From contig NZ_JACSMA010000001.1 of assembly GCF_018618415.1 (NCBI RefSeq), positions 62,001-126,000 of the forward strand: a stretch of 64,000 nucleotides of DNA. The letters run 5' to 3'. A model generated the notes under the pieces. It had not been told where the DNA came from and did not search any database. It worked only from the letters and a program-made list of their open reading frames with translations. Positions 1 to 64,000 of this stretch are shown piece after piece; the first letter of the stretch is position 1, and every line of letters begins with the position of its first letter. Made by a program: the position numbers and the translations under genes. Origin of the DNA: Exiguobacterium sp. s146. GTDB lineage: Bacteria > Bacillota > Bacilli > Exiguobacteriales > Exiguobacteriaceae.

Positions 1-2
1 AC

Positions 3-1175
3 GAGCAGAACGTGTCGGACTGGCTCATGTTGAGGAGTCCTAACCGACAGGCGCTGCGCTTGCTCGGAAAAGAAGTACCTTCGAGCGAGGCGTTCTTCGC
101 GAGTGAGTTCTTTTGGCGTAACGTGAAGGCCGCCTACGCCGAAGAGATGAACGGGGGCTCGTTCATCGACTATTTCTGGATGTGGCAAAGCATGTACACC
201 CCGATTTTACGGGTGCTCCATCAGCCGCTCCCGAAAGTCGACCTCGTCCATTCCGTATCGACAGGTTATGCCGGGGTGGTCGCGTCTTACATGAAAGAGA
301 CACAAGGAATCCCGTTCATCTTGACCGAGCATGGCATCTATTCCCGCGAGCGCGAAGAAGAGATTTTACAGTCGTATTGGATTCCGGCACCGTATAAGCC
401 GAGATGGGTCCGCTTCTTCCACCATTTGTCACGCGAGGCGTATAATGCGGCCGATGAGATTATCACGTTGTTTGAGCGGAATCGCGAGTATCAGGAATGG
501 ATTGGGGCCCCGAGCGAGAAGACGAAAATCATCGCCAACGGGATTGCCGACCGGCAAATCCAAGCGGCGGTCGATCGGCCGGAGCACGACCTGTTTCAAA
601 TCGGCGCGATTGTCCGCCTCGTCCCAATCAAAGACTTGAAGACGATGATTTACGCCGCCAAGATTTTGCAGGAGCGGCATCGTCTGTTCAAACTGACGAT
701 CATGGGTCCGCTCGATGAGGATGAAGAATATGCGGAAGAGTGCCAGCTGCTGATCGAACAGAGCGGATTGAGCGATTATGTCGAACTGGTCGGGAAAGTG
801 GACGTCCAAACGTATTTGCCCACCTTTGATTTGCTGCTCCTGACGAGCATCTCGGAAGGCCAGCCGCTCGCGATTCTCGAAGGGATGGCCGCCGGAATTC
901 CGTGGGTCGCCACCGATGTCGGCGCTTGTTCCGAACTCTTATATGGACGGGCGGATGACCCGTTCGGCCCGGCCGGTTTCATCGTGCCACCGGTTCATCC
1001 GGAAGCGGTCGCGGACAAGGTCGAATGGATGATGGATTATCCGCAGGAACGGATGCGGTTCGGCAAGAACGGACGGGAGCGGGTCCGCCAATATTATCGT
1101 CTCCAACAAGTCGTGGACCGCTATAAGGCCATCTATGAAGCGAGGAGGGAACAGTATGGCGGGCATCGGGTTTAA
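3..1175 (+). CDS. pelF: PelF-like glycosyltransferase, 5' end outside window
   Basis: GT-B fold, GT4-family cytoplasmic glycosyltransferase of a Pel-type exopolysaccharide system; PelF is thought to polymerise the sugar chain from a UDP-sugar. The reading frame is open to the left edge (codons E-Q-N-V precede the first possible GTG start at 12), and about 390 residues are present where PelF is usually near 500, so the true start lies outside. The C-terminal half shows the GT4 donor-site signature EGQPLAILE (an E-x7-E motif) followed by GMAAGIPWVATDVG. An earlier stretch, HSVSTGYAG, fits the acceptor domain. It overlaps the start of pelG by 20 bp, so the two are translationally coupled. The family call is firm; the sugar used cannot be told. 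Confidence 0.85.
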   Translation, partial: EQNVSDWLMLRSPNRQALRLLGKEVPSSEAFFASEFFWRNVKAAYAEEMNGGSFIDYFWMWQSMYTPILRVLHQPLPKVDLVHSVSTGYAGVVASYMKETQGIPFILTEHGIYSREREEEILQSYWIPAPYKPRWVRFFHHLSREAYNAADEIITLFERNREYQEWIGAPSEKTKIIANGIADRQIQAAVDRPEHDLFQIGAIVRLVPIKDLKTMIYAAKILQERHRLFKLTIMGPLDEDEEYAEECQLLIEQSGLSDYVELVGKVDVQTYLPTFDLLLLTSISEGQPLAILEGMAAGIPWVATDVGACSELLYGRADDPFGPAGFIVPPVHPEAVADKVEWMMDYPQERMRFGKNGRERVRQYYRLQQVVDRYKAIYEARREQYGGHRV

Positions 1176-2604
1176 GTTACAGAAGTTGTTCCAAGAAGAT
1201 TACTATTCGTCCCGACTGAAGGCGTACACGTTCTCGGGCCTCGTCACGTCCGGACCGTGGTTGATCGTCATCTTGGTCGTCGGTACGATTCAATGGTTGG
1301 CGTTCCAAATGCCGACGTTGTCGCTCGCCGAACGGACGCTGTTCATGATCTCGGTCTCGTACGCGTTCATCTTCTCGCAAATCTTGTTCAGCTTTCAACA
1401 GCTCGTCGTCACCCGATACGTGGCGGACTTGTTTTACGAGAAGAAAGCGCATGAGATTTTTCCGGTGTTCACCGGGATGCTCAAAGTGACGATTCTCGCC
1501 GCAGCCTTGCTGTACAGTATTTTTTGGCTGCTGTCGCCGCTCGATTTTCTGTACAAACTGACGTTGTTCGTCCTATTCATGACGATTAACGTCATTTGGG
1601 TCATGTTCTTGTTTTTAAGTGCCGCCAAGTATTATCAAGCGGTGGCCTATAGCTTCCTGCTCGGCGGCCTCATCTCGGTCGGAAGCGTGTATGCGATCAG
1701 TCGTCTCATGACCGACCCGTCGAGCCTCGAGTTGTTGCTAGGGTTCACGGTCGGGACGATTGTGACGTTGTTCGGGCTGTTCTTCGCGATGCTCCGGACG
1801 TTCCCGCTCCGCTATGCGGTGAAAGAGTTTTCGTACTTCAAGTACTTCGATCGCTATCCGGACTTGTTCGCCATCGGCGTGTTGTACGTGCTCGGGATTT
1901 GGGTGACGAACTTCATCATCTGGTTCGGCGAGGGACGTGTCATCATCGCGGACTCGTTCCTGTTCAACCCGTATTATGACACGGCCATCTTCTGGTCGTA
2001 TTTGACGATTATCCCGACACAACTGTTGTTCGTCGTCGCCGTCGAGACGCGGTTTTATGAGCGCTACCGCACGTTTTATGGATTGATTAACTACGGCGGG
2101 GCACTCCATCAAATCGAGAAGGCGAAACAGACGATGACGTCCGTATTGAAAAACGAGTTGATTCGGCTCGCTCGGAGTCAAGGCGTCGTGACGTTGTTCG
2201 CCATCCTGATGGCGGGCGTGTTCGTCGGTTGGATTGGCGTCCCGGACGAGATTGGTCAAATCTTCCGGATGACGACGCTCGCGGCGTTCGCGAATGCGAT
2301 GATTCTCATCTTGACGCTGTTGCTGCTCTATTTCGAGGACCGGCGCGGCGCGTTGTTCATCAATCTGTCCTTCTTCACACTGAACGCGTTGTTCACGTTG
2401 TTGCTCTTGCCCCGCGGCATCGATTGGTACGGTGTCGGCTTTGCCGTCAGCACGACCATCACGTTCTTTTTGGCCGGATTACGCTTGATTTATTACATGG
2501 GCAAAGTCGATTATTATGTGTTCGCCGCCTCGAACCGACGCAAGCTCGGCACGGAGCGATTCTCGCAAATGGGAACGTCGTTGAACCGTCGATTCTCTCG
2601 ATAA
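1156..2604 (+). CDS. pelG: PelG-like polysaccharide exporter
   Basis: Integral membrane protein of 482 residues with about twelve hydrophobic segments, matching PelG, the MATE/Wzx-like inner-membrane transporter that works with PelF to move Pel polymer across the membrane. The start MAGIGFKLQK is typical of PelG. I chose ATG 1156, not the in-frame ATG at 1135, because a GAGGAGGG ribosome binding site lies at 1141-1148 with suitable spacing. It overlaps the end of pelF, which supports one transcript. No further pel gene follows, since the thiamine operon promoter begins just after the stop. Confidence 0.88.
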   Translation: MAGIGFKLQKLFQEDYYSSRLKAYTFSGLVTSGPWLIVILVVGTIQWLAFQMPTLSLAERTLFMISVSYAFIFSQILFSFQQLVVTRYVADLFYEKKAHEIFPVFTGMLKVTILAAALLYSIFWLLSPLDFLYKLTLFVLFMTINVIWVMFLFLSAAKYYQAVAYSFLLGGLISVGSVYAISRLMTDPSSLELLLGFTVGTIVTLFGLFFAMLRTFPLRYAVKEFSYFKYFDRYPDLFAIGVLYVLGIWVTNFIIWFGEGRVIIADSFLFNPYYDTAIFWSYLTIIPTQLLFVVAVETRFYERYRTFYGLINYGGALHQIEKAKQTMTSVLKNELIRLARSQGVVTLFAILMAGVFVGWIGVPDEIGQIFRMTTLAAFANAMILILTLLLLYFEDRRGALFINLSFFTLNALFTLLLLPRGIDWYGVGFAVSTTITFFLAGLRLIYYMGKVDYYVFAASNRRKLGTERFSQMGTSLNRRFSR

Positions 2605-2609
2605 AAGGG

Positions 2610-2638
2610 TTTTCAGTACGAAGAAAGACTGATATGAT
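2610..2638 (+). promoter_or_regulatory. Putative promoter of the thiamine operon
   Basis: TTTTCA at 2610-2615 and TATGAT at 2633-2638 are separated by 17 bp and lie about 30 bp before the TPP riboswitch, immediately after the pelG stop. The -10 is good and the -35 weak, so this is an inference from position and spacing. Confidence 0.4.
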
Positions 2639-2667
2639 GTGGTCGTAGACGACCGAATTTCATAATG

Positions 2668-2762
2668 TTTACCACTAGGGGAGTCGCGTGACGCGGCTGA
2701 GATGGACGAGGTCCAGACCCTTTGAACCTGATCTAGTTCACGCTAGCGTAGGGAAGTGGGCG
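2668..2762 (+). ncRNA. TPP riboswitch (THI element)
   Basis: The conserved THI-box blocks are readable in order: the P2/P3 entry around 2676-2683 (AGGGGAGT), the pyrimidine-sensor block CTGAGATGG at 2697-2705, ACCCTTTGAACCTGATCTAG at 2717-2736, and the closing GCGTAGGGAAGTGG ending at 2759. Thiamine pyrophosphate binding is expected to favour the intrinsic terminator that follows and so shut off tenA-thiM-thiD-thiE. Confidence 0.95.
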
Positions 2763-2795
2763 AACCGATTGTTCTCGTACACTTTGTGTAAATCC

Positions 2796-2831
2796 GACGC
2801 CGCTTCCGTTATGGGAGGCGGCGTCTTTTTT
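2796..2831 (+). terminator. Riboswitch-controlled intrinsic terminator
   Basis: A 12-bp stem (GACGCCGCTTCC at 2796-2807 with GGAGGCGGCGTC at 2814-2825, one G-T pair) is followed by six T. It sits between the TPP aptamer and tenA, the usual place for a transcriptional expression platform. Confidence 0.9.
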
Positions 2832-2852
2832 AATCACAAAGGAGGAGAAACG

Positions 2853-3527
2853 ATGACATTCACCGCACATTTACGACAAGAGGCCGAAGCCTTGTTTCAA
2901 GCTAGTTTTGACCATCCGTTCGTCCGTGAGCTTGGAACGGGGGAACTCGACGAGGCCAAATTTCGACATTACGTCATGCAAGACTCGTACTATCTGAACC
3001 AATTCTCGAAAGTACAGGCGAAAGGCGCGACCCTCGCCCCGAACATGGAAGTGGCGAGCCGTTTTTTGACGCACGCCCTGCACACGATTGAAGCGGAGCA
3101 TGCATTGCATCGTGAGTTCTTCACGTTGCTCGACGTGACGGAGGCGGAGTGGGCGACGTTCGAACCGGCCCCGACGGCTTATGCCTATGCGATGCACATG
3201 CAACAGGCCGGTCCGACGCTCGGTGATGTACTGGCGTCAATCTTGCCATGCTACTGGGTGTATTACGAGATTGGGGAGCGATTGAAAGATGCGACCCCGG
3301 ATCATCCGATTTATGCGACGTGGATTGCGACGTACGGGTCGGAATGGTTCCGCGACCTCGTCGAGGAACAGATTGAGCGGCTCGACGTGCTCGCCGGGCA
3401 GGCGACCGCGGAAGAACGATTCCGGTATCAGCAACTGTTCTTAAAGAGCTGCTATTATGAGCACGCGTTTTGGGAGATGGCGTGGACGCTCGAGTCATGG
3501 ACGTTGCCGACGGGGGTGAGACGATGA
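2853..3527 (+). CDS. tenA: Aminopyrimidine aminohydrolase TenA
   Basis: TenA/thiaminase II family, 224 residues, the usual length. It hydrolyses 4-amino-5-aminomethyl-2-methylpyrimidine, a thiamine breakdown product, to the HMP used by ThiD; a cytoplasmic salvage enzyme. The family cysteine lies in ILPCYWVYYEIG near residue 135, and the C-terminal YYEHAFWEMAW motif holds the conserved glutamate region. Start is ATG 2853, with AGGAGG at 2840-2846; the open frame upstream runs through the riboswitch and is not coding. It is first in the operon behind the TPP riboswitch and overlaps thiM by ATGA. The salvage role fits its neighbours; no thiC, thiG or thiO lies nearby. Confidence 0.93.
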   Translation: MTFTAHLRQEAEALFQASFDHPFVRELGTGELDEAKFRHYVMQDSYYLNQFSKVQAKGATLAPNMEVASRFLTHALHTIEAEHALHREFFTLLDVTEAEWATFEPAPTAYAYAMHMQQAGPTLGDVLASILPCYWVYYEIGERLKDATPDHPIYATWIATYGSEWFRDLVEEQIERLDVLAGQATAEERFRYQQLFLKSCYYEHAFWEMAWTLESWTLPTGVRR

Positions 3528-4312
3528 AGCGCGACTTGTGGGACAAAGTTAGAGCCCAAAGGCCACTCATCCACAACATCACGAATATCGTCGTCGCCAA
3601 CTTTTCGGCGAACGGCTTACTCGCCATCGGTGCGGCCCCGGTCATGGCTTCCGCGATTGAAGAGGTGGCCGAGATGGCGTCTATGAGCGATGCGCTCGTG
3701 CTCAATATCGGCACGCTCGATGCGATGACGGAACGGACGATGATTCAAGCCGGGCAGGCGGCGAATCAAGCGGGTCGCCCGGTCGTCTTCGATCCGGTCG
3801 GGGTCGGGGCGACCGCGTTTCGGCGCGACGTCGCCAAGGCGATTCTAGAACATGTCCACGTGACGGTCATTCGGGGCAACGCTGGTGAAATCGCGACGTT
3901 AGTCGGTCTCGACACGGCAGCACGCGGCGTGGACGCAGGCGAAACACGAGATGATTTGAAGCAAATCGCGCGTGCGGCGGCTCAGCGTTACGACTGTGTC
4001 GTTGCCGTGACCGGCGAGACGGACGTCGTCAGCGACGGGGACGTGACGATTGAAATTAAAGGTGGAACCGAGGCGATGACCAGGACGACAGGGACCGGTT
4101 GCTTACTCAGTGCGGTCGTCGGTGCGTTTCTCGCGGTCGAACGTGACGCGGTCGCGGCCACGGCGACAGCGCTCGCCGGTTATGCCCGTTGCGGGGAACT
4201 CGCGACTGCTTTGGCCGACGGACCGGGAGACTTCCCGATTCATTTCTTGAACGAGCTCGGCAAGATGACGGCCGTCGAGCTACCGAGTGACCGGATTGAG
4301 GTGGTGTCATGA
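3524..4312 (+). CDS. thiM: Hydroxyethylthiazole kinase ThiM
   Basis: ATP-dependent kinase that phosphorylates 4-methyl-5-(2-hydroxyethyl)thiazole for thiamine synthesis; ribokinase-like fold, 262 residues. Visible motifs are the N-terminal HNITNIVVANFSANGLLAIG substrate-binding block and the catalytic TGTGCLLSA loop near residue 190. The start ATG at 3524 overlaps the tenA stop as ATGA, and the stop overlaps thiD in the same way, so translation is coupled. Regulation is through the upstream TPP riboswitch. Confidence 0.95.
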   Translation: MKRDLWDKVRAQRPLIHNITNIVVANFSANGLLAIGAAPVMASAIEEVAEMASMSDALVLNIGTLDAMTERTMIQAGQAANQAGRPVVFDPVGVGATAFRRDVAKAILEHVHVTVIRGNAGEIATLVGLDTAARGVDAGETRDDLKQIARAAAQRYDCVVAVTGETDVVSDGDVTIEIKGGTEAMTRTTGTGCLLSAVVGAFLAVERDAVAATATALAGYARCGELATALADGPGDFPIHFLNELGKMTAVELPSDRIEVVS

Positions 4313-5148
4313 CGCGGCCACAAGTGTTGACGATTGCCGGTTCGGATTCGGGTGGCGGTGCCGGAATTCAAGCAGATTTAAAGACGTTTCAAGAGCTGGG
4401 AGTGTTCGGGACGAGCGTCTTGACGGCCGTGACGGCCCAAAATACGCGTGGCGTGCACGGGGTCGAGGCGGTATCCCCGGAACTTGTGACGCAACAACTC
4501 GATGCGGTCGGGTCCGACTTTTCGATTGCCGCATGCAAGACCGGGATGTTGTTCGATGCGGCGCGAATCGAGGTCGTCGCTGCCGGGGTGCGTCGTCACG
4601 CGTTCAGACGACTCGTTGTCGATCCGGTCATGGTCGCGAAAGGTGGGGCCTCGCTGTTACAGGATTCGGCGGTCAAGGCACTTCAAACGTCCCTCTTGCC
4701 ACTTGCGACCGTCGTCACACCGAACGTGCCGGAAGCGGAAGTGTTGACGGGGATGACGATTCGGACGTTTGAAGACCGCATCCAGGCAGCGGAACGGATG
4801 TTGGCGTACGGTGTCCATGCCGTCATTTTAAAAGGCGGGCACCTTGACGGCGAATCTGCGGACGATGTAGTCATGACGGCGTCCGAGACGTTCCTGCTGT
4901 CGGCTCCTCGAATCCAGACGAGTGACACGCATGGGACCGGTTGTACGTTCTCGGCGGCGCTCACGGCAGAACTGGCCAAAGGCCGATCCATCATCGATGC
5001 GGCGTTGACGGCCAAGCGGTTCATTCAAAGTGCCATCACCTACGGTCTCGATATCGGTGCCGGACATGGACCGACGAACCATTGGGCCTATGCGGTACAT
5101 GGAGAGGCAGGTGTGACGATTGAATCCATCACGGCGAACCATCGCTGA
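4309..5148 (+). CDS. thiD: HMP / HMP-phosphate kinase ThiD
   Basis: Phosphorylates hydroxymethylpyrimidine twice to HMP-PP, the pyrimidine half of thiamine. Ribokinase family, 279 residues. The N-terminal TIAGSDSGGGAGIQAD motif and the C-terminal DTHGTGCTFSAAL anion-hole motif with catalytic Cys are diagnostic. Four-base overlap with thiM at the start, and about 29 bp of overlap with thiE at the end. Confidence 0.95.
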   Translation: MTRPQVLTIAGSDSGGGAGIQADLKTFQELGVFGTSVLTAVTAQNTRGVHGVEAVSPELVTQQLDAVGSDFSIAACKTGMLFDAARIEVVAAGVRRHAFRRLVVDPVMVAKGGASLLQDSAVKALQTSLLPLATVVTPNVPEAEVLTGMTIRTFEDRIQAAERMLAYGVHAVILKGGHLDGESADDVVMTASETFLLSAPRIQTSDTHGTGCTFSAALTAELAKGRSIIDAALTAKRFIQSAITYGLDIGAGHGPTNHWAYAVHGEAGVTIESITANHR

Positions 5149-5758
5149 GCAGTTACGGCTATACTTCATTTGCGGAACCGCGAACACGGAAGACATGATC
5201 CAGACGGTGGAAACGGCGCTCCGATGTGGCGTGACATGTTTTCAATTTCGCGAAAAAGGTAAACATGCACTGTATGGGGATAAAAAAGAAGCGATGGCGC
5301 GAGCGTTGCAAACACTTTGCCGCTCATACGATGTTCCGTTCATCATAAATGATGACGTCGCATTAGCAGCGCGCATCGATGCGGACGGCGTGCATATCGG
5401 GCAAGACGACGCCGAGGCCGCACGCGTTCGTGAACGAATCGGCCCGGACAAATGGCTCGGTGTCTCGGTACACACGCTCGAAGAAGCAGCGGCGGCGATT
5501 GACTATGCAGATTATGTCGGCATCGGTCCGGTCCACCCGACGAACTCGAAAGCAGACGCCGGGGCAGTCAACGGGACGGTGCTCATCCGCCAAGTCCGAG
5601 CCATGTATCGAGAGCTGCCAATCGTGGGGATTGGCGGCATCTTACCGGAACACGTCCCGATGATTCGGAACGACGGGGCGGACGGCGTCGCCGTCATCTC
5701 GGCCATCGCTTCTGCACCGGATGTGGCATTGGCCACACGGCGTTTCGCTTGTCTCTGA
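5120..5758 (+). CDS. thiE: Thiamine-phosphate synthase ThiE
   Basis: TIM-barrel enzyme of 212 residues joining HMP-PP and thiazole phosphate to give thiamine monophosphate. Motifs: FQFREKGK (pyrophosphate binding), IINDDVALA, DGVHIGQDD, YVGIGPVHPTNSK and GIGGI. The start is a TTG at 5120: a stop codon in frame at 5114 excludes anything earlier, and GAGAGGCAG at 5102-5110 is a plausible ribosome binding site. It lies inside the 3' end of thiD, the last gene of the salvage operon. Confidence 0.93.
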   Translation: MNPSRRTIAEQLRLYFICGTANTEDMIQTVETALRCGVTCFQFREKGKHALYGDKKEAMARALQTLCRSYDVPFIINDDVALAARIDADGVHIGQDDAEAARVRERIGPDKWLGVSVHTLEEAAAAIDYADYVGIGPVHPTNSKADAGAVNGTVLIRQVRAMYRELPIVGIGGILPEHVPMIRNDGADGVAVISAIASAPDVALATRRFACL

Positions 5759-5781
5759 ATTCAACTTGAGGAGGAAGACAG

Positions 5782-6417
5782 ATGAACGTATTTGTAATTG
5801 GAGCAAATGGACAGATTGGGAAACAGCTCGTCGAACGATTGCACGAGGAAGGGAAGCATCAAGTCACGGCGATGGTGCGGAAACAAGAGCAACTCGACGA
5901 CTTTACATCGAAAGGCTATCAAGCGGTGTTAGGCGACCTCGAAGGTGACGTCTCGTCACTGGAACAGGCGATGTCCGGCATGGACGTGATCGTCTTCGCG
6001 GCCGGTTCAGGTGGTAGCACCGGAGCCGACAAGACGTTGTTAATTGATTTGGACGGCGCAGCGAAAAGTATCGAGGCGGCTCAGGCGAACGGAAATGTGA
6101 AACAGTTCGTCATGGTCAGCGCCTTGAAGGCTGAAGATCGTTCGGCATGGCCGGAAGAGATGAAACCGTACTACGTCGCGAAACACCATGCGGACCGTCT
6201 GCTTGAAGCGAGCGGACTCACATACACGATCGTTCGCCCAGGTGCGCTGACAGATGATGCCGGCACGGGCAAAGTGAAAACGAGCGACGTCAAGACAGGA
6301 GAAATCCCACGTGCAGACGTAGCGGCCTTCTTGGCACACGTCATCGGGCATGACGCGGCCCATAATCAAACGATTGACCTCGTCAAAGGCGACACGGCAA
6401 TCGAAGACACGCTATAA
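5782..6417 (+). CDS. Atypical SDR NAD(P)-binding protein (YhfK/YwnB-like)
   Basis: 211-residue single-domain Rossmann protein of the atypical short-chain dehydrogenase group that includes B. subtilis YhfK. The N-terminal GANGQIGKQL is the dinucleotide loop. A YxxxK motif is visible in YYVAKHHADR near residue 132, followed by TYTIVRPGALTD. A strong ribosome binding site (AGGAGGAAG at 5769-5777) precedes ATG 5782. It stands alone between the thi operon and a terminator. The substrate is unknown; family members have been linked to redox or stress roles. Confidence 0.8.
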   Translation: MNVFVIGANGQIGKQLVERLHEEGKHQVTAMVRKQEQLDDFTSKGYQAVLGDLEGDVSSLEQAMSGMDVIVFAAGSGGSTGADKTLLIDLDGAAKSIEAAQANGNVKQFVMVSALKAEDRSAWPEEMKPYYVAKHHADRLLEASGLTYTIVRPGALTDDAGTGKVKTSDVKTGEIPRADVAAFLAHVIGHDAAHNQTIDLVKGDTAIEDTL

Positions 6418-6430
6418 ACGAGATGAAGAC

Positions 6431-6461
6431 AGCGAGCGGACTTTGGTTCCGCTCGCTTTTT
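6431..6461 (+). terminator. Intrinsic terminator after the SDR gene
   Basis: Perfect 10-bp stem AGCGAGCGGA / TCCGCTCGCT (6431-6440, 6448-6457) followed by a T tract. Confidence 0.9.
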
Positions 6462-6551
6462 GTATGGATGTGGCCGCGCACTCGAGAAAGGATTCGCTAC
6501 GACCGACAGAGAAAGTAAGAGATGGATTCGTTAGAAGAAAGGGGTCTATCC

Positions 6552-7610
6552 ATGACCACATTATTTCTCTATATGGCCGTGTATTTATTACCGGCATTCT
6601 TATTGAGCCACCTGGCCCTCGATGTCTTGCTGCGCAATCCGCGCCAAGTCGAACATCGATTGCTCAGTCTGTTCGTATTTGGCTACGCGATGCTCTTCTT
6701 GGTCGAGTTCGGCCGCCATCTGTCGCCGATTGACGCGAGCCCGGCCTTCGTCACGTACTGGTTCGGCAATGCCGGCATTTTGATTTTCGTCTGTTCCGTC
6801 CACTTTATCGTCAAAGTGACGGGAGTCGGGGCGAAACTGCCGAAATGGCTGTACCCATATGTCATCTATTTGCCGCTCATCCCGGTCGCGTTGACGTTCA
6901 TCCGTCAAGAGAACATCTTGAACAGTCAGCGCTTCGACCAAGTCGGTCCTTGGATTTACCCGGAGTTCAACGTGTCCTATTTGACGACGATGACGGTCGG
7001 GAACGTGTTCCATTTCTTGATTATCGTGTTGCTGATGTATGCCTTGAAGCGTGCGGATCGCCACGAACATCAACGGGTGCTCCGGATGCTCATTTGGACG
7101 GCGGTCGTCGTCCTCGTCTGGGACGTCATTTTTGGATATTTCCAATTCCGCGGCGTCATGCCGCCGTACGCCTATATGTACGGAGGCTTGGTCTGGACGG
7201 TCGCGCTCGTCGTAGCGATGAACCGGCTCGACTTCCTTGCCTCTTACGCGAAACGATACGGCACGCTCTATAACTTGAATCCGTCTGCCATCCTGCTCGT
7301 TGACGACACCGGTCGCATCGAGAGTGCCAACCCGGCCGCGCGGACACTGTTCCATACGGTACGGGTCGTCAATGAACGTTTCGTCGACTTGTTGCCGGAA
7401 AAGAAGCGAGACGAGTGGTGTGAGCACTACGCCCAACACTTCAACGCCCAAAAGAAGTTCCTCGAGTTCGAGACGAAGATTCAGACGAAATCGGGGCAAG
7501 AACGGTACGTCGTCATCGATGGCGATTTACGACGAGGTGTTACACGGTCCGAAATAACGGGAACGAAGAGTAGGATGACATCATTTTGGAGGAGGAGACG
7601 CGATGACTGA
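6552..7610 (+). CDS. 7TM-PAS sensor protein lacking an output domain, probably 3'-truncated
   Basis: 352 residues from ATG 6552 (AGAAAGGGG at 6536-6543 as ribosome binding site). Residues 1-230 hold seven hydrophobic helices of the histidine-kinase 7TM sensor type; residues 245-335 form a PAS domain (NLNPSAILLVDDTGRIESAN). Such proteins normally continue into GGDEF or kinase domains, but here the frame ends shortly after the PAS in a basic, unconvincing tail. In the +1 frame after 7526 the sequence reads DEVLHGPK and stops at 7557, which looks like the natural last PAS strands. So the 3' end appears shifted and shortened. It overlaps the osmC-family start by 8 bp. Either a signalling remnant or a receptor-only protein. 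Confidence 0.65.
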   Translation: MTTLFLYMAVYLLPAFLLSHLALDVLLRNPRQVEHRLLSLFVFGYAMLFLVEFGRHLSPIDASPAFVTYWFGNAGILIFVCSVHFIVKVTGVGAKLPKWLYPYVIYLPLIPVALTFIRQENILNSQRFDQVGPWIYPEFNVSYLTTMTVGNVFHFLIIVLLMYALKRADRHEHQRVLRMLIWTAVVVLVWDVIFGYFQFRGVMPPYAYMYGGLVWTVALVVAMNRLDFLASYAKRYGTLYNLNPSAILLVDDTGRIESANPAARTLFHTVRVVNERFVDLLPEKKRDEWCEHYAQHFNAQKKFLEFETKIQTKSGQERYVVIDGDLRRGVTRSEITGTKSRMTSFWRRRRDD

Positions 7611-8052
7611 AAAACCATTGGTGACGATGCGTGCTGAAGGGGAAGCGACAAGTGTGAAGACGACCGTGCATGTGCGTGACTTGGAACCGTTTATCGTCGA
7701 TGAGCCGGAACGACTAGGAGGGACGGATGCCGGGCCGAATCCGCTTGAATACTTGCTCGGTGCCTACTCATCTTGTACGACGATTATGATCGCCTACGTC
7801 GCCCAAGATCAAGACTTCAACTATGACGGCGTGACGTTCGTCACCGAGGGAACGCTCGACCCGCGCGGCTTCCAAGGAGTCGAAGGAGTTCGAACGTATT
7901 TTGAGAATGTGCACATCAAAGTGGTCCTCGACACGATTGAGTCTGATGAACGGATTGAGGCGTTACGAAAAGGCGTCGAGGCGCGTTGTCCGATTCATAA
8001 TTTAATGCACGCGGCGGATGTCGAGCTTTCAGCGACATGGACGCGGAAATGA
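7603..8052 (+). CDS. OsmC/Ohr family protein
   Basis: 149 residues, the normal OsmC length. The family uses two cysteines to reduce organic hydroperoxides; here they are Cys58 in GAYSSCTTIM and Cys129 in EARCPIHNLM, in the expected positions and contexts. NPLEYLLGAY is the conserved helix leading to the first cysteine. GGAGGAGG at 7589-7596 serves as ribosome binding site. Likely a cytoplasmic peroxide or thiol-stress enzyme of the YhfA-like subgroup; the exact substrate is not known. Confidence 0.85.
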   Translation: MTEKPLVTMRAEGEATSVKTTVHVRDLEPFIVDEPERLGGTDAGPNPLEYLLGAYSSCTTIMIAYVAQDQDFNYDGVTFVTEGTLDPRGFQGVEGVRTYFENVHIKVVLDTIESDERIEALRKGVEARCPIHNLMHAADVELSATWTRK

Positions 8053-8078
8053 GAATGGGGCGACCCATTCTTTTTTTT
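8053..8078 (+). terminator. Intrinsic terminator after the OsmC gene
   Basis: GAATGGG / CCCATTC with a GCGA loop immediately after the stop codon, followed by eight T. Confidence 0.92.
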
Positions 8079-8142
8079 GAACCGAGACAGGGAAACACCA
8101 ACTGAGGGACGAACAACAACAGATGCGAGAAAGGAGTAGGTT

Positions 8143-8583
8143 ATGCACATTCGACCGATGACACGACAAAACGCCCATGCCATCCAAGCGTGGGCGTATG
8201 AATCGCCTTATGACTTTTATAATCAAATCCCTTCGGTGGAAGGGGTGGACGAGTTGATGACGTATCACACGGTTCATGACGACGCGGGGCTGTTCGGCTT
8301 CTATTGCCTTGGTCCGTACGCGCAAGTCCCGAACTCGACTTACGCGTACGATGACGCCCATCTCGATCTCGGCCTCGGGATGCACCCCGACCGCACCGGG
8401 CGAGGACACGGGCGTTCGTTCGTCCGGTTGGTGATGCAAGAAGCGGTACGTGAAGGTAAGCCGCTCCGGCTGACGGTGGCCGCGTTCAACGAGCGGGCCA
8501 TTCATCTCTATGAGCAGCTAGGGTTTCAACCGGTCGCGTCGTTTGAAAAAGGGACGACCTGTTTTCTCGTCATGACGCGATAG
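8143..8583 (+). CDS. GNAT family N-acetyltransferase
   Basis: 146-residue GNAT domain. The acetyl-CoA loop is visible as HPDRTGRGHG near residue 85, following a beta strand LDLGLGM, and the C-terminal NERAIHLYEQLGFQPV is the typical last helix-strand. GAAAGGAG at 8128-8135 is the ribosome binding site. Substrate unknown. Confidence 0.8.
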   Translation: MHIRPMTRQNAHAIQAWAYESPYDFYNQIPSVEGVDELMTYHTVHDDAGLFGFYCLGPYAQVPNSTYAYDDAHLDLGLGMHPDRTGRGHGRSFVRLVMQEAVREGKPLRLTVAAFNERAIHLYEQLGFQPVASFEKGTTCFLVMTR

Positions 8584-9030
8584 TCATCCGTACTGTTTCT
8601 GATGGGCTTTCTTTCGTTTCAAATAGTCTTCATCTGCCCGAAGCTGATCCCATCGCTCTTTGAAGATGCGGGCCGACTCCGCTTTTTCGTCATCGATTTG
8701 ACGGTCGTGGATGTCACCGTTTTCCTTGTATTTGCGTCCTCCCTTATAGTTGGCGTAGCGTCTGGCCCGGGTATAACCCATCTGGATGAATTTACGGGCC
8801 ATATCCATCCCGACAAAGTCATCGTTGGCCCGATACGCCTCGAACAGCTCCATAATCTCATCGGCGGACTGTTTGGCGATGGCGGGTGTCTTGAAACGCC
8901 AATGGGGCAGAATCTCGCTTTTATACGGTTCGACGAGCAGGACCCCTTGTTCGCCTCGTCCGACCCGATACAGCTCCGGGTGTTTGCGGAAATCAATCGT
9001 CTCAAAATCTAAATCATAATCAAACGGCAT
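8584..9030 (-). CDS. DUF4385 family protein
   Basis: 148-residue cytoplasmic protein matching the DUF4385 family by its pattern: DYDLDFETIDFRKHPELYRVGRGEQGVL, then a helical region and the basic Y-K-G-G-R-K-Y segment near residue 100. I prefer the ATG at 9030 to the one at 9036 because the GGAGGG site sits directly against the latter. Convergent with the GNAT gene to its left. Function not known for the family. Confidence 0.75.
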   Translation of the reverse strand: MPFDYDLDFETIDFRKHPELYRVGRGEQGVLLVEPYKSEILPHWRFKTPAIAKQSADEIMELFEAYRANDDFVGMDMARKFIQMGYTRARRYANYKGGRKYKENGDIHDRQIDDEKAESARIFKERWDQLRADEDYLKRKKAHQKQYG

Positions 9031-9097
9031 CGTCATCCCTCCTCATGGATTCATTCCCGGAACGAATCCGAGGGAAACGACAGAAAGGAAGAAGTAG

Positions 9098-9646
9098 ATG
9101 ATTCAACTTGATACAGACCGGCTCCAGCTGCGAGCGTTTCAACTCGAGGACGCGGAACAGATGTTTCGCTACGCGCAAGACGAGCGGGTCGGACCAAAAG
9201 CAGGATGGGCCCCGCACCAATCGGTCGAGGAGACGCGTGACGTCATCCGATTGTTCCAACAAGACCAAGACGTCTGGGCAATCACGTTAAAAGAGACAGG
9301 TGAAGTCATCGGCAGCCTCGGGTTGCACGACCGGCGTCCGGATCCTGAGATTCAGCATGATCGGCAACGCGAGATCGGCTATGTTCTCAGCCCGGACTAT
9401 TGGGGGAAAGGGTACATCCCGGAGGCCGTTCACGAAGTGATGCGATATGGGTTTGATGATCTCGACCTCGAGCGCATCTGGTGCGGTCATTTCGACTTCA
9501 ACGACCAATCGCGCCGCGTCGTCGAGAAGACGGGCTTTACGTACGTGTTCACGACGTCTCAACAGTTGACACGTTTAGATGGCCGTACGGTGCAGAGCCT
9601 CATTTACGTCGTGACGAAAGAGCAGTACGAACGTGTTAAAGCGTGA
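9098..9646 (+). CDS. RimJ/RimL-type GNAT acetyltransferase
   Basis: 182 residues. It starts TDRLQLRAFQLEDAEQMF, as in the Acetyltransf_3 group (RimJ, YoaA), and carries IGYVLSPDYWGKGYIPEAV as the acetyl-CoA-binding stretch and NDQSRRVVEKTGFTYV at the C-terminus. These enzymes acetylate protein N-termini or small amines; the target here is unknown. Ribosome binding site AAAGGAAG at 9083-9090. It ends at a shared terminator facing the GH4 gene. Confidence 0.82.
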   Translation: MIQLDTDRLQLRAFQLEDAEQMFRYAQDERVGPKAGWAPHQSVEETRDVIRLFQQDQDVWAITLKETGEVIGSLGLHDRRPDPEIQHDRQREIGYVLSPDYWGKGYIPEAVHEVMRYGFDDLDLERIWCGHFDFNDQSRRVVEKTGFTYVFTTSQQLTRLDGRTVQSLIYVVTKEQYERVKA

Positions 9647-9652
9647 AGAAAA

Positions 9653-9689
9653 GCCAGCGTGTCGATTTGCGACGCGCTGGCTGTTTTTT
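9653..9689. terminator. Terminator between convergent genes
   Basis: 12-bp stem GCCAGCGTGTCG / CGACGCGCTGGC (9653-9664, 9670-9681) with T tract on the + strand and A-rich flank on the other side, so it can serve both genes. Confidence 0.85.
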
Positions 9690-11085
9690 ATGCGTGTTCG
9701 ATTGGACGGAGCGTTTGAACGACCTCGTCTTTAATCGTGACGCCGCTTGCTTCGAGCTCAGCAATCTTCTCGGCGAACTGCGGCAAATACGCTTTGTGGG
9801 CGATGAGCAGTTCATCGAGCACTCGTTTCGCTGTCTCGCCGCTCGGGATGAGCGGATTGATGATGAATGCTTGAAGGGCGAGCCCGTAGTCACCGGTAAC
9901 AGCCGCTTCCTCCACGCACAGCTCCATGTTCTTCATGACTTGGAGCCATCCTTTCTCAGCCGGTGCGAGCGCACCGAACGCGATCGGTTTCGCGCCAGTC
10001 GCCCCGATATAGGCCGACACTTCGACGACGTCGTCCGGATGGAGGTCCGGGACGGCCCCGTTGTTTTTCGTCGAGACGACGATATGCGTGTTCTTGTTCG
10101 CATAAATCGAGGCGATCGTCTCACACGCCGCGTCCGAGTAGTGGGCGCCGCCGCGTTTCGACAACTGCTCCGGCTTATGGTCGAGGTTCGGGTCTTTGTA
10201 CAGCTCGAACAGCTCCGCTTCCGTCTGCTTCACTTGCTCGGCCCGTGTCCCGACGGCCGGGTCGCGATATTCTTCAAGCATATGGGCAAGCATTTCCTCG
10301 GTACGGTAGTAATAGCGGTGATAGCCGCATGGAATCAGGTTCATCTGTTGCAGCTGTTCTTGGAAGAACGGCATATCGTGGATGTTGGCTGGAATCCCGG
10401 AGTCGCCGTCGTACATCTTGTCGATGATGTCGCGCGTGACGTCAGTCCCGTTCACGTCATGGACCCGGTGCCAGTGGAAGTGGTTCAAGCCAGCGAACGA
10501 ATAAATCAACTCTTCCGGCTTCTTGCCGATCAGTTCTGGTTCAGCCATCATCGCGTTGACCGGCACGTTGCATAGACCAATCACTTTGTCCCATTGTCCA
10601 TAGCGGATGACCGCGTCGGTCACCATGCCGCTCGGATTCGTAAAGTTGACGAGCCAGGCGTCCGGGCAGAGGCGCTTCATGTCTTCGACGATGTCGAGGA
10701 TGACCGGGATTGTCCGGAACGCCTTCAAAATCCCGCCGGCCCCGTTCGTCTCTTGACCGACCATGCCGTACGAGAGGGGAATGCGCTCATCTTTAATGCG
10801 GGCGTCGAGCAAACCGACCCGGAATTGGGTCGTGACGAAGTCAGCGTCTTGCAACGCTTCCTCCCGGTCGAGCGTCAGATGGACTTTGACGTCGTACGGT
10901 GAGGCATCCCACATCCGTTGAGCCATCTGCCCGACGATGTCGAGCTTGTCTTTCCCGGCCTCGATGTCGACGAGCCAAATCTCGCGAATTGGTAATTCTT
11001 CATACCGTTTGATGAACCCTTCCATCAATTCTGGTGTATAGCTACTGCCGCCCCCGATGGTGACGAGCTTAATTCCGGTTGTCAT
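9688..11085 (-). CDS. GH4 6-phospho-beta-glucosidase
   Basis: 465 residues, glycoside hydrolase family 4, which cleaves phosphorylated disaccharides by an NAD- and metal-dependent redox mechanism. The N-terminal VTIGGGSSYTPEL is the NAD loop; NFTNPSG (147-153), Cys172 in LCNVPVN and NHFHW (201-205) are the metal and catalytic-site motifs. CNVP with NHFHWHR favours 6-phospho-beta-glucosidases (LicH/CelF) over alpha-glucosidases. Start ATG 11085 with AAGGAGGAG just upstream. It is divergent from an RpiR regulator with a cre site between them, suggesting induction by a phospho-sugar and repression by CcpA. No PTS transporter is nearby. Confidence 0.88.
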   Translation of the reverse strand: MTTGIKLVTIGGGSSYTPELMEGFIKRYEELPIREIWLVDIEAGKDKLDIVGQMAQRMWDASPYDVKVHLTLDREEALQDADFVTTQFRVGLLDARIKDERIPLSYGMVGQETNGAGGILKAFRTIPVILDIVEDMKRLCPDAWLVNFTNPSGMVTDAVIRYGQWDKVIGLCNVPVNAMMAEPELIGKKPEELIYSFAGLNHFHWHRVHDVNGTDVTRDIIDKMYDGDSGIPANIHDMPFFQEQLQQMNLIPCGYHRYYYRTEEMLAHMLEEYRDPAVGTRAEQVKQTEAELFELYKDPNLDHKPEQLSKRGGAHYSDAACETIASIYANKNTHIVVSTKNNGAVPDLHPDDVVEVSAYIGATGAKPIAFGALAPAEKGWLQVMKNMELCVEEAAVTGDYGLALQAFIINPLIPSGETAKRVLDELLIAHKAYLPQFAEKIAELEASGVTIKDEVVQTLRPIEHA

Positions 11086-11172
11086 ATGAATCTCCTCCTT
11101 GTTTTGTTCACAAAAAATTAGAACATGTGTAAATGAAATCGTTCTTGTAAGGGATGTGCCTCGTTCCATTTC

Positions 11173-11200
11173 AGTATAGAATAGAGAAATATGAAGACAA
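11173..11200 (-). promoter_or_regulatory. Putative promoter of the GH4 gene
   Basis: On the minus strand TTGTCT and TATACT (11178-11173) are separated by 16 bp, about 90 bp before the GH4 start. Reasonable hexamers, not confirmed. Confidence 0.4.
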
Positions 11201-11218
11201 TAGATTCAAGGACAACTC

Positions 11219-11232
11219 CGAAAGCGTTTACA
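11219..11232. promoter_or_regulatory. cre site (CcpA operator)
   Basis: CGAAAGCGTTTACA matches the consensus TGWAARCGYTWNCW at 13 of 14 positions. It lies between the divergent GH4 and RpiR genes, 58 bp before the regulator start. Confidence 0.75.
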
Positions 11233-11289
11233 AAATAATACGGATTCCATACTGTTTTTGTGAATTTGATTCACGAGAGGAGCAACCAT

Positions 11290-12159
11290 ATGTTATTGAC
11301 CGAGAAAATGAAGCAAGACGTGTTCTCGAAGTCGGAACGAGCCGTCGTCGAGTATTTGTTTATCGAGCGCGAGCATATTCAAGACAAGACGATGAAACAG
11401 ATTGCGGCGGCTACATACACTCATCCCTCAATGTTGAGTCGGATCGCGCACAAACTTGATTATCCGGGCTGGGTCGAGTTGAAGGATGCTTTTTTGGCGG
11501 AAATCGAGTATTTGAATCGTCACTTTTCCGACATTGACGCCAACTATCCGTTCACGGCCGGGGACAACCTGATGGCTGTCGCGAACAAGGTGGCGGCGCT
11601 AAAGCAGATGACGATTGAGGACACGCTGTCTCTGCTCGACCATGAGGCCTACGAGCGGGCCGTGACGATGTTGAGTGAGGCGAAGCACATCAAAATCTTC
11701 TCCGTCATTCATAACTTGTTGCTCTGTCACGACTTCAAATCAAAAATGAATCGCATCGGCAAGCAGGTCAGTCTTTGCGAATTCGACGCCGAGTTCGAGG
11801 CCGCCAACTCAGACGAGACGACGTGTGCGCTCCTCATCTCATATACGGGGGAGAGCGATTACACGCTTGGACTCATCCCTTATTTGAAGCAGCGAAGCGT
11901 CCCGATGCTCGCACTGACGAGTCTCGGCGAGAATGCAATCTCCAGCCAGACCGATTGTACGCTCCGTTTGACGACGCGGGAACGTCTGTATTCAAAAATC
12001 GGGAGCTTCACATCGAACGATTCGATTCATTGCCTGCTCGACCTGTTGTACGCGGGCGTGTTCTCGACAGACTACGAGACGAACATGGCGTATAAGGTTC
12101 ACATCTCCAAACGGTTCGATCATCGTAAAAGTTCCAATGAAATCATGCAAGAGGACTGA
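11290..12159 (+). CDS. RpiR/MurR family transcriptional regulator
   Basis: 289 residues: an N-terminal HTH (about 1-75, with SERAVVEYLFIE and the MKQIAAATYTHPSMLSRIAH recognition region) and a C-terminal SIS sugar-phosphate-binding domain (about 110-250, with IKIFSVIHNLLLCHDF and CALLISYTGESDYTLG). Regulators of this family sense phosphosugars. ATG 11290 follows GAGAGG and is preferred to the ATG at 11260. Its divergent position suggests it controls the GH4 glucosidase. Confidence 0.85.
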   Translation: MLLTEKMKQDVFSKSERAVVEYLFIEREHIQDKTMKQIAAATYTHPSMLSRIAHKLDYPGWVELKDAFLAEIEYLNRHFSDIDANYPFTAGDNLMAVANKVAALKQMTIEDTLSLLDHEAYERAVTMLSEAKHIKIFSVIHNLLLCHDFKSKMNRIGKQVSLCEFDAEFEAANSDETTCALLISYTGESDYTLGLIPYLKQRSVPMLALTSLGENAISSQTDCTLRLTTRERLYSKIGSFTSNDSIHCLLDLLYAGVFSTDYETNMAYKVHISKRFDHRKSSNEIMQED

Positions 12160-12160
12160 A

Positions 12161-12186
12161 AACACCCCCTCGGCTGAAGGGGTGTT
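12161..12186. terminator. Terminator between rpiR-type gene and kynB
   Basis: AACACCCC / GGGGTGTT hairpin; the T run is on the minus-strand side, so it mainly serves the kyn operon. Confidence 0.65.
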
Positions 12187-12190
12187 CGTG

Positions 12191-12814
12191 TTAGTCGAGC
12201 GAACGCAACAGCGCGCGCACCGGACTGCCGTCTCCTTTGACAATCGGAAGCGGAACGGCGTTCAATTCGTAGTCACCCGGGACGATGTGATCGAGGACGA
12301 GTCCTTCGAGAATATGAACCCCGTTACGGGCGAGCGCGTGATGCGCCGCCATCTCTTTACTGTCAATCGCATCGACCGATGGCAAATCGAGACCGATTAA
12401 ATAAATCCCGAGGTCACCGAGGCGGTCGGCGAGTGAAGGCGTCAGTTCCGGGATGCGGTCCGGGAACGTACGCTTGTCCGGCCAGCCGTCCGTCTTGAGA
12501 ATCAGCCGTTCGACGCCGGTCAAGTCAAAACCGTCCAAATCGGCCGCCTCGATCTGTTCGCGGCCAGGAAGATGGATGACCCGGGCCGGTCCGATATAAA
12601 GTCCCGGATCGAGATCGATGACGCGCTGTCCGGCGTCGTCGAAATGGAACGGGGCGTCGATGTGCGTGCCGGAATGGAGGCTCATCGTCACTTTGCCGAC
12701 GTTGACCGATCCGCTGTCGGCCATCGGCCAGGCGATCTCGTAACGGAAGGCGGTGTCGCCCGGCCATGTCGTCGTGCTGTCTTCAAGCGGTTGCGAAACA
12801 TCAATCCATGTCAT
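12191..12814 (-). CDS. kynB: Kynurenine formamidase KynB
   Basis: 207-residue metal-dependent cyclase-type arylformamidase that converts N-formylkynurenine to kynurenine. The signature HSGTHIDAPFHF near residue 48 binds the metals, and a later AAHHALARNGVHILEGL block matches the family. Start ATG 12814 after GAGGAGGAC, 14 bp beyond the kynA stop, last gene of kynU-kynA-kynB. The larger open frame to 13030 overlaps kynA and is not real. Confidence 0.93.
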   Translation of the reverse strand: MTWIDVSQPLEDSTTTWPGDTAFRYEIAWPMADSGSVNVGKVTMSLHSGTHIDAPFHFDDAGQRVIDLDPGLYIGPARVIHLPGREQIEAADLDGFDLTGVERLILKTDGWPDKRTFPDRIPELTPSLADRLGDLGIYLIGLDLPSVDAIDSKEMAAHHALARNGVHILEGLVLDHIVPGDYELNAVPLPIVKGDGSPVRALLRSLD

Positions 12815-12828
12815 CGTGTTCGTCCTCC

Positions 12829-13668
12829 TCACAGTTTTGTCCGGACGGTCCAAAGTTCCGGGAAGAAGCGGTGATCGAGGACACGGCGCAAGTAATTGAC
12901 GCCGGACGAGCCGCCGGTCCCCATCTTCTGTCCGATAATCCGTTCGACCGTGCTCATATGGTTGAAGCGCCACATCTGTTGCTGGCTGCCGATATCGAGC
13001 AGTTTCTCGCCGAGCTCGTACAAGTCCCAATACTTGGTGACGTCACGGTACACTTCGACCCAAGCGGCTTCGACGCTCTCGTTCCACTCCCAGTCTTTCG
13101 TGACGTCGCGGTTGAGCACGGCCTCATCGATGGCGAGGCCGCGGTGATGCATCTCGCGGACGGTCATGTCATAGATGCTCGGTGCTTGCAGAGACGACTC
13201 GAGGAGCGGGTACAGCTTCTCGTCATGGGCGTACACGCTGAGCGTGCGCGCGTTCTTGAAGCCGAGCGCGAACTCGATTTGGCGGTTCTGATACGATTGG
13301 AACCCAGACGACGAACCGAGCTTGTCCCGGAACTCCAAATATTCAGCCGGGGTCAACGTCGCCAGTACGCTCCACGACTGGATGAGCTGTTGTTGAATCT
13401 TCGAGACGCGGGCGAGCATCTTGAACGAGCGCTCGAGCTCTCCGGTCTCGATGGCGGTCGTCGCCGCCGTCAGTTCATGTAAAATCAGTTTCATCCACAG
13501 CTCGCTCGTCTGATGGATGATGATGAACAGCATCTCATCGTGATGGTCCGACAGACGATGCTGGCTCGATAAAATCGGGTCGAGCTGCAAATAGTCACCG
13601 TATGACATGTCTTTTGAAAAATCGGTCTGAATCGATTGCTCGACGTTATGTTCAATCCGTTCACTCAT
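12829..13668 (-). CDS. kynA: Tryptophan 2,3-dioxygenase KynA
   Basis: Heme enzyme of 279 residues that opens the indole ring of tryptophan to N-formylkynurenine. Motifs include [27 protein letters not shown] and, near the C-terminus, [13 protein letters not shown], which lines the active site. It follows kynU by 11 bp and precedes kynB, so the operon converts tryptophan to anthranilate and alanine. Confidence 0.95.
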
Positions 13669-13679
13669 ATGAATTCTCC

Positions 13680-14957
13680 TTAGGCCACGACTTCGCGGAC
13701 GTTCTCGAACGCCTCGTATTCTTTGTTTTCCATGATCGTCTGTAGCGTCATCACGACGTCATAGACGTCGGTGAACGTGTTATACAAGGCGACCGGAGCC
13801 AAACGGATGATGTTCGGGGCCCGGAAGTCCGGGATGACGCGATGTTGTTTGAGCGCTTTACAGATGCGGGCCGCCTCTGGATGCTCGAGGCTCAAATGGG
13901 CACCGCGTTGCGTCTCGTTGCGCGGGCTGCCGATGACGAAACCGTATGGCGCGAGCACTTCGTCAATCAGTTCGGTCATATACGACGTCAACGCGAGCGA
14001 TTTCTCACGGATGGCGTCCATGCCGATCTCATTGAACATCTCGAGGGCGCCAAGTTGCGGGGCGAGGCTCAAGACGTGCGGTGTCCCGATTTGGAACGCG
14101 CCGGCGTCGTCAGCCGGTGTCATCGTGTGATCCATATCGAACTGTTTGTCTTTGCGGGAACCGAACCAACCGGCAAGGCCCGGCGTCGTCCCGAAATGGC
14201 GTTCATGGACGAATAGACCGCCGACGCTGCCCGGTCCGCCGTTCAGATGCTTATAGTTGCACCAGTAGGCAAAGTCGACGCCCCAATCATGGAACGCGTG
14301 CGGAATCGCGCCGACCGAGTGGCAGGCGTCAAAGCCGATCAAGATATCCCGTTCGTTCGCCGCCTTGGCGAGACGGGCCATGTCGAGAATCTGTCCGCTG
14401 CGATAGAGGACGGTCGGTAAGACGATTAAGGCGATATCGTCTGTCATCGCTGCGATGATGTCTTCTTCTTTTAAATAGCGGCCATCTGGGCTCGACACTT
14501 GGACCAAATGTTCGGCCGGGTCGAGTCCCCGGAGCTCGAGTTGGCTTTTCAGTGCGTAGATATCAGATGGGAACGTGAGCGCGTCGGCCAAAATTTTTGT
14601 TCGCTTGCCTTTCGGCTTAAAGAATGAGGCGGCGAGCTGATGCAAGTTGACCGTCGTCGAACCTGTCACCATCACTTCTTCGGCTCTCGCTCCGACGAGC
14701 GGTGCGTTGAGGGCGGCCAACTGTTCTGATAAGTTGAACCATGGGTGTCGTCCCGACATCCACCCGTCAATCCCGAGCTCCTTCCAATCCTGAAGCGATT
14801 CGAGGAGCGTCTGCTCGGCCCGTTTCGATAACAGGCCGAGCGAGTTCCCATCCATGTAAATCCCGTCTTGCGGCAAATAAAATTCTCCCCGGTATGATGC
14901 GAGCGAGTCGCTGGCGTCGCGTGTTTCCGCGTACGCCCGTGTGAAATCCTGAGCCAT
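13680..14957 (-). CDS. kynU: Kynureninase KynU
   Basis: 425-residue PLP enzyme that cleaves kynurenine to anthranilate and L-alanine. The PLP lysine sits in [22 protein letters not shown] and FDACHSVGA are further conserved blocks. Start ATG 14957 is placed after AAAGGGGGA; the frame extends further but has no other good start. First gene of the operon. Confidence 0.94.
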
Positions 14958-14995
14958 ATCATTTCCCCCTTTGACTTGCGTGCGATGCTGACAAA

Positions 14996-15024
14996 AGCGT
15001 AGCAATCAGGGCAGGGCGTGTCAA
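14996..15024 (-). promoter_or_regulatory. Promoter of the kyn operon
   Basis: TTGACA (15024-15019) and TACGCT (15001-14996) on the minus strand, 17 bp apart, give a leader of about 30 nt before kynU. Confidence 0.6.
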
Positions 15025-15149
15025 CACGAATGACCGCAGTTCGGACATGGTTCGCACGTGCTTCTCACGGCTGGATATGTGATGATGAAATGGAGAGAGT
15101 CAATCTGAAAGAATTGGGTGATCTGACCCGCGTGAAAGGAGAAGAGGAG

Positions 15150-16004
15150 ATGAAACTGATTGCCATCGATTTAGACGGGACGTTGTTATCGCGGACGGGT
15201 GTCATCACAGAAGCGAACCAGGAGGCGATTCGTCGGCGCCAGGCCAAAGGAGATTTGGTGTCGATTTCTTCTGGACGTTCGATTCATGACATCGAGGAGC
15301 TGTTGAAGCGGAGTGATTTGTCTTGCCCGATTTTGTCGGGGAACGGCGCGATTGCTTTCTATGAGAATGAGCGGATTTATTACCATGCGCTCCCGAAAGA
15401 TGTCGTACAAGAATTGTGGGACGTGGCCCATGAGCACGGGGCGTACGTTGAATTCTATACAAACGCGGGGGTGAAAGTGCTGCGATCGGGCACCGATTTG
15501 CTGAAAGGTGAGCTCGATGGGGTGTTGCCGCATGACCAATCGTTCACACGAGAGTGGGGCGAGCGAGAGATTGAGATTCAAAACGAGCAGTTCGGACTGA
15601 CTTATGTCGATGCAATCGAGGACATCGACTTCGAGACCGATGAAGTGTATAAAGTATTCGTCTATTCGTTCGACCGGCGCAAGTTGCATGAGCTGCGGAA
15701 ACTGTATGAACCGCGGACTGATATCTTAATCACGACGGCGGGCTGGACAAAGATTGAAATTGGACATCCGAAGGCAAGTAAAGGAATGGCGTTGACGCAG
15801 TTGGCGGAGCATCATGACATCCCGCCATCAGATATCGTGGCCATCGGTGATAATTTGAATGATATCTCGATGTTTGAAGTGGCAGAAACACGGATCGCGA
15901 TGGGAAACGCCGTCGACCCGTTGAAAGACATCAGCACCCACATCACGAAAGACGTCGAAGCCGACGGCGTCGCCTATGCGCTCGACCACTATATCGACAA
16001 CTAA
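15150..16004 (+). CDS. Cof-type HAD phosphatase
   Basis: 284-residue HAD-IIB hydrolase. Motif I is IAIDLDGTLL at the N-terminus, motif II is SISSGRS, the Lys motif is in the HPKASKGMAL stretch and motif IV is IVAIGDNLNDISMF. Such Cof proteins dephosphorylate sugar phosphates, flavin or PLP-type compounds. ATG 15150 follows AAAGGAGAAGAGG; the open frame starts at 15018 but lacks a ribosome binding site there. Confidence 0.87.
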   Translation: MKLIAIDLDGTLLSRTGVITEANQEAIRRRQAKGDLVSISSGRSIHDIEELLKRSDLSCPILSGNGAIAFYENERIYYHALPKDVVQELWDVAHEHGAYVEFYTNAGVKVLRSGTDLLKGELDGVLPHDQSFTREWGEREIEIQNEQFGLTYVDAIEDIDFETDEVYKVFVYSFDRRKLHELRKLYEPRTDILITTAGWTKIEIGHPKASKGMALTQLAEHHDIPPSDIVAIGDNLNDISMFEVAETRIAMGNAVDPLKDISTHITKDVEADGVAYALDHYIDN

Positions 16005-16534
16005 ATGTTGGAGAAATGGTGAACAAGGATTCGTCGATCGATAAAACGGTTAATGTATCTGTGTAGTCCTCATTCAACGTGTTGAGCTGAAAGAAGGCAA
16101 CGGATGAACCAAAGATTCCATCGTTGTTTGACTGAGGCCGGCTCGGTGAAATGAGAGACGTATTGGATGAAACATCGGCTGACTAGGCGGTTCTCCTCGT
16201 TCAAGCTGTCGTCCACCTGACCTCGCTTAAGGGGTGAGGGGCAGACAAAAGAGAAGTGGTAGGAGACGAGACGTTTAGCCAAATTGGTGTTTCAAACAGG
16301 TGGGCCGATGAGGTTCATGATTGATTTCAACCACATCCGTCAAAACGCAGTCAAGGTCATTGTGGAGACGCAATCTCTGTCCAAGACTTGATTGCTGTTC
16401 AGACGAACGTACGCCGCGAAATCACGTTCTGAACCACGTCCGTTTTCTAGTCTAGATTCATGTACCGCATGGGACGGTCGTCCGGGAAGGTTCCGGTCGG
16501 TTGAAAGTCCGCTTTGCTAGAAACGCTCACCGGT
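16005..16534. other. 530 bp without a recognisable gene, ending at a terminator
   Basis: Stops are dense in all + frames; the only minus-strand open frame (70 codons, 16282-16070) has no good start. The right half (16460-16500) contains a run of short hairpin-forming repeats such as GGACGGTCGTCC and GGAAGGTTCC. A terminator follows directly, so a transcript probably ends here. It could be a non-coding RNA or a decayed segment. Confidence 0.4.
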
Positions 16535-16558
16535 AAGCGCCACGTTCGTGGCGCTTTT
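16535..16558 (+). terminator. Intrinsic terminator with no annotated gene before it
   Basis: AAGCGCCAC / GTGGCGCTT stem with GTTC loop and TTTT, at the end of the 530-bp non-coding stretch. Confidence 0.8.
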
Positions 16559-16612
16559 CTTATAGGCGAATGTTATGGTGCGGACCGTCAATCAAATACG
16601 TGTCGGGTGAAG

Positions 16613-16621
16613 TGGTATAAT
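16613..16621 (+). promoter_or_regulatory. Extended -10 promoter
   Basis: TGGTATAAT, a perfect TGn-TATAAT extended -10, lies 90 bp before the 53-aa gene. No clear -35 is seen, as is usual for this class. Confidence 0.55.
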
Positions 16622-16711
16622 GAGTCGCAAGCTGTGGCTGCAAGGCGCGTTCGCTTTCCTTGATTTCGGTCGAGCGGCGGATGTAAAGGAACGTGGTAGA
16701 GGAGTGATCAT

Positions 16712-16873
16712 ATGCCGAAACTGTATTGGCTCGGGACGTTCGTGAGCGGAGTGATCCTGACGACGATGGGGGAAGCGGGCGGAGTCCCGCGAATCGTACC
16801 CTATTTTTTGATGGCGCTCGGCGTGACCGGCTTTCTCGTTCAATCTTGGTTCGAACAAAAACGACGCCGTTAA
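16712..16873 (+). CDS. Small membrane protein, 53 aa
   Basis: ATG 16712 follows an AGAGGAG ribosome binding site (16698-16704). The 53-residue product has two hydrophobic stretches (about 5-19 and 30-45) and ends in QKRRR, so a two-helix membrane peptide with basic tail is likely. It has its own extended -10 promoter and its stop lies in a terminator. I do not recognise the family. Confidence 0.6.
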   Translation: MPKLYWLGTFVSGVILTTMGEAGGVPRIVPYFLMALGVTGFLVQSWFEQKRRR

Positions 16874-16888
16874 GCCGGCGTCGTTTTT
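16855..16888. terminator. Bidirectional terminator
   Basis: ACGACGCCG / CGGCGTCGT with AAAAA before and TTTTT after; serves the 53-aa gene and the ABC-F gene. Confidence 0.9.
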
Positions 16889-16890
16889 CA

Positions 16891-18738
16891 TTACATGGAT
16901 TCAAGTAAATGGTTGAGCAACGTGTCGATGTCTGCTTGGAGGACATCGGCCTGGTGTTGCAACGTCATCAGCTCGGTGAGATCGTTCGTCTCGTTCATCT
17001 GACGAAGGAGTGCCTGATGCGTTTCCTCGAGCTTATTCAGACGAGCCTCATCCGCCGCCGTGTCTCGAACAGGGACCGGTGTCACGGTCACTTCAGTTGA
17101 TTTCGTTTTCTTTGGTGCCGCCACGATGGCTTCCGGTTCGTGTTGACGTTTTTCAAGCGCATACGTGATATTTCCCGGGAAGCGTGTCGCTGTCCCATCG
17201 AGCCAATAGGTGATCGGGAACAATTTGTTCAAGAAGTAGCGGTCATGCGAAACGGCGACGAGCGTCCCGGTGAAACGGTCGAGCGCTTCTTCAAGCGCTT
17301 CGCGGGCTTCGATGTCGAGGTGGTTCGTCGGTTCGTCCAAGACGAGCACGTTCACATCCTCATGCATGAGGATGGCGAGCATGAGCCGCATCTTCTCGCC
17401 GCCGCTCAAATCTTTAACCGGTTTGAAGACGCTCGCCCCATAGAAGAGGAATTGAGCCAGCAGTTGACGGGCCTTCCCTTCGTCGACGGCGATCCGGTCG
17501 CGGAACGCCTCGATGAGCCGATGGGAATCATCAAACTGGATGTGTTGGGACAGATAGCCGATGCGGGCTCGCTCCGCTCGTCCGACAGTGCCTGAGGTCG
17601 GTTCGAGTTGGCCGAGCAACACTTTCAACAATGTCGATTTACCGCTCCCGTTCGGACCGACGATGGCGACACGCTCCCCGTGACCGGTGTAGAACGACAC
17701 ATGCTCGAAGACGGGCCGGTCGTATCGGACCGTCACATCAATCGCCTCGAACACATCACGGCCGGTCCGTCCGCTCGCTGTGAACTGGATATCGGGTTGC
17801 ACGGCTTCGAGGCGAGGCCGTTTAATCGTCTCGATGCGGGCGAGCGCCTTCTCCATCGATTTGGCGCGACGGTAAAACTTCTCGTTCGGCGGATTGCCTT
17901 CGTTCGCCCATTGTCGAAGCTGGCGAATCGTCTCTTTCATCTTCTTGATTTTCTTTTGCTGCTCCGTGTAGGCGTGGAACTGATCGAGCAACCGTTTTTC
18001 TTTTTGCGCGACGAACGCGCTATAGTTGCCGTCAAAACTCGTCAATTCCCCGTCCTCACACTCGACGATGCGCGTGGCGACCGCATCGAGGAATACCCGG
18101 TCGTGCGAGACGAGGAGTAGCGTGGATGGACTGTCACGCAGGAACGCCTCGAGCCACGCCATCGCCTCCAAATCGAGGTGGTTCGTCGGTTCGTCCAGGA
18201 TGAGCAGTTCCGGTTCTTGGAGCAATGCCAAGGCGAGGCCGACCTTGGTCCGTTCGCCGCCGCTGAGCGAGTCGAACGGTCGGTCGACGAAGCGGGTCAG
18301 GCGCAACCCGTCAATCATCGCGTTCACTTTCGAATCGATGACGTACCCGCCGCCATTCTCATAGCGTGTCTGCAGGGCGCCGTACGTCTCGAGCAACGCT
18401 TCGATGTCGTCACTAGAGACCATCCGTGCCTCGAGCTGTCGCATCTCGTCGCCGAGACGCGTCAACTCAGCGAACGCGGTATAAAGTACGTCTCGACCCG
18501 ACTTGCCAGGGTGGGCCGGGATTTGGGCCAAATAGCCGATGTGTAATCGTTGCTTGCGATAGATCGTCCCTTCGTCGGGCGAATCGGCGTCGACGATGAG
18601 ACGCAAAAGCGTCGTCTTGCCGCTCCCGTTCCGTCCGACGAGCCCAATGCGTTCGCCGGCGTTCACATGAAGATTGGCATCGGTCAGGACGGCGTGGCCG
18701 CCAAATTGTTTTTGGATATGTTGTAACTCGATTAACAT
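16891..18738 (-). CDS. ABC-F family ATPase
   Basis: 615 residues, two ABC ATPase domains without membrane segments: Walker A GRNGSGKTT (about 36-44) and GPNGSGKST (about 350), signatures LSGGERTK and LSGGEKMR, Walker B motifs LLILDEPTNHLD and VLVLDEPTNHLD, an inter-domain linker rich in basic helix (KKIKKMKETIRQLRQWA) and a C-terminal coiled coil. ABC-F proteins bind the ribosomal E site and act as translation factors or antibiotic protection proteins. The leader (18739-18965) carries a promoter, a possible leader peptide and a terminator, as found for inducible resistance ABC-F genes, so a protective role is plausible but not shown. Confidence 0.9.
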   Translation of the reverse strand: MLIELQHIQKQFGGHAVLTDANLHVNAGERIGLVGRNGSGKTTLLRLIVDADSPDEGTIYRKQRLHIGYLAQIPAHPGKSGRDVLYTAFAELTRLGDEMRQLEARMVSSDDIEALLETYGALQTRYENGGGYVIDSKVNAMIDGLRLTRFVDRPFDSLSGGERTKVGLALALLQEPELLILDEPTNHLDLEAMAWLEAFLRDSPSTLLLVSHDRVFLDAVATRIVECEDGELTSFDGNYSAFVAQKEKRLLDQFHAYTEQQKKIKKMKETIRQLRQWANEGNPPNEKFYRRAKSMEKALARIETIKRPRLEAVQPDIQFTASGRTGRDVFEAIDVTVRYDRPVFEHVSFYTGHGERVAIVGPNGSGKSTLLKVLLGQLEPTSGTVGRAERARIGYLSQHIQFDDSHRLIEAFRDRIAVDEGKARQLLAQFLFYGASVFKPVKDLSGGEKMRLMLAILMHEDVNVLVLDEPTNHLDIEAREALEEALDRFTGTLVAVSHDRYFLNKLFPITYWLDGTATRFPGNITYALEKRQHEPEAIVAAPKKTKSTEVTVTPVPVRDTAADEARLNKLEETHQALLRQMNETNDLTELMTLQHQADVLQADIDTLLNHLLESM

Positions 18739-18768
18739 GAGTGGTTCCTCCTAGGATAGAGGCCTATC

Positions 18769-18798
18769 AAAAAAGCCGAGCGCAAAGAAGCGCTCGGC
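18769..18798 (-). terminator. Attenuator terminator in the ABC-F leader
   Basis: Perfect 9-bp stem GCCGAGCGC / GCGCTCGGC followed on the minus strand by six T, ending 31 bp before the ABC-F start. Upstream AAAGCGC can pair with GCGCTT of the stem, giving a possible anti-terminator. Confidence 0.8.
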
Positions 18799-18861
18799 AA
18801 GAGAGAGAGGCGCTTTGTCGGTATTCAGCAATGTCTAAAAAAGGACAGACGGGTCCTGTGA

Positions 18862-18939
18862 TTATGCGACATCGTGAAAAATCGCACGCAAAATGTACAA
18901 ATGTTCTGTTGACCAATGCGTACGTCCGACAAAGTTCAC
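18862..18939 (-). CDS. Putative 25-aa leader peptide of the ABC-F gene
   Basis: GTG at 18939 lies six bases after a GGGGGG Shine-Dalgarno block (18951-18946), about 25 nt from the predicted transcription start, and the frame closes with TAA at 18862-18864. The peptide begins MNFVGRTHWS. Just after it, AGGAC / GTCCT plus six T forms a first weak hairpin, then the strong attenuator follows. The arrangement fits ribosome-mediated attenuation. An overlapping longer frame in another phase has no good start. Confidence 0.45.
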   Translation of the reverse strand: MNFVGRTHWSTEHLYILRAIFHDVA

Positions 18940-18971
18940 CTTTCTCCCCCCTTTCAATCATCATTACGCTC

Positions 18972-19000
18972 ATTGTAAGCGATTTCGGTTCGTTCGACAA
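18972..19000 (-). promoter_or_regulatory. Promoter of the ABC-F leader
   Basis: TTGTCG (19000-18995) and TACAAT (18977-18972) are separated by exactly 17 bp on the minus strand; the start would be near 18965, giving a leader of about 225 nt. Confidence 0.7.
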
Positions 19001-19064
19001 CTAGGGAGACAGGAATATACGAGACCGGTGTCGTATTGTTTAGGCATTAGGGAGGAGGGACGCC

Positions 19065-19982
19065 ATGCGCAAGGAATGGCTCGGTGCCATCAGTTTAACG
19101 CTCGCCGCCAGCATTTGGGGCGGGATGTACGTCGTCAGTAAATATGCGCTCGGCTATATCGAGCCGTTCACACTCATCTGGATGCGCTACGCCGTCGCGT
19201 TTATCGTCCTGTTCGCGATGTGGGGGGCGTTCGGGCGCGAGCGAATCGCTCGTCGCGATTGGAAATGGATTGCGCTCGTCGGTGTGATCGGGTACGTCGC
19301 CTCGATTTCGTTTCAATTCATCGGCACGAAACTGTCTGACGCCCATACCGGATCGCTCGTCACTGCGGCCACACCGGCGTTCATGGTGATTTTCGCCCGA
19401 GTGATTTTGAAAGAACGGCTCACGCCTGTAAAAATCGGGTCACTCTTGCTGGCAACGCTCGGGGTCATCATCGTCGTCGGCTGGCACGTCGAAGGCACGT
19501 ATTTCATCGGTAGCCTCGTCTTGGTCGGAGCGGCCATCACCTGGGCGCTCATGTCCATCTATGTGAAAATCGCCTCCGAGACGATGTCGTCGTTGACGAT
19601 TACGACGTTCGCCATCGGCATCGCCTTCGTATTGATGACGCCACTTATGGGCATGGAAGTGGCTGCATCAGGCCTACCGGAGATGAACACGGTACTGTGG
19701 CTGAGCGTATTGTACGTTGGCATCATCTCGACAGCCGGTGCGTTCTTCTTTTGGAACAAAGGGCTCGAACTCATGGATGCGAGCGTCGGATCATTATTTT
19801 TCTTCTTCCAACCGCTCGTCGGGGGCTATCTCGGATGGCTCGTCCTCGATGAACAGCTCGACCGCAATTTCTTCATCGGTGCCGCCTGTATCGTCACGGC
19901 CGTCACCTGGTCGACGATGGTCGAACGACGCCACAAGCGCTTGCGTGAGACACGTCAAATTGAGGAGCGTCATATTTTATAA
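19065..19982 (+). CDS. EamA-type DMT transporter
   Basis: 305 residues with ten hydrophobic helices in two repeated five-helix halves, typical of the drug/metabolite transporter superfamily. ASIWGGMYVVSKYAL at the N-terminus and the second-repeat AAITWALMSIYVKIAS are the EamA signatures; the tail is basic and cytoplasmic. GGGAGGAGGG at 19050-19059 precedes ATG 19065. Substrate unknown, most likely export of a small metabolite. Confidence 0.85.
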   Translation: MRKEWLGAISLTLAASIWGGMYVVSKYALGYIEPFTLIWMRYAVAFIVLFAMWGAFGRERIARRDWKWIALVGVIGYVASISFQFIGTKLSDAHTGSLVTAATPAFMVIFARVILKERLTPVKIGSLLLATLGVIIVVGWHVEGTYFIGSLVLVGAAITWALMSIYVKIASETMSSLTITTFAIGIAFVLMTPLMGMEVAASGLPEMNTVLWLSVLYVGIISTAGAFFFWNKGLELMDASVGSLFFFFQPLVGGYLGWLVLDEQLDRNFFIGAACIVTAVTWSTMVERRHKRLRETRQIEERHIL

Positions 19983-19985
19983 ACG

Positions 19986-20020
19986 AAGACGGTCGACCCG
20001 ACACGGGCCGAACGTCTTTT
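19986..20020. terminator. Terminator shared by convergent genes
   Basis: Imperfect long hairpin closed by AAGACG / CGTCTT with TTTTT on the + strand. Confidence 0.7.
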
Positions 20021-20205
20021 TAAAATCCACGATGATCGAGTTTGTCTTCATCGCGTTTCATCTCGAGCTCGAGCCGCTGAATCGCAAGTTTTTCTTGTTC
20101 GACTTTGAGCCGCAGCTCCTCGACACGTCTCTTTTGCGTCTTGTTGAACGTGTCCGCGGCGATGGACACGACGACGATGACCATAATATAGAAAAAGAAA
20201 TCCAT
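20020..20205 (-). CDS. Small membrane-anchored coiled-coil protein
   Basis: 61 residues: an N-terminal hydrophobic helix (about 2-18) followed by a charged helix RRVEELRLKVEQEKLAIQRL with heptad spacing. AAGAGGAGGAAAG precedes the ATG at good distance. The layout recalls PspB-like membrane anchors, but no sequence signature settles it. It lies just downstream of the Gfo/Idh gene with 14 bp between, so may share its transcript. Confidence 0.6.
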   Translation of the reverse strand: MDFFFYIMVIVVVSIAADTFNKTQKRRVEELRLKVEQEKLAIQRLELEMKRDEDKLDHRGF

Positions 20206-20219
20206 GTGCTTTCCTCCTC

Positions 20220-21131
20220 TTAGCGTGAGTTGAACAAATCCGTCACCATCTGTTGCGTGATGAGCGCCTCACGTCCATTCGTCAAAATCGGGGTATCGTC
20301 GGTCAACGCCGAGATAAAGTGGTCAATCGCCCCTTGGAATCCGCGTTGGGTGAGGAGCGTGTCCCATGACCCGAACGTCTTCGTCGAATGGGTGCCGTGT
20401 TCGAAACGGTTGAGCGTCACCATCTCGTCGACGGTCAGGCGAAGACCGTCACGGATAGCGATCAGCCCTTCATGATTCGTCCCGGCTTTCCGATGCATCG
20501 ACGTCGTGTGCAATCCGTGCTCATCTTGCCAGACGTGGCGCGCGAAATGAAGTCCGTTCGCTTCGGTCGTCGCGACGTGTCCCGTCACCAGGCGCAACTC
20601 GCTTCCGGTGAAATACCGGAGCGTGTCGACGACGTGCAAATAGTCATCGAGCAACGTGAACTGATAGTCGTGGCCGCGTAACCCGTCCCCGCGATGCTTG
20701 ACGAAGTCGAGCGTGTGGAACGGGGCTGCGTCTTTCACATGCTGATACATCGGGGCGAATCGACGATTGAAGCCGACCATGAGTTTCCGGTTCGATTGCT
20801 CGGCCAGCTCAACGAGACGTTCCGCCTGTTCGATTGTCGCGGCGAGTGGTTTATCGACGTACACATCGACGCCGTTGGCGAGCAGATATGAGACGATCTC
20901 GAAATGCGTCTCGGTCGAACTGTGGACGAACGCCGCGTCGACGGAAGAGGCGAGCTCGGAAAGTCCTGTGAACGATTCCATCCGATGGGCCCGGCAAATC
21001 GCCTCGCGTTTGGCGACGGACGGGGAATAGGCACCGACGAGTTCGAACGACGTACTGTTCGTTAAAATCGGTAAGTACGCTTTCTGAGCGATGCCGCCGA
21101 GACCGACGACACCAATTTTAGGCTGACGCAT
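20220..21131 (-). CDS. Gfo/Idh/MocA family oxidoreductase
   Basis: 303 residues. N-terminal Rossmann domain with VVGLGGIAQKAYLP, and the family E-K-P equivalent in VYVDKPLAATIEQAE near residue 95, then an alpha/beta C-terminal domain. These NAD(P)-dependent enzymes act on sugars or inositols. ATG 21131 is favoured by AAAAGGAG nine bases upstream; a GTG lies three codons earlier. Closest to the YrbE/MviM-like branch; substrate unknown. Confidence 0.83.
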   Translation of the reverse strand: MRQPKIGVVGLGGIAQKAYLPILTNSTSFELVGAYSPSVAKREAICRAHRMESFTGLSELASSVDAAFVHSSTETHFEIVSYLLANGVDVYVDKPLAATIEQAERLVELAEQSNRKLMVGFNRRFAPMYQHVKDAAPFHTLDFVKHRGDGLRGHDYQFTLLDDYLHVVDTLRYFTGSELRLVTGHVATTEANGLHFARHVWQDEHGLHTTSMHRKAGTNHEGLIAIRDGLRLTVDEMVTLNRFEHGTHSTKTFGSWDTLLTQRGFQGAIDHFISALTDDTPILTNGREALITQQMVTDLFNSR

Positions 21132-21160
21132 ATGTACCACTCCTTTTCTATTATCATAAC

Positions 21161-21209
21161 GAAAAAAGAACCGAATGACACGTACGCGCGGTACGTCAGG
21201 TCATTCGGT
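21161..21209 (-). terminator. Strong terminator after the anti-sigma gene
   Basis: A hairpin closed by ACCGAATGAC / GTCATTCGGT (21170-21209, inner GTAC pairs) followed by TTCTTTTTT on the minus strand. Confidence 0.88.
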
Positions 21210-21215
21210 CCTTGC

Positions 21216-21929
21216 TTATAGGCTGGCACTGAGCACGATGTCGCCTTCAGGTGCCGTATTACCCCGTTCAGGTTCTTTCGTGACAGCGACGGTATCCCAG
21301 TCGGTCTCAGATTCGGTCGAATCGAGCGTATAGATGACGGTCCCGTTGCCTTTGTCGTCTGTGACGAACGCCCCGGTCGGAATCGGCGAGCCGTCTTTTA
21401 AGAGCCAAACTTGATACACCTCGTTCGCTTCGAGCGCGTCCAGTCCGTTCGTTTGGACGATGAGTTGACGCTGCCCGTCCTGTTCGGCGAGGTACGCCAC
21501 GCCTTCCGATTCGCCTTCAAGCGGTACTGTCTCGGTCAAGGCGATGCCGCTCGGCTCCTCTTGATTCAAGAGCAGATAGCCGTTCCCAATCAAGGAGAGC
21601 ATGAGTGCGGCCGCAAGAGCGAGCGCTCCCCATGGCGTCTTCTGTTTCTTCTTCGTCGATGTGAACGGGGTGATCGGGGTCGGTTCGTCTGGCTTCGACT
21701 CCGTCTCCGTCTTGTCTTCTGCGAACACGTTGTCGAGGATGCGTGCCTTCATCCCGCTTGGCGGTTCGGCCGGTTCAGAGAGGAACGCGACGCCGCCGAC
21801 GAGGGCCTCGAGTTGTTCGAGCTCTTCTTGACACGTTTGACATGTCGCGAGATGCGCTTCAAACCGGATGCGTTCGTCTTCCGTCAAATGCTGGTTAAAA
21901 TAGTCGATCAATTGGTCACAAGCGTTCAT
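21216..21929 (-). CDS. RskA-type anti-sigma factor
   Basis: 237 residues. An N-terminal zinc anti-sigma domain with the H-x3-C-x2-C motif in EAHLATCQTCQEEL (His25, Cys29, Cys32), a linker, one membrane helix near 108-124 (LALAAALMLSLIGNGYLLL) and an extracellular RskA domain with VYQVWLLKDGSPIPTGAF. It should hold the ECF sigma factor encoded just before it, with which it overlaps by ATGA. Release probably follows proteolysis at the membrane; the signal is unknown. Confidence 0.88.
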   Translation of the reverse strand: MNACDQLIDYFNQHLTEDERIRFEAHLATCQTCQEELEQLEALVGGVAFLSEPAEPPSGMKARILDNVFAEDKTETESKPDEPTPITPFTSTKKKQKTPWGALALAAALMLSLIGNGYLLLNQEEPSGIALTETVPLEGESEGVAYLAEQDGQRQLIVQTNGLDALEANEVYQVWLLKDGSPIPTGAFVTDDKGNGTVIYTLDSTESETDWDTVAVTKEPERGNTAPEGDIVLSASL

Positions 21930-22486
21930 CGTTCCACCTCCTTATCATTTAAATCATTGGATAAATGCCTTCGTAGCTGTTTCAACGCTAATCGAATCCT
22001 TCCTTTTACGGTACCGAGCGGGATGCCGCACGCATCGGCGATCTTTTGTTGGCTGAGTCCCTGGAAATACATGAGTCGGACGACTTGCTGTTGCTCGACC
22101 GGCAGTTCGGCCATTGCCGTCTCAATCTGTGTCCGTTCTTCTTGCCATTCGACCTCGGTCTCGACAGACGGGGCCGGTGACGGGATCGCCTCCGCGTAAG
22201 ATTCATCGAGTTGCAGGTCAGGTTTTCGTTTTCGAATCAAGTCAATCGTGACGTGACGGCTCATCGTGAAAAGCCACGATTTGAATTTTCCTTTAGATTC
22301 GTCGTATACGCCGCCACCGCGCCATAGTTTAATGAATACTTCCTGCATGGCTTCTTCGGCGAGGTCGCGGTCTTTCGTCAACTGCATGACGAACGCATAG
22401 AGGATTCGTTCATAGCGGTCATAAAGTGTCTCGAGCGCTTGTTTGTCCTTATTCCTGACACGCTCGTACAATTCAATATCAGTCAT
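21926..22486 (-). CDS. ECF sigma factor (SigK-like)
   Basis: 186 residues: sigma region 2 (about 10-85, ALETLYDRYERILYAF, DLAEEAMQEVFIKLW, KSWLFTMSRHVTIDLIRKRK) and region 4 (about 120-175, LPVEQQQVVRLMYFQGLSQQ, then the HTH GIPLGTVKGRIRLALKQLRR). It forms a coupled pair with the RskA anti-sigma factor. A nearby gene at 23709-23981 repeats its region 2 only. Confidence 0.93.
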   Translation of the reverse strand: MTDIELYERVRNKDKQALETLYDRYERILYAFVMQLTKDRDLAEEAMQEVFIKLWRGGGVYDESKGKFKSWLFTMSRHVTIDLIRKRKPDLQLDESYAEAIPSPAPSVETEVEWQEERTQIETAMAELPVEQQQVVRLMYFQGLSQQKIADACGIPLGTVKGRIRLALKQLRRHLSNDLNDKEVER

Positions 22487-22593
22487 GGCTTGCTCCTTTA
22501 CACATAAGGGAATCCCTTGTATTGATCTAACGGATGAAACCGTGAAATGGATGCCTATTTGACGTGACTATTTTGTGAACAGTCAAGAATTTC

Positions 22594-22851
22594 TCACGTC
22601 TGACGAGAACAACTGGACGTCACTCCTCCGATACGGCGGAATAGATGTAGATTTAAGGCACTGAGCAGGCGGTACGTCACGTAACTGAACAGCATTGCCG
22701 TAATGAGAGTGACGAGAAGTGCCAAACCGCTAGGGAACCATAGTTGCCAGAACGAATAAGAGCGGACCCCAAACAAAAAGGTGAAGACGAGCCCGAACCC
22801 GATCACGATTCCGCTATACTGACAGTAGTAACGGTTTAATCGATTTTTCAT
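22594..22851 (-). CDS. Small two-helix membrane protein
   Basis: 85 residues with two hydrophobic segments (about 14-30 and 38-62) and a basic N-terminus. GAAAGGA precedes ATG 22851 by nine bases. Lies upstream of the sigma factor in the same direction, about 107 bp apart. No family recognised; could belong to the sigma regulon or be unrelated. Confidence 0.55.
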   Translation of the reverse strand: MKNRLNRYYCQYSGIVIGFGLVFTFLFGVRSYSFWQLWFPSGLALLVTLITAMLFSYVTYRLLSALNLHLFRRIGGVTSSCSRQT

Positions 22852-22915
22852 GTTGCCACGTCCTTTCTCTCTTTAACTATACGAGATGGGGTATGACGAC
22901 ACAAGGAGGATGACT

Positions 22916-23707
22916 ATGAAACGATTTACCGACGAGGGGCGAACGCTCGTCTGTTTTGATTTTGATGAGACGTATTTCCCGCACGCTTGTACCGTGGAGC
23001 AGTTGGAACGATTGCGACACCTCGAAGACTTTCTCGATATGCACTCGCACCTGTTGTCGACGATGTGGGTGACGGGGAGCTCGCTCGAGACGATTCGAGA
23101 AAAAATGGAGCGGGCCGAGATGCGGTACTTTCCGCATCGGATTGCGGCGAGTCTTGGAACGGAGCTGTACCAAGTGACAGCGTCCGGGCAATTGGAGCTC
23201 GATGACGGTTATGCGTCACGGTTCCCACATAATTTTTCTGACCGCGTCACGCAAGTCGTCGATTATTTAAGTCGAACACTCACGATAGAGCCGCAGAAGA
23301 ATCTCGGCACGAGCGACTGGATGCACAATTATTATTACTTTGGCACAAGCGCGGACGAACTCGAGCGTATTCGTTCGAGTGCCCATGACTTCAGGATTGC
23401 CGTCAATATCAGTCGATGCAATCCGCTCGCCGGTGACCCGGCAGACGCCTATGACATCGATTTTATCCCACAAGGGGCAGGGAAAATCGCTGCAGTCGAC
23501 TACGTGTGCAATCGATATACGTTTCAGGTCGAGCACGCCTATGCGTTCGGGGACAGCGGGAACGATTTAGGGATGTTGAGGTATGTTGGCAACGGCTATG
23601 TACTTGGCAACGGAACGGAAGAAGCCAAACGAGAACATGGTCGTGTCACCGAGGGCATGTATGCAGATGGGATTCTAGAAGTGTTATATCAAGCGATGAG
23701 GGCGTGA
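22916..23707 (+). CDS. HAD-IIB phosphatase, sucrose-phosphatase-like
   Basis: 263 residues. Motif I reads LVCFDFDETYFP, motif II WVTGSS, and motif IV HAYAFGDSGNDLGML with the adjacent GNGTEEAKREHG. The arrangement matches the S6PP/Cof branch of HAD phosphatases. ATG 22916 is at a proper distance from AAGGAGG (22903-22909); the ATG at 22910 is too close. Convergent with the short sigma-like gene, one base between stops. Substrate not known. Confidence 0.8.
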   Translation: MKRFTDEGRTLVCFDFDETYFPHACTVEQLERLRHLEDFLDMHSHLLSTMWVTGSSLETIREKMERAEMRYFPHRIAASLGTELYQVTASGQLELDDGYASRFPHNFSDRVTQVVDYLSRTLTIEPQKNLGTSDWMHNYYYFGTSADELERIRSSAHDFRIAVNISRCNPLAGDPADAYDIDFIPQGAGKIAAVDYVCNRYTFQVEHAYAFGDSGNDLGMLRYVGNGYVLGNGTEEAKREHGRVTEGMYADGILEVLYQAMRA

Positions 23708-23708
23708 C

Positions 23709-23981
23709 TTAAGCACTCGAGACTAGACGTAGCGCTGCCGTCTCCACACGTTCGAACAAATGTGTTTTCAGACGATGGGTCGTTAAATCGAGCGGTAGAC
23801 GGTGCTTCCAAAGCTCGGTGAACACCTCGGATAGGACGGCCTCGGCCAAGTCGGCTCGTGTCGTCAAGCGGAGGGCGAGCGAATATAGGATGCGCTCATA
23901 ACGGTCGTAAAGCAGTTCGAGCGCGGAAGTGTCGCGGTTTAACATGCGTGCGTATAAATCATGATCGGATACGAATGACAT
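23709..23981 (-). CDS. Sigma-70 region 2-only protein
   Basis: 90 residues that align along their whole length with region 2 of the ECF factor at 21926-22486: ALELLYDRYERILYSLALRL versus ALETLYDRYERILYAFVMQL, then DLAEAVLSEVFTELWK versus DLAEEAMQEVFIKLWR. There is no region 4 and no room for one. The ATG has a good AAAAGGAGT site seven bases upstream, so it looks translated. The DNA-melting segment is poorly kept (THRLKTHLFERVETAALRL). Could be a remnant, or a small decoy that binds RNA polymerase or the anti-sigma factor. Confidence 0.65.
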   Translation of the reverse strand: MSFVSDHDLYARMLNRDTSALELLYDRYERILYSLALRLTTRADLAEAVLSEVFTELWKHRLPLDLTTHRLKTHLFERVETAALRLVSSA

Positions 23982-24098
23982 GGTGGACTCCTTTTGAAAT
24001 GAGACGATCTCGTGGTTGAGTTAGGGGCAAATGACGTAACCTTTTTATTTCACTTATGGGGCAAACGTAAACGGTTACTTGTTGATTCGAGCACATTC

Positions 24099-24143
24099 AA
24101 AAAAAGCCAACGTTCCGCGGATAGGCAGAACGTTGGCTTTTTT
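24099..24143. terminator. Bidirectional terminator
   Basis: AAAAAAGCCAACGTTC and GAACGTTGGCTTTTTT form a 16-bp inverted repeat with a 12-base loop just after the zinc-ribbon gene. Confidence 0.9.
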
Positions 24144-24147
24144 GGAG

Positions 24148-24363
24148 TCAAAACGACGTATAACAGTGCGGACATGTCTGGGTATTGCCACCGGACCGTT
24201 TGAACGTTTTCTTACAGTTCGGGCATGTGACGGTCTCGGTGTCTTGGCCGAACAAGCTGCCGCGGTTGAATAACACATTTCTTAAATTCGGCAAGGCTTT
24301 GGCGGCATAAATCATGGAAAAGAATAAGACGATGGCCAGGACGGCCAATAGCAAATAGGTCAT
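24148..24363 (-). CDS. Membrane-anchored zinc-ribbon protein
   Basis: 71 residues: one N-terminal membrane helix (about 2-20) and a C-terminal zinc ribbon with CPNC and CPHC pairs 16 residues apart. ATG 24363 follows AAAGGGAG; the ATG at 24390 lacks a site. Divergent from the LexA-controlled pair. Function unknown; small zinc-ribbon membrane proteins of this kind are common in Bacilli. Confidence 0.7.
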   Translation of the reverse strand: MTYLLLAVLAIVLFFSMIYAAKALPNLRNVLFNRGSLFGQDTETVTCPNCKKTFKRSGGNTQTCPHCYTSF

Positions 24364-24446
24364 ATCGGGTATCTCCCTTTCTCGAAACATTCGTTTCTTC
24401 TAGCATACGTGAAATCGTTGAAACACACACCTCTAAAGTGGAATTA

Positions 24447-24467
24447 CGAACAAATGTTCTGTATACT
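24447..24467 (+). promoter_or_regulatory. LexA (SOS) box over a promoter
   Basis: CGAACAAATGTTCT at 24447-24460 matches the Bacillus LexA consensus CGAAC-N4-GTTCG except for the last base, and TATACT at 24462-24467 fits a -10. A start 7 bases later would give a short leader to the gene at 24493. LexA would block RNA polymerase here. Confidence 0.78.
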
Positions 24468-24492
24468 AAAAGTAACAAAGGAGGGAGATTGG

Positions 24493-24726
24493 ATGAGACA
24501 AGAAGTCATGCGTTGGATGCGGAATGGGCGAGTCGTGGAAATGATGTATATCGATCGGAACGGGGTCATCTCGAAACGGCGGGTCAAGCTGATGAAGCTG
24601 CAAGGCGATCGACTCGTCGCCTGGGATATGAATAAACAGGCCCGTCGGACATTTTGTATGGATCGTGTCCTCGCCTGTCTCCCGACGATTGAACGAGCTA
24701 AAAGACGAGAGGAGGGAATCGGATGA
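24493..24726 (+). CDS. Small WYL-domain-like protein, SOS-controlled
   Basis: 77 residues resembling the core of a WYL domain: VVEMMYIDRNGVISKRRVKL, then LQGDRLVAWDMNKQARRTF. It lacks the HTH that WYL regulators carry. ATG 24493 has an AAAGGAGGGA site. It directly follows a LexA box and overlaps the next gene by ATGA. WYL domains bind nucleic acid or nucleotides and are often linked to DNA damage or defence; a DNA-damage role fits the promoter but is not proven. Confidence 0.65.
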   Translation: MRQEVMRWMRNGRVVEMMYIDRNGVISKRRVKLMKLQGDRLVAWDMNKQARRTFCMDRVLACLPTIERAKRREEGIG

Positions 24727-24923
24727 CGCCACTTCCGAAATGTTCGGCCCCGGCCGAGCGGGCGCTGCAGGCCGCCTATATCGATACGCTCGAACAGTTG
24801 GCCACCTATACGAAACGAGAGATTGCGGCCTTGCATGGAGTCGGACCGAGTGTGCTACGAATCTTGGAAACCGCGCTTCACGAGCAAGGACTTCGGTTCA
24901 CCGACAGCGAAATACATTCCTAG
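24723..24923 (+). CDS. Helix-hairpin-helix (RpoA-CTD-like) protein
   Basis: 66 residues with a single HhH motif, EIAALHGVGPSVLRILETAL, preceded by SLEQ-type helix TLEQLATYTKR. The fold is that of small HhH or alpha-CTD-like DNA-binding proteins. Second gene of the SOS mini-operon, four-base overlap with the WYL-like gene. Likely non-specific DNA binding. Confidence 0.75.
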   Translation: MTPLPKCSAPAERALQAAYIDTLEQLATYTKREIAALHGVGPSVLRILETALHEQGLRFTDSEIHS

Positions 24924-24948
24924 TCCCGTCCCGGACTAGGAATTTTTT
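24917..24948 (+). terminator. Terminator of the SOS mini-operon
   Basis: TTCCTAGTCC / GGACTAGGAA with six T; the stem starts within the HhH stop region. Confidence 0.92.
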
Positions 24949-25078
24949 GGTTGGGCGATTGTATTGCACGTAAAAAGGGAAGTAATATATTTGTCATCTC
25001 CATTACAGCCTAATATCTAGTACCATGACGATAAGGTTTGCGAACCTAGCGACACCCATGAGAAAGGAAGTACACAGC

Positions 25079-26539
25079 ATGAGGACGAAACGTTTATCCG
25101 CCATTCTAGGAAATGAGATGGATGACATCGAACGCGATCCATGGGTGACCGGAATTGAGACAGATTCCAGAAAGGTCAGTCCAGGGAATTTATTTATCTG
25201 CATCCGCGGCTATACGGTGGACGGACATGAATTCGCTGAGGACGCCGTCTCCAAAGGAGCGGTTGCTGTCATCTCGGAATACCCGCTTGACCTTGAGGTG
25301 CCGAACCTTGTCGTCGCGGATACGAAGCGGACAGCCGGCGTGGTGGCCAGTGCCTTTTATGACCATCCCTCACATCGGATGCGCATTTACGGTGTCACCG
25401 GTACGAACGGGAAGACGACGACCGCGACATTGACATATGATTTATTTCGTCTGTCCGGCCGACCGGTCGGAATTGTCAGCACGATTGGAGCACGTTATAA
25501 AGATCAAACATTGAGCACACCCAATACGACGCCTGAAGCCGTCGTCTTGCATCGCTTGCTGGCCGAGATGGCCGATGCCGGCGTGACCGATTGTGTCGTC
25601 GAGGTCTCCTCGCACGCGATGATGGAAGGACGCGTCGAGGGAGTCCGTTTTCACGCGGCGGCGTTCACGAACTTGACGCACGACCATTTGGATTACCATC
25701 GCTCGATGGATGAGTATGCCCGGGCCAAAGCTCGATTGTTCGAACAAGTCGAGACGACGGACGGTGACGCCATCGTGTTGAACGCCGAAGACCCGGCCAG
25801 CAAGACGATGGCCGCGTTCGCCCCGACGCGTCGGCGCATCATGTACAGCACGCATGCGGACGTGCCGGCTGATATTCAAGTCATCTGGCATGATCAGACA
25901 GTAGTCATCAAAATGAATGCCTTGACGATTGAGGCCCCGGTCCGCTTCATGGGCGCCTTCAATGCCGCCAACTTGGCGGCGGCCATCGGTCTCGTCTCGA
26001 CATCGGAACTGATGCTGCGTTCCATCATCGCCAACGTGCCGGGACTTACGCTTCCGAAAGGGCGGCTCGAACGACTTAATACGGAAGACGCCGAGATTTA
26101 TCTCGATTATGCCCATACGCCGGATGGTCTCGAGAAGTGTCTGTCGACGCTTCAGCAAGGGGAGCGCGAACTCGTTGTCGTCTTGAGTGCGGCGGGCGAC
26201 CGTGACCCGACCAAACGGGCCGAGATGGGTCGCATCGCGAGTCGTTATTCGAACGATTTGATCGTGACGGTCCACGACGTGCGCACGGAAGACCCGAAAC
26301 AAATCATCGACGGGCTACTTGAAGGGATCGACGCAGACACGCACTATGTGACGTTCGAGGAACGACGGGACGCCTTGCGCCACGCAGCCCAACAAGCGCT
26401 CGTCGGCAAACGGATCGTCGTCGTCGGAAAAGGGCATGACCACGTCGAACGCGTCGGTCGAGAGTCGATTCCGTTCAACGAATCGGACATCTTGCTCGAT
26501 GAATTAAAAAAATTGAAGGGCCAAGAACCGGCCGTTTAA
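25079..26539 (+). CDS. murE: MurE-family UDP-MurNAc-tripeptide ligase
   Basis: 486 residues, Mur ligase with three domains. ATP loop GVTGTNGKTTTATL (about 108-121), TPNTTPEA and the carbamylated Lys motif YARAKARLF are intact, as is LDYAHTPDGL. It adds the third residue, L-Lys or meso-DAP, to UDP-MurNAc-Ala-Glu. The specificity block that reads DNPR in DAP enzymes is here HDVRTEDP, so the residue added cannot be read by analogy. ATG 25079 has AAAGGAAG eight bases upstream. Stand-alone, outside any dcw cluster, as in Lys-type murE of staphylococci. Confidence 0.88.
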   Translation: MRTKRLSAILGNEMDDIERDPWVTGIETDSRKVSPGNLFICIRGYTVDGHEFAEDAVSKGAVAVISEYPLDLEVPNLVVADTKRTAGVVASAFYDHPSHRMRIYGVTGTNGKTTTATLTYDLFRLSGRPVGIVSTIGARYKDQTLSTPNTTPEAVVLHRLLAEMADAGVTDCVVEVSSHAMMEGRVEGVRFHAAAFTNLTHDHLDYHRSMDEYARAKARLFEQVETTDGDAIVLNAEDPASKTMAAFAPTRRRIMYSTHADVPADIQVIWHDQTVVIKMNALTIEAPVRFMGAFNAANLAAAIGLVSTSELMLRSIIANVPGLTLPKGRLERLNTEDAEIYLDYAHTPDGLEKCLSTLQQGERELVVVLSAAGDRDPTKRAEMGRIASRYSNDLIVTVHDVRTEDPKQIIDGLLEGIDADTHYVTFEERRDALRHAAQQALVGKRIVVVGKGHDHVERVGRESIPFNESDILLDELKKLKGQEPAV

Positions 26540-26542
26540 CGA

Positions 26543-26568
26543 AACGATGACAGTTGTCATCGTTTTTT
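26543..26568 (+). terminator. Terminator after murE
   Basis: ACGATGAC / GTCATCGT hairpin, six T, three bases after the stop. Confidence 0.9.
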
Positions 26569-26635
26569 AATGTGTAAAATTTGAAGAAGAAGGTAATAAC
26601 TCTTAATGTAACGCTATCGAAGGAGGAGAACAGTC

Positions 26636-26980
26636 ATGTCAGTTTTGTACAAAGAGTTTACAAATGATGAAGAAGTCGTGACCGCCATTCAATCGATGAA
26701 AGCGAAAGGGATTGAGGACAAGCACATTTATGTCATCACCCACGATGATGACCGGACCGACCGTGTGGCCGATAACGCCGACGCGAATACGGTAACGGCA
26801 TCAGACGTCGGCCTGGGGACGGCCGCGAAAAACTTGTTCCGTAAAAAAGGAGACGAGCTCCGAGCGCAGTTCGAACAGCTCGGTTTCTCATCGACCGAAG
26901 CGGATCAACTTGAGAAGAAATTAGACCAAGGCAAGGTGATTGTCGTCGTCAAAGACGCACCAGCCGGCTTCACGTTATAA
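26636..26980 (+). CDS. General stress protein (YflT/GSP17M-like)
   Basis: 114 residues, general stress protein 17M-like domain: an N-terminal strand-helix EFTNDEEVVTAIQSMKAKGI, HIYVITHDDDRT and a C-terminal GKVIVVVKDAP. Members are induced by SigB. A GTGTAA-N13-AGGTAA element lies at 26571-26595, weakly like a SigB promoter, so that link is tentative. GAAGGAGGAG precedes ATG 26636. Confidence 0.8.
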   Translation: MSVLYKEFTNDEEVVTAIQSMKAKGIEDKHIYVITHDDDRTDRVADNADANTVTASDVGLGTAAKNLFRKKGDELRAQFEQLGFSSTEADQLEKKLDQGKVIVVVKDAPAGFTL

Positions 26981-27005
26981 GTCCACCACCATGGAGAATA
27001 CAGAG

Positions 27006-27035
27006 ACAGGGCTGAATCGAAGGATTCAGCCCTGT
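27006..27035. terminator. Bidirectional terminator
   Basis: 12-bp perfect stem ACAGGGCTGAAT / ATTCAGCCCTGT between convergent genes. Confidence 0.88.
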
Positions 27036-27040
27036 TTGTA

Positions 27041-28036
27041 TTAGTCGTGGATGCGGACGACGGTCCGGCCGCTCAGTTCACTGCGCATCATCGCCTCGGC
27101 GTGGCGAGGGACGTCATGGAGCGGAATCTCATGGACCATATGGTTCAGTACGCGGGTATCGACGAGCTCGTGGAGCCGCTCCCACGCTTTCGCGCGACGG
27201 GCGATCGGCTGCATGACCGAATCGATACCGATGAGCCGGACGCCTCGTAGGATGAACGGATAGACCGTCGTATGGAGTTCATGGCCACCGGCGAGTCCGC
27301 ATGCGACGACCGTCCCTTCATAGCGTGTTCGGCTGAGGATATTACCGAGCGTCTCGCCTCCGACCGAGTCGATGGCGGCATCGAACCGCTGTTCATCCAG
27401 CGGTCGGGCCGGTCCTTCGAGTTCACTTCGGGCCATCACGTTCTCGACACCGAGATCGCGCAAATACGCCGGGTCTTGTTTACCGGTCGAGGCGATCACA
27501 TGATAGCCAAGCTTGTGGAGCAAGGCGATGGCAAAACTGCCGACCCCGCCGGAGGCACCGGTCACGAGCACTTCTTGACCGGGATGCACACCTTCGTGTT
27601 CGAGCGCCTCGACAGCGAACATGGCGGTAAGTCCCGGCGTGCCGATCGTCATCGCATCGCGCATCGCCATGCCTTTCGGTAATTTGATAAGCCAGTTGCC
27701 CGGGACTTGGGCGTAACGGCTGAAGCCACCGAAATGTCGTTCGCCGATGCCGAAACCGGTCGCGATGACCTCGTCGCCGGCTTTGAAATCGAGATGGTCG
27801 GATTCAACGACCTTCCCGACGAACTCGCAACCGGGGATGAACGGATAGTGACTGACGATTTTGCCGGACCCCGTCAGCCCGAGGGCATCTTTGTAGTTGA
27901 GCGCCGAATAATGGACCTCGACGAGGACGTTGCCATCTTCTTCTCTCGGCAGGGCGTCGAGTTTGACGTCGGTCACCGTGGAATGGAGACGGTCGTCTGT
28001 CTTGTCGAGGACGAGTGCTTGAAATGAGTCGTTCAT
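27041..28036 (-). CDS. YhdH/acryloyl-CoA reductase-type quinone oxidoreductase
   Basis: 331 residues, zinc-free medium-chain dehydrogenase. HYSALNYKDALGLTG and IPGCEFVGKVVES mark the catalytic domain, VLVTGASGGVGSFAIALL the NADPH site, DSVGGETL the conserved later block. The group includes YhdH (AcuI), which reduces acrylyl-CoA, and related quinone reductases. ATG 28036 preferred to TTG 28042 by spacing from AAAGGGG. Confidence 0.87.
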   Translation of the reverse strand: MNDSFQALVLDKTDDRLHSTVTDVKLDALPREEDGNVLVEVHYSALNYKDALGLTGSGKIVSHYPFIPGCEFVGKVVESDHLDFKAGDEVIATGFGIGERHFGGFSRYAQVPGNWLIKLPKGMAMRDAMTIGTPGLTAMFAVEALEHEGVHPGQEVLVTGASGGVGSFAIALLHKLGYHVIASTGKQDPAYLRDLGVENVMARSELEGPARPLDEQRFDAAIDSVGGETLGNILSRTRYEGTVVACGLAGGHELHTTVYPFILRGVRLIGIDSVMQPIARRAKAWERLHELVDTRVLNHMVHEIPLHDVPRHAEAMMRSELSGRTVVRIHD

Positions 28037-28138
28037 AGTCAATTGGCCCCTTTCGCGGATACGTATTCTATTCCTTTGTTATCATTCCCCACCTGCCAAA
28101 ATATATACACGAATGTTTCGTTCTAACAGGGAGTGAAA

Positions 28139-28147
28139 TGGTACAAT
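28139..28147 (+). promoter_or_regulatory. Extended -10 promoter
   Basis: TGGTACAAT (TGn plus TACAAT) 36 bp before the acidic-protein gene. Confidence 0.45.
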
Positions 28148-28182
28148 GAAAGAGATTCAACTAGAGTGAGGAGGAATGAAGC

Positions 28183-28614
28183 ATGCGGCACGACGACTAT
28201 GAGTTTGATGAAGAAGTAGAAGAAGGCGAATTGTTCAACGTATACGACATTCTGCCACCGGATGGCACCATTCTTGAGATGGCTACGGCTGAAGAGATGG
28301 TCCGTGCGGCGGAGCTTGAGGCGACGCATAATGCGCTTGAGCGAATCCAAGACTCAAACTTCCAGTTGTCAGGGATCACTTTTAAAGAGTTGCTGGCAGA
28401 GTTCGAACTATTTGAGCAAGAATCGATGGAATTCTGGACAGGCGTGTATAGCCGATTGCGCATTCCATGGGCATGGACGATTCGAATCGACGTGGCCAAC
28501 GGTCCGATTCACGTCGTCAATGACCGCGACATCTTCATCGACGAAGCAGACTTCGAAGAGTATGATTTCGAAGAATACGAGGACGATGATTACGAAGACG
28601 AAGACAATCAATGA
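28183..28614 (+). CDS. Acidic protein of unknown function
   Basis: 143 residues, very acidic at both ends; the last 30 residues are almost all D, E and Y (for example EEYDFEEYEDDDYEDED). The middle (40-110) has regular helix-strand content with FWTGVYSRLRIPWAWTIRID. GAGGAATGAAGC precedes ATG 28183. No signal peptide or membrane helix. Not recognised. An acidic tail of this kind often marks binding to basic proteins or metal. Confidence 0.65.
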   Translation: MRHDDYEFDEEVEEGELFNVYDILPPDGTILEMATAEEMVRAAELEATHNALERIQDSNFQLSGITFKELLAEFELFEQESMEFWTGVYSRLRIPWAWTIRIDVANGPIHVVNDRDIFIDEADFEEYDFEEYEDDDYEDEDNQ

Positions 28615-28620
28615 ATCCAA

Positions 28621-28657
28621 AAACGTCTTTCCCTCATTCAGGGAAAGACGTTTTTTT
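28621..28657. terminator. Bidirectional terminator
   Basis: AAACGTCTTTCCCT / AGGGAAAGACGTTT with a CATTC loop and seven T. Confidence 0.92.
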
Positions 28658-28840
28658 GTGGTCGAGGAATGAGGCGCGGATGCGTGTCAGTTCCGTCGCC
28701 CCGAACCAAAGCCCGACCCCGCACAGGACGGCGACACCACTCACTAACGCACCGACGATGGCGGTATCTCCAATCATCGTGAACGACAGCGCCAGGCTGA
28801 ACAATCCAAAAAATAATAATCCTCCTGCAATCGTCTTCAT
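28634..28840 (-). CDS. Small two-helix membrane protein
   Basis: 68 residues with hydrophobic segments at about 4-22 and 28-48 and a charged C-terminus LTRIRASFLDHKK. Its last codons lie in the bidirectional terminator stem. ATG 28840 follows GAAAGGG. No family recognised. Confidence 0.55.
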   Translation of the reverse strand: MKTIAGGLLFFGLFSLALSFTMIGDTAIVGALVSGVAVLCGVGLWFGATELTRIRASFLDHKKTSFPE

Positions 28841-28928
28841 GACCAAGTCACCCTTTCTTATTTCGTCTGCCTTTAGTGTAGGCGGTCCAACGAGAAAAGG
28901 GTGACTGAATTTTATACCAGGTCAAAAA

Positions 28929-29633
28929 TCAAGCGAGGTCATATACGGAATACGTCTTGCCATTCTCAAATGGCGTGTCTAACAAGTGTTCCGCGAAGAT
29001 GCGGGCGACCGTCTCCGGGGTGCGCAACCGCCCTTCTGTCACGTAGGAACGAAACTGTTCCACGTCGCGGAACGCGTCTTCTGACGAGGCCCGGATGCTT
29101 GCCTGCATCGCGGTATCCATCACGCCCGGATTGAACAAGGCGACCTTGTCATTCGTACCGGTCAATTCTAGGGCGACCGTCTCCGTGAAATGGTCGAGCC
29201 CGGCTTTCGTCGCGCAATAGGCACTCCAGCCCGAGATGGGGCGTTTGGCGGCCCCGGAGGTCACATGGATGAGCGAGACGGGCAGGTCGTACGCGAGCAC
29301 TGCGTTCGTCAAGAGCATCGGAGCGAGCAGGTTGGCTTGGACGTGGGCGATGAGTTGCGCGGCATCCAGTTGGCCGGCCCGGTGAATCGGTTCAATCAAG
29401 GCTGCATTTTGGACGACGAGCAAGGATGTCGCCGTCTCGAGGAGCGGCTTCACGTGCTCGAGCGCGTGGAGCGTACTTGTCGGATCCGATAAGTCGACCT
29501 CGACGTGGCGGAACGTGGCATCGGTCGCCTGCGTCCGTGAGAAGTTGACGACCTCATAATTCCGGTTCAATAGTTCTTCGGCGATGGCACGGCCGAGACC
29601 GCGTGACGCACCGGTCACGATGGCTAGTTTCAT
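28929..29633 (-). CDS. SDR oxidoreductase, benzil reductase-like (YueD/BzrA)
   Basis: 234-residue classical SDR: TGASRGLGRAIAEEL at the N-terminus (cofactor loop), VQNAALIEP in place of NNAG, catalytic Ser in IHVTSGAAK and YxxxK in YCATKAGLDHF. The sequence pattern is that of NADPH-dependent benzil reductases such as YueD. Start ATG 29633 after GGAGGAATCTTG. It is followed upstream by an acetyltransferase and serine hydrolase in the same direction, 11 bp apart, so an operon is likely. Confidence 0.85.
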   Translation of the reverse strand: MKLAIVTGASRGLGRAIAEELLNRNYEVVNFSRTQATDATFRHVEVDLSDPTSTLHALEHVKPLLETATSLLVVQNAALIEPIHRAGQLDAAQLIAHVQANLLAPMLLTNAVLAYDLPVSLIHVTSGAAKRPISGWSAYCATKAGLDHFTETVALELTGTNDKVALFNPGVMDTAMQASIRASSEDAFRDVEQFRSYVTEGRLRTPETVARIFAEHLLDTPFENGKTYSVYDLA

Positions 29634-29644
29634 CAAGATTCCTC

Positions 29645-30034
29645 CTATTCGTGAATCGTCTTGCGGAACCCGTAAAACGGGCGGAAATTCAATTTCTCGT
29701 AATACGTGTGCGAGGAAGCGCTCGCGAGCATTTCGAGCCGTGTCTCAGGGTAGAGCGCATGGACGTGCGACAGCAACCGTTCGCCAATTCCGAGGCGACG
29801 GTGTGAGGCCGCAATGAGCAGTTCGCACACATACAGGCTCACGGTCGTGTCGGTCAGCCCACGCACGTAGGCGACGACCTGTCCCGTGTCTGACTCGACG
29901 ACATAGGCGACATTCGATTGCCGCCACGCTTTCCGTGTCAGTTCGTCTTGGCGGATGAGTTGATGCCATCCCTCCGCTTCATTCAACGCTTGAATCTGTT
30001 CGAAGTCACGTTCTTCGTATGGGCGGATGTTCAT
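29645..30034 (-). CDS. GNAT family N-acetyltransferase
   Basis: 129 residues. CELLIAASHRRLGIGERLLS holds the R-x-x-G-x-G acetyl-CoA loop, and SSHTYYEKLNFRPF the C-terminal helix. ATG overlaps the serine hydrolase stop as ATGA. Middle gene of a three-gene operon. Confidence 0.83.
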   Translation of the reverse strand: MNIRPYEERDFEQIQALNEAEGWHQLIRQDELTRKAWRQSNVAYVVESDTGQVVAYVRGLTDTTVSLYVCELLIAASHRRLGIGERLLSHVHALYPETRLEMLASASSHTYYEKLNFRPFYGFRKTIHE

Positions 30035-31059
30035 GAAGACACACCTGCTTTCATTTCAATGGCTTTCATCATATCGAACGCGCCGTCCGATTCGTTGGAA
30101 CAGACGACCGAGATGGTTTCGGTGGCCGGATAATAAGCGGAATGGAAGCTGACGCCGGGATCGTAGCCCATGACATGATATTTGAATACGTGTCGATTCG
30201 ATTCCAGTTGAATCCACAGACCGTAGCCATAATGTGTTCCTTTGTCGTTCACCTTTATATGAGGTGTGAAGAGCCGTGATGTCATCTCTTCACCAAGGAG
30301 ACGGTGGCCGAGCAACGCGCTCCACAGGTTGGCCATATCTCGTGCCGTCACGAACGCGCCGCCATCCGCACCGCCTTTGACGGGAATCGAATAGTGGTTC
30401 GTCCGCCATGAGCCGTCCGCGTTGTCGATATACCCGAGCGCCGTGTTTGCCGGCAGGGCGTCGAGGGAGAAATATCCGGAAGCGGTCATGCCGGCCGGTT
30501 TGAACACGAATCGTTCGATATAGTCCGAGAAGGTCAATCCGCTCGCTTGTTCGACGATAAGGCCGAGCAGGATATAGCCGGCATTATTGTATTGGAACAC
30601 GCCGCTTTCTTGTCGCATCGGTTCGTGTTGGAACATCGGGAGGAAGTCACGTAGCTGCCTGATGTGATACATCGGGCGCGTCCGCCACAAGTCCTCGAAA
30701 TCGTCCATGACCGACTCGTCGAAATAGTCGGGGATGCCGGACGTATGAGTGAGTAGCTGTTCGACCGTGACGGACGGATCGAACGTCGGAAAATCGATGG
30801 GGAGGCATTCGCTGAGCGTCGATGTGAATGCCACCTTGCCCTGTTCGACGAGCTGGCAGATAGCGATTGCCGTGAACAGCTTGCAACCCGAGGCGATGCC
30901 GAAGCGGGTCGACGTTTGATGTTCGATTTGTTCCGCGCGATTCGCATAGCCTTGTTGACGTTCGAATAGGATATCGTCTTGTCGCATGACGAGTGCCGAT
31001 CCGGAGAAATCAGGTTTGATAGGAAGGTCAGCAAAGTGGTCGTCCAAAAGCTTGTTCAT
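30031..31059 (-). CDS. Class C beta-lactamase-related serine hydrolase
   Basis: 342 residues, beta-lactamase/PBP4* fold. The SxxK motif is SGCK in FGIASGCKLFTAIA (about residues 58-61), the YxN motif is YNN in FQYNNAGYILL, and HTSGIPDY is a further family block. There is no signal peptide, so it is cytoplasmic and more likely an esterase or peptidase-like hydrolase than a resistance enzyme. First gene of the operon. Confidence 0.85.
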   Translation of the reverse strand: MNKLLDDHFADLPIKPDFSGSALVMRQDDILFERQQGYANRAEQIEHQTSTRFGIASGCKLFTAIAICQLVEQGKVAFTSTLSECLPIDFPTFDPSVTVEQLLTHTSGIPDYFDESVMDDFEDLWRTRPMYHIRQLRDFLPMFQHEPMRQESGVFQYNNAGYILLGLIVEQASGLTFSDYIERFVFKPAGMTASGYFSLDALPANTALGYIDNADGSWRTNHYSIPVKGGADGGAFVTARDMANLWSALLGHRLLGEEMTSRLFTPHIKVNDKGTHYGYGLWIQLESNRHVFKYHVMGYDPGVSFHSAYYPATETISVVCSNESDGAFDMMKAIEMKAGVSS

Positions 31060-31128
31060 CGGGCACCTCCGAAGGATTGTCTAGTGTGTCAAGCATAGCA
31101 CATGGCCCATCGATCCCTAACCACGCAA

Positions 31129-31162
31129 AAAAAATGTCTCCTCCGTCATCAACGGAGGAGAC
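31129..31162 (-). terminator. Terminator after the sodium symporter
   Basis: GTCTCCTCCGT / ACGGAGGAGAC, then A and seven T on the minus strand. Confidence 0.9.
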
Positions 31163-31167
31163 GCGGT

Positions 31168-32949
31168 TTATTCACCAATCGCAGGTCGATCCTGTTCTTC
31201 TGTCGTACCAAGATTCGTCAAGTAAGCCTCGTATTTCGGAAGCCAATAGCGATAGGACGCCCAAACGAGACCACCCGTCACAACGAATAAGGCGATGGTC
31301 GCCGGCCAGAACCAGCTCGAGACGATTCCGTCCGCATAGGCGAGGCCGATTGGCGAGAAGACGAAGTAGACGAAAATCATCGACGCGACAAGAAGAATCG
31401 ACGTTGAAATCGCATGACGCCATGGTTTGACGCGGCCGAGGTCGATGCGAATCGGCTTGATGCGCTGCATCGGTCGCACTTTTGCGAACACGAGCATGAT
31501 GGCCGTCTCGAGGACGAACAAGATGCCGTAAATGTGAATGAAATTGATGCCGAGGTCGAAACCGAACCATTGTTTCGTTCCCCAGACGAGGAAGTAGTAG
31601 GTGACGACGTGGAAACCGATGACGAGTTTCGCGGCAATCGGCGGTACGCGCTTCACAAGCATCCCGATTAAGACGATGACGAGAATCGGGATGTTGAAGA
31701 AGCCGGTGAACCGACGAATCAAGTCCCAAAGGCCGTCCGGTGCATACATCAAGTTCGGAGCGACGAAGAACGAGACGAGTGCGACGAACGTCCCGAACCA
31801 TTTGCTGACGCGAATCAAGTCTTTGTCCGACGCGTCCGGCTTGAACTTCGGTTTATAAATATCGAGCACGAACAGTGTGGCGATACTGTTCAGCAACGAG
31901 TTGAACGAACTGAACACGGCGCCGAGCAAGACGGCGAGGAAGAAGCCCATGAGCCACATCGGTAACAAGTCGGCAATCAAGCTCGGATAGGCGAGGTCCG
32001 CCTTATCGACGTTCGTGCCGTACAAATGGAACGCGATAATCCCAGGGAGCAACATGAAAATCGGGACGAGCAACTTCAAATAACCAGTGAAGAGCACCCC
32101 TTTTTGTCCTTCGGCAAGGTCACGCGCGCCGAGCGCCCGCTGGATGACGTATTGATTGAGCGCCCAATAAAACAAGTTCGCGAAAATCATCCCTGTGAAG
32201 ATGGACAAGAACGGGACGGAGTCGTTCTCGGAACCGATCGCGTTCAGTTTTTCCGGATTCTCGGTCGCAATCGTCTTCATCCCGTCGACGAGATTGCCGT
32301 CACCGAGCGCGAGGAAGCCGAGCGTCGGGACGAGGAAACCGATGATGATTAAGCCGATCCCGTTCAACGTATCGGAGACGGCGACGGCGCGGAGTCCGCC
32401 GAAAATGGCGTACACGGCACCGATGATTCCGATGAACCAAATGACGAGCCATAGTGACTGCTCGAAGCTGATTCCGAGCAACTCCGGTACGTCAAACAGT
32501 TGCAGGACGGCCAATCCACCGGAATAGAGCATCGATGGAATCGTGACGCACATATAGCCGAACAAGAATAACAGGACGGTCAAGCGGCGGACGTCCTCAT
32601 CATACCGTTGGCTCAAAAATTCAGGGATCGTGGAAATCCCGATTCCGAGAAAGCGCGGGAGTAAAAAGAGCGCCATGATGATGGCGGCGATTCCGGCAGT
32701 GACTTCCCACGCCATGGCCGACATGTTGCCGGCGAACGATTGCCCGTTCAAGCCGATCAACTGCTCAGCTGACAAGTTCGTCAATAAGAGCGACCCGGCG
32801 ATAAAGATGCCGGTCAGCCCTCGTCCGGCCAAGAAGTAGTCGTCGGCACTCTCGACTTTCCCTTTCGTCATGCGATAAGACACGTAAGCGACAAGCCCCA
32901 TGAATAGAGCCCCCGTAATTAATATGTAAATAACTTGTTGAATGGTCAA
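31168..32949 (-). CDS. Sodium:solute symporter (SGLT-type)
   Basis: 593 residues, about 14 membrane helices, SSS family. SLLLTNLSAEQLIGLNGQSF and the later GLRAVAVSDTLNG match the sugar-transporting branch (vSGLT/YidK) rather than PutP or PanF. I place the start at TTG 32949, eight or so bases from GGAGGGA; the frame is open further up but without a site. Sodium-driven uptake of a sugar is likely; the exact sugar is unknown. Confidence 0.85.
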   Translation of the reverse strand: MTIQQVIYILITGALFMGLVAYVSYRMTKGKVESADDYFLAGRGLTGIFIAGSLLLTNLSAEQLIGLNGQSFAGNMSAMAWEVTAGIAAIIMALFLLPRFLGIGISTIPEFLSQRYDEDVRRLTVLLFLFGYMCVTIPSMLYSGGLAVLQLFDVPELLGISFEQSLWLVIWFIGIIGAVYAIFGGLRAVAVSDTLNGIGLIIIGFLVPTLGFLALGDGNLVDGMKTIATENPEKLNAIGSENDSVPFLSIFTGMIFANLFYWALNQYVIQRALGARDLAEGQKGVLFTGYLKLLVPIFMLLPGIIAFHLYGTNVDKADLAYPSLIADLLPMWLMGFFLAVLLGAVFSSFNSLLNSIATLFVLDIYKPKFKPDASDKDLIRVSKWFGTFVALVSFFVAPNLMYAPDGLWDLIRRFTGFFNIPILVIVLIGMLVKRVPPIAAKLVIGFHVVTYYFLVWGTKQWFGFDLGINFIHIYGILFVLETAIMLVFAKVRPMQRIKPIRIDLGRVKPWRHAISTSILLVASMIFVYFVFSPIGLAYADGIVSSWFWPATIALFVVTGGLVWASYRYWLPKYEAYLTNLGTTEEQDRPAIGE

Positions 32950-33066
32950 CGACAATCCCTCCTTCAACTTCTTCTTATTTATAAGTACTTTTGATAAATA
33001 CCCTTCACGAAGTATGATTATTTCCCGTTTTCTCTTTTGTAAAAGAACTGTAACAAACCTCACAAC

Positions 33067-33095
33067 AAAAAAAGACACCCAAGAAGTCAGGTGTC
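33067..33095 (-). terminator. Terminator overlapping the mgtE stop
   Basis: GACACC / GGTGTC with a ten-base loop, then seven T on the minus strand; the stem includes bases of the stop codon. Confidence 0.82.
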
Positions 33096-34452
33096 AAAAA
33101 AAGCGGAGCAGCGAAGTCGCAACCGTGAAATAAATGAGTAAGCCAAGATTGTCGACGACCGTCGTGATGAACGGACCCGACGCGACGGCCGGGTCGAGTT
33201 TCAATCGATTGATGAGTAGCGGAACGAGCGTCCCGACGATGGTCGCCACGCTGAGCGACGCGAAGATCGACAGACCGACGATCATACCGATCAACGCACT
33301 GTCATAGAGGACGGTGATGACGCCGAAGATGACGGCCATACAGGCGAGACCGAGCAACAGCCCCGTCCCGAACTCACGGCGAATCATCTTCAACACGTTC
33401 TTCCGATTGATTGTCCCGAGCGCGATTGAACGGACGGCGACGACGAGAGATTGGGTCGCAGCGTTACCGGCTGAACCCATGACGAGCGGCATGAAGACGG
33501 CGAGCAAAACGATCGTCTCGAGCGTGTCCTCGAAGCCGCCGATTGTCGACGCGGTGATCATCCCGAGAAACATGAGGCTGATAATCCACGGCGCTCGCTT
33601 CATCGCCGCCTCGACCGGTCCCATGTTGATGTCGGACGATCCCTTCGTCGCCGACAGTTCTTCAAAATCCTCGGTCGTCTCGCGTTCGATGACGTCCATG
33701 ACATCATCAACCGTGATAATCCCGAGCAGATGGTCCTCGCTGTCGATGACAGGCAAGGCCAGTAAGTCATATTTCTGAACGGTCCGGGCCAAATCTTCTT
33801 GGTCGGCGAGAACGTGGGCCGATACGACGCGCCGGCCCATGATATCCGCGATTTGCACATCGAGCGGAGAGACGATCAAGTCCCGGAGTGAGACGACACC
33901 GACGAGCCGTCGATTCGCATCGATGACGTACAAGTAGTAAATCGTCTCGGCTTCCGGTCCAAGCTCACGCAAGTCTTCAAGCGTCGCGCCGACGGTCTTA
34001 TCCGCCTTCAACACGATGAACTCGGTTGTCATGATGGCACCGGCCGTATCGTCCGGATAGCGCATCAAGTCTTTGACCTCGGTCGCTTCGGTCTCGTCCA
34101 TCAACTCGAACAGTTCGTTCATGAAGTCGTCGGGGAGTTCGGTCATCAAGTCGGCGGCGTTATCCGAGAACATGTCGTTCAACACACGCACGGCGAACGG
34201 GCGCGGCATCTCTTGAATGAACTGTTCCTGTTCATCGAGCTCAAGCTTTTCAAACAAGTCGGTGAACGCTTCCGGGGATAGCGCCTCGTAGACGAACTCA
34301 CGGGCCGGACGTTCGAGTTCGATGAACAAGTCGGCCTGTTCACCAGGGTGGAGGGTGAGGAACACGTCGCGGAAATCGACCGGGTCTCCTTTTTGAATGA
34401 GCGCTGTCACTTGAGCTTCGTGACGGGCGCGTTCTGTACGTTCGATTGCCAT
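33094..34452 (-). CDS. mgtE: Magnesium transporter MgtE
   Basis: 452 residues: MgtE N-domain (about 30-130), a CBS pair (about 140-260, with MRYPDDTAGAIMTTEFI and DVMDVIERE), a connecting helix and five C-terminal membrane helices with PLVMGSAGNAATQSLVVAVR, the pore signature. It gates Mg2+ by Mg2+ binding between the N and CBS domains. No M-box riboswitch is seen upstream, so control is probably at the protein. Confidence 0.94.
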   Translation of the reverse strand: MAIERTERARHEAQVTALIQKGDPVDFRDVFLTLHPGEQADLFIELERPAREFVYEALSPEAFTDLFEKLELDEQEQFIQEMPRPFAVRVLNDMFSDNAADLMTELPDDFMNELFELMDETEATEVKDLMRYPDDTAGAIMTTEFIVLKADKTVGATLEDLRELGPEAETIYYLYVIDANRRLVGVVSLRDLIVSPLDVQIADIMGRRVVSAHVLADQEDLARTVQKYDLLALPVIDSEDHLLGIITVDDVMDVIERETTEDFEELSATKGSSDINMGPVEAAMKRAPWIISLMFLGMITASTIGGFEDTLETIVLLAVFMPLVMGSAGNAATQSLVVAVRSIALGTINRKNVLKMIRREFGTGLLLGLACMAVIFGVITVLYDSALIGMIVGLSIFASLSVATIVGTLVPLLINRLKLDPAVASGPFITTVVDNLGLLIYFTVATSLLRFF

Positions 34453-34484
34453 CGACTCACTTCCTTTTCACATCATTTGTCTAT

Positions 34485-34512
34485 ATTATGTCACGACTTC
34501 AAGGGGGCTCAA
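34485..34512 (-). promoter_or_regulatory. Putative mgtE promoter
   Basis: TTGAGC (34512-34507) and CATAAT (34490-34485) with 16 bp between on the minus strand. Confidence 0.4.
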
Positions 34513-34647
34513 ACAAAATTAAAAAAACGTTATGAATTTTTTTCACAATCTATACATCATGTATACAATGTATCCCCTCGATTCGAGGGCCCACACCGTT
34601 TCTCAAGTGATTGTTCATTCATGTCATGTCATGGTCTATGCACTTTT

Positions 34648-34663
34648 TGTGGAATTCACCACA
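34648..34663 (+). promoter_or_regulatory. CRP/FNR-type (ArcR-like) operator before arcA
   Basis: TGTGG-AATTCA-CCACA is a perfect inverted repeat with the spacing of CRP/FNR sites (TGTGA-N6-TCACA). Its centre, 34655.5, lies 61.5 bases before the start expected from a GATAAT -10 at 34705-34710, the class I activator position. The matching regulator may be the Crp/Fnr protein at 42214-42897. It also resembles a Rex site at 10 of 14 positions. Confidence 0.6.
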
Positions 34664-34751
34664 GTCCAACCGTCGGACTTGCCCTTCTCGGATTTGGGTA
34701 AGTTGATAATGTAAGGGTAGCAACACACCCGAATCACAAGGAGGAAGCGAG

Positions 34752-36023
34752 ATGATATCGATGACGGATCAACAAACCGCACGGGACACGACGCTGAAAC
34801 ATCCGATCCACGTGTATTCAGAAATTGGGGAACTCAAGACCGTCCTCTTGAAACGTCCAGGACGCGAATTAGAGAACCTGACACCAGAATATTTGGAACG
34901 ACTCCTTTTCGACGACATTCCACATCTTCCGGTCATTCAAAAAGAGCATGATTACTTTGCGAGCGTGCTCCAAAATCGCGGCGTCGAAGTGCTCTATTTA
35001 GAAAATTTGATGGCCGAGACGCTGTCCTTGCCAGGGGTGCGCGAACGTTTCGTCGCCGATATCTTGTCAGAGTCGAAGTCGAATATTAACGGTTCGTACG
35101 AAACGCTGAAAGAATATTTACTTGCCTATGACAATGAAAAGTTGATTGAAACCGTCATGGCCGGGATTCGAAAATCCGAGATTAAGCCCGAGAAACGGCG
35201 TCATTTGCACGAGATGATTGAGGACACGTATCCGTTCTATCTCGACCCGATGCCGAACTTATACTTCACGCGTGACCCGGCCGCAGCCATCGGCAACGGA
35301 CTATCGATCAACCGGATGAAAGAACCGGCGCGCCGGCGTGAATCATTGTTCACGCAATACATTATGCGTTACCATCCACGATTCGCGAAACACGACATCC
35401 CGATTTGGTCGGATCGTGACTACCGCTTCGCAATGGAGGGTGGGGACGAGCTCGTCTTGTCGAAAGAAGTCGTCGCCATCGGGATTTCTGAACGGACGAC
35501 GGCCCAAGGGATTGAGCGGGTCGCGCTCAACTTGTTGAAAAACGGCGGCACGTTCAAGAAAGTCATCGCCATCGAGATTCCGAAGTCACGTGCGTTCATG
35601 CATCTCGATACGGTCTTCACGATGGTCGACCATGACAAGTTCACGATTCATCCGTTCATCCAAGGGCCAGGAGGCAAGATGAACATTTTTGAACTGACGT
35701 TGAACGCTGAAGGCGAACTTCACATCACACAACATACGGATTTGTTGAACGTGTTGAAAGCCGCACTCGGTCTCGATGAAATCGTTTTAATCCCATGTGG
35801 GGGCGGGGACCCGATTGCGGCGGCCCGCGAGCAATGGAACGATGGGTCGAACACGCTCGCCATCGCCCCAGGGGTCGTCGTCACATATGACCGCAACTAC
35901 GTCTCGAACGAGTTGCTCCGCTCCGAGGGCGTCGAAGTCATCGAAATCATGTCGAGTGAACTATCGCGCGGCCGTGGGGGCCCACGCTGTATGAGCTGTC
36001 CGATCATCCGCGAAGACATTTAA
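34752..36023 (+). CDS. arcA: Arginine deiminase ArcA
   Basis: 423 residues. Hydrolyses arginine to citrulline and ammonia, first step of the ADI pathway. The catalytic Cys413 is in GPRCMSCPI at the C-terminus; [13 protein letters not shown] and [15 protein letters not shown] are active-site blocks. AAGGAGGAAG precedes ATG 34752. Followed by arcB, arcD and arcC in one direction; ATP, CO2 and ammonia are the pathway products, giving energy without oxygen and acid resistance. Confidence 0.96.
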
Positions 36024-36039
36024 CGAGGAGGAAACGAGC

Positions 36040-37068
36040 ATGTCCACAACGTACAACTTTGATTTGAAAGGTCGTCATTTTCTATCATTGAACGATTTTT
36101 CAGGAGACGAGTTGAACTATTTGATTGATCTATCGGCCGCCTTCAAGCGTCAAAAGCAACAAGGCGTCCCGCATCGAATCTGTGAAGGGAAGAACGTGGC
36201 GCTGTTGTTTGAAAAACCCTCGACCCGGACGCGCTGTGCGTTCACCGTGGCGGCCATCGATCTCGGCATGCATCCGGAATACCTCGGGAAATCGGATATC
36301 CAGTTCGGCAAAAAAGAATCGGTGCGCGACACGGCCATCGTACTCGGCCGCATGTTCGACGGGATTCAGTTCCGTGGCTTCGCCCATGAGACGGTCGAAG
36401 GATTGGCCAAAGATTCCGGTGTGCCGGTATGGAACGGGTTGACGGACTTATATCATCCGACTCAAATCTTGGCCGACTTCTTGACCGTCAAAGAACAGAA
36501 AGGTGAACTGTCTGGCATTCGCTTCGTCTATGTCGGCGATGGACGCAACAATATGGGCAACACACTCTTAATCGGTGGGACCAAAGTCGGGATGGATATG
36601 CGCATTTGCGCGCCGAAATCGCTCTGGCCGTCAGAAGAGGTCGTCGATTTTGCCCGTTCGGTCGCGGCCGAGACAGGGGCGAAGATCACGTTGACCGAGA
36701 GTATCGAGGAAGCGGTCGCCGATGCCGATGTGATTTACACCGATGTGTGGGTGTCGATGGGCGAAGAGGCCGAGTTCGCTGAACGCATCAAGCTGCTCCA
36801 CCCGTACCAAGTGAACATGGACATGCTCATGAAGACGAATAATCCGGACGTCATCTTCCTACATTGTCTGCCGGCCTTCCATGACTTGGAGACCGAGGTC
36901 GGTCGAGCCATCTATGCCGAATATGGTCTGACCGAGATGGAAGTCACGGACGAGGTGTTCCGGAGTCGTCATTCCTTCGTCTTTGATCAGGCAGAGAATC
37001 GGATGCACACGATTAAAGCCGTGATGGCGGCGACGCTCACCGATACGAACGAATGGCTTGAACGCTGA
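36040..37068 (+). CDS. arcB: Ornithine carbamoyltransferase ArcB (catabolic)
   Basis: 342 residues. Splits citrulline with phosphate to ornithine and carbamoyl phosphate. Motifs STRTRCAF (carbamoyl-phosphate), HPTQILAD, and HCLPAF are all present. The length and context (17 bp after arcA) point to the catabolic enzyme. Confidence 0.95.
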
Positions 37069-37120
37069 CGGACGGGAGGGGTCTCCTCTCCGGTTCGTAC
37101 TAAACGAAAAGGATGAGTCA

Positions 37121-38597
37121 ATGTCTACGAAAATAGCGCATGACTCAAGTGGAACGGCTGGCGTACAACCGGAGAAATAGGATCGACGATTAGGGCTCGG
37201 GGCGTTGACGGCACTCGTCGTCGGTTCGATGATTGGCGGTGGCGCCTTCAACTTGGCGGCCGATTTGGCCCAAGGCGCGAACGCAGGGGCGATTTTGATC
37301 GGGTGGGTCATCACCGGGATTGGGATTATCGCACTCGGTCTCAGTTTTCAAAATTTGACGATGCGTCGTCCAGACCTCGATGGCGGGGTGTACAGTTACG
37401 CCCGGGCCGGCTTCGGTCAGTTCATGGGGTTCAACTCGGCGTGGGGCTACTGGTTGTCCGCATGGCTCGGTAACGTCGCCTATGCGACACTCCTGTTCAG
37501 TTCAATCGGTTATTTCTTCCCGATCTTCGAAGGCGGTCAAAACATCGCCTCCATCATCGGCGCTTCGATTATGCTGTGGCTCGTCCATTCGCTCATTTTA
37601 CGAGGCATCCATGAAGCACCCATGATCAACATCATCACAACGATTGCGAAACTCGTGCCAATTTTTTGCTTTCATCACCATCACCTTATTCTTCTTCAAC
37701 CTCGACAATTTCATGTTCGATTTCTGGGGCCAGGGCGGTTTCTCCTGGGGTAGTGTGAGAGACCGGGTCGTCTCGACGATGCTCGTCACACTATGGGTGT
37801 TCATCGGGGTCGAAGGGGCGGTCGTCTTGCCCGGACGGGCCCGCAAGCGCTCGGACGTCGGGAAAGCGACGGTGATCGGGTTGCTCGGAACACTCGTCAT
37901 CTATCTGCTCATCTCGGTCATGTCGCTCGGCCTCATGAATCCAGAGAACGTGGCGAACGCCTCGCAACCGGCGATGGCGTACTTGCTCGAGTCAGCGGTC
38001 GGACCGTGGGGCGCGATGCTCATCAACGGTGGCCTCGTCATCTCTGTCCTCGGGGCATGGCTCGGCTGGACGTTACTGGCCGCCGAGATTCCATTCGTCG
38101 CCGGAAAAGACGGCGTGTTCCCAAAATGGTTCACGAAAGAGAATAAGAACAGTGCGCCGGCCAATGCGCTCTGGCTTACGAACGGGTTGATTCAATTGTT
38201 CCTCTTCACGTTCCTGTTCTCGGATGCGGCGTATAATTTCGCCTTCTCGCTCGCCTCGAGCGCCATCTTGATCCCATACGTCTTCTCAGCCTTCTATCAA
38301 GTCAAAGTCGCGAAGAACGGAATCGGCTACAATGCCGGCGAACGCCGGACGCGTGACCTCATCATCGGAGCCGTCGCCTCGATTTACGGGATTTGGCTCA
38401 TCTACGCGGCCGGAATCGACTATCTGCTCTTGACGACCTTACTGTATGCATCAGGGACGTTGCTCTATATCAAGGCGCAGCGTGAGAACGGCATCAAGAC
38501 GTTGATGAAGACGGAGTGGATTGTGGCCGGTGTCTTGACCGCACTCGCCATCTTGGCCGTCGTGCGCATCGTCTCAGGAAACATCTCAGTCTTTTGA
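37121..38597 (+). pseudogene. arcD: Broken arginine/ornithine antiporter arcD
   Basis: APC-family antiporter that would exchange arginine for ornithine. ATG 37121 begins MSTKIAHDSSGT but reaches an in-frame TAG at 37178-37180 (codon 20), immediately followed by the conserved start of the first helix, LGLGALTALVVGSMIGGGAF. Later, at a run of six T (37662-37667), the frame moves by one base: AKLVPIF continues only in the next frame as AFITITLFFFNLDNF and then runs without a break to the stop at 38597. Removing one T and reading the TAG as an amino acid would give 491 residues, a normal ArcD. So two separate lesions, or sequencing errors, affect this gene alone in an otherwise intact cluster. 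Confidence 0.85.
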
Positions 38598-38612
38598 TCG
38601 GGGGAAACCAAT

Positions 38613-39575
38613 ATGCGGAATAAACGAGTAGTCATCGCACTAGGTGGAAATGCGATTCAACAAGGAAAAGATGCGACGGCCGAGGCTCAAATTCGAGCCG
38701 TCGAGGCGACGGCTGAATCACTGGCCGCGCTTGTCGCCGAAGGCATTGAGGTCATCATCACCCATGGGAACGGGCCGCAAGTCGGAAATTTGATGTTGCA
38801 ACAGGCCGCATCAGACAGTCCGGCGACACCGGCTTTGCCACTCGACGTCTGCGGGGCGATGACGCAAGGGATGATCGGCTATTGGTTTGAGAACGCCCTC
38901 ACGAAAGCACTGAGAGCACGTGGTCTAGAACGTTCGGTCGCACCAATCGTCACACGGTCGGTCGTCGACCCGAACGATAGTGCCTTTAGTCACCCAACGA
39001 AACCAATCGGTCCTTTCTATGACGAGGTGGAAGCGCAACAAATCGAACGGACGACGGGTTACGTCTTTAAAGAAGATGCGGGCCGCGGTTATCGTCGCGT
39101 CGTCCCAAGCCCGTTTCCAGTCGCGATTCTTGAGCATGCGGTCATCCGTGACCTCGTCGCCCATGAGCACATCGTCGTCGCCTCTGGCGGTGGCGGGATT
39201 CCCGTCATCGATACACCAGAAGGCTACGTCGGTGTCGAGGCGGTAATCGATAAAGATTTCGCCGCTGCGAAACTCTCCGATCTCGTCGATGCCGACATGC
39301 TTCTCATTTTGACGGCTGTCGAGCACGTGTTCGTCGATTTCGGCACACCGTCGGCACGGGCGCTCGAGGAGACGACGAAAGAACAACTCGAGACGTATAT
39401 CGCCGAAGGCCAGTTCGCACCGGGCAGCATGTTGCCGAAAGTTCGGGCCGCCATCCAATTCGCCGAATCAGGCCAGGACCGGGTCGCCGTCATCACGTCG
39501 CTTGAGCAAGCGCTGGCGGCGGTCCGAGGCGAAGTCGGGACGCGCGTCCGCCTCGCCGCGACGCTCCAACAATAA
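38613..39575 (+). CDS. arcC: Carbamate kinase ArcC
   Basis: 320 residues. Makes ATP from carbamoyl phosphate and ADP, the energy-yielding step of the ADI pathway. [19 protein letters not shown] and ASGGGGIPV are diagnostic. Starts 16 bp after the arcD stop with GGGGGAAACC as weak site. Confidence 0.95.
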
Positions 39576-39579
39576 GTAC

Positions 39580-39611
39580 GAAACCGCAGATGTCCGCGTC
39601 TGCGGTTTTTT
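39580..39611 (+). terminator. Terminator of the arc cluster
   Basis: AACCGCAGA / TCTGCGGTT stem with six T. Confidence 0.9.
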
Positions 39612-39696
39612 CCTGAAATGGTATCTCGTCGTTTTTTATGGCCCGACATGGGGAAGGGAAGTTGTATGTCGATTTAGACATTGTTATCATCGTTAG

Positions 39697-39710
39697 TGTA
39701 AACGTTTGCA
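39697..39710 (+). promoter_or_regulatory. cre site (CcpA operator) before the GH31 gene
   Basis: TGTAAACGTTTGCA matches TGWAARCGYTWNCW at all 14 positions, 44 bp before the GH31 start. Confidence 0.85.
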
Positions 39711-39753
39711 CTATCTAGAAGGGAAGTGACGAAGAGCGGGAACGCTTGAGATT

Positions 39754-42096
39754 ATGCGTCTATTTGAAGAGGAGAACGTCTATACGCAACAAATGAAACC
39801 GCAGGCAGAGAATCGGGCGATCGTTCAAGGGAGCTGTTACCGCTTCACGGTATTGACGAGCCAACTGATTCGGATGGAATATGCAGAGGACGGGGTATTC
39901 GAGGACCGGCCGACCCAAGTCGTGTTTAACCGGTCGTTCGACGTACCGGACTATCGCGTCATCGAAGATGAGACGGAGCTGCAAATCATCACGGAACACG
40001 TCCACTTGTATTACACAAAAGGACCGTTCGCGCCAAACACGCTCTATGTCGACGTAAAAGGGAATTTCAGTACGTATTATAGCCGCTATACGTTCAACGG
40101 CCCGGAACGGACGTTGAAAGGGACAGCCCGGACGCTCGACCATGTCGACGGGGCGACCGAGCTCGAGGAAGGCATCGCCTCGAAGCAAGGCTACGCCGTC
40201 ATCGATGATTCGAACTCATTTATCATGACGGAAGACCGTTTCGTCGAACCGCGACGCAAAGGCATTCATGACTTGTATTACTTCGGTTACGGCCACGAGT
40301 ATAAACGGGCGCTTCGGGACTTCTACCAATTGACGGGACCAACGCCGCTCTTGCCGCGAAAAGCACTCGGCAACTGGTGGAGCCGCTATTGGCGTTACGA
40401 TGAGACGGAATATAAAGAGCTCATGCGCCGTTTCAAGTCAGAAGACATCCCGTTCTCGGTCAGTGTCATCGACATGGACTGGCACGTTACCGATATCCCG
40501 GAAGAGTACGGGAGCGGATGGACCGGTTATTCATGGAATAAGAATCTCTTTCCGGACCCGAAAAGCTTCTTGACGTGGCTCAAGCAAGAGGGACTGCTCG
40601 TCACGTTGAACTTGCATCCGGCTGACGGCGTACGGGCGTTCGAAGATCAATACGCAGCGATGGCAGAAGCGATGGGACTCGACCCATCTCACGGCGACCG
40701 CATCCCGTTCGACTTTTCTGATAAACGTTTCATTCAAGCCTACTTTGAGCAGATGCATCATCCGCATGAAACAGACGGTGTCGATTTTTGGTGGATTGAT
40801 TGGCAACAAGGCTCGACGTCGAAAATGGAGGGGCTCGATCCGCTCTGGATGTTGAACCACTATCACGCGGCCGACATCGCCCGGGATGGCAATCGTCCAC
40901 TCATCTTCTCTCGTTACGCCGGGCCGGGCAGTCATCGCTATCCGGTCGGTTTTTCGGGGGACACGTTGATTTCGTGGGCGTCGCTGGCGTTCCAACCGTA
41001 CTTTACAGCGACGGCGACCAATATCGGTTATGGCTGGTGGAGCCATGACATCGGCGGTCATTATCGCGGTTCGAAAGATGACGAGCTGGCCGCACGCTGG
41101 GTCGCCTTCGGCGTCTTCAGTCCGATCATGCGGTTGCACTCGACGTTAAGTACATTCAACGGCAAAGAGCCGTGGCGCTTCGGACTCGAGGCCGAGCGGT
41201 CGATGAAGTCGTTCCTTCGGTTGCGTCATCAGTTGATTCCTTACATCTACACCATGAACTGGAGGAACCATGCGGGCGCCTTGCCACTCGTCTTACCGAT
41301 GTACTATGAGCATCCGGATGAAGACGTGGCGTACGAGGTACCGAACGAGTATTACTTCGGCAGTGAACTCATCGTCTCTCCAATTGTCGAACCGATGAAT
41401 CGACAGCTCCACGTGGCGGCGACGAACGTCTGGCTACCGAAAGGTGACTGGTTCGACTTCTTTACCGGTCATCGCTACAGCGGGGACAAATCGGTTCGGG
41501 TGTTCCGTGGGCTCGAGGATCAGGCGGTGTTCGCCAAAGCCGGCGCCATCATCCCGATGGCACCACATCATTCCGGTCGAAACGACACCGACAACCCGGC
41601 CGATTTGGAAGTGCTCGTCTTCCCGGGTGCCTCGAACACGTTCACGCTCTATGAAGACAATGGGACGGACCGCGACTATGAGACAGGTGCCTACGCTGAG
41701 ACGACGTTCACGCTCGATTGGACAGAGCGTAAGCTCCATATCCAAGTGACAGGTGACCGTTCTGTGTTGCCGGATGAACGGAACGTCACACTGCTCCTTC
41801 GAGGAGTGACGGGATCCGGCGAATATAAGCGGGAGACACAGACGTTGCGTCTTGAACTCGGTACGATTGACGAGGAGCTGACGGTGGAGCTCCCTGTCGA
41901 CGTGACGGCGAACGACCATCGTCTCGACCGGTTGTATCGGTTCTTGGACCGCGCCGAAATCTCATACGATTTGAAAGACCGGTTGTACCGATCAGCCGCC
42001 GCGAAGACAAGGCTTGAGGCATGGCTGTTCGATTTGCACGCGCTCGAACTCGACCGCGACCTGCAAGATGCGATGATGGAGTTGATGTTAGATTGA
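39754..42096 (+). CDS. GH31 alpha-glucosidase
   Basis: 780 residues, glycoside hydrolase family 31. The catalytic nucleophile is Asp349 in FWWIDWQQG; MDWHVTDIP and GDTLISWASL (acid/base region) also fit, and YGWWSHDIGGH follows. The C-terminal 110 residues after the beta-sandwich are an extra helical region. No signal peptide, so it acts in the cytoplasm on imported alpha-glucosides. ATG 39754 has only a weak site (AGCGGGA), so the start is less sure. A perfect cre site suggests glucose repression. Confidence 0.88.
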   Translation: MRLFEEENVYTQQMKPQAENRAIVQGSCYRFTVLTSQLIRMEYAEDGVFEDRPTQVVFNRSFDVPDYRVIEDETELQIITEHVHLYYTKGPFAPNTLYVDVKGNFSTYYSRYTFNGPERTLKGTARTLDHVDGATELEEGIASKQGYAVIDDSNSFIMTEDRFVEPRRKGIHDLYYFGYGHEYKRALRDFYQLTGPTPLLPRKALGNWWSRYWRYDETEYKELMRRFKSEDIPFSVSVIDMDWHVTDIPEEYGSGWTGYSWNKNLFPDPKSFLTWLKQEGLLVTLNLHPADGVRAFEDQYAAMAEAMGLDPSHGDRIPFDFSDKRFIQAYFEQMHHPHETDGVDFWWIDWQQGSTSKMEGLDPLWMLNHYHAADIARDGNRPLIFSRYAGPGSHRYPVGFSGDTLISWASLAFQPYFTATATNIGYGWWSHDIGGHYRGSKDDELAARWVAFGVFSPIMRLHSTLSTFNGKEPWRFGLEAERSMKSFLRLRHQLIPYIYTMNWRNHAGALPLVLPMYYEHPDEDVAYEVPNEYYFGSELIVSPIVEPMNRQLHVAATNVWLPKGDWFDFFTGHRYSGDKSVRVFRGLEDQAVFAKAGAIIPMAPHHSGRNDTDNPADLEVLVFPGASNTFTLYEDNGTDRDYETGAYAETTFTLDWTERKLHIQVTGDRSVLPDERNVTLLLRGVTGSGEYKRETQTLRLELGTIDEELTVELPVDVTANDHRLDRLYRFLDRAEISYDLKDRLYRSAAAKTRLEAWLFDLHALELDRDLQDAMMELMLD

Positions 42097-42146
42097 ACAA
42101 GAGGGGGGAGACCCTCTCTTTTTTCTGTCAGAAAATCGTCGGATTT

Positions 42147-42160
42147 TGCAAACGTTTTCA
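42147..42160 (+). promoter_or_regulatory. cre site before the arcR-like gene
   Basis: TGCAAACGTTTTCA matches the classical TGNAANCGNTNNCA pattern fully. A TACAAT -10 lies at 42174-42179, so CcpA would cover the -35 region. Confidence 0.7.
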
Positions 42161-42213
42161 TAAATAGGCACTTTACAATGAATAGAGAGGCAAGTTGGAT
42201 TGGAGGGTTCAAC

Positions 42214-42897
42214 ATGAAACCAAAATGGACGATAGACGATTTGAGACAGCTTGATGTGTTCGCCAAATGTGCCACACGAGAGTTCGAGGCGCTGTTGCCG
42301 CACGTGTATTGCCGGACGTATCGGAAAGGTCAGCTCTTGTTCATGGAGGGAGATCCCCGGGAACGGGTCTATTTCTTGATTAGCGGTTACGTGAAACTCG
42401 AACGCTGCAACGAGACGGCGACCCATCAATATGCGGACTATTTGAAACCGAAGCAACTGTTCCCGTATCGCGGCTTGCTGACGGAACCGTACTATCAACA
42501 TTCGGCCGAGGCGTTGACCGATATCGAAGTCATTTACATGCCGACCGACCATTTTGAACAACTCGTCTCGCGGAACGCCTCGATGTTGCTCCATATCGTC
42601 GGGCAGATGAACCGGATCCTCGACTTGCACGAGCGCCGTGTCCAAGACATCATCACACCGAGTGCGACCGATTGCGTACTCAACACGATTCATTATTTGA
42701 TTGAAGACCTCGGGGAACCGGAAGCGATGGGCGTCCGTGTCCGTTGTCCGTTCACGACGGTGGAGATTTCGCGCTTGTCGGGCACGTCGAGAGAGACGGT
42801 ATCGCACATCTTATCGCGATTGCGAAAAGATGTGCTCCAATTCGATGCGCGACAATTGATCATCGGGCATCCTGAATATTTCGAACAGTCGCTTTGA
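42214..42897 (+). CDS. Crp/Fnr family regulator (ArcR-like)
   Basis: 227 residues: cyclic-nucleotide-type sensor domain (about 15-125, RKGQLLFMEGDPRERVYFLISGYV), dimer helix (MNRILDLHERRVQDI) and winged HTH with ISRLSGTSRETVSHILSRL. No Fnr-type cysteine cluster at the N-terminus. It is near the arc genes, whose upstream region carries a CRP/FNR-like operator, so an ArcR role is likely. ATG 42214 has GGAGGG six bases before it and is preferred to ATG 42178. Confidence 0.82.
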   Translation: MKPKWTIDDLRQLDVFAKCATREFEALLPHVYCRTYRKGQLLFMEGDPRERVYFLISGYVKLERCNETATHQYADYLKPKQLFPYRGLLTEPYYQHSAEALTDIEVIYMPTDHFEQLVSRNASMLLHIVGQMNRILDLHERRVQDIITPSATDCVLNTIHYLIEDLGEPEAMGVRVRCPFTTVEISRLSGTSRETVSHILSRLRKDVLQFDARQLIIGHPEYFEQSL

Positions 42898-42898
42898 T

Positions 42899-42926
42899 GA
42901 CGCCATGTGCTGGACGTGGCGTCTTT
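42899..42926 (+). terminator. Terminator after the Crp/Fnr gene
   Basis: GACGCCATGT / ACGTGGCGTC stem with TTTT. Confidence 0.82.
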
Positions 42927-42973
42927 TGCATGTTTAGCTAAGCGAAGCGTTCGCCTTGGAAGGGTGCATCAGG

Positions 42974-42997
42974 TATAATTAGTGAGAATCCTCACAA
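42974..42997 (+). promoter_or_regulatory. cydDC promoter -10 with Rex-like operator
   Basis: TATAAT at 42974-42979 is followed at 42980-42997 by TAGTGAGAATCCTCACAA, which agrees with the Rex consensus TTGTGAA-N4-TTCACAA at 11 of 14 fixed positions and has a GTGAG/CTCAC inverted repeat. Rex is known to repress cyd genes in B. subtilis when NADH is low. Confidence 0.55.
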
Positions 42998-43033
42998 AGA
43001 AAAGTTTCCTTACTGATAGAAAGGATGAACGCA

Positions 43034-44749
43034 GTGAAACGACTGCAAGCTCTTGCTTTAGCAGAAAAACGTCATATCATCGGACTCGTCGTCGCGGCAG
43101 TGATGATCGGGTTATCGATTTTGGCGCAAGCTTATTTAATTGTCGACATTGTCGATCAAGTTTTCTTAAAAAATGCATCGTTTGAAAGCATCGTTCCGAC
43201 GCTCGGTTGGCTCATCCTCGCGCTCATTACACGAGCGGGTTTCGGCTACATGTCGGGGAGGATTGGAGCGAGCCTGTCAGAGAAAGCGAAACGGTCACTC
43301 CGACTGCAATTGCTCGACCGCTATACGTCGAACCCGATTGAGACGTCACTATCCGGACAATCCGGGAAAAAGGTGAGCGTGTTCATGGACGCAGTCGACG
43401 AGGTCGATGCCTACTTCAGCCAATATTGGCCGCAAGTCATTCAAACATCGGTTATTCCGCTCCTCATTCTCGTCGTCGTCTTCAGCCAACATTGGATCTC
43501 GGGCGTCATCATGATGGTGACGGCTCCGTTCATCCCAATCTTTTTCATCATCATCGGGATTGCGACCCAGAAGAAGTCGGAACAACAGATGGAGAAAATG
43601 AATCAGTTCTCCGGCAAGTTTTTGGATGTGTTGCAAGGACTGACAACACTCAAACTATACGGTCGGACCGAGCGCGAGGCACAAGCGATCGAAAAGAGCA
43701 GTCTCGATTTCCGTGACGCGACGATGGTCGTCTTGAAGACGGCGTTCTTATCGGGTCTCATGCTCGAATTCATCTCGATGCTCAGTACGGGCGTCGTCGC
43801 CCTCGAAGTGGCGCTCCAAATGGTCGTCTGGGAGAACTTGACGTTCTTCTCTGGCTTTTTGATTCTCGTCTTGGCCCCGGAATACTATTTGGCGATTAAA
43901 GACCTCGGTGGTGCGTTCCACACCGGACGCGGCAGCATGGGAGCAGCCGATCGCATCTTTGAGGCGCTCGACGCACCGGATGAACGTTTGACATGGGGCG
44001 ACCGGCCATTGACGAGCCAGACCCCTGACCTCGAGCTCGACGCCGTCTCGTTCGCCTATGAAGGCGGACGTTTCACGTTGCATCCCTTGAGTGGCGTGAT
44101 TTCCGCTGGTGCCCATGTGGCGCTCGTCGGGGCGAGCGGGTCTGGAAAGACGACCGTTTTGAACGTGTTGTCCGGACTCGTCAAACCGGACAGTGGACGT
44201 GTCCTCGTCGACGGGGAGCCACTCGCGACGTACACGGATTCGTCATGGTATGACACAATCGGGTACATCTCACAAAATCCGTATCTGTTCGCCGGTACCG
44301 TTGCCGATAATATCGCCCTCGGGGAAGCGGCCGACGAGGCAAACATCCTCAAAGCCGCGAACGCGGCCGGACTGAACGATGTCATCGCGCAATTGCCGAA
44401 CGGCGTTCATACCGAGCTCGGTGAAGGCGGTTATGGATTGTCCGGGGGCGAACGACAACGGCTCGCCTTGGCCCGTGCCTTCTTCAAACGCCCGGGCATC
44501 ATCTTGTTCGATGAACCGACGACAGGTCTCGATTTAGTAACGGAGCAAATCGTTCGACGCTCGATTGAGGAGTTGTCGCGCGAGGCGACGCTCGTCACGG
44601 TCGCGCATCGGTTGCATACAATCAAGCAGGCGGATGCGATTTGGTTCATGGATGATGGAAAACTCCTCGCCCAAGGCACGCATGACGAACTGCTCGACGT
44701 TCCGCAATACGCTGACTTGTTCACGCTACAGAAAGGGGTGAGAGGATGA
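43034..44749 (+). CDS. cydD: Thiol reductant ABC exporter subunit CydD
   Basis: 571 residues: six-helix exporter domain (1-310) and ATPase (330-565) with Walker A GASGSGKTT, signature LSGGERQR and Walker B IILFDEPTTGLD. With CydC it exports cysteine/glutathione and is needed to assemble cytochrome bd. I start at GTG 43034, ten bases after AAAGGA; the ATG at 43025 touches the site. cydA and cydB are not in this window. Confidence 0.92.
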   Translation: MKRLQALALAEKRHIIGLVVAAVMIGLSILAQAYLIVDIVDQVFLKNASFESIVPTLGWLILALITRAGFGYMSGRIGASLSEKAKRSLRLQLLDRYTSNPIETSLSGQSGKKVSVFMDAVDEVDAYFSQYWPQVIQTSVIPLLILVVVFSQHWISGVIMMVTAPFIPIFFIIIGIATQKKSEQQMEKMNQFSGKFLDVLQGLTTLKLYGRTEREAQAIEKSSLDFRDATMVVLKTAFLSGLMLEFISMLSTGVVALEVALQMVVWENLTFFSGFLILVLAPEYYLAIKDLGGAFHTGRGSMGAADRIFEALDAPDERLTWGDRPLTSQTPDLELDAVSFAYEGGRFTLHPLSGVISAGAHVALVGASGSGKTTVLNVLSGLVKPDSGRVLVDGEPLATYTDSSWYDTIGYISQNPYLFAGTVADNIALGEAADEANILKAANAAGLNDVIAQLPNGVHTELGEGGYGLSGGERQRLALARAFFKRPGIILFDEPTTGLDLVTEQIVRRSIEELSREATLVTVAHRLHTIKQADAIWFMDDGKLLAQGTHDELLDVPQYADLFTLQKGVRG

Positions 44750-46461
44750 ACTCACTTTGGACGATCACGAAATGGATGATGCGCGAGAAGAAAGATATCA
44801 TCCTCTCGATCTTCTTTGGGTACGTGGCTGGGATCGCGGCCGTCGCCTTGTTCGCGGCGAGCGGCTATCTCGTCTCACGGGCCGGTCTCGTGCCGCCGCT
44901 CTACGCGCTCATGGTGCCTGTCGTCTTGATTAAATTGTTCGGTGTGATTCGGGCGAGTGCGCGTTATCAAGAGCGCCTTGCCTCGCACCGGGCGACGTTC
45001 ACGATTTTGAGCGAGTTGCGAGTGCGGTTTTATCGCCAGCTCGAACCGCTCGTGCCGAGCATCTTTGCCAAGTATCGCAGTGGGGATTTGCTCGCTCGTG
45101 TCGTCGGTGACGTCGAGAGCCTGCAAAACTACTTTTTACGGGTATTCTATCCGCCGATTATCTTGGTGCTCGTCTTCTTGAGCACGATTTTCTTCGTCAC
45201 GTACTTCTCGATGTGGGTCAGCCTCTGGATATTGTTCGGTGTGTTCGTGACCGGCTTCTTGATTCCGGCGTTCTTCGCCCGAATCCGTGCCAAACACGAC
45301 CGCGAGTTGCGTGCTTTACGGGGTGACTTGTCGAGCGGAATGACAGAGATGATGTACGGCTATCGCGATCTATTGCTCCATCATCAGCTCGGACGGACGC
45401 GCGATGAGTTGCTCGAACAGAGCGACCTTTACGCCGAAGCCCAGAAGCGGGATGTGACGAATCAATTTTTCAACTCGTCACTTGTTGTGGCGGCGTCGCT
45501 GCTCGTCTCGTGGGGCGTTCTCGCCATCGGAGCGTATCTCGTCGTCGACGGCGAATTGAACGGTCTATTTTTGGCGATGCTCATCATGATGTCGCTCACC
45601 GCGTTTGAGAACGCGACACCGATGGCGGTCTTCCCGGGCCACTTTGCCGACAGCAAACAAGCGGCAGGCCGACTGCTCGAAGTCGTCGAGCCGAGTGAAG
45701 CAATCGTCGCGGCCGAGACCGCGCGCACGGACATAGCGCTCGCGTCAGCGCCGGACGTCGTGTTCGAGCGTGTGACCTATCGCTACCCGGATACGTACCG
45801 CGACGTTTTGAGCGACGTGGATGTGACGTTACGAAGCGGGACGAAGACGGTCATCGTCGGGCCGAGCGGTTCTGGGAAATCGACGCTTCTGCAACTGTTG
45901 CTCGCTTTCGTCAGACCCGATGCCGGTGAAATCCGATTGGATGGACAGCGGTTGGACGATGTGACCCAAGCATCGGTTTGGCGGGAAGCCAGCGTCGTCT
46001 TGCAGGAGAATCACTTCTTCTTCGGGACGGTGCGGGAGAACTTGGCGCTCGCCGGAGAGTTCACCGATGCTGACATGGAAGTTGCGCTCGCGAGCGTCCG
46101 GCTCGGCTTCTCGCTCGATGAACCGGTCCTCGAGAAAGGGGCGAACTTGTCGGGCGGGGAACGGCAACGGCTCGCCATCGCCCGGGCGCTCCTGAAGAAT
46201 GGGGTGCTCTGGATTCTCGATGAAGCGACATCGGCCCTCGACGCTCGGACTGAAGCGGACGTGTTCGCTGAAATCTTCCGTCAAGCCGATGAGGCGACGC
46301 TCGTCATGGTCAGCCATCGCCTGAACGGGCTCGAACGCTTCGATCACATCATCGTCATGGAAGGCGGCCGCGTCGTGGAGACCGGAACGTATGATGAATT
46401 GATGCGGTCCCGTGGCGTCTTCTATGGATTGAAACAAATCGAGCAAGATATTTTCGCATGA
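44746..46461 (+). CDS. cydC: Thiol reductant ABC exporter subunit CydC
   Basis: 571 residues, partner of CydD: exporter membrane domain and ATPase with GPSGSGKST, LSGGERQRLAIARALL and WILDEATSALD. ATGA overlap with cydD. Its stop is directly followed by a terminator shared with the candidate small RNA from the other strand. Confidence 0.92.
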   Translation: MNSLWTITKWMMREKKDIILSIFFGYVAGIAAVALFAASGYLVSRAGLVPPLYALMVPVVLIKLFGVIRASARYQERLASHRATFTILSELRVRFYRQLEPLVPSIFAKYRSGDLLARVVGDVESLQNYFLRVFYPPIILVLVFLSTIFFVTYFSMWVSLWILFGVFVTGFLIPAFFARIRAKHDRELRALRGDLSSGMTEMMYGYRDLLLHHQLGRTRDELLEQSDLYAEAQKRDVTNQFFNSSLVVAASLLVSWGVLAIGAYLVVDGELNGLFLAMLIMMSLTAFENATPMAVFPGHFADSKQAAGRLLEVVEPSEAIVAAETARTDIALASAPDVVFERVTYRYPDTYRDVLSDVDVTLRSGTKTVIVGPSGSGKSTLLQLLLAFVRPDAGEIRLDGQRLDDVTQASVWREASVVLQENHFFFGTVRENLALAGEFTDADMEVALASVRLGFSLDEPVLEKGANLSGGERQRLAIARALLKNGVLWILDEATSALDARTEADVFAEIFRQADEATLVMVSHRLNGLERFDHIIVMEGGRVVETGTYDELMRSRGVFYGLKQIEQDIFA

Positions 46462-46622
46462 AAAAACGAGCGGCTCCGTCGGAGAGCCGCTCGTTTTCTT
46501 ATTGGCAAATTTGGGTGCAACAAATGGGGGTTGTCGCATTGCTTTCAAAAAGAGTGTCGTGGAGGGGAATCCACGTGACGTAATGGTTTGGGGAACGGTT
46601 ACGTCAAGCTTTTGGGAGCTAC
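46461..46622 (-). ncRNA. Candidate Fur-regulated small RNA with three C-rich loops
   Basis: An isolated transcription unit on the minus strand of about 160 nt. It starts near 46622 from a strong promoter covered by a Fur box and ends in the terminator beside cydC. It has no plausible coding frame. In order from the 5' end: hairpin 1, stem TGACGTAA/TTACGTCA (46606-46599, 46583-46576), loop with TTCCCC; hairpin 2, stem CGTGGA/TCCACG (46575-46570, 46563-46558), loop TTCCCC; hairpin 3, stem GCGACAA/TTGTTGC (46537-46531, 46523-46517), loop with CCCCC; then the terminator. Three unpaired C runs match the style of Fur-controlled FsrA (B. subtilis) and IsrR (S. aureus), which pair with ribosome binding sites of iron-protein mRNAs. 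Identity as a functional analogue is inference. Confidence 0.72.
46465..46498. terminator. Bidirectional terminator of cydC and the small RNA
   Basis: Perfect 12-bp stem AACGAGCGGCTC / GAGCCGCTCGTT with T4 on the + strand and T6 on the minus strand. Confidence 0.93.
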
Positions 46623-46628
46623 ATCTAG

Positions 46629-46658
46629 AGTATAAGTGATAACGATTCTCATTGTCAA
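46629..46658 (-). promoter_or_regulatory. Strong promoter overlapped by a Fur box
   Basis: Minus strand TTGACA (46658-46653) and TATACT (46634-46629) are 18 bp apart. GATAACGATTCTCATTGTC at 46638-46656 matches the Fur consensus GATAATGATAATCATTATC at 15 of 19 positions and fills the spacer. Confidence 0.78.
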
Positions 46659-46671
46659 TTAGAAAATGATA

Positions 46672-46700
46672 CAAAAAACCGCAACCAATTCAGGTTGCGG
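46672..46700 (-). terminator. Terminator of the 174-aa membrane protein gene
   Basis: CCGCAACC / GGTTGCGG with six T on the minus strand, isolating the small RNA promoter from upstream transcription. Confidence 0.9.
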
Positions 46701-46706
46701 TCGGTG

Positions 46707-47231
46707 TCAGCTTGACGTCACGCCTTTACGGAACGTGAAGCGAATCAGGCTGAACAAATAGCGGATATAGAACAGCGCGAACGCATAAAATACAGCGATG
46801 GCGGATGCGCCGAGTTCAACACCTGGAATGTTCATCAAGAACTCGAGGATGAGAATCGACAGCAAGAAGATGTAGAGGCCGGCGTCGAGATAAAGCGGCA
46901 TCAATTTGCCGCGCTGATGCCAGAACGTCCGGACGAGCGGTGCGACAATCATCCCTATGATGCGTTCCGCGAACCCAATGCTCAGTACGGAAATCATGAA
47001 CGCGGCGACCGTCTCGAACGAGACGAGCTCTGAGAATGCGAACATGGAGATGAGCAAGAGCGGGCCGATGAAAATCATCATCGAGAGTGACGTGCGTAAA
47101 AAGATAAACAAGTTCCGTTTCATCGTGTCGACTCCCCCGAAGAGCGACTGGCGGAACGTCTTGCCACGTTGATAGTCGAGGATGAACGATCCCACAAACA
47201 TCAAACCGAATAGTGATAACAATACTGTCAT
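46707..47231 (-). CDS. Integral membrane protein of unknown function
   Basis: 174 residues with about four to five hydrophobic helices (2-18, 42-66, 72-96, 116-135, 138-160) and basic loops such as DYQRGKTFRQ. AAAGGGGAAAC lies upstream of ATG 47231. I do not recognise the family. The C-terminal RFTFRKGVTSS is cytoplasmic by the positive-inside rule. Confidence 0.65.
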   Translation of the reverse strand: MTVLLSLFGLMFVGSFILDYQRGKTFRQSLFGGVDTMKRNLFIFLRTSLSMMIFIGPLLLISMFAFSELVSFETVAAFMISVLSIGFAERIIGMIVAPLVRTFWHQRGKLMPLYLDAGLYIFLLSILILEFLMNIPGVELGASAIAVFYAFALFYIRYLFSLIRFTFRKGVTSS

Positions 47232-47378
47232 GAAATGTGTTTCCCCTTTTTCTGTCCAAATCTATGATCAACTGTAAGAATCATCGAATCAAAGTCTAGC
47301 CTAGTGTACCGATTCACTAGTTGAAAGTAAAGCGGGAAAACTGCGGAAAACCACAACCTTTTGCGAACGTTACGCCGA

Positions 47379-48449
47379 TTACGAAGCCAAGATGAACCGA
47401 TTGCGACCAGATTCCTTAGCGTGGTATAACGCTTCATCAGCATGTTTCAACACGCTGTCGACTTCGATGTCGTTCGAATGGCAGGCACCGAGCGAGACGG
47501 TGATATGTAACGTCCCGGCGCTCGTCTCGAACGGGAACGTCGAGACCTTTTCTCGTATAGATTCGGCCAAGTGGCTCACTTCTTCTTTCTTGGCGTTCGG
47601 CATGATGATTAAAAATTCTTCGCCACCGAAGCGTCCGACGAGATGACGCTCTTCGCTCTCGTTGACGAGCAACATGCCGAGCTCACGTAACACGTCGTCG
47701 CCGACGTCATGGCCGTACGTGTCGTTGACGCGTTTGAAGTGATCGATATCGACGAGAATCAAGGCGTATTCTTTCGCCTCGACGTTCAAGTTGGCCATCG
47801 CCTCGTTCAACAAGCGCCGGTTGGCGATGCCGGTCAATGCGTCCGTCCGGGCAAGTTGTTGCTGATGCTGGACGTTCTCAAAGTGACGACGCAACTCTTG
47901 AAGCAATCGGTAAGCCGCACAGGCACCACCGTAAGCCATCACAACGTAGACGAGAATGACGGGATAGAACAACTGAAGCGGCAACGCGTAATAGATGGCG
48001 GCACCGAAAACAGCGACACTGATTGTCGTGAAGACGAGCAACGTATTGCGCGTGTTATCGAGCTTGAGCCGCAACAGGCTGATTGGAAGGGCAAGGCCAA
48101 TCATCGTCAAGACGGCCAAATAAAAGCCGATATATGCGCCATCGGTGACCATCAAAAATCGGGCGGTCAAAAAGATGACGGCTGCGACCGTTCCGCTGAC
48201 CCATCCACCGAACAAAACGGCAAGTGAGATGGGAATGGAGCGCAAATCGATGAGAATCCCTTCAAGCGGCAATGCGTTCACCAGTAAAATCAAGGCGACA
48301 ATCCCAGTCTGTACGCCGAGTAGGATTCGGCCTTTCAACGGCGATTTCGGAGTGAGCCGTGGACGGTTTCGGAAAGGGAGGAACGAGATGGTGAATAATG
48401 TGAACAGAATACATAGATTCAAAAAGAACGCATTGATAATGGTGAGCAT
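47379..48449 (-). CDS. Membrane diguanylate cyclase (GGDEF)
   Basis: 356 residues. N-terminal 5TM sensor of the LytS type (about 1-190, with LIDLRSIPISLAVLFGGWVSG) and a GGDEF domain (about 200-355). The active site reads RFGGEEF and the metal-binding DIDHFKRVNDTYGHDVGD is intact, so it should make cyclic di-GMP. No inhibitory RxxD is obvious five residues before the GGEEF. ATG 48449 lies seven bases after AGGGGA and is preferred to the ATG at 48467. Confidence 0.88.
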   Translation of the reverse strand: MLTIINAFFLNLCILFTLFTISFLPFRNRPRLTPKSPLKGRILLGVQTGIVALILLVNALPLEGILIDLRSIPISLAVLFGGWVSGTVAAVIFLTARFLMVTDGAYIGFYLAVLTMIGLALPISLLRLKLDNTRNTLLVFTTISVAVFGAAIYYALPLQLFYPVILVYVVMAYGGACAAYRLLQELRRHFENVQHQQQLARTDALTGIANRRLLNEAMANLNVEAKEYALILVDIDHFKRVNDTYGHDVGDDVLRELGMLLVNESEERHLVGRFGGEEFLIIMPNAKKEEVSHLAESIREKVSTFPFETSAGTLHITVSLGACHSNDIEVDSVLKHADEALYHAKESGRNRFILAS

Positions 48450-48539
48450 GAACGTATCCCCTAACATGAAATGGAAATAATTAGTTTTAGTTTAGCACAT
48501 TCAAACCAGATTGACGCCGGATGAATAAGGGGAATGTGT

Positions 48540-48875
48540 TCACCATTCGCGCCATTCTTCGGTCACGTCTTCGGTCGTCTCATAACCGGCTAAAACGGCG
48601 CCGGCTTGAATGAAGTCGTACAATTCTTCACGCTCGACCGTCTCGATGAAATGGTCGTGCTCTTCGTCAATCTCGTTCAGGCGCAACACGACGTCGCGGA
48701 CGGCCGCTAACACGGTTGCTTCCGTCCCGTCTGCCCGTGTCAGGTCTGTCACGTACCGTCGGAGTGCGGCATCGACGGCAAAGATCAGCTCGACGGTATA
48801 GACGTCATCGCCCTCGTTCATCCGGTCTTCCCACACCAGTGTCGGGCGATTGGCCCATAATCGTTCAACTTCCAT
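48540..48875 (-). CDS. Small acidic protein of unknown function
   Basis: 111 residues, helical and acidic (ends TTEDVTEEWREW), soluble. ATG 48875 has a textbook GAAGGAGGT site eight bases upstream. No family recognised. Confidence 0.6.
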   Translation of the reverse strand: MEVERLWANRPTLVWEDRMNEGDDVYTVELIFAVDAALRRYVTDLTRADGTEATVLAAVRDVVLRLNEIDEEHDHFIETVEREELYDFIQAGAVLAGYETTEDVTEEWREW

Positions 48876-48963
48876 ACTAGCTACCTCCTTCAAAATGGAA
48901 CATTATCTTCCACTCTATCTTAGCAAATAAGTTTGGTATGATAGAGAAAAAGGGGGACTGTCC

Positions 48964-49146
48964 GTGCGGTATTGGGATCATTTCAAACGAGCCTTCATTC
49001 CGATCGCGCTCATCTTGATCGGGTTAGCCATCTTTTATACATTATCGGCTCGAGGCAACCTGGCGTTGACTGTTCTCGGGGCGGCCATCGTCGGCGTCAT
49101 CTTATTTTTAGTGATGCGCCACATGAATCGGGTCGAAGAAGATTAA
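48964..49146 (+). CDS. Small two-helix membrane protein
   Basis: 60 residues from GTG 48964 (AAAGGGGGA upstream), hydrophobic at about 10-27 and 32-51, charged ends RYWDHFKR and NRVEED. TGGTATGAT at about 48935-48943 is a likely extended -10. Unknown function. Confidence 0.6.
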   Translation: MRYWDHFKRAFIPIALILIGLAIFYTLSARGNLALTVLGAAIVGVILFLVMRHMNRVEED

Positions 49147-49176
49147 CGAGAACACGTTCGGGGTTCTCGTTTTTTG
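49145..49176 (+). terminator. Terminator after the 60-aa gene
   Basis: AACGAGAAC / GTTCTCGTT then T6, starting in the stop codon. Confidence 0.9.
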
Positions 49177-49225
49177 TTGTCGGTGAGAATTTTTGGGTAC
49201 ACTACATAGTAAGGAGGGATTTATT

Positions 49226-50176
49226 ATGGCAAAAGCTACATTCGCGGGAGGCTGTTTTTGGTGCATGGTCAAACCGTTTCATAAATACGAGGGGGTCGAG
49301 CGTGTCATTTCCGGCTATACGGGCGGACATGTCGACAACCCGACGTACCAACAAGTCTGTTCGGAGACGACCGGTCACCTTGAGGCGATCGAGGTCACGT
49401 TCGACCCGGACGTGATTTCCTATGAGGAACTGTTGCGCATCTATTGGCGTCAAATCGACCCGACCGATGGCGGCGGACAGTTCAATGACCGGGGTGAGTC
49501 GTATCGACCGGCCATCTTCTATCATTCGGAAGAGCAGCGCGTCGCGGCCGAACGGTCGAAACAAGAAATCGAGGATTCGGGACGCTTCGATCGACCAATC
49601 GAAGTCGAAATCCGTGCGGCGAAGACGTTCTGGGAAGCGGAAGATTACCATCAAGACTATTACAAGAAAAACCCGTTCCGTTACGAGATGTACCGCGTCG
49701 GGTCTGGCCGGGCCAAATTCGTGAAAGAGGCGTGGAGTGACAAGAAGTTACAGAAAGAGTTGAAAGATCGTCTGACGCCGATGCAGTATAAAGTCACGCA
49801 AGAGAACGGTACCGAGCCTCCGTTCCAAAATGAATATTGGGATGAGGAACGGGAAGGGTTATACGTCGATGTCATCGATGGGACGCCGCTGTTCACGTCG
49901 CGTGATAAATTCCAATCGAACTGTGGATGGCCGAGCTTCTCCCGTCCGATTGAAGAGAAGCGCGTCGACATGAATATGGACACGACGCATCACATGGTCC
50001 GTACCGAGGTCCGCTCGAAACGAGCCGACAGCCACCTCGGCCACTTGTTCGATGACGGTCCGAAAGAACTCGGCGGCTTGCGCTACTGCATCAACTCGGC
50101 AGCGCTCCGTTTCATTCCAAAAGAAGAACTCGAGTCTGCAGGATATGGGGAGTACAAGCACTTATTTGATGCGTGA
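49226..50176 (+). CDS. msrAB: Peptide methionine sulfoxide reductase MsrA-MsrB fusion
   Basis: 316 residues repairing both S- and R-methionine sulfoxide. The MsrA part (1-155) has the catalytic [10 protein letters not shown] and [11 protein letters not shown]; the MsrB part (about 175-310) has [23 protein letters not shown] and the catalytic [11 protein letters not shown]. The zinc CxxC pairs of many MsrBs are missing, as in the B. subtilis type. ATG 49226 follows AAGGAGGG. A DUF2252 gene follows at 13 bp. Confidence 0.95.
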
Positions 50177-50189
50177 AGGGGAGAGGGCC

Positions 50190-51485
50190 ATGTTCACATC
50201 CGTCAAACAACAAATCCGTCGTGAGACGCTCGCGACCGTCTTGGACTATTACGACAAATCGATTCGGAATCTATCGGAAGCCGCCAGAGATGAGAAGTAT
50301 AACAAGATGAGCGCGACGCCGTTCTCGTTCTTCCGCGGGAGTTCGCACTTGTTCTATTATGATTTTGCGAAAGTGCCGCTCGCGTTCGATACGGATGCGT
50401 CCCATCCGACGTTCATTCAAGGCGATTTGCACTTCGAGAACTTCGGGGTGTTCGAGGATGGCGCCGGGACGATCATTTACGATGTGAACGATTTTGATGA
50501 GGCATATCTCGGCTCATATTTGTTTGATGTGCTGCGCATGGCCATCTCGGTCGACTTATTTGCCGCCGAGTCAGGTTTTGACGCGACTCGGGCCATCGAG
50601 ACGTATGCCGACACGTATGCACGCGCGATCGAGCGCTACGCGAATGGGAAAGACGAGGATGTGCAGTTCACGAAAGCGAACACGTGCAAAGCCATCAAGA
50701 AAGTGATTAAGAAGGCAGAGAAGAAGAAGGATGCGTTCATGGCCGAGCGGACGGAAGTGCGGGACGAGGAGCGTTACTTTGCGACGAGTGACGACCTCGT
50801 TCCGGTCAGTCCGAAGACGGCGAGGCAGATCAAGCAGGCGTGGCCGGATTATCTGTCGTCGTTATCGGAGAAGCATCGCCACCACGCCGACCATTACGAG
50901 ATTAAAGATATCGCCATCAAGCGCGAGAGCGGCACCGCCTCAATCGGACTCGAACGCTATTATATTTTGATTGAAGGCGCGGATGCGGAGCACGATGAGG
51001 ACCTCATCCTCGAGATGAAACAAGCCCAATCGGCCGTCCCGTCGCTCTTCCTGCCGACGCACCCGTTGTTCGAGGATGGGCTGTCGCATCAAGGGGCGCG
51101 TGTCATCGCGGCCCAACGCGCGATGGTCCACAGTCGTGACCCGTATCTCGGCTATTTGACGATTGACGGGAATGAATACTACGTCCGTCAACGGTCGCCG
51201 TATAAGCGCAAAGTAAAGGCGAAGCACATCAAAAACGAAGAGTCGCTCATCGAGACGTTGAAAGTGCAGGCCGAAATCACGGCCAAGATTCATGCTCGGG
51301 CGGACGCGGATGCGAACGTGCTCGATTATGAGGCGAGTGAACGGATTGCGGCGGCCATCGGGGCGTCGCGACCACTGTTCATTCGTCAAATCTCACGGTG
51401 GTCCCAATTTTATGCCAATCAAGTCCGGTTCGACTTCGAGGCGTTCCAATCCTGGCTCACGACGCGCGCGGAGACTCACGTCTGA
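50190..51485 (+). CDS. DUF2252 family protein
   Basis: 431 residues. The family has a kinase-like (aminoglycoside-phosphotransferase-type) fold: FFRGSSHLFYYDFA, then FIQGDLHFENFGVF (equivalent of the HxDxxxxN catalytic loop) and IIYDVNDFDEAYLG (equivalent of DFG). VRQRSPYKRK is another family block. GGGGAGAGGG precedes ATG 50190. Same direction as msrAB, so probably co-transcribed. Substrate unknown. Confidence 0.85.
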   Translation: MFTSVKQQIRRETLATVLDYYDKSIRNLSEAARDEKYNKMSATPFSFFRGSSHLFYYDFAKVPLAFDTDASHPTFIQGDLHFENFGVFEDGAGTIIYDVNDFDEAYLGSYLFDVLRMAISVDLFAAESGFDATRAIETYADTYARAIERYANGKDEDVQFTKANTCKAIKKVIKKAEKKKDAFMAERTEVRDEERYFATSDDLVPVSPKTARQIKQAWPDYLSSLSEKHRHHADHYEIKDIAIKRESGTASIGLERYYILIEGADAEHDEDLILEMKQAQSAVPSLFLPTHPLFEDGLSHQGARVIAAQRAMVHSRDPYLGYLTIDGNEYYVRQRSPYKRKVKAKHIKNEESLIETLKVQAEITAKIHARADADANVLDYEASERIAAAIGASRPLFIRQISRWSQFYANQVRFDFEAFQSWLTTRAETHV

Positions 51486-51554
51486 ACAAGCATGGGACTT
51501 GCGGCTAGCCCCTTGTTTGCCTCAGAATGGAACGGTAAAGGATGTGTGCGAGAT

Positions 51555-51827
51555 ATGATTACAGAACAACAGGTCATCACGCAGATGAAGCAAGTGATGG
51601 GCCAAATCGAACAATCGACTGGAGAGACCCAGAAGCGCCACTTGGCCAAACTGATGGGGTATTGCGAGCTCTTGCTCGCCGATTCGACACCGGTGCAACC
51701 TGCCGCGGCTCCCGTTGCCCAACCGATCGAGTCGAAGCCGCCGCTCGATCGTCAAATGGCGGCGTTCCTCGGAATCCCGCTTGATGACGAAGATAAACCA
51801 AAAACCGATTCATTGCTCGACTTTTAA
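51555..51827 (+). CDS. YwdI-like (DUF5327) protein
   Basis: 90 residues: an N-terminal helical domain (about 5-42, QQVITQMKQVMGQIEQSTGE), a Pro/Ala-rich linker, and a C-terminal RQMAAFLGIPLDDED followed by LLDF. This matches the YwdI pattern. Ribosome binding site AAAGGATG. Function unknown. Confidence 0.7.
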   Translation: MITEQQVITQMKQVMGQIEQSTGETQKRHLAKLMGYCELLLADSTPVQPAAAPVAQPIESKPPLDRQMAAFLGIPLDDEDKPKTDSLLDF

Positions 51828-51856
51828 GCTGTGCCCCGTGGCACAGCTTTTTTTGT
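51828..51856 (+). terminator. Terminator after the ywdI-like gene
   Basis: AGCTGTGCC / GGCACAGCT with seven T. Confidence 0.9.
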
Positions 51857-51868
51857 GAGGCGTTCGCG

Positions 51869-51896
51869 TTGACTTATATACCATAGGGGGTATAAT
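51869..51896 (+). promoter_or_regulatory. Promoter with CsoR/CstR-like operator
   Basis: TTGACT (51869-51874) and a perfect TATAAT (51891-51896), 16 bp apart. Between them TATACC-N6-GGTATA (51877-51894) is an inverted repeat with a G-run, like the ATACC...GGTAT operators of CsoR-family repressors. A CstR-type persulfide sensor would suit the rhodanese that follows. Confidence 0.6.
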
Positions 51897-51932
51897 GAGG
51901 TTAATTAAACTAAAGCTAACGGAGGCGTGACT

Positions 51933-52301
51933 ATGCTTGATTTCTTGTTTGTCGCAGTAGTGATCGGATTGATTTATTTTTGGTGGTCGAAGCGGAATGG
52001 CACGAAAACAGTCTCGACGGATGAGTTGAAACGAAAGATTGCCGAAGAGCGAAGCATTCAATTGCTCGACGTGCGGGAACCGCATGAGTACAAAGGCGGA
52101 CATATCAAACAAGCGAAGAACGTGCCTTTGTCAGGATTCGGCAATGCGAGTGCCCAGTATCCGAAAGATAAACAACGTCCGGTCTATGCCATCTGTCAGA
52201 GCGGGATGCGAAGCCAACGAGCCGCCGCCATGTTGAAAAGCGCAGGTTATACGGACGTCTATTCGGTCAAAGGTGGTATGAATTTCTGGCGTGCATCATG
52301 A
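51933..52301 (+). CDS. Membrane-anchored rhodanese (YqhL-like)
   Basis: 122 residues: one N-terminal membrane helix (2-18) and a rhodanese domain with LLDVREPHEYKGGHI and the active-site loop ICQSGMRSQRAA holding the catalytic Cys. It transfers sulfane sulfur. I use ATG 51933, seven bases from GGAGG, rather than the GTG at 51927. Confidence 0.88.
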   Translation: MLDFLFVAVVIGLIYFWWSKRNGTKTVSTDELKRKIAEERSIQLLDVREPHEYKGGHIKQAKNVPLSGFGNASAQYPKDKQRPVYAICQSGMRSQRAAAMLKSAGYTDVYSVKGGMNFWRAS

Positions 52302-52302
52302 G

Positions 52303-52347
52303 AACAGCTCTAGCCGAACAATATGTTCAACTAGAGCTGTTTTTTTG
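52303..52347. terminator. Bidirectional terminator
   Basis: AACAGCTCTAG / CTAGAGCTGTT with an inner GAACA-ATA-TGTTC palindrome, then T7, between the rhodanese and phoA-type genes. Confidence 0.88.
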
Positions 52348-52360
52348 GAGCGCATCCACA

Positions 52361-53689
52361 TCATTTCAGTTTAAGAGCCTGCATGATTTGCTTCGGCACA
52401 TCCGTGTTATCTAAAACGCCAGTGAAACGGTCGTGCTGAGGACCATAGGCATACAGTGGGACGTCCACACCCGTGTGTTGTGACGTCGTCCAACCAACGT
52501 AAGCACGTTTGCTAATGATTTCATTCAGTACGAGCGCACGTTTCGACGGTTCGGCCGCTTGGATTGCTTTCACTTCTGCTTCCGTCAGCGTGAGTGACGT
52601 ATATCGTTCGACGACGTCCCGAACATTCGTCAACGACTCATCAAACGAATCGACCATAAAATCGCCCGTTGCCGTGACCGAACGAAGCACTTCTGGTTTG
52701 GCCACGTACTCATTATAGCCGCCGACCGACATGCCTCCCGTATCGTGATCGCCTGCGACGACGACAAGTGTCTGTTTGTCCTTCATGGCGAATTGGATGG
52801 CTTCCTGGAAAGCGTCATGAAACGCTTCAGAATCTTTCATCGCCCATGCGGCATCGTGGGCATGACCGGCCCAGTCAATTTGACTGCCTTCGACCATTAG
52901 GAAGAAGCCATCTTTGTCTTGGTTGAGTGAGGTCAAAGCGGCCGTGGTCATCTCGGCAAGGCTCGGTTCCTCGGTCATCTCACGGTCAAGTTCTGGTGCC
53001 ATCGCCTCTGGTGCGAACAGACCGAGCAACTTCGAAGCGTTCGCGGTTTCAAGCTCGTCTGCATTCGTTGCATACGTATATCCGGCCGCCTCTGCTCGAG
53101 CAATCAAATCTTCTTTCTGCAAGCCGCCGTCTTGTTCAGTAGTGAAATAGTCTTGACCGCCACCGAGCAAGACATCCACCTCGAGCTCATCCATATATTG
53201 TTTGGCAATTTCAGCCTCGCTCGCGCGCGACGCGACATGTGAGGCGAAAACGGCCGGTGTCGCATGGGTGATGGTTGACGTAGCGACGAGTCCGGTCGCT
53301 TTTCCGGTCTGATTCGCTTTTTCGAGCACTGATGTCAGCTCCTTGCCGTTCGGGTCCATGCTGATTGTGCCGTTGTTCGTCTTCACGCCGGTCGCCATCG
53401 CCGTCCCGGCTGCCGCCGAATCGGTCACTTTCGAGTTCGCGGAATACGTCCGCATCATCCCGGTCAAATGTTGATCGAGTGTGGTCTCTTCCTCGTCTGC
53501 ATACCATCGATAGTTGGTGGCGTACGATGCGGAGTATCCGTCGGGAATCATAAAAATCACATTTTTCACTTGCTTCTGGTTATGTTTGGCGTTCGCGCCA
53601 GCCTCTTGTTGAATCCCGCTTCCACTGACGACCGCGCCTGCCATCAAGCCTAAAGCGAGCGTCCCTATCATCCATTTTTGGTTATTCAT
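52361..53689 (-). CDS. phoA: Secreted alkaline phosphatase
   Basis: 442 residues with a signal peptide (first 25-30 residues, MNNQKWMIGTLALGLMAGAV). Metal and catalytic motifs: FMIPDGYS (Asp), TDSAAAGTAMATG with the nucleophile Ser, VEGSQIDWAGHAHD, VAGDHDTGG and SQHTGVDVPLYA. It releases phosphate from organic esters outside the cell. ATG 53689 follows AGGAGG. No clear Pho box could be read. Confidence 0.92.
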   Translation of the reverse strand: MNNQKWMIGTLALGLMAGAVVSGSGIQQEAGANAKHNQKQVKNVIFMIPDGYSASYATNYRWYADEEETTLDQHLTGMMRTYSANSKVTDSAAAGTAMATGVKTNNGTISMDPNGKELTSVLEKANQTGKATGLVATSTITHATPAVFASHVASRASEAEIAKQYMDELEVDVLLGGGQDYFTTEQDGGLQKEDLIARAEAAGYTYATNADELETANASKLLGLFAPEAMAPELDREMTEEPSLAEMTTAALTSLNQDKDGFFLMVEGSQIDWAGHAHDAAWAMKDSEAFHDAFQEAIQFAMKDKQTLVVVAGDHDTGGMSVGGYNEYVAKPEVLRSVTATGDFMVDSFDESLTNVRDVVERYTSLTLTEAEVKAIQAAEPSKRALVLNEIISKRAYVGWTTSQHTGVDVPLYAYGPQHDRFTGVLDNTDVPKQIMQALKLK

Positions 53690-53893
53690 TTGTCTGCCTC
53701 CTGCATATGTAATCACTACAGTCCTCACTATAAACAACAAATGTAATTGTTCTATTTCCCTTTTTTTTAGAATGTGTAAAAAAAGATGGGACTCCTTGTA
53801 GCAACAGACTTTATGCCTAGTGACGTTTCCGCTTTCGGTTTTCAGGGGATTCTGCTACGGTAGGGACATAGGAAAGAGAGAGGGGACCAGACA

Positions 53894-54526
53894 ATGGCAG
53901 TCATTTTATTTGATATCGATGGGACGCTCGTTGACACGACCGGACCGATGACGCAAGCGATTCACGAGGCGTTGGAGCAACTTCCACATTTACCGAAACC
54001 GAGTGAGGATGCGGTCCGTTCCGGTTACGGATTGGCCGGCAACGCGTTCTGGGAACATGTCATCCCGGAAGCGACGATTGAAGAGATTCGCCAAATCCGC
54101 AAGCTGCGCCATGAGACGCTCGAGCGGGCGATGGAAGGGCAGCACGTCTTGTTCGAGGGCATCTACGAGATGCTCGAGACACTCCATAAAAAAGGACACA
54201 CGTTGACGACGGCGAGCAACTGCGGCGTCCATTACTTGAACTTGATGCTCGATTCACAAAACATTCGCCAGTTCATGACGGCGCCGGAATGCCTCGAATC
54301 CGTGAGTGGCGAGAAGAAAGCCGACATTTTGACGGCGCATCGACTTCGTCACGGTGAAAGCGACTATGTGATGGTTGGGGACCGGAAATCCGACGTCGAA
54401 GCGGCGCGGGCCCATGACTTCCCGGTCGTCTTGACCGGTTTCGGCTTCGGCAACGAAGACGAGTGGGCGCTCGCGGATCATGTGATTGCGACGCCGAACG
54501 ACTTGATCACGTATATCGAAGCATGA
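53894..54526 (+). CDS. HAD phosphatase (PGP/PpaX-like)
   Basis: 210 residues. Motif I LFDIDGTLVDTT, motif II TTASNCG, Lys in SGEKKADIL, motif IV YVMVGDRKSDVEAARAH; cap type 1. Phosphoglycolate phosphatase or pyrophosphatase-like; substrate not clear. GAGAGGGG upstream of ATG 53894. Confidence 0.85.
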   Translation: MAVILFDIDGTLVDTTGPMTQAIHEALEQLPHLPKPSEDAVRSGYGLAGNAFWEHVIPEATIEEIRQIRKLRHETLERAMEGQHVLFEGIYEMLETLHKKGHTLTTASNCGVHYLNLMLDSQNIRQFMTAPECLESVSGEKKADILTAHRLRHGESDYVMVGDRKSDVEAARAHDFPVVLTGFGFGNEDEWALADHVIATPNDLITYIEA

Positions 54527-54567
54527 AAAATCCCGGTGAACCGTTATGGTTCCACCGGGATTTTTTT
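54526..54567. terminator. Bidirectional terminator
   Basis: AAATCCCGGTG / CCACCGGGATTT (inner AACC/GGTT) with T7, between convergent genes. Confidence 0.9.
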
Positions 54568-55978
54568 AAAGACCGAGCGAGATATATTTCACTTCTAAAA
54601 ACTCTTCGATGCCGTGATGACCGCCTTCGCGGCCGAGACCGCTCTGCTTCCACCCGCCGAACGGGGCTTGCGGCGTCGAGGGAAGACCATCATTGACGCC
54701 GACGATACCGTATTCGAGTGCTTCGGCCAAATAGAGGGCCTCGTTGATGTCTTGGGTGAACACATAGGCGGCGAGACCGAACGGCGTCGCGTTCGCCCGC
54801 TCAATCACTTCCTCAAGTGTTTCGAACGACGCAATCGGGGCGACGGGGCCAAACGTCTCCTCATTCATGCAGAGCATGTCCTCGTTCGCATAGCGGATGA
54901 CGGCCGGGCGGACGAATAAGCCGTCGAGCTGTTCGCCACCTGTGATTTCGCCGCCACGGATTTGGGCGTCCTCTAAATGCTTCATCACTTTCTCGACCGC
55001 ATCCTCGTCGATGAGCGGACCGATATCCGTCCCTTCGTCGAGCCCGTTGCCGACTTTGAGCGCCGAGACGGCCGCGATGAATTTTTCAGAGAACGCATCG
55101 ACGATGGATTGCTCGACATAAATCCGGTTGGCGCAGACGCATGTCTGTCCACCGTTACGGAATTTCGTCGCGACCGCTTGCGGGACGGCTTTATCGAGGT
55201 CGGCCTGTGCTGTGACGATGAGCGGGGCGTGTCCGCCGAGCTCGAGTGAGATTTTCTTCATCGTATCGGCGGCACCGCGCATGAGCATCTTGCCGACCTC
55301 GGTCGAACCGGTGAACGTCAGCTTGCGGACGCGGGGATCGTGTTGCCACGCGTTGACGATGTCAGATGCTTTCCCGGTGACGAGATTGATGACACCGGGT
55401 GGGAAACCGGCTTTTTCCGCCAGCTTGACGAGTTCGATGGCCGTCAGTGGTGTCGCCGATGCCGGTTTCAGGACGACGGTGCAGCCTGCGGCCAGAGCCG
55501 GTGCGAGCTTCCGGGTGATCATCGCTGCCGGAAAATTCCATGGCGTGATGGCGGCGACGACGCCGACCGGTTGTTTGATGGCGAAGATGCGCTTTTTATT
55601 CGACGAGGCCGGAATGGTCTCCCCGTACACGCGTCTTCCTTCAGCAGCGTACCATTCGATGAAGCCATTCGCATAACGGACTTCGCCGATGGCTTCTTGC
55701 AGCGGTTTGCCTTGCTCTTCGACCATCGTCCGGGCGATGGCTTCCGTATGTTCATCGATCAGGCGGTTCCATTCGAGCAGCAGGGCGCCGCGCTCTTCGG
55801 CCGTCTTCTCTTGCCAATCCTTCAAGGCGTCGTGCGCGGCATCGACGGCCTGTTTCGCTTCGGCTGTGTCACTCTTCGTCACCGTGGCCATGATATTTCC
55901 GGTGGCAGGGTTGCGCACCTCGATCGTGTCCGATGTATCAATCCATTCTCCATTGATGAAATTGTTTTCCACTCGCAT
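54566..55978 (-). CDS. gabD: NAD(P)-dependent succinate-semialdehyde dehydrogenase-type ALDH
   Basis: 470 residues, aldehyde dehydrogenase. TPWNFPAAMITRKLAPALAA, FTGSTEVGK, the general base Glu in LELGGHAP, and the catalytic Cys in NGGQTCVCANR with a second Cys two residues later, the redox-switch pair of GabD enzymes. Best fit is succinate-semialdehyde or glutarate-semialdehyde dehydrogenase. GAAAGGGGAA precedes ATG 55978. No gabT is adjacent. Confidence 0.85.
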   Translation of the reverse strand: MRVENNFINGEWIDTSDTIEVRNPATGNIMATVTKSDTAEAKQAVDAAHDALKDWQEKTAEERGALLLEWNRLIDEHTEAIARTMVEEQGKPLQEAIGEVRYANGFIEWYAAEGRRVYGETIPASSNKKRIFAIKQPVGVVAAITPWNFPAAMITRKLAPALAAGCTVVLKPASATPLTAIELVKLAEKAGFPPGVINLVTGKASDIVNAWQHDPRVRKLTFTGSTEVGKMLMRGAADTMKKISLELGGHAPLIVTAQADLDKAVPQAVATKFRNGGQTCVCANRIYVEQSIVDAFSEKFIAAVSALKVGNGLDEGTDIGPLIDEDAVEKVMKHLEDAQIRGGEITGGEQLDGLFVRPAVIRYANEDMLCMNEETFGPVAPIASFETLEEVIERANATPFGLAAYVFTQDINEALYLAEALEYGIVGVNDGLPSTPQAPFGGWKQSGLGREGGHHGIEEFLEVKYISLGL

Positions 55979-56065
55979 CTTGATTTCCCCTTTCGTCTAG
56001 GTGCACATTAAGAAGGTACCCGTTTTCAAAAATCATACACAATTTTACAAAGAGGAGGGGTCGCC

Positions 56066-56581
56066 ATGTGGATTATCATCGTGGGCTATGTCATCGGTAG
56101 CCTGCTTGGCGGGCGCCTATACGGCATATGGAGTGGTCAACACCTGGCCACGACCGGATCGGGGAACACCGGTGCCCGCAACGCGTTACGGATGGGTGGG
56201 AAACGAGCCTTCTTGTTCGTTTACGGATTCGACGTCTTAAAGACGGTACTCGTACTGTCGATGAGCGGTCCATACTTTTTTGAGACCGGGCTCGCCTTGA
56301 CGCTCGGCCACATTTATCCGATGTGGCATATTCGCTCCGGGGGGAAGGGATACGCCGTATTTTCTGGAATAATATTAGCGTATAGCCCGCTTTGGTTTAT
56401 CGTCGGGCTGCTGCTGTTGCTATTGCTCATCAAACTGACGGGCAACTCGCGCGAGACCGGGCTCGTCATGCTTGTCCTGCTGCCGCTCGCGGCATGGGGG
56501 GACGCGACAGATGTCGGATTTGCGACGATGACGATGTTGGTCATCGTGTATCACCATATAAGGGGGAACCAACGTGCTTGA
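56066..56581 (+). CDS. PlsY-family acyltransferase paralogue
   Basis: 171 residues, five or so membrane helices. The PlsY motifs are kept: GSGNTGARNALR (acyl-phosphate/glycerol phosphate site) and RSGGKGYAVFSG. PlsY proper makes lysophosphatidate from acyl-phosphate and glycerol-3-phosphate; this one is somewhat short (usual 190-210) and lacks a clear third motif, so it may use another acceptor. GAGGAGGGG before ATG 56066. It overlaps a GNAT-aminotransferase fusion gene by 8 bp, which suggests a joint role. Confidence 0.78.
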   Translation: MWIIIVGYVIGSLLGGRLYGIWSGQHLATTGSGNTGARNALRMGGKRAFLFVYGFDVLKTVLVLSMSGPYFFETGLALTLGHIYPMWHIRSGGKGYAVFSGIILAYSPLWFIVGLLLLLLLIKLTGNSRETGLVMLVLLPLAAWGDATDVGFATMTMLVIVYHHIRGNQRA

Positions 56582-58166
56582 ATTTCGAAGAGCGACGCCG
56601 GGAGATGCCCCGGCGATTCACCGCTTGAACTATGAGACGTTCGTCGAAGAAATCCCGCAACATCATCCGAACGCGGAGCGGCTTCTCGTCGACCGCTTCC
56701 ATGACACGAATACATATTGGGTCGGGTTGGCGGACGGACAGCTCGTCGCCATGTGTGCCATCCGGGACGAGCATCCGTTCTCGCTTGAACAAAAAGGCGT
56801 GACGCTGCCGCCGGGAGAGTGGATCGAAGTCCGGCTATTGGCCGTGACGCCCGCCTACCGGAACACGAGAACGTTTGCCGGACTCATGCGAGCGATGCTT
56901 CTGGAGGCGACAGACCGGGGCGTCGAAGGGATTGTCATCAGCGGAACCGTACGCGAACAGAAGCTATATCGGCGGTTCGGGTTCATCCCGTTCGCAGAAC
57001 CGGTCGGGACGACGGAGGCGTTATATGTACCGATGCAGTTGACCCGCTCTCGTTTCATGCAGTCGGAGACCGCTCGAACATTGCGTCCGAAACTCCTATT
57101 GGCTGGACCTGTCGAACTGTCGCCTCAAGTGCGTGCTGCTTTGGGCAGTCAACCGTCACCACATCGGTCGGCCGAGGCAAGTCGTTTGCTGCATTCCGTG
57201 CAGTCGAAGCTTAGCGCCCTCATCAAGTTGCCCCATATTTATACGATGCTTGGGAGCGGGACGATTGCGAACGATGCCGTCGCCGCCCAGTTGACCGGAC
57301 GTGGCGTGATTATCGACACTGGGGAGTTCGGGCGACGATTGGTCGACCATGCCAATCGAGTGGGGCTTGAATTTGATGTCGTCGCGCTATCGAGCGAGCG
57401 TCGTCTTGATATGAAGCAAATCGAACAGCATAAACCCGATTGGATTTGGACGGTCCATTGCGAGACGTCGACGGGGAAGCTGGTCGACTTGGACCAGTTG
57501 CGTCAATACGCACACGCATATCCCACGAAGATTGCAATTGATGCCATCAGCGCAGTCGGGACAATGGTGACTGATTATTCGTTCGCACATTTCGTGACGT
57601 TCGTCTCGGGGAAGGCGCTTCGAAATGCGCCGGGTCTAGCCTTTGTCGCGATGCGAGAGCGGGCTGTCCCGAATCCATCGATTCCCCGGTATCTGGATTT
57701 GGCAGCCTATAATCCAATCGCTTTCACTCAGTCCGTCCCGCTCATCCAAGCGATGGATGTGGCGTTGAGCGAACTGACGGACGCGGAGATGAAGGCACAT
57801 CAAACCAAACTCGATCTCTTCGTGCATGAGCTGATGCGCCGCGGTATACAGGTTGAATGCAAGGACGACCAATCTCCCGGCATTTTTTCGCTCGTGTTGC
57901 CGGACGGACAATCATCGATGGAATTGGGGCGCCAATTGGGCTTCCACGGTTATCACATCCAGTATGAAAGCGACTATTTGCGACGCGCGAACTGCATCCA
58001 AGTGTCGACGATGGGGTGGACGACCACACGAGACATGCAACAAGTCGCCAGCTACATTGCCACATGGATTCAGAAAAAAACCGCCACTCCGGAGAGTGAC
58101 GGGTTCAAACACGGAAATCTTGGCGGGCCAAATGGCGAATCTTCCGACCGAGGCGTCTTGAGTTGA
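56574..58166 (+). CDS. GNAT :: class V aminotransferase fusion
   Basis: 530 residues from GTG 56574 (AAGGGGG seven bases before). Residues 1-155 are a GNAT acyltransferase (LEFRRATPGDAPAIHRLN, LAVTPAYRNTRTFAGLMRAM, LYRRFGFIPF). Residues 165-510 are a fold-type I, class V aminotransferase: GPVELSPQVRAALG, PSPHRSAEASRLL, TMLGSGTIAND, IDAISAVGTM and the PLP Lys347 in FVSGKALRNAPGLAF, as in alanine-glyoxylate or serine-pyruvate transaminases. The gene is translationally coupled to a PlsY paralogue. A product that is both transaminated and acylated, perhaps a lipid, is a reasonable guess only. Its last 60 bp hold the antisense terminator and tail of the UbiB-type gene. Confidence 0.8.
   Translation: MLEFRRATPGDAPAIHRLNYETFVEEIPQHHPNAERLLVDRFHDTNTYWVGLADGQLVAMCAIRDEHPFSLEQKGVTLPPGEWIEVRLLAVTPAYRNTRTFAGLMRAMLLEATDRGVEGIVISGTVREQKLYRRFGFIPFAEPVGTTEALYVPMQLTRSRFMQSETARTLRPKLLLAGPVELSPQVRAALGSQPSPHRSAEASRLLHSVQSKLSALIKLPHIYTMLGSGTIANDAVAAQLTGRGVIIDTGEFGRRLVDHANRVGLEFDVVALSSERRLDMKQIEQHKPDWIWTVHCETSTGKLVDLDQLRQYAHAYPTKIAIDAISAVGTMVTDYSFAHFVTFVSGKALRNAPGLAFVAMRERAVPNPSIPRYLDLAAYNPIAFTQSVPLIQAMDVALSELTDAEMKAHQTKLDLFVHELMRRGIQVECKDDQSPGIFSLVLPDGQSSMELGRQLGFHGYHIQYESDYLRRANCIQVSTMGWTTTRDMQQVASYIATWIQKKTATPESDGFKHGNLGGPNGESSDRGVLS
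58074..58102 (-). terminator. Terminator of the UbiB-family gene, inside the fusion gene
   Basis: CCGTCACTC / GAGTGGCGG with seven T on the minus strand; lies within the coding 3' end of the GNAT::aminotransferase gene. Confidence 0.85.
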
Positions 58167-59742
58167 AATATGCCAATACAGAGACGACGCCACCCGACCA
58201 GAACAACCATTCATCCGGTCGGAGATAGCCGAGCAATCCGACAATCAAGCCAAGGATCATCAGGCCGGCATTGAACGTCTGCCGATGGAGCAGTTCTTTC
58301 GACTCGAGCTCACGTTGGAACATCGCCTGTTCGGACAGGCGTTTCCGGGTCGGTTCTTTCAAAAAGTTATCGAGGAGCGGCGGGACGTTCAGCAACTTTT
58401 TGCCGTAATTGAGCGCCGTCATGACGTAACGGTTTTGAATCGTCGTGCCGTCGGCCTCGAGCCATTGAATGACAATCGGTTTACCGAGCGTGAACAAATC
58501 GATTTTCGAATCGAGGATTTGTAAAATCCCGAGTAAGGTGGAGGCGGCTCGACCGAAGAACGCGAACTCGGCCGGAAGCTGAATCGGTTCATTTTTGACG
58601 AGCAATTGGATATCTTGTAACACTTTTTCAATCAACTTCGTGTCGACCGTGTCGATATCGGTCTCTAAGTAGAACGTGACCGCTTTCTCAAGCGCCTGAC
58701 GGATGTTGTGTTTGTTCGCCGTCGGCAACAAGAAGCGCAAGTCTTCGAGGCCGTCGACGACACCGTCATAGTCAAGCGAGATGAACGCCTGCAGGATTTT
58801 ACGGATGGTCGCCATATCTTGCGGTGTCGTCGAGCCGACCATCCCGAAGTCGAGCAGGATGATGGTGCCATCGGCCCGGATTTGCACGTTCCCCGGATGC
58901 GGGTCGGCGTGGAACTTCCCGCCGAACAGTAGCTGCTCGGCCGCCATCGTGAACAGGCGTTCCGCGAGGGCGGAGCGATCGATGTTATTCTCTTTTAAGA
59001 ACGCGAGGTCGGTGATGCGACGGGCATCGACCCAATCCATCGTCAACACCCGGTTTGAACAAAGATGGTCGTAATAGTCCGGTATGTAGACGTCCGGATT
59101 TTCAGCATACTTCGCTTTGAAATAGAGGGCGTTCTTCAATTCGGTTTGGAAATTCAATTCATCCCCGATGACAAAAATCATTTGGCGATATAAGCTATCT
59201 AAGTCGGTCGATTTTGCCAGTGAGGTCCGCTTGAGCATCGTCGTCACGATTCGCATCGCTTTGAAGTCGGTCCGAATGATTTTTTCGATGTCTGGACGCT
59301 GAATTTTCAGCGCGACACGCTTCCCGTTTTCAAGGAGTGTCGCACCGTACACTTCCCCGATCGAGGCGGAGGCGACGGCATCGATTCCGACGTCTTTTAC
59401 GATTTGTGTATACGGGACGCCCCATTCCGCCTCCAAGATGGCACGGGACTTGTCCCAGCCGGAAGTCGGGACGCGGTCGACGAGCTCTGACAGTTCGTTC
59501 AAGACAGACGGAGGCAACAAGTCGGCTCGAATCGATAGGAATTGACCGAGCTTGATTAACAGTCCTTCGAGTCGGAGCGCGTTCCGCTTATACTCGCGGG
59601 CGAGATTCAACATCAATGTCTCGTATTCCTCGGTCGAGGCGAGACCTTGCTGCTGTTTGCGTGAGAAGGCGTAAATTTTAATGATGAATCGGGCGAACAT
59701 TGTGACGATAATCCATATGCGGAACAAGGCGATTCGTTTCAT
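58105..59742 (-). CDS. UbiB/ABC1/AarF family atypical kinase
   Basis: 545 residues. The KxGQ motif is IKLGQFLSIRADLLPP, the Ala-rich nucleotide loop is ASASIGEVYGA, ALKIQRPDI has the catalytic Lys, FHADPHPGN the catalytic loop and LLDFGMVG the metal Asp. Two C-terminal hydrophobic helices (about 490-530) anchor it to the membrane. The family supports quinone or lipid metabolism. Its 3' end overlaps the fusion gene tail to tail by 62 bp. Confidence 0.9.
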   Translation of the reverse strand: MKRIALFRIWIIVTMFARFIIKIYAFSRKQQQGLASTEEYETLMLNLAREYKRNALRLEGLLIKLGQFLSIRADLLPPSVLNELSELVDRVPTSGWDKSRAILEAEWGVPYTQIVKDVGIDAVASASIGEVYGATLLENGKRVALKIQRPDIEKIIRTDFKAMRIVTTMLKRTSLAKSTDLDSLYRQMIFVIGDELNFQTELKNALYFKAKYAENPDVYIPDYYDHLCSNRVLTMDWVDARRITDLAFLKENNIDRSALAERLFTMAAEQLLFGGKFHADPHPGNVQIRADGTIILLDFGMVGSTTPQDMATIRKILQAFISLDYDGVVDGLEDLRFLLPTANKHNIRQALEKAVTFYLETDIDTVDTKLIEKVLQDIQLLVKNEPIQLPAEFAFFGRAASTLLGILQILDSKIDLFTLGKPIVIQWLEADGTTIQNRYVMTALNYGKKLLNVPPLLDNFLKEPTRKRLSEQAMFQRELESKELLHRQTFNAGLMILGLIVGLLGYLRPDEWLFWSGGVVSVLAYFNSRRLGRKIRHLARQDFRV

Positions 59743-59835
59743 AAAGTACCGACATCCTTTACAAGCAGTCGCTCGACTGGTCTGATTTTTTGTATCTTAA
59801 CTTTACCACAGAATGCTTTCAAGAAAGGGCAAGGG

Positions 59836-60441
59836 ATGTTTATGGAGTGGGAATTACTCAACGTCGTCGGAACGATTGCGTTCGCGGCGAGCGGGGCCAT
59901 CATCGCGATGGACGAAAAATACGATATTTTTGGGGTCTGGCTGCTCGCCTTTACGACAGCCTTCGGCGGCGGAGCGATTCGAAACGTCTTGCTCGGCAAC
60001 CCCGTCAGCTTGATTTGGCAACAGAACGATCTCTTCATCCTTTGTTTTCTTGTCGCGTTGCTCATCTTCCTGCTACCGAGCGTCGTCTTACCCCATTGGG
60101 AACGCTGGGGCGTCATCGTCGATGCGATCGGGCTCGTCGCCTTCGCATTTCAAGGCGCACAAGTCGCCATCAAGCTCGATTTACCGTTATCGGCCGCGAT
60201 TGCGGCTGCCGTCTTGACGGGTGTCGGCGGCGGGGTCGTCCGTGATTTGTTGGCCGGCCGCAAGCCGCTCGTCTTACAATCGGAAGTGTATGCGATTTGG
60301 GCCATCATCATCGCGGTCGTCACGTATTATTTCCGGCTTGAAGGTGGGCTTGCGGTGTATGTACTATTAATTGTCGTGGCGACGCTTCGAGTGATATCCT
60401 ACTATCGAAAGTGGAATTTACCTGCACGCAAAGTGCGATAA
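59836..60441 (+). CDS. TRIC channel family (UPF0126) membrane protein
   Basis: About 200 residues, seven helices in two three-helix repeats. Each repeat has the glycine-rich motif: TAFGGGAIRNVLLGNP and GVGGGVVRDLLAGRKP. Bacterial TRIC proteins are K+-permeable channels. The start is either ATG 59836 or ATG 59842. Followed at 13 bp by a DUF423 gene. Confidence 0.88.
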   Translation: MFMEWELLNVVGTIAFAASGAIIAMDEKYDIFGVWLLAFTTAFGGGAIRNVLLGNPVSLIWQQNDLFILCFLVALLIFLLPSVVLPHWERWGVIVDAIGLVAFAFQGAQVAIKLDLPLSAAIAAAVLTGVGGGVVRDLLAGRKPLVLQSEVYAIWAIIIAVVTYYFRLEGGLAVYVLLIVVATLRVISYYRKWNLPARKVR

Positions 60442-60454
60442 GGGGGAAACTAGT

Positions 60455-60820
60455 TTGAAACTATTACTCATCATCGGCGCTGCTTTGATGGCGCTCGGCG
60501 TCGCGCTCGGCGCGTTCGGGGCCCACGCCTTGAAAGAACGTCTGACACCGAACATGCTCGCCAACTGGCAGACAGGCGTGCTCTACCATATGATTCACGC
60601 CATCGGGATTATCGCGTTGGCGAGCATCTTGATGAAAGTGAGCATCAGCCAGTTCAGCACGGCAGGTTGGCTCATGTTCGCCGGAATCCTCTTCTTCTCG
60701 GGTAGCCTGTACGTCATGGCGCTGACCGGGATCACGAAGCTCGGAGCGGTCACCCCGATTGGCGGCGTCTTATTTATTGCGGCTTGGGTGTTCGTCATCC
60801 TCGGTGCACTCAAACTGTAA
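60455..60820 (+). CDS. DUF423 membrane protein
   Basis: 121 residues, four helices. GVALGAFGAHALKERL at the N-terminus and GSLYVMALTG, LGAVTPIGGVLFI later are the DUF423 (YwdK) signatures. Start TTG 60455 with AAGGGGG eight bases before. Unknown function, co-transcribed with the TRIC gene. Confidence 0.88.
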   Translation: MKLLLIIGAALMALGVALGAFGAHALKERLTPNMLANWQTGVLYHMIHAIGIIALASILMKVSISQFSTAGWLMFAGILFFSGSLYVMALTGITKLGAVTPIGGVLFIAAWVFVILGALKL

Positions 60821-60864
60821 TCAAACGTTAACGCCTGATTAACAGTTCTTATGTATCATTCTGA

Positions 60865-60951
60865 GTGTGAGACCCCTTGTCTCCACACCGACGAACAATT
60901 GGCCCGTTTAGCCTTCTCGCCTGGAGCGGGAGACTGAACAGGCCCTTTTTT
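60865..60951 (+). terminator. Structured 3' region with terminator
   Basis: A 9-bp hairpin GTGTGAGAC / GTCT-C-CACAC with a CCCTT loop (60865-60888) is followed by a large imperfect hairpin closed by GGCC/GGCC (60901-60944) and TTTTTT. Most simply the end of the TRIC-DUF423 transcript; it could also be a short RNA. Confidence 0.6.
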
Positions 60952-60956
60952 ACGTT

Positions 60957-61287
60957 TTTTGGGAATGGATAGACTTAGCAAAAGAACTGGATTATACTTT
61001 TTTAATATAAGGTCAATAGTTTCCTATTTTCATCTAGTATTACAACAATGTTTCAAGAAAAGAAAAGTAAAAAAATGTTGAAATATAAAGGGGTGGGGAG
61101 CCGTAAAAGGTTTCCCACCCCTGTATCGTAATAAAAGTGAAATATAACTTTAACAGGAAAACATTCGACACTTCGATATAATTAGTCGTGTTGAAACTAA
61201 AAAAATAATCGTTTTTGTTACATAGCAAAGCGACGACCTTTAAATAGTATGTAAACCCCGACCCCGTCAATAGAAAGGATGTCCCCA
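60957..61287. other. 330-bp AT-rich gap before the murein hydrolase gene
   Basis: Contains an 11- to 12-bp hairpin AGGGGTGGGGA / TTCCCACCCCT at 61090-61124 without a good T run, and a TATAAT at 61177-61182 that may start the leader of the M23 gene. No coding frame with a ribosome binding site was found. Confidence 0.5.
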
Positions 61288-62814
61288 TTGATCAATTGGA
61301 AACGCACTGTCTCGACACTCACGCTTAGCGCGCTTCTTCTTGGGACGCACTCGGTGGCTGATGCCTCGACGTCAATCAAGGAGAAACAAGAACAGCAGAA
61401 AAAAGTGCAAGAGCAACGGAATAACGTCAAACAGAACCAATCAAACACGTCTTCGAAAATTAAGCAAAATAAAAATGAAATCTCGAAAGTTCAAGCTGAA
61501 GTCAACAAGATGGATGCTCAACTTCAAGACATCATCAACGATGTCGCAGCCAAGCGCCAAGAAATCAAGCGCACAGAGTTGAAAATTGAAGATCTCGAGA
61601 AAGATATTAAAGGCTATGAGAAGAAGATGAAGGCTCAAGAAGCCATGATGAAAGAGCGTATGGCCACGATGCAAACGAATGGCGGCGGCTCAATCAACTG
61701 GGCTGAGTTCATCTTTGGTTCGAAAAACTTCTCGGATTTGATCACACGGATGATCACAGCCGGAACGATTCAACGAAGCGACCAAGAGTTGTTTGAAGAC
61801 TATGAAGCGACGCGTCAATCGTTACAAGAAGCGCAAGCGTCACTTAAAGAAGAGCGCACATCGCTCTTGAAGCAACAAAAAGCGCTAGAAGTGCGTCAAG
61901 CTCAACTCGAGAAGACGATGAAACAGCGTGAAGCTCGCATTAAAGAGCTCGAGGAGAAAAATATCAAATTCGAATCGCAAATCTTCGACCTTCAAGAAAT
62001 CGAAGCGACGTTAATCGCGCAAGAAGAAGCAATTGCGGCTGAAATCGAAGCGCAACGTCGTGAGGAAGAAGAAGCGCGCCGTCGTGCTGAAGAGGCGGCT
62101 CGTCAAGAAGCAGCCCGTAAGGCTGAGGAAGCTCGTCAAGCAGAAGCAGCGCAAGCAGCTGCAGCGGCACGTGAAGCAGAGGCAGCACGAGCAGCCGCGG
62201 CGAAAGCTGAAGCCGAACGCGCAGCAGCCGTTAAAAAGCAGAACAATAACAATAATACCCAGTCGTCAACGTCTTCAAACCAGACGACACAAAATAGTAC
62301 ACCGGCACCGAAACCGGCTGCGCCAGCACCAAAACCGGCACCAGCCCCGGCGCCTAAGCCAGCACCGACGGCACCGACGACGTCAGCTCCGGCACCATCA
62401 GGCGCGATGTTCATTCAACCGACGACAGGTCGTTTCTCACAAGGATGGGGACCGGCAAGCGGTCAATTCGGTTACTCGTTCCATAACGGCGTCGATATCG
62501 CTGGACCTGTCGGCACACCAATCCGTGCCTCGGCAACGGGAACAGTCATCCGTGCCGGCTGGGGTGGCGCGTACGGGAATCACGTCATGATCGCCCACGT
62601 CATCAACGGTCAAGTTTGGACGACGGTCTATGCGCACATGAACTCAGTCTCAGTGAGTGCCGGTCAACGTGTGACACAAGGTTCGAACATCGGAACACTT
62701 GGGAACACGGGGAACTCGTCAGGCCCGCACCTTCACTTCGAGGTTCACCAAGGTAGCTACTCGTACTCTGGAACGAGCGCGGGAAGCACAGTCAACCCAC
62801 GTCAGTTCTTCTAA
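61288..62814 (+). CDS. Secreted coiled-coil M23 murein hydrolase
   Basis: 508 residues from TTG 61288, eight bases after AAAGGA (the ATG at 61279 touches the site). Signal peptide about 1-28 (TLSALLLGTHSVADA). Long coiled coil about 30-320, its last part an Ala/Glu/Arg-rich helix, as in CwlO, PcsB and EnvC. A Pro-Ala-Lys linker (about 345-375) leads to an M23/LytM domain with HNGVDIAG, YAHMNSVS and GPHLHFEVH, all zinc and catalytic residues present. It cuts cell-wall peptides and is probably controlled by FtsEX through the coiled coil, an inference from the family. Confidence 0.9.
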   Translation: MINWKRTVSTLTLSALLLGTHSVADASTSIKEKQEQQKKVQEQRNNVKQNQSNTSSKIKQNKNEISKVQAEVNKMDAQLQDIINDVAAKRQEIKRTELKIEDLEKDIKGYEKKMKAQEAMMKERMATMQTNGGGSINWAEFIFGSKNFSDLITRMITAGTIQRSDQELFEDYEATRQSLQEAQASLKEERTSLLKQQKALEVRQAQLEKTMKQREARIKELEEKNIKFESQIFDLQEIEATLIAQEEAIAAEIEAQRREEEEARRRAEEAARQEAARKAEEARQAEAAQAAAAAREAEAARAAAAKAEAERAAAVKKQNNNNNTQSSTSSNQTTQNSTPAPKPAAPAPKPAPAPAPKPAPTAPTTSAPAPSGAMFIQPTTGRFSQGWGPASGQFGYSFHNGVDIAGPVGTPIRASATGTVIRAGWGGAYGNHVMIAHVINGQVWTTVYAHMNSVSVSAGQRVTQGSNIGTLGNTGNSSGPHLHFEVHQGSYSYSGTSAGSTVNPRQFF

Positions 62815-62818
62815 TGTT

Positions 62819-62856
62819 AAACGAGGACCCGTCAATCGTGACAGGTTCTCGTTTTG
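62819..62856 (+). terminator. Terminator after the murein hydrolase gene
   Basis: AAACGAGGACC / GGTTCTCGTTT (one G-T pair) with TTTT. Confidence 0.82.
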
Positions 62857-62874
62857 TGTCCTATCAAAAACCAA

Positions 62875-62911
62875 AAACAAGCGCCTATCCGTAACGGACA
62901 GGCGCTTGTTT
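62875..62911. terminator. Terminator of the APC permease gene
   Basis: 17-bp stem AAACAAGCGCCTATCCG / CGGACAGGCGCTTGTTT with a TAA loop; A and T runs on both sides. Confidence 0.88.
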
Positions 62912-64000
62912 CAGTTGGCTTGTTCGATGTCGTCTGCTTGATTGTTCGCTTTGCGGAACCGCTCACGAACGAGATAGATGACGGTCAGTCCGACCAACCA
63001 TGGAATCCCGAACTTGAGCAAAATATTGAAGTCGGTGAACCATGTCGTGATCATGAGGCTGAGCAACAGTCCGGCACCGAGTAACGGTAGGAACGGATAC
63101 CCGATCATGCGGACCGGTAACTTGCGTCCTGTCCATTTCTTGCGGAAGAACAGATGCGAGACGAACACCATGAACCATGTGAAGATGGCTCCGAACATCG
63201 AGATGCCCATCAAGAACGGATACGACGTTTCCATGAACACTTGAAGCAGTGCCGCGAGAATGATTCCGCCTGTTGAGACGAGCAAGGCAGGCATTGGGAT
63301 CCCGCTAGTGCTGACTTTTTTAAAGAGTCGCGGAGCATCACCGGCCCCGGCGAGCGAATACATCATTCGCGTCGACGCATAGAGCTGGGCGTTCATCGCC
63401 GACAATGCGGCAATCAAGATGACGAAGTTCAATATACCGGCGGCGCCAGGCACGTTGAACTGTTGCATGACGAGAACGAACGGGCTTTGATCGATGCCCG
63501 CCTGCTGCCATGGGATGAGCATGAGCATGATGGCGATCGTGACGAGATAGAAGAACGTCAAGCGGAATACCGTCGCACGTAACGCTTTCGGGACGGCACG
63601 GTCCGGGTCTTTCGCTTCGCCGGCTGTGACGGCGACGAGCTCGGTCCCGAGGAAGCTGAAGAGCGAGATAAAAATCGTCACCCACATACCGTAGAAACCG
63701 AAGGCGAAGAATCCTTCATTGCCCGCCGTGATCGATTCAATCGGTGAACCGGGCTCGCCGAACAGCGTGGCGGCCCCGAGGACGATGAAGAGAATGATGG
63801 CCGTCACTTTGATGAACGATAACCAGTATTCGGTCGTCCCGAACGTATGGACGTGCCGGGCATTGACATAAATGAGCAATCCGCCGAACACGGCGACCCA
63901 GACGAATCCGTTCACGTCGGGGAACCAGTACCGCATATAGATGGCGATCGCGCTCACTTCGACGCCGATGGCGAGGACGTTGGCGACCCAGTACGAGTAG
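62911..64000 (-). CDS. APC family amino acid permease, 5' end outside window
   Basis: The frame stays open to the right edge (the residues before the first internal Met read YWVANVLAIGVEVSAIAI), so about 360 C-terminal residues of a roughly 450-residue permease are present. About nine helices remain; FSFLGTELVAVTAGEAKDP and the following R-A-V-P-K-A are the conserved helix 6 region of AAT-type transporters (AroP, GabP, ProY group). Proton-driven amino acid uptake; substrate unknown. Confidence 0.85.
   Translation of the reverse strand, partial: YSYWVANVLAIGVEVSAIAIYMRYWFPDVNGFVWVAVFGGLLIYVNARHVHTFGTTEYWLSFIKVTAIILFIVLGAATLFGEPGSPIESITAGNEGFFAFGFYGMWVTIFISLFSFLGTELVAVTAGEAKDPDRAVPKALRATVFRLTFFYLVTIAIMLMLIPWQQAGIDQSPFVLVMQQFNVPGAAGILNFVILIAALSAMNAQLYASTRMMYSLAGAGDAPRLFKKVSTSGIPMPALLVSTGGIILAALLQVFMETSYPFLMGISMFGAIFTWFMVFVSHLFFRKKWTGRKLPVRMIGYPFLPLLGAGLLLSLMITTWFTDFNILLKFGIPWLVGLTVIYLVRERFRKANNQADDIEQAN

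Follow-up and report, generated by a model that had tools for sequence, protein, structure and literature searches.

A predicted Fur-controlled small RNA with three C-rich hairpin loops beside cydC in Exiguobacterium

The region between cydC and a membrane-type gene of Exiguobacterium sp. s146 raises the question of what is transcribed there and what the product does. We studied it within a 64-kb stretch of the genome (the window). An earlier inspection of the letters (the sequence-only reading) had proposed a stand-alone small RNA under Fur control that spares iron. The locus was compared in 19 genomes of a genus-level group, g1, which includes the window's own genome, and in 19 genomes of a sister group, g2.

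Layout of the unit and its Fur-type box

The features of the locus are as follows.
44746–46461, plus strand: cydC, the convergent neighbour (TIGR02868, 408.6 bits against a cut-off of 329)
46461–46622, minus strand: predicted small RNA of about 162 nt, its start placed by promoter spacing; found in 19/19 g1 genomes
46461–46497, minus strand: intrinsic terminator with a 14-bp stem and a U tract; 4 pairs changed on both sides
46504–46517, minus strand: CACCCAAAUUUGCC on the 3′ side of hairpin 3, with its C run unpaired; altered in the most divergent sequence (L019)
46516–46538, minus strand: hairpin 3 with the loop CCCCCAU; 99.3% of cells paired, almost invariant
46558–46575, minus strand: hairpin 2 with the loop UUCCCC, followed by ACACUCUUUUU (terminator-like); 6 pairs constant in 18 sequences
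46576–46606, minus strand: hairpin 1 with the apical loop CCCCA within the invariant GUUCCCCAAAC; 5 pairs changed on both sides
46607–46620, minus strand: small 5′ hairpin AGCT-CCCAAA-AGCT, from the fold
46629–46634, minus strand: −10 element TATACT, after an 18-nt spacer, read from the sequence; in 19/19 g1 genomes
46637–46651, minus strand: Fur-type box TGAGAATCGTTATCA, a 15-bp core within the promoter spacer; 2 mismatches to TGATAATGATTATCA on the other strand and 3 on the minus strand
46653–46658, minus strand: −35 element TTGACA, read from the sequence; in 19/19 g1 genomes
46673–46700, minus strand: terminator of the upstream neighbour gene, from the sequence and a pattern scan
46710–47231, minus strand: upstream neighbour gene for a 174-aa protein, membrane-type by eye

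The TTGACA-N18-TATACT promoter of the sequence-only reading was read directly at 46658–46653 and 46634–46629, and a pattern scan recovered it with 11 matches out of 12 (a mean of 0.4 in shuffles). The unit is bounded by two terminators, as had been claimed: that of the neighbour (46700–46673) lies upstream, and its own, whose 14-bp stem at 46497–46461 shows two-sided changes in 4 pairs, forms the 3′ end. The pattern scan listed two terminator-like sites, namely the neighbour's terminator and hairpin 2; the 14-bp stem was absent from this list and was visible in the fold. Hairpin 2 together with ACACUCUUUUU (46575–46547) scored as terminator-like, and a short form of the RNA, about 70–75 nt long and ending at this site, is possible judging from the sequence. 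The neighbour gene had been called unrelated, and its protein had no match in Pfam or NCBIfam. However, its position beside a Fur-type promoter matters in both groups, as described below.

The box in the spacer had been given as 15/19. This count was reproduced on the plus strand, and the minus strand matched at 16/19 positions (46656–46638) of the 19-bp consensus. No other site in the 64-kb window scored at least 15/19, and the two readings that did are both strands of the one site. The box was kept with at most one change in 19/19 g1 genomes. Throughout its own genome, nine distinct sites had no more than two mismatches to TGATAATGATTATCA when three adjacent sites were taken as one, and the box of the small RNA was among them. 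Four of the other eight are at genes whose products have FecCD, Peripla_BP_2 or solute-binding domains. One more is at an ABC ATPase gene beside a gene that appears reductase-like by eye and another at an E1-E2 ATPase gene, and two are chance-like sites near infC-like and carrier-like genes (both named by eye). The box of the small RNA thus fits with an uptake set of iron type. Three Fur-family proteins and an hfq gene were found in the same genome. The putative box overlaps the promoter, and control of the small RNA promoter by Fur is well supported at the level of the sequence. Elsewhere in this genome (contig C2, near 688753–688773; L246), a Fur-like box is followed by a frame of about 30 codons, seen by eye, and then by a terminator-like hairpin; the frame possibly encodes a small Fur-controlled protein.

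Conserved structure and distribution of the RNA

The RNA at 46623–46460 folded with −57.4 kcal/mol, compared with −27.75 ± 3.39 kcal/mol for 200 shuffled sequences (z = −8.75), none of which was as stable. A large share of this stability must come from the terminator. The number of C-bearing loops is a separate signal: three hairpin loops with CCCC were observed, and among 3000 dinucleotide shuffles 2403 had none, 555 had one, 42 had two and none had three. In the ensemble, the unpaired fraction of the C runs in these loops was about 90% or higher. Two shorter runs accompany them, CCC in the 5′ hairpin (46620–46607) and CACCC at 46517–46513, and the terminator loop, UCCGACG, is without CCCC. 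The sequence-only reading had described three perfect or near-perfect hairpins with CCCC, CCCC and CCCCC in their loops. The loops were confirmed, but hairpin 1 is imperfect: an internal loop separates its 8-bp stem from a weak apical stem of 3 bp.

The small RNA region was present in all 19 g1 genomes with the neighbour gene adjoining it, and cydC lay on the other side in 18. In the nineteenth (G012), the terminator of the small RNA is interrupted by an insertion sequence that carries a frame of 286 aa (transposase-like by eye), with 1469 nt between the terminator arms (L250:389-404 and 1874-1889). This insertion offers a natural experiment on the importance of 3′ end formation. The −35 and −10 elements and GUUCCCCAAAC were intact in every g1 genome, G012 included. 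Relatives that lacked both the loops and the Fur box would have spoken against the sequence-only reading; both were retained in 19/19 g1 genomes.

The covariation analysis used 18 sequences, with G012 omitted because of its insertion. The named structure was paired in 97.9% of the cells, and nine pairs, five in hairpin 1 and four in the terminator, had changed on both sides. The covariation score was 0.136, compared with 0.076 in shuffled alignments and at most 0.041 with slid partners. Of five measures of covariation, one fell below its shuffles: the count of further pair types (13 against 15.2). The consensus structure from RNAalifold had 41 pairs, seven of them with two-sided changes, and exchanged the small 5′ hairpin for a helix that encloses hairpins 1 and 2. 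Hairpin 2 is constant and hairpin 3 nearly so; covariation is therefore no test of their pairing, and what they show is fixed sequence.

The absence of a coding frame, claimed earlier, held in the alignment, where no reading frame was common to all 18 sequences. A TTG-started frame over hairpin 3 was open in 17 of the 18 because the DNA is nearly invariant. It had variable ends, mostly running into the terminator without a stop, and was broken after five codons in L006. Thus, at the level of sequence, the predicted transcript is non-coding, has its own terminator and is conserved as RNA.

A covariance model of the window RNA (R1) found all 19 g1 genomes, and in a search of 398 genomes of the class only g1 gave strong matches. 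At E ≤ 1, R1 gave weak hits in 18/19 g2 genomes. The best of these (G033, E = 7.7e-4) was considered as the sister cydC locus and rejected, as it read as a terminator and tblastn found no cydC there. At E ≤ 0.01, weak hits were obtained in nine genomes outside the family and in two g2 genomes (G026 and G034). Those in G050 and G283 were full length, those in G073, G086, G088 and G319 covered the terminator part only, and those in G168, G349 and G137 proved on reading to be A/T-rich or plain terminators without C loops. A scan of 84,980 species genomes for the sequence of hairpins 2 and 3, with a strict pattern built from g1, returned 14 contigs, all of Exiguobacterium: E. aurantiacum, E. aestuarii, E. 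profundum, E. alkaliphilum, E. chiriqhucha, E. qingdaonense, E. algae and unnamed strains. In the genomes searched, the window RNA therefore appears to be confined to one of two Exiguobacterium groups.

At gathering scores, Rfam returned nothing in the whole window but a TPP riboswitch (2667–2771, plus strand; 85.6 bits). At the locus itself, five hits were obtained at E ≤ 10, all below the cut-off, and none was FsrA, for which Rfam presumably contains a family model. Among the literature matches listed, in a search whose scope excluded preprints and most subscription papers, no report of an Exiguobacterium C-loop RNA was found. One comparative paper places E. profundum in Clade IIb, which is saline, and compares the numbers of sRNAs between the Exiguobacterium clades; the whole word "iron" was not found in its main text (PMC10837837). 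From this placement, g1 would correspond to Clade II, and g2 to Clade I or a group near it.

Ribosome binding sites as candidate targets

Pairing between the C regions of the RNA and start regions (−30 to +12) was scored with the costs of opening both sides, using a simple custom script rather than IntaRNA. This scoring replaced a first duplex ranking, which was dropped because it allowed stems of the RNA to pair. The background consisted of 61 window genes with roughly assigned starts and had a median of −2.1 and a best score of −8.97. Three genes for iron enzymes exceeded this best score: sdhC (−10.13), acnA (−9.61) and qcrA (−9.36). sdhA, named by its N-terminus only, and qcrB were weaker than the best window gene (−8.64 and −8.08), and genes for Nfu-like (−7.19) and NifS-like (−6.93) proteins and cytochrome c551 (−5.77) fell inside the range of the window genes. 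acnA was picked through its family, independently of its Shine-Dalgarno (SD) sequence, and is a fair test; qcrA, qcrB, sdhC and others were met through the pattern GGGGAAY before ATG itself. The start region of the 174-aa neighbour gene scored −7.02 in the same procedure.

The pattern GGGGAAY before ATG occurred at 157 sites in the window's genome, compared with 29 for the reversed pattern. From 85 of the 157 sites, 61 candidate starts were obtained, a number that includes alternative starts of the same gene. Among these, sdhC ranked 13th and qcrA 19th. The top of the list was occupied by an arginase-family gene, two genes without a name (one of them represented by two starts), a MoxR-type ATPase gene and an aldehyde dehydrogenase gene; the arginase-family (−13.02) and aldehyde dehydrogenase (−11.98) genes paired better than sdhC. 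Target prediction aimed at iron-sulfur and heme genes, as the sequence-only reading had envisaged, thus had a divided outcome: acnA, sdhC and qcrA surpassed 61/61 background genes, but iron genes were not singled out. The modelled scores speak for SD pairing and agree with iron targets, without proving a preference for them. Iron-enzyme targets are plausible but not specific, since non-iron genes pair better in the model.

The SD sequences of g1 and g2 were compared. That of qcrA is GGGGGAAC in 19/19 g1 genomes, and that of sdhC is likewise in 18/19, while both are GGGGGGAT in g2 (11/11 loci for each), a change that fits the UUCCCC seeds. However, sdhA runs in the opposite direction, with GGGGAAC in 10/11 g2 loci and GGGGGAAA or GGGGGAAT in g1, and GGGGAAY SDs are equally common genome-wide in g1 and in g2, which is without the window RNA. 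Co-evolution of the SDs was therefore discounted as evidence. The qcrA match of one genome (G013; L186) contained one TAA inside the aligned stretch.

These data bear on three other explanations of the locus. The RNA could be Fur-controlled and C-rich and yet act mainly on non-iron genes, so that many mRNAs with GGGGGAA-type SDs, for amino-acid and carbon catabolism and transport, would be slowed broadly on loss of iron. The seeds suit a generic SD, and the best scores, such as that of the arginase family, belong to genes that are not known as iron genes. However, none of the 61 background genes scored as well as acnA, whose choice did not depend on its SD, or as the leading genes of the sdh and qcr clusters, and by analogy control by iron favours iron targets. 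We consider this explanation unlikely. It is still more improbable that the C loops serve as a sponge or titration device, with a second RNA or a protein as their partner instead of the ribosome sites of mRNAs. Such a role would account for the invariance of hairpin 2 and the near-invariance of hairpin 3, which include the stems and exceed the needs of SD pairing, but in the Gram-positive examples consulted, unpaired C-rich or UCCC motifs are mRNA-pairing sites, and the analogy argues for the same role here. We give hardly any credence to the view that there is no functional RNA and that terminators in conserved DNA between convergent genes mimic an RNA gene: the palindrome of the RNA terminator (46461–46497) also sits 3′ of cydC on the plus strand, where a terminator is expected, but promoter, box and loops were kept and stems covaried although CydC has diverged to about 75% identity.

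We therefore regard the window RNA as probably a Fur-repressed, C-rich, SD-pairing RNA that spares iron, with targets such as acnA, sdhCA and qcrAB. The unit, its box, its conservation and its covariation can be read from the genomes, and the following mechanism is predicted from them. In the presence of iron, Fur-iron would repress the stand-alone small RNA gene. When iron falls, Fur would come off the box within the promoter spacer, allowing the RNA of about 162 nt to be made. Its three stable hairpins would present UUCCCC, UUCCCC and CCCCC as ready seeds, which would pair with the G-rich SDs (GGGGGAA type) of the acnA, sdhCA and qcrAB mRNAs and block their translation. With iron-enzyme translation blocked, scarce iron would be spared.

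The sister group and known C-rich RNAs

The best matches of g2 to the locus were 28–38 bp long and covered little beyond the promoter. For each of the 19 g2 genomes, a 2.1-kb region surrounding one such site was read (L051-L069). In 18/19, the start codon of a nitroreductase-family gene (Pfam PF00881, 114.9 bits in the one sequence tested) lay 51–52 nt from the first base of the −35 element. In the remaining genome (G024; L051:1052-1355), a related nitroreductase started 304 nt from the −35 element, behind a long leader. No nitroreductase was found in the window or in the g1 loci examined. On its own, the near-identity of this promoter to that of the window RNA carries little weight, as these genomes contain other Fur-type promoters of similar appearance. 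However, all 19 g2 genomes have, upstream of the promoter and in the same orientation, a relative of the window's neighbour gene (31–36% identity, E = 1e-29 to 1e-18), within about 120 nt in 18 and about 575 nt away in G024. Because neighbour and orientation are shared, the Fur promoters of g1 and g2 are likely to be orthologous, as judged from these gene arrangements.

A 3′UTR element of 111–120 nt, ending in a terminator, follows the nitroreductase gene in all 19 g2 genomes. It consists of a hairpin with a UACCCC loop, AAGCCCCA and the terminator, whose apical loop carries CCCCAAA in 18 genomes; the terminator of G024 contains CCCUCCCCCC instead. The C runs are kept and the stems change: 14 pairs had two-sided changes, and 92.2% of the cells were paired in an alignment of 16 distinct rows with imperfectly aligned terminator arms. 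The covariation score was 0.351, compared with 0.171 in shuffles and at most 0.113 with slid partners; further pair types (23) were no more numerous than in shuffles (22.2). A model of 18 of these sequences (R2) found 19/19 g2 genomes, including G024 (E = 8.1e-9), which was outside the model. At E ≤ 0.05, under the stricter filters of large searches, it found none of the 19 g1 genomes, and elsewhere in the class it matched five genomes (E = 0.003–0.035). In the three of 19 loci that were scanned, Rfam gave no match to the element at E ≤ 1, LhrC included. The g2 RNA scored −11.31, −10.69 and −9.84 against sdhC, qcrA and sdhA of one g2 genome (G029), with a background best of −9.7; these scores are rough because the background came from the g1 window.

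The two groups may perhaps carry two forms of one Fur locus: a stand-alone iron-sparing RNA with three C loops in g1, and in g2 a nitroreductase mRNA with an iron-sparing 3′UTR of LhrC layout, which would be processed out or act in place. We hold this reading to be somewhat less likely than not. The forms share the neighbour and the kind of promoter, have three C sites each and are mutually exclusive in 38 genomes. With filters off, R1 on the 19 g2 loci and R2 on the 19 g1 loci yielded nothing beyond weak hits, which fell on both strands and for the most part near terminators, so common descent of the two RNAs is not supported by these models. C-rich seeds arose in several Gram-positive RNAs, and convergence is therefore possible. 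An SdhC tree of 30 rows separates g1 from g2 cleanly; having no outgroup, it cannot tell which form of the locus is older. The proposal of an iron-sparing sRNA of this lineage thus fits g1, but in g2 a different C-rich element follows what seems to be the same Fur promoter. If the two-form reading is true, a 3′UTR RNA and a free-standing RNA would interchange by the loss or gain of a reading frame between promoter and RNA. Since one culturable genus has, behind apparently one promoter, both a Fur RNA that stands alone and a Fur mRNA whose 3′UTR is C-rich, the origin of such RNAs is directly testable. Two RNA elements without an Rfam match are added (for g2, from three loci scanned).

The layout of the g2 element is that of LhrC1-5 of Listeria, in which UCCC motifs lie in loop A, a single strand and the terminator loop, as described in PMC8079631. 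LhrC RNAs are stand-alone, whereas the g2 element lies within the 3′UTR of an mRNA, and the C motif in the terminator loop of LhrC1-5 is absent from the window RNA (loop UCCGACG). To our knowledge, the LhrC RNAs are not known to be Fur-controlled.

RyhB and PrrF share the logic of a Fur-repressed RNA that spares iron; they were compared with the window RNA in sequence by the Rfam scan only. RyhB acts with Hfq and is not known to be C-loop based.

By analogy, the window RNA would work like IsrR and FsrA, a likeness of action and not necessarily of descent. PMC9410917 describes iron-sparing RNAs of different bacteria as having common targets without sequence homology, and aconitase as a target of all those discussed there. 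IsrR of staphylococci has two Fur boxes and a C-rich region, CRR2, outside a loop, whereas the window RNA has a single box and carries three of its C runs in loops; the two were compared by description. FsrA of Bacillus subtilis is 84 nt long, independent of Hfq and partly supported by FbpABC, whereas the window RNA is predicted to be about 162 nt long in a genome that has hfq. FsrA is, as we propose for the window RNA, Fur-repressed and binds SDs through a C-rich motif (PMC12871923, PMC9410917), and its targets include sdhCAB and aconitase (PMC12871923), the counterparts of the sdh and acnA candidates found here.
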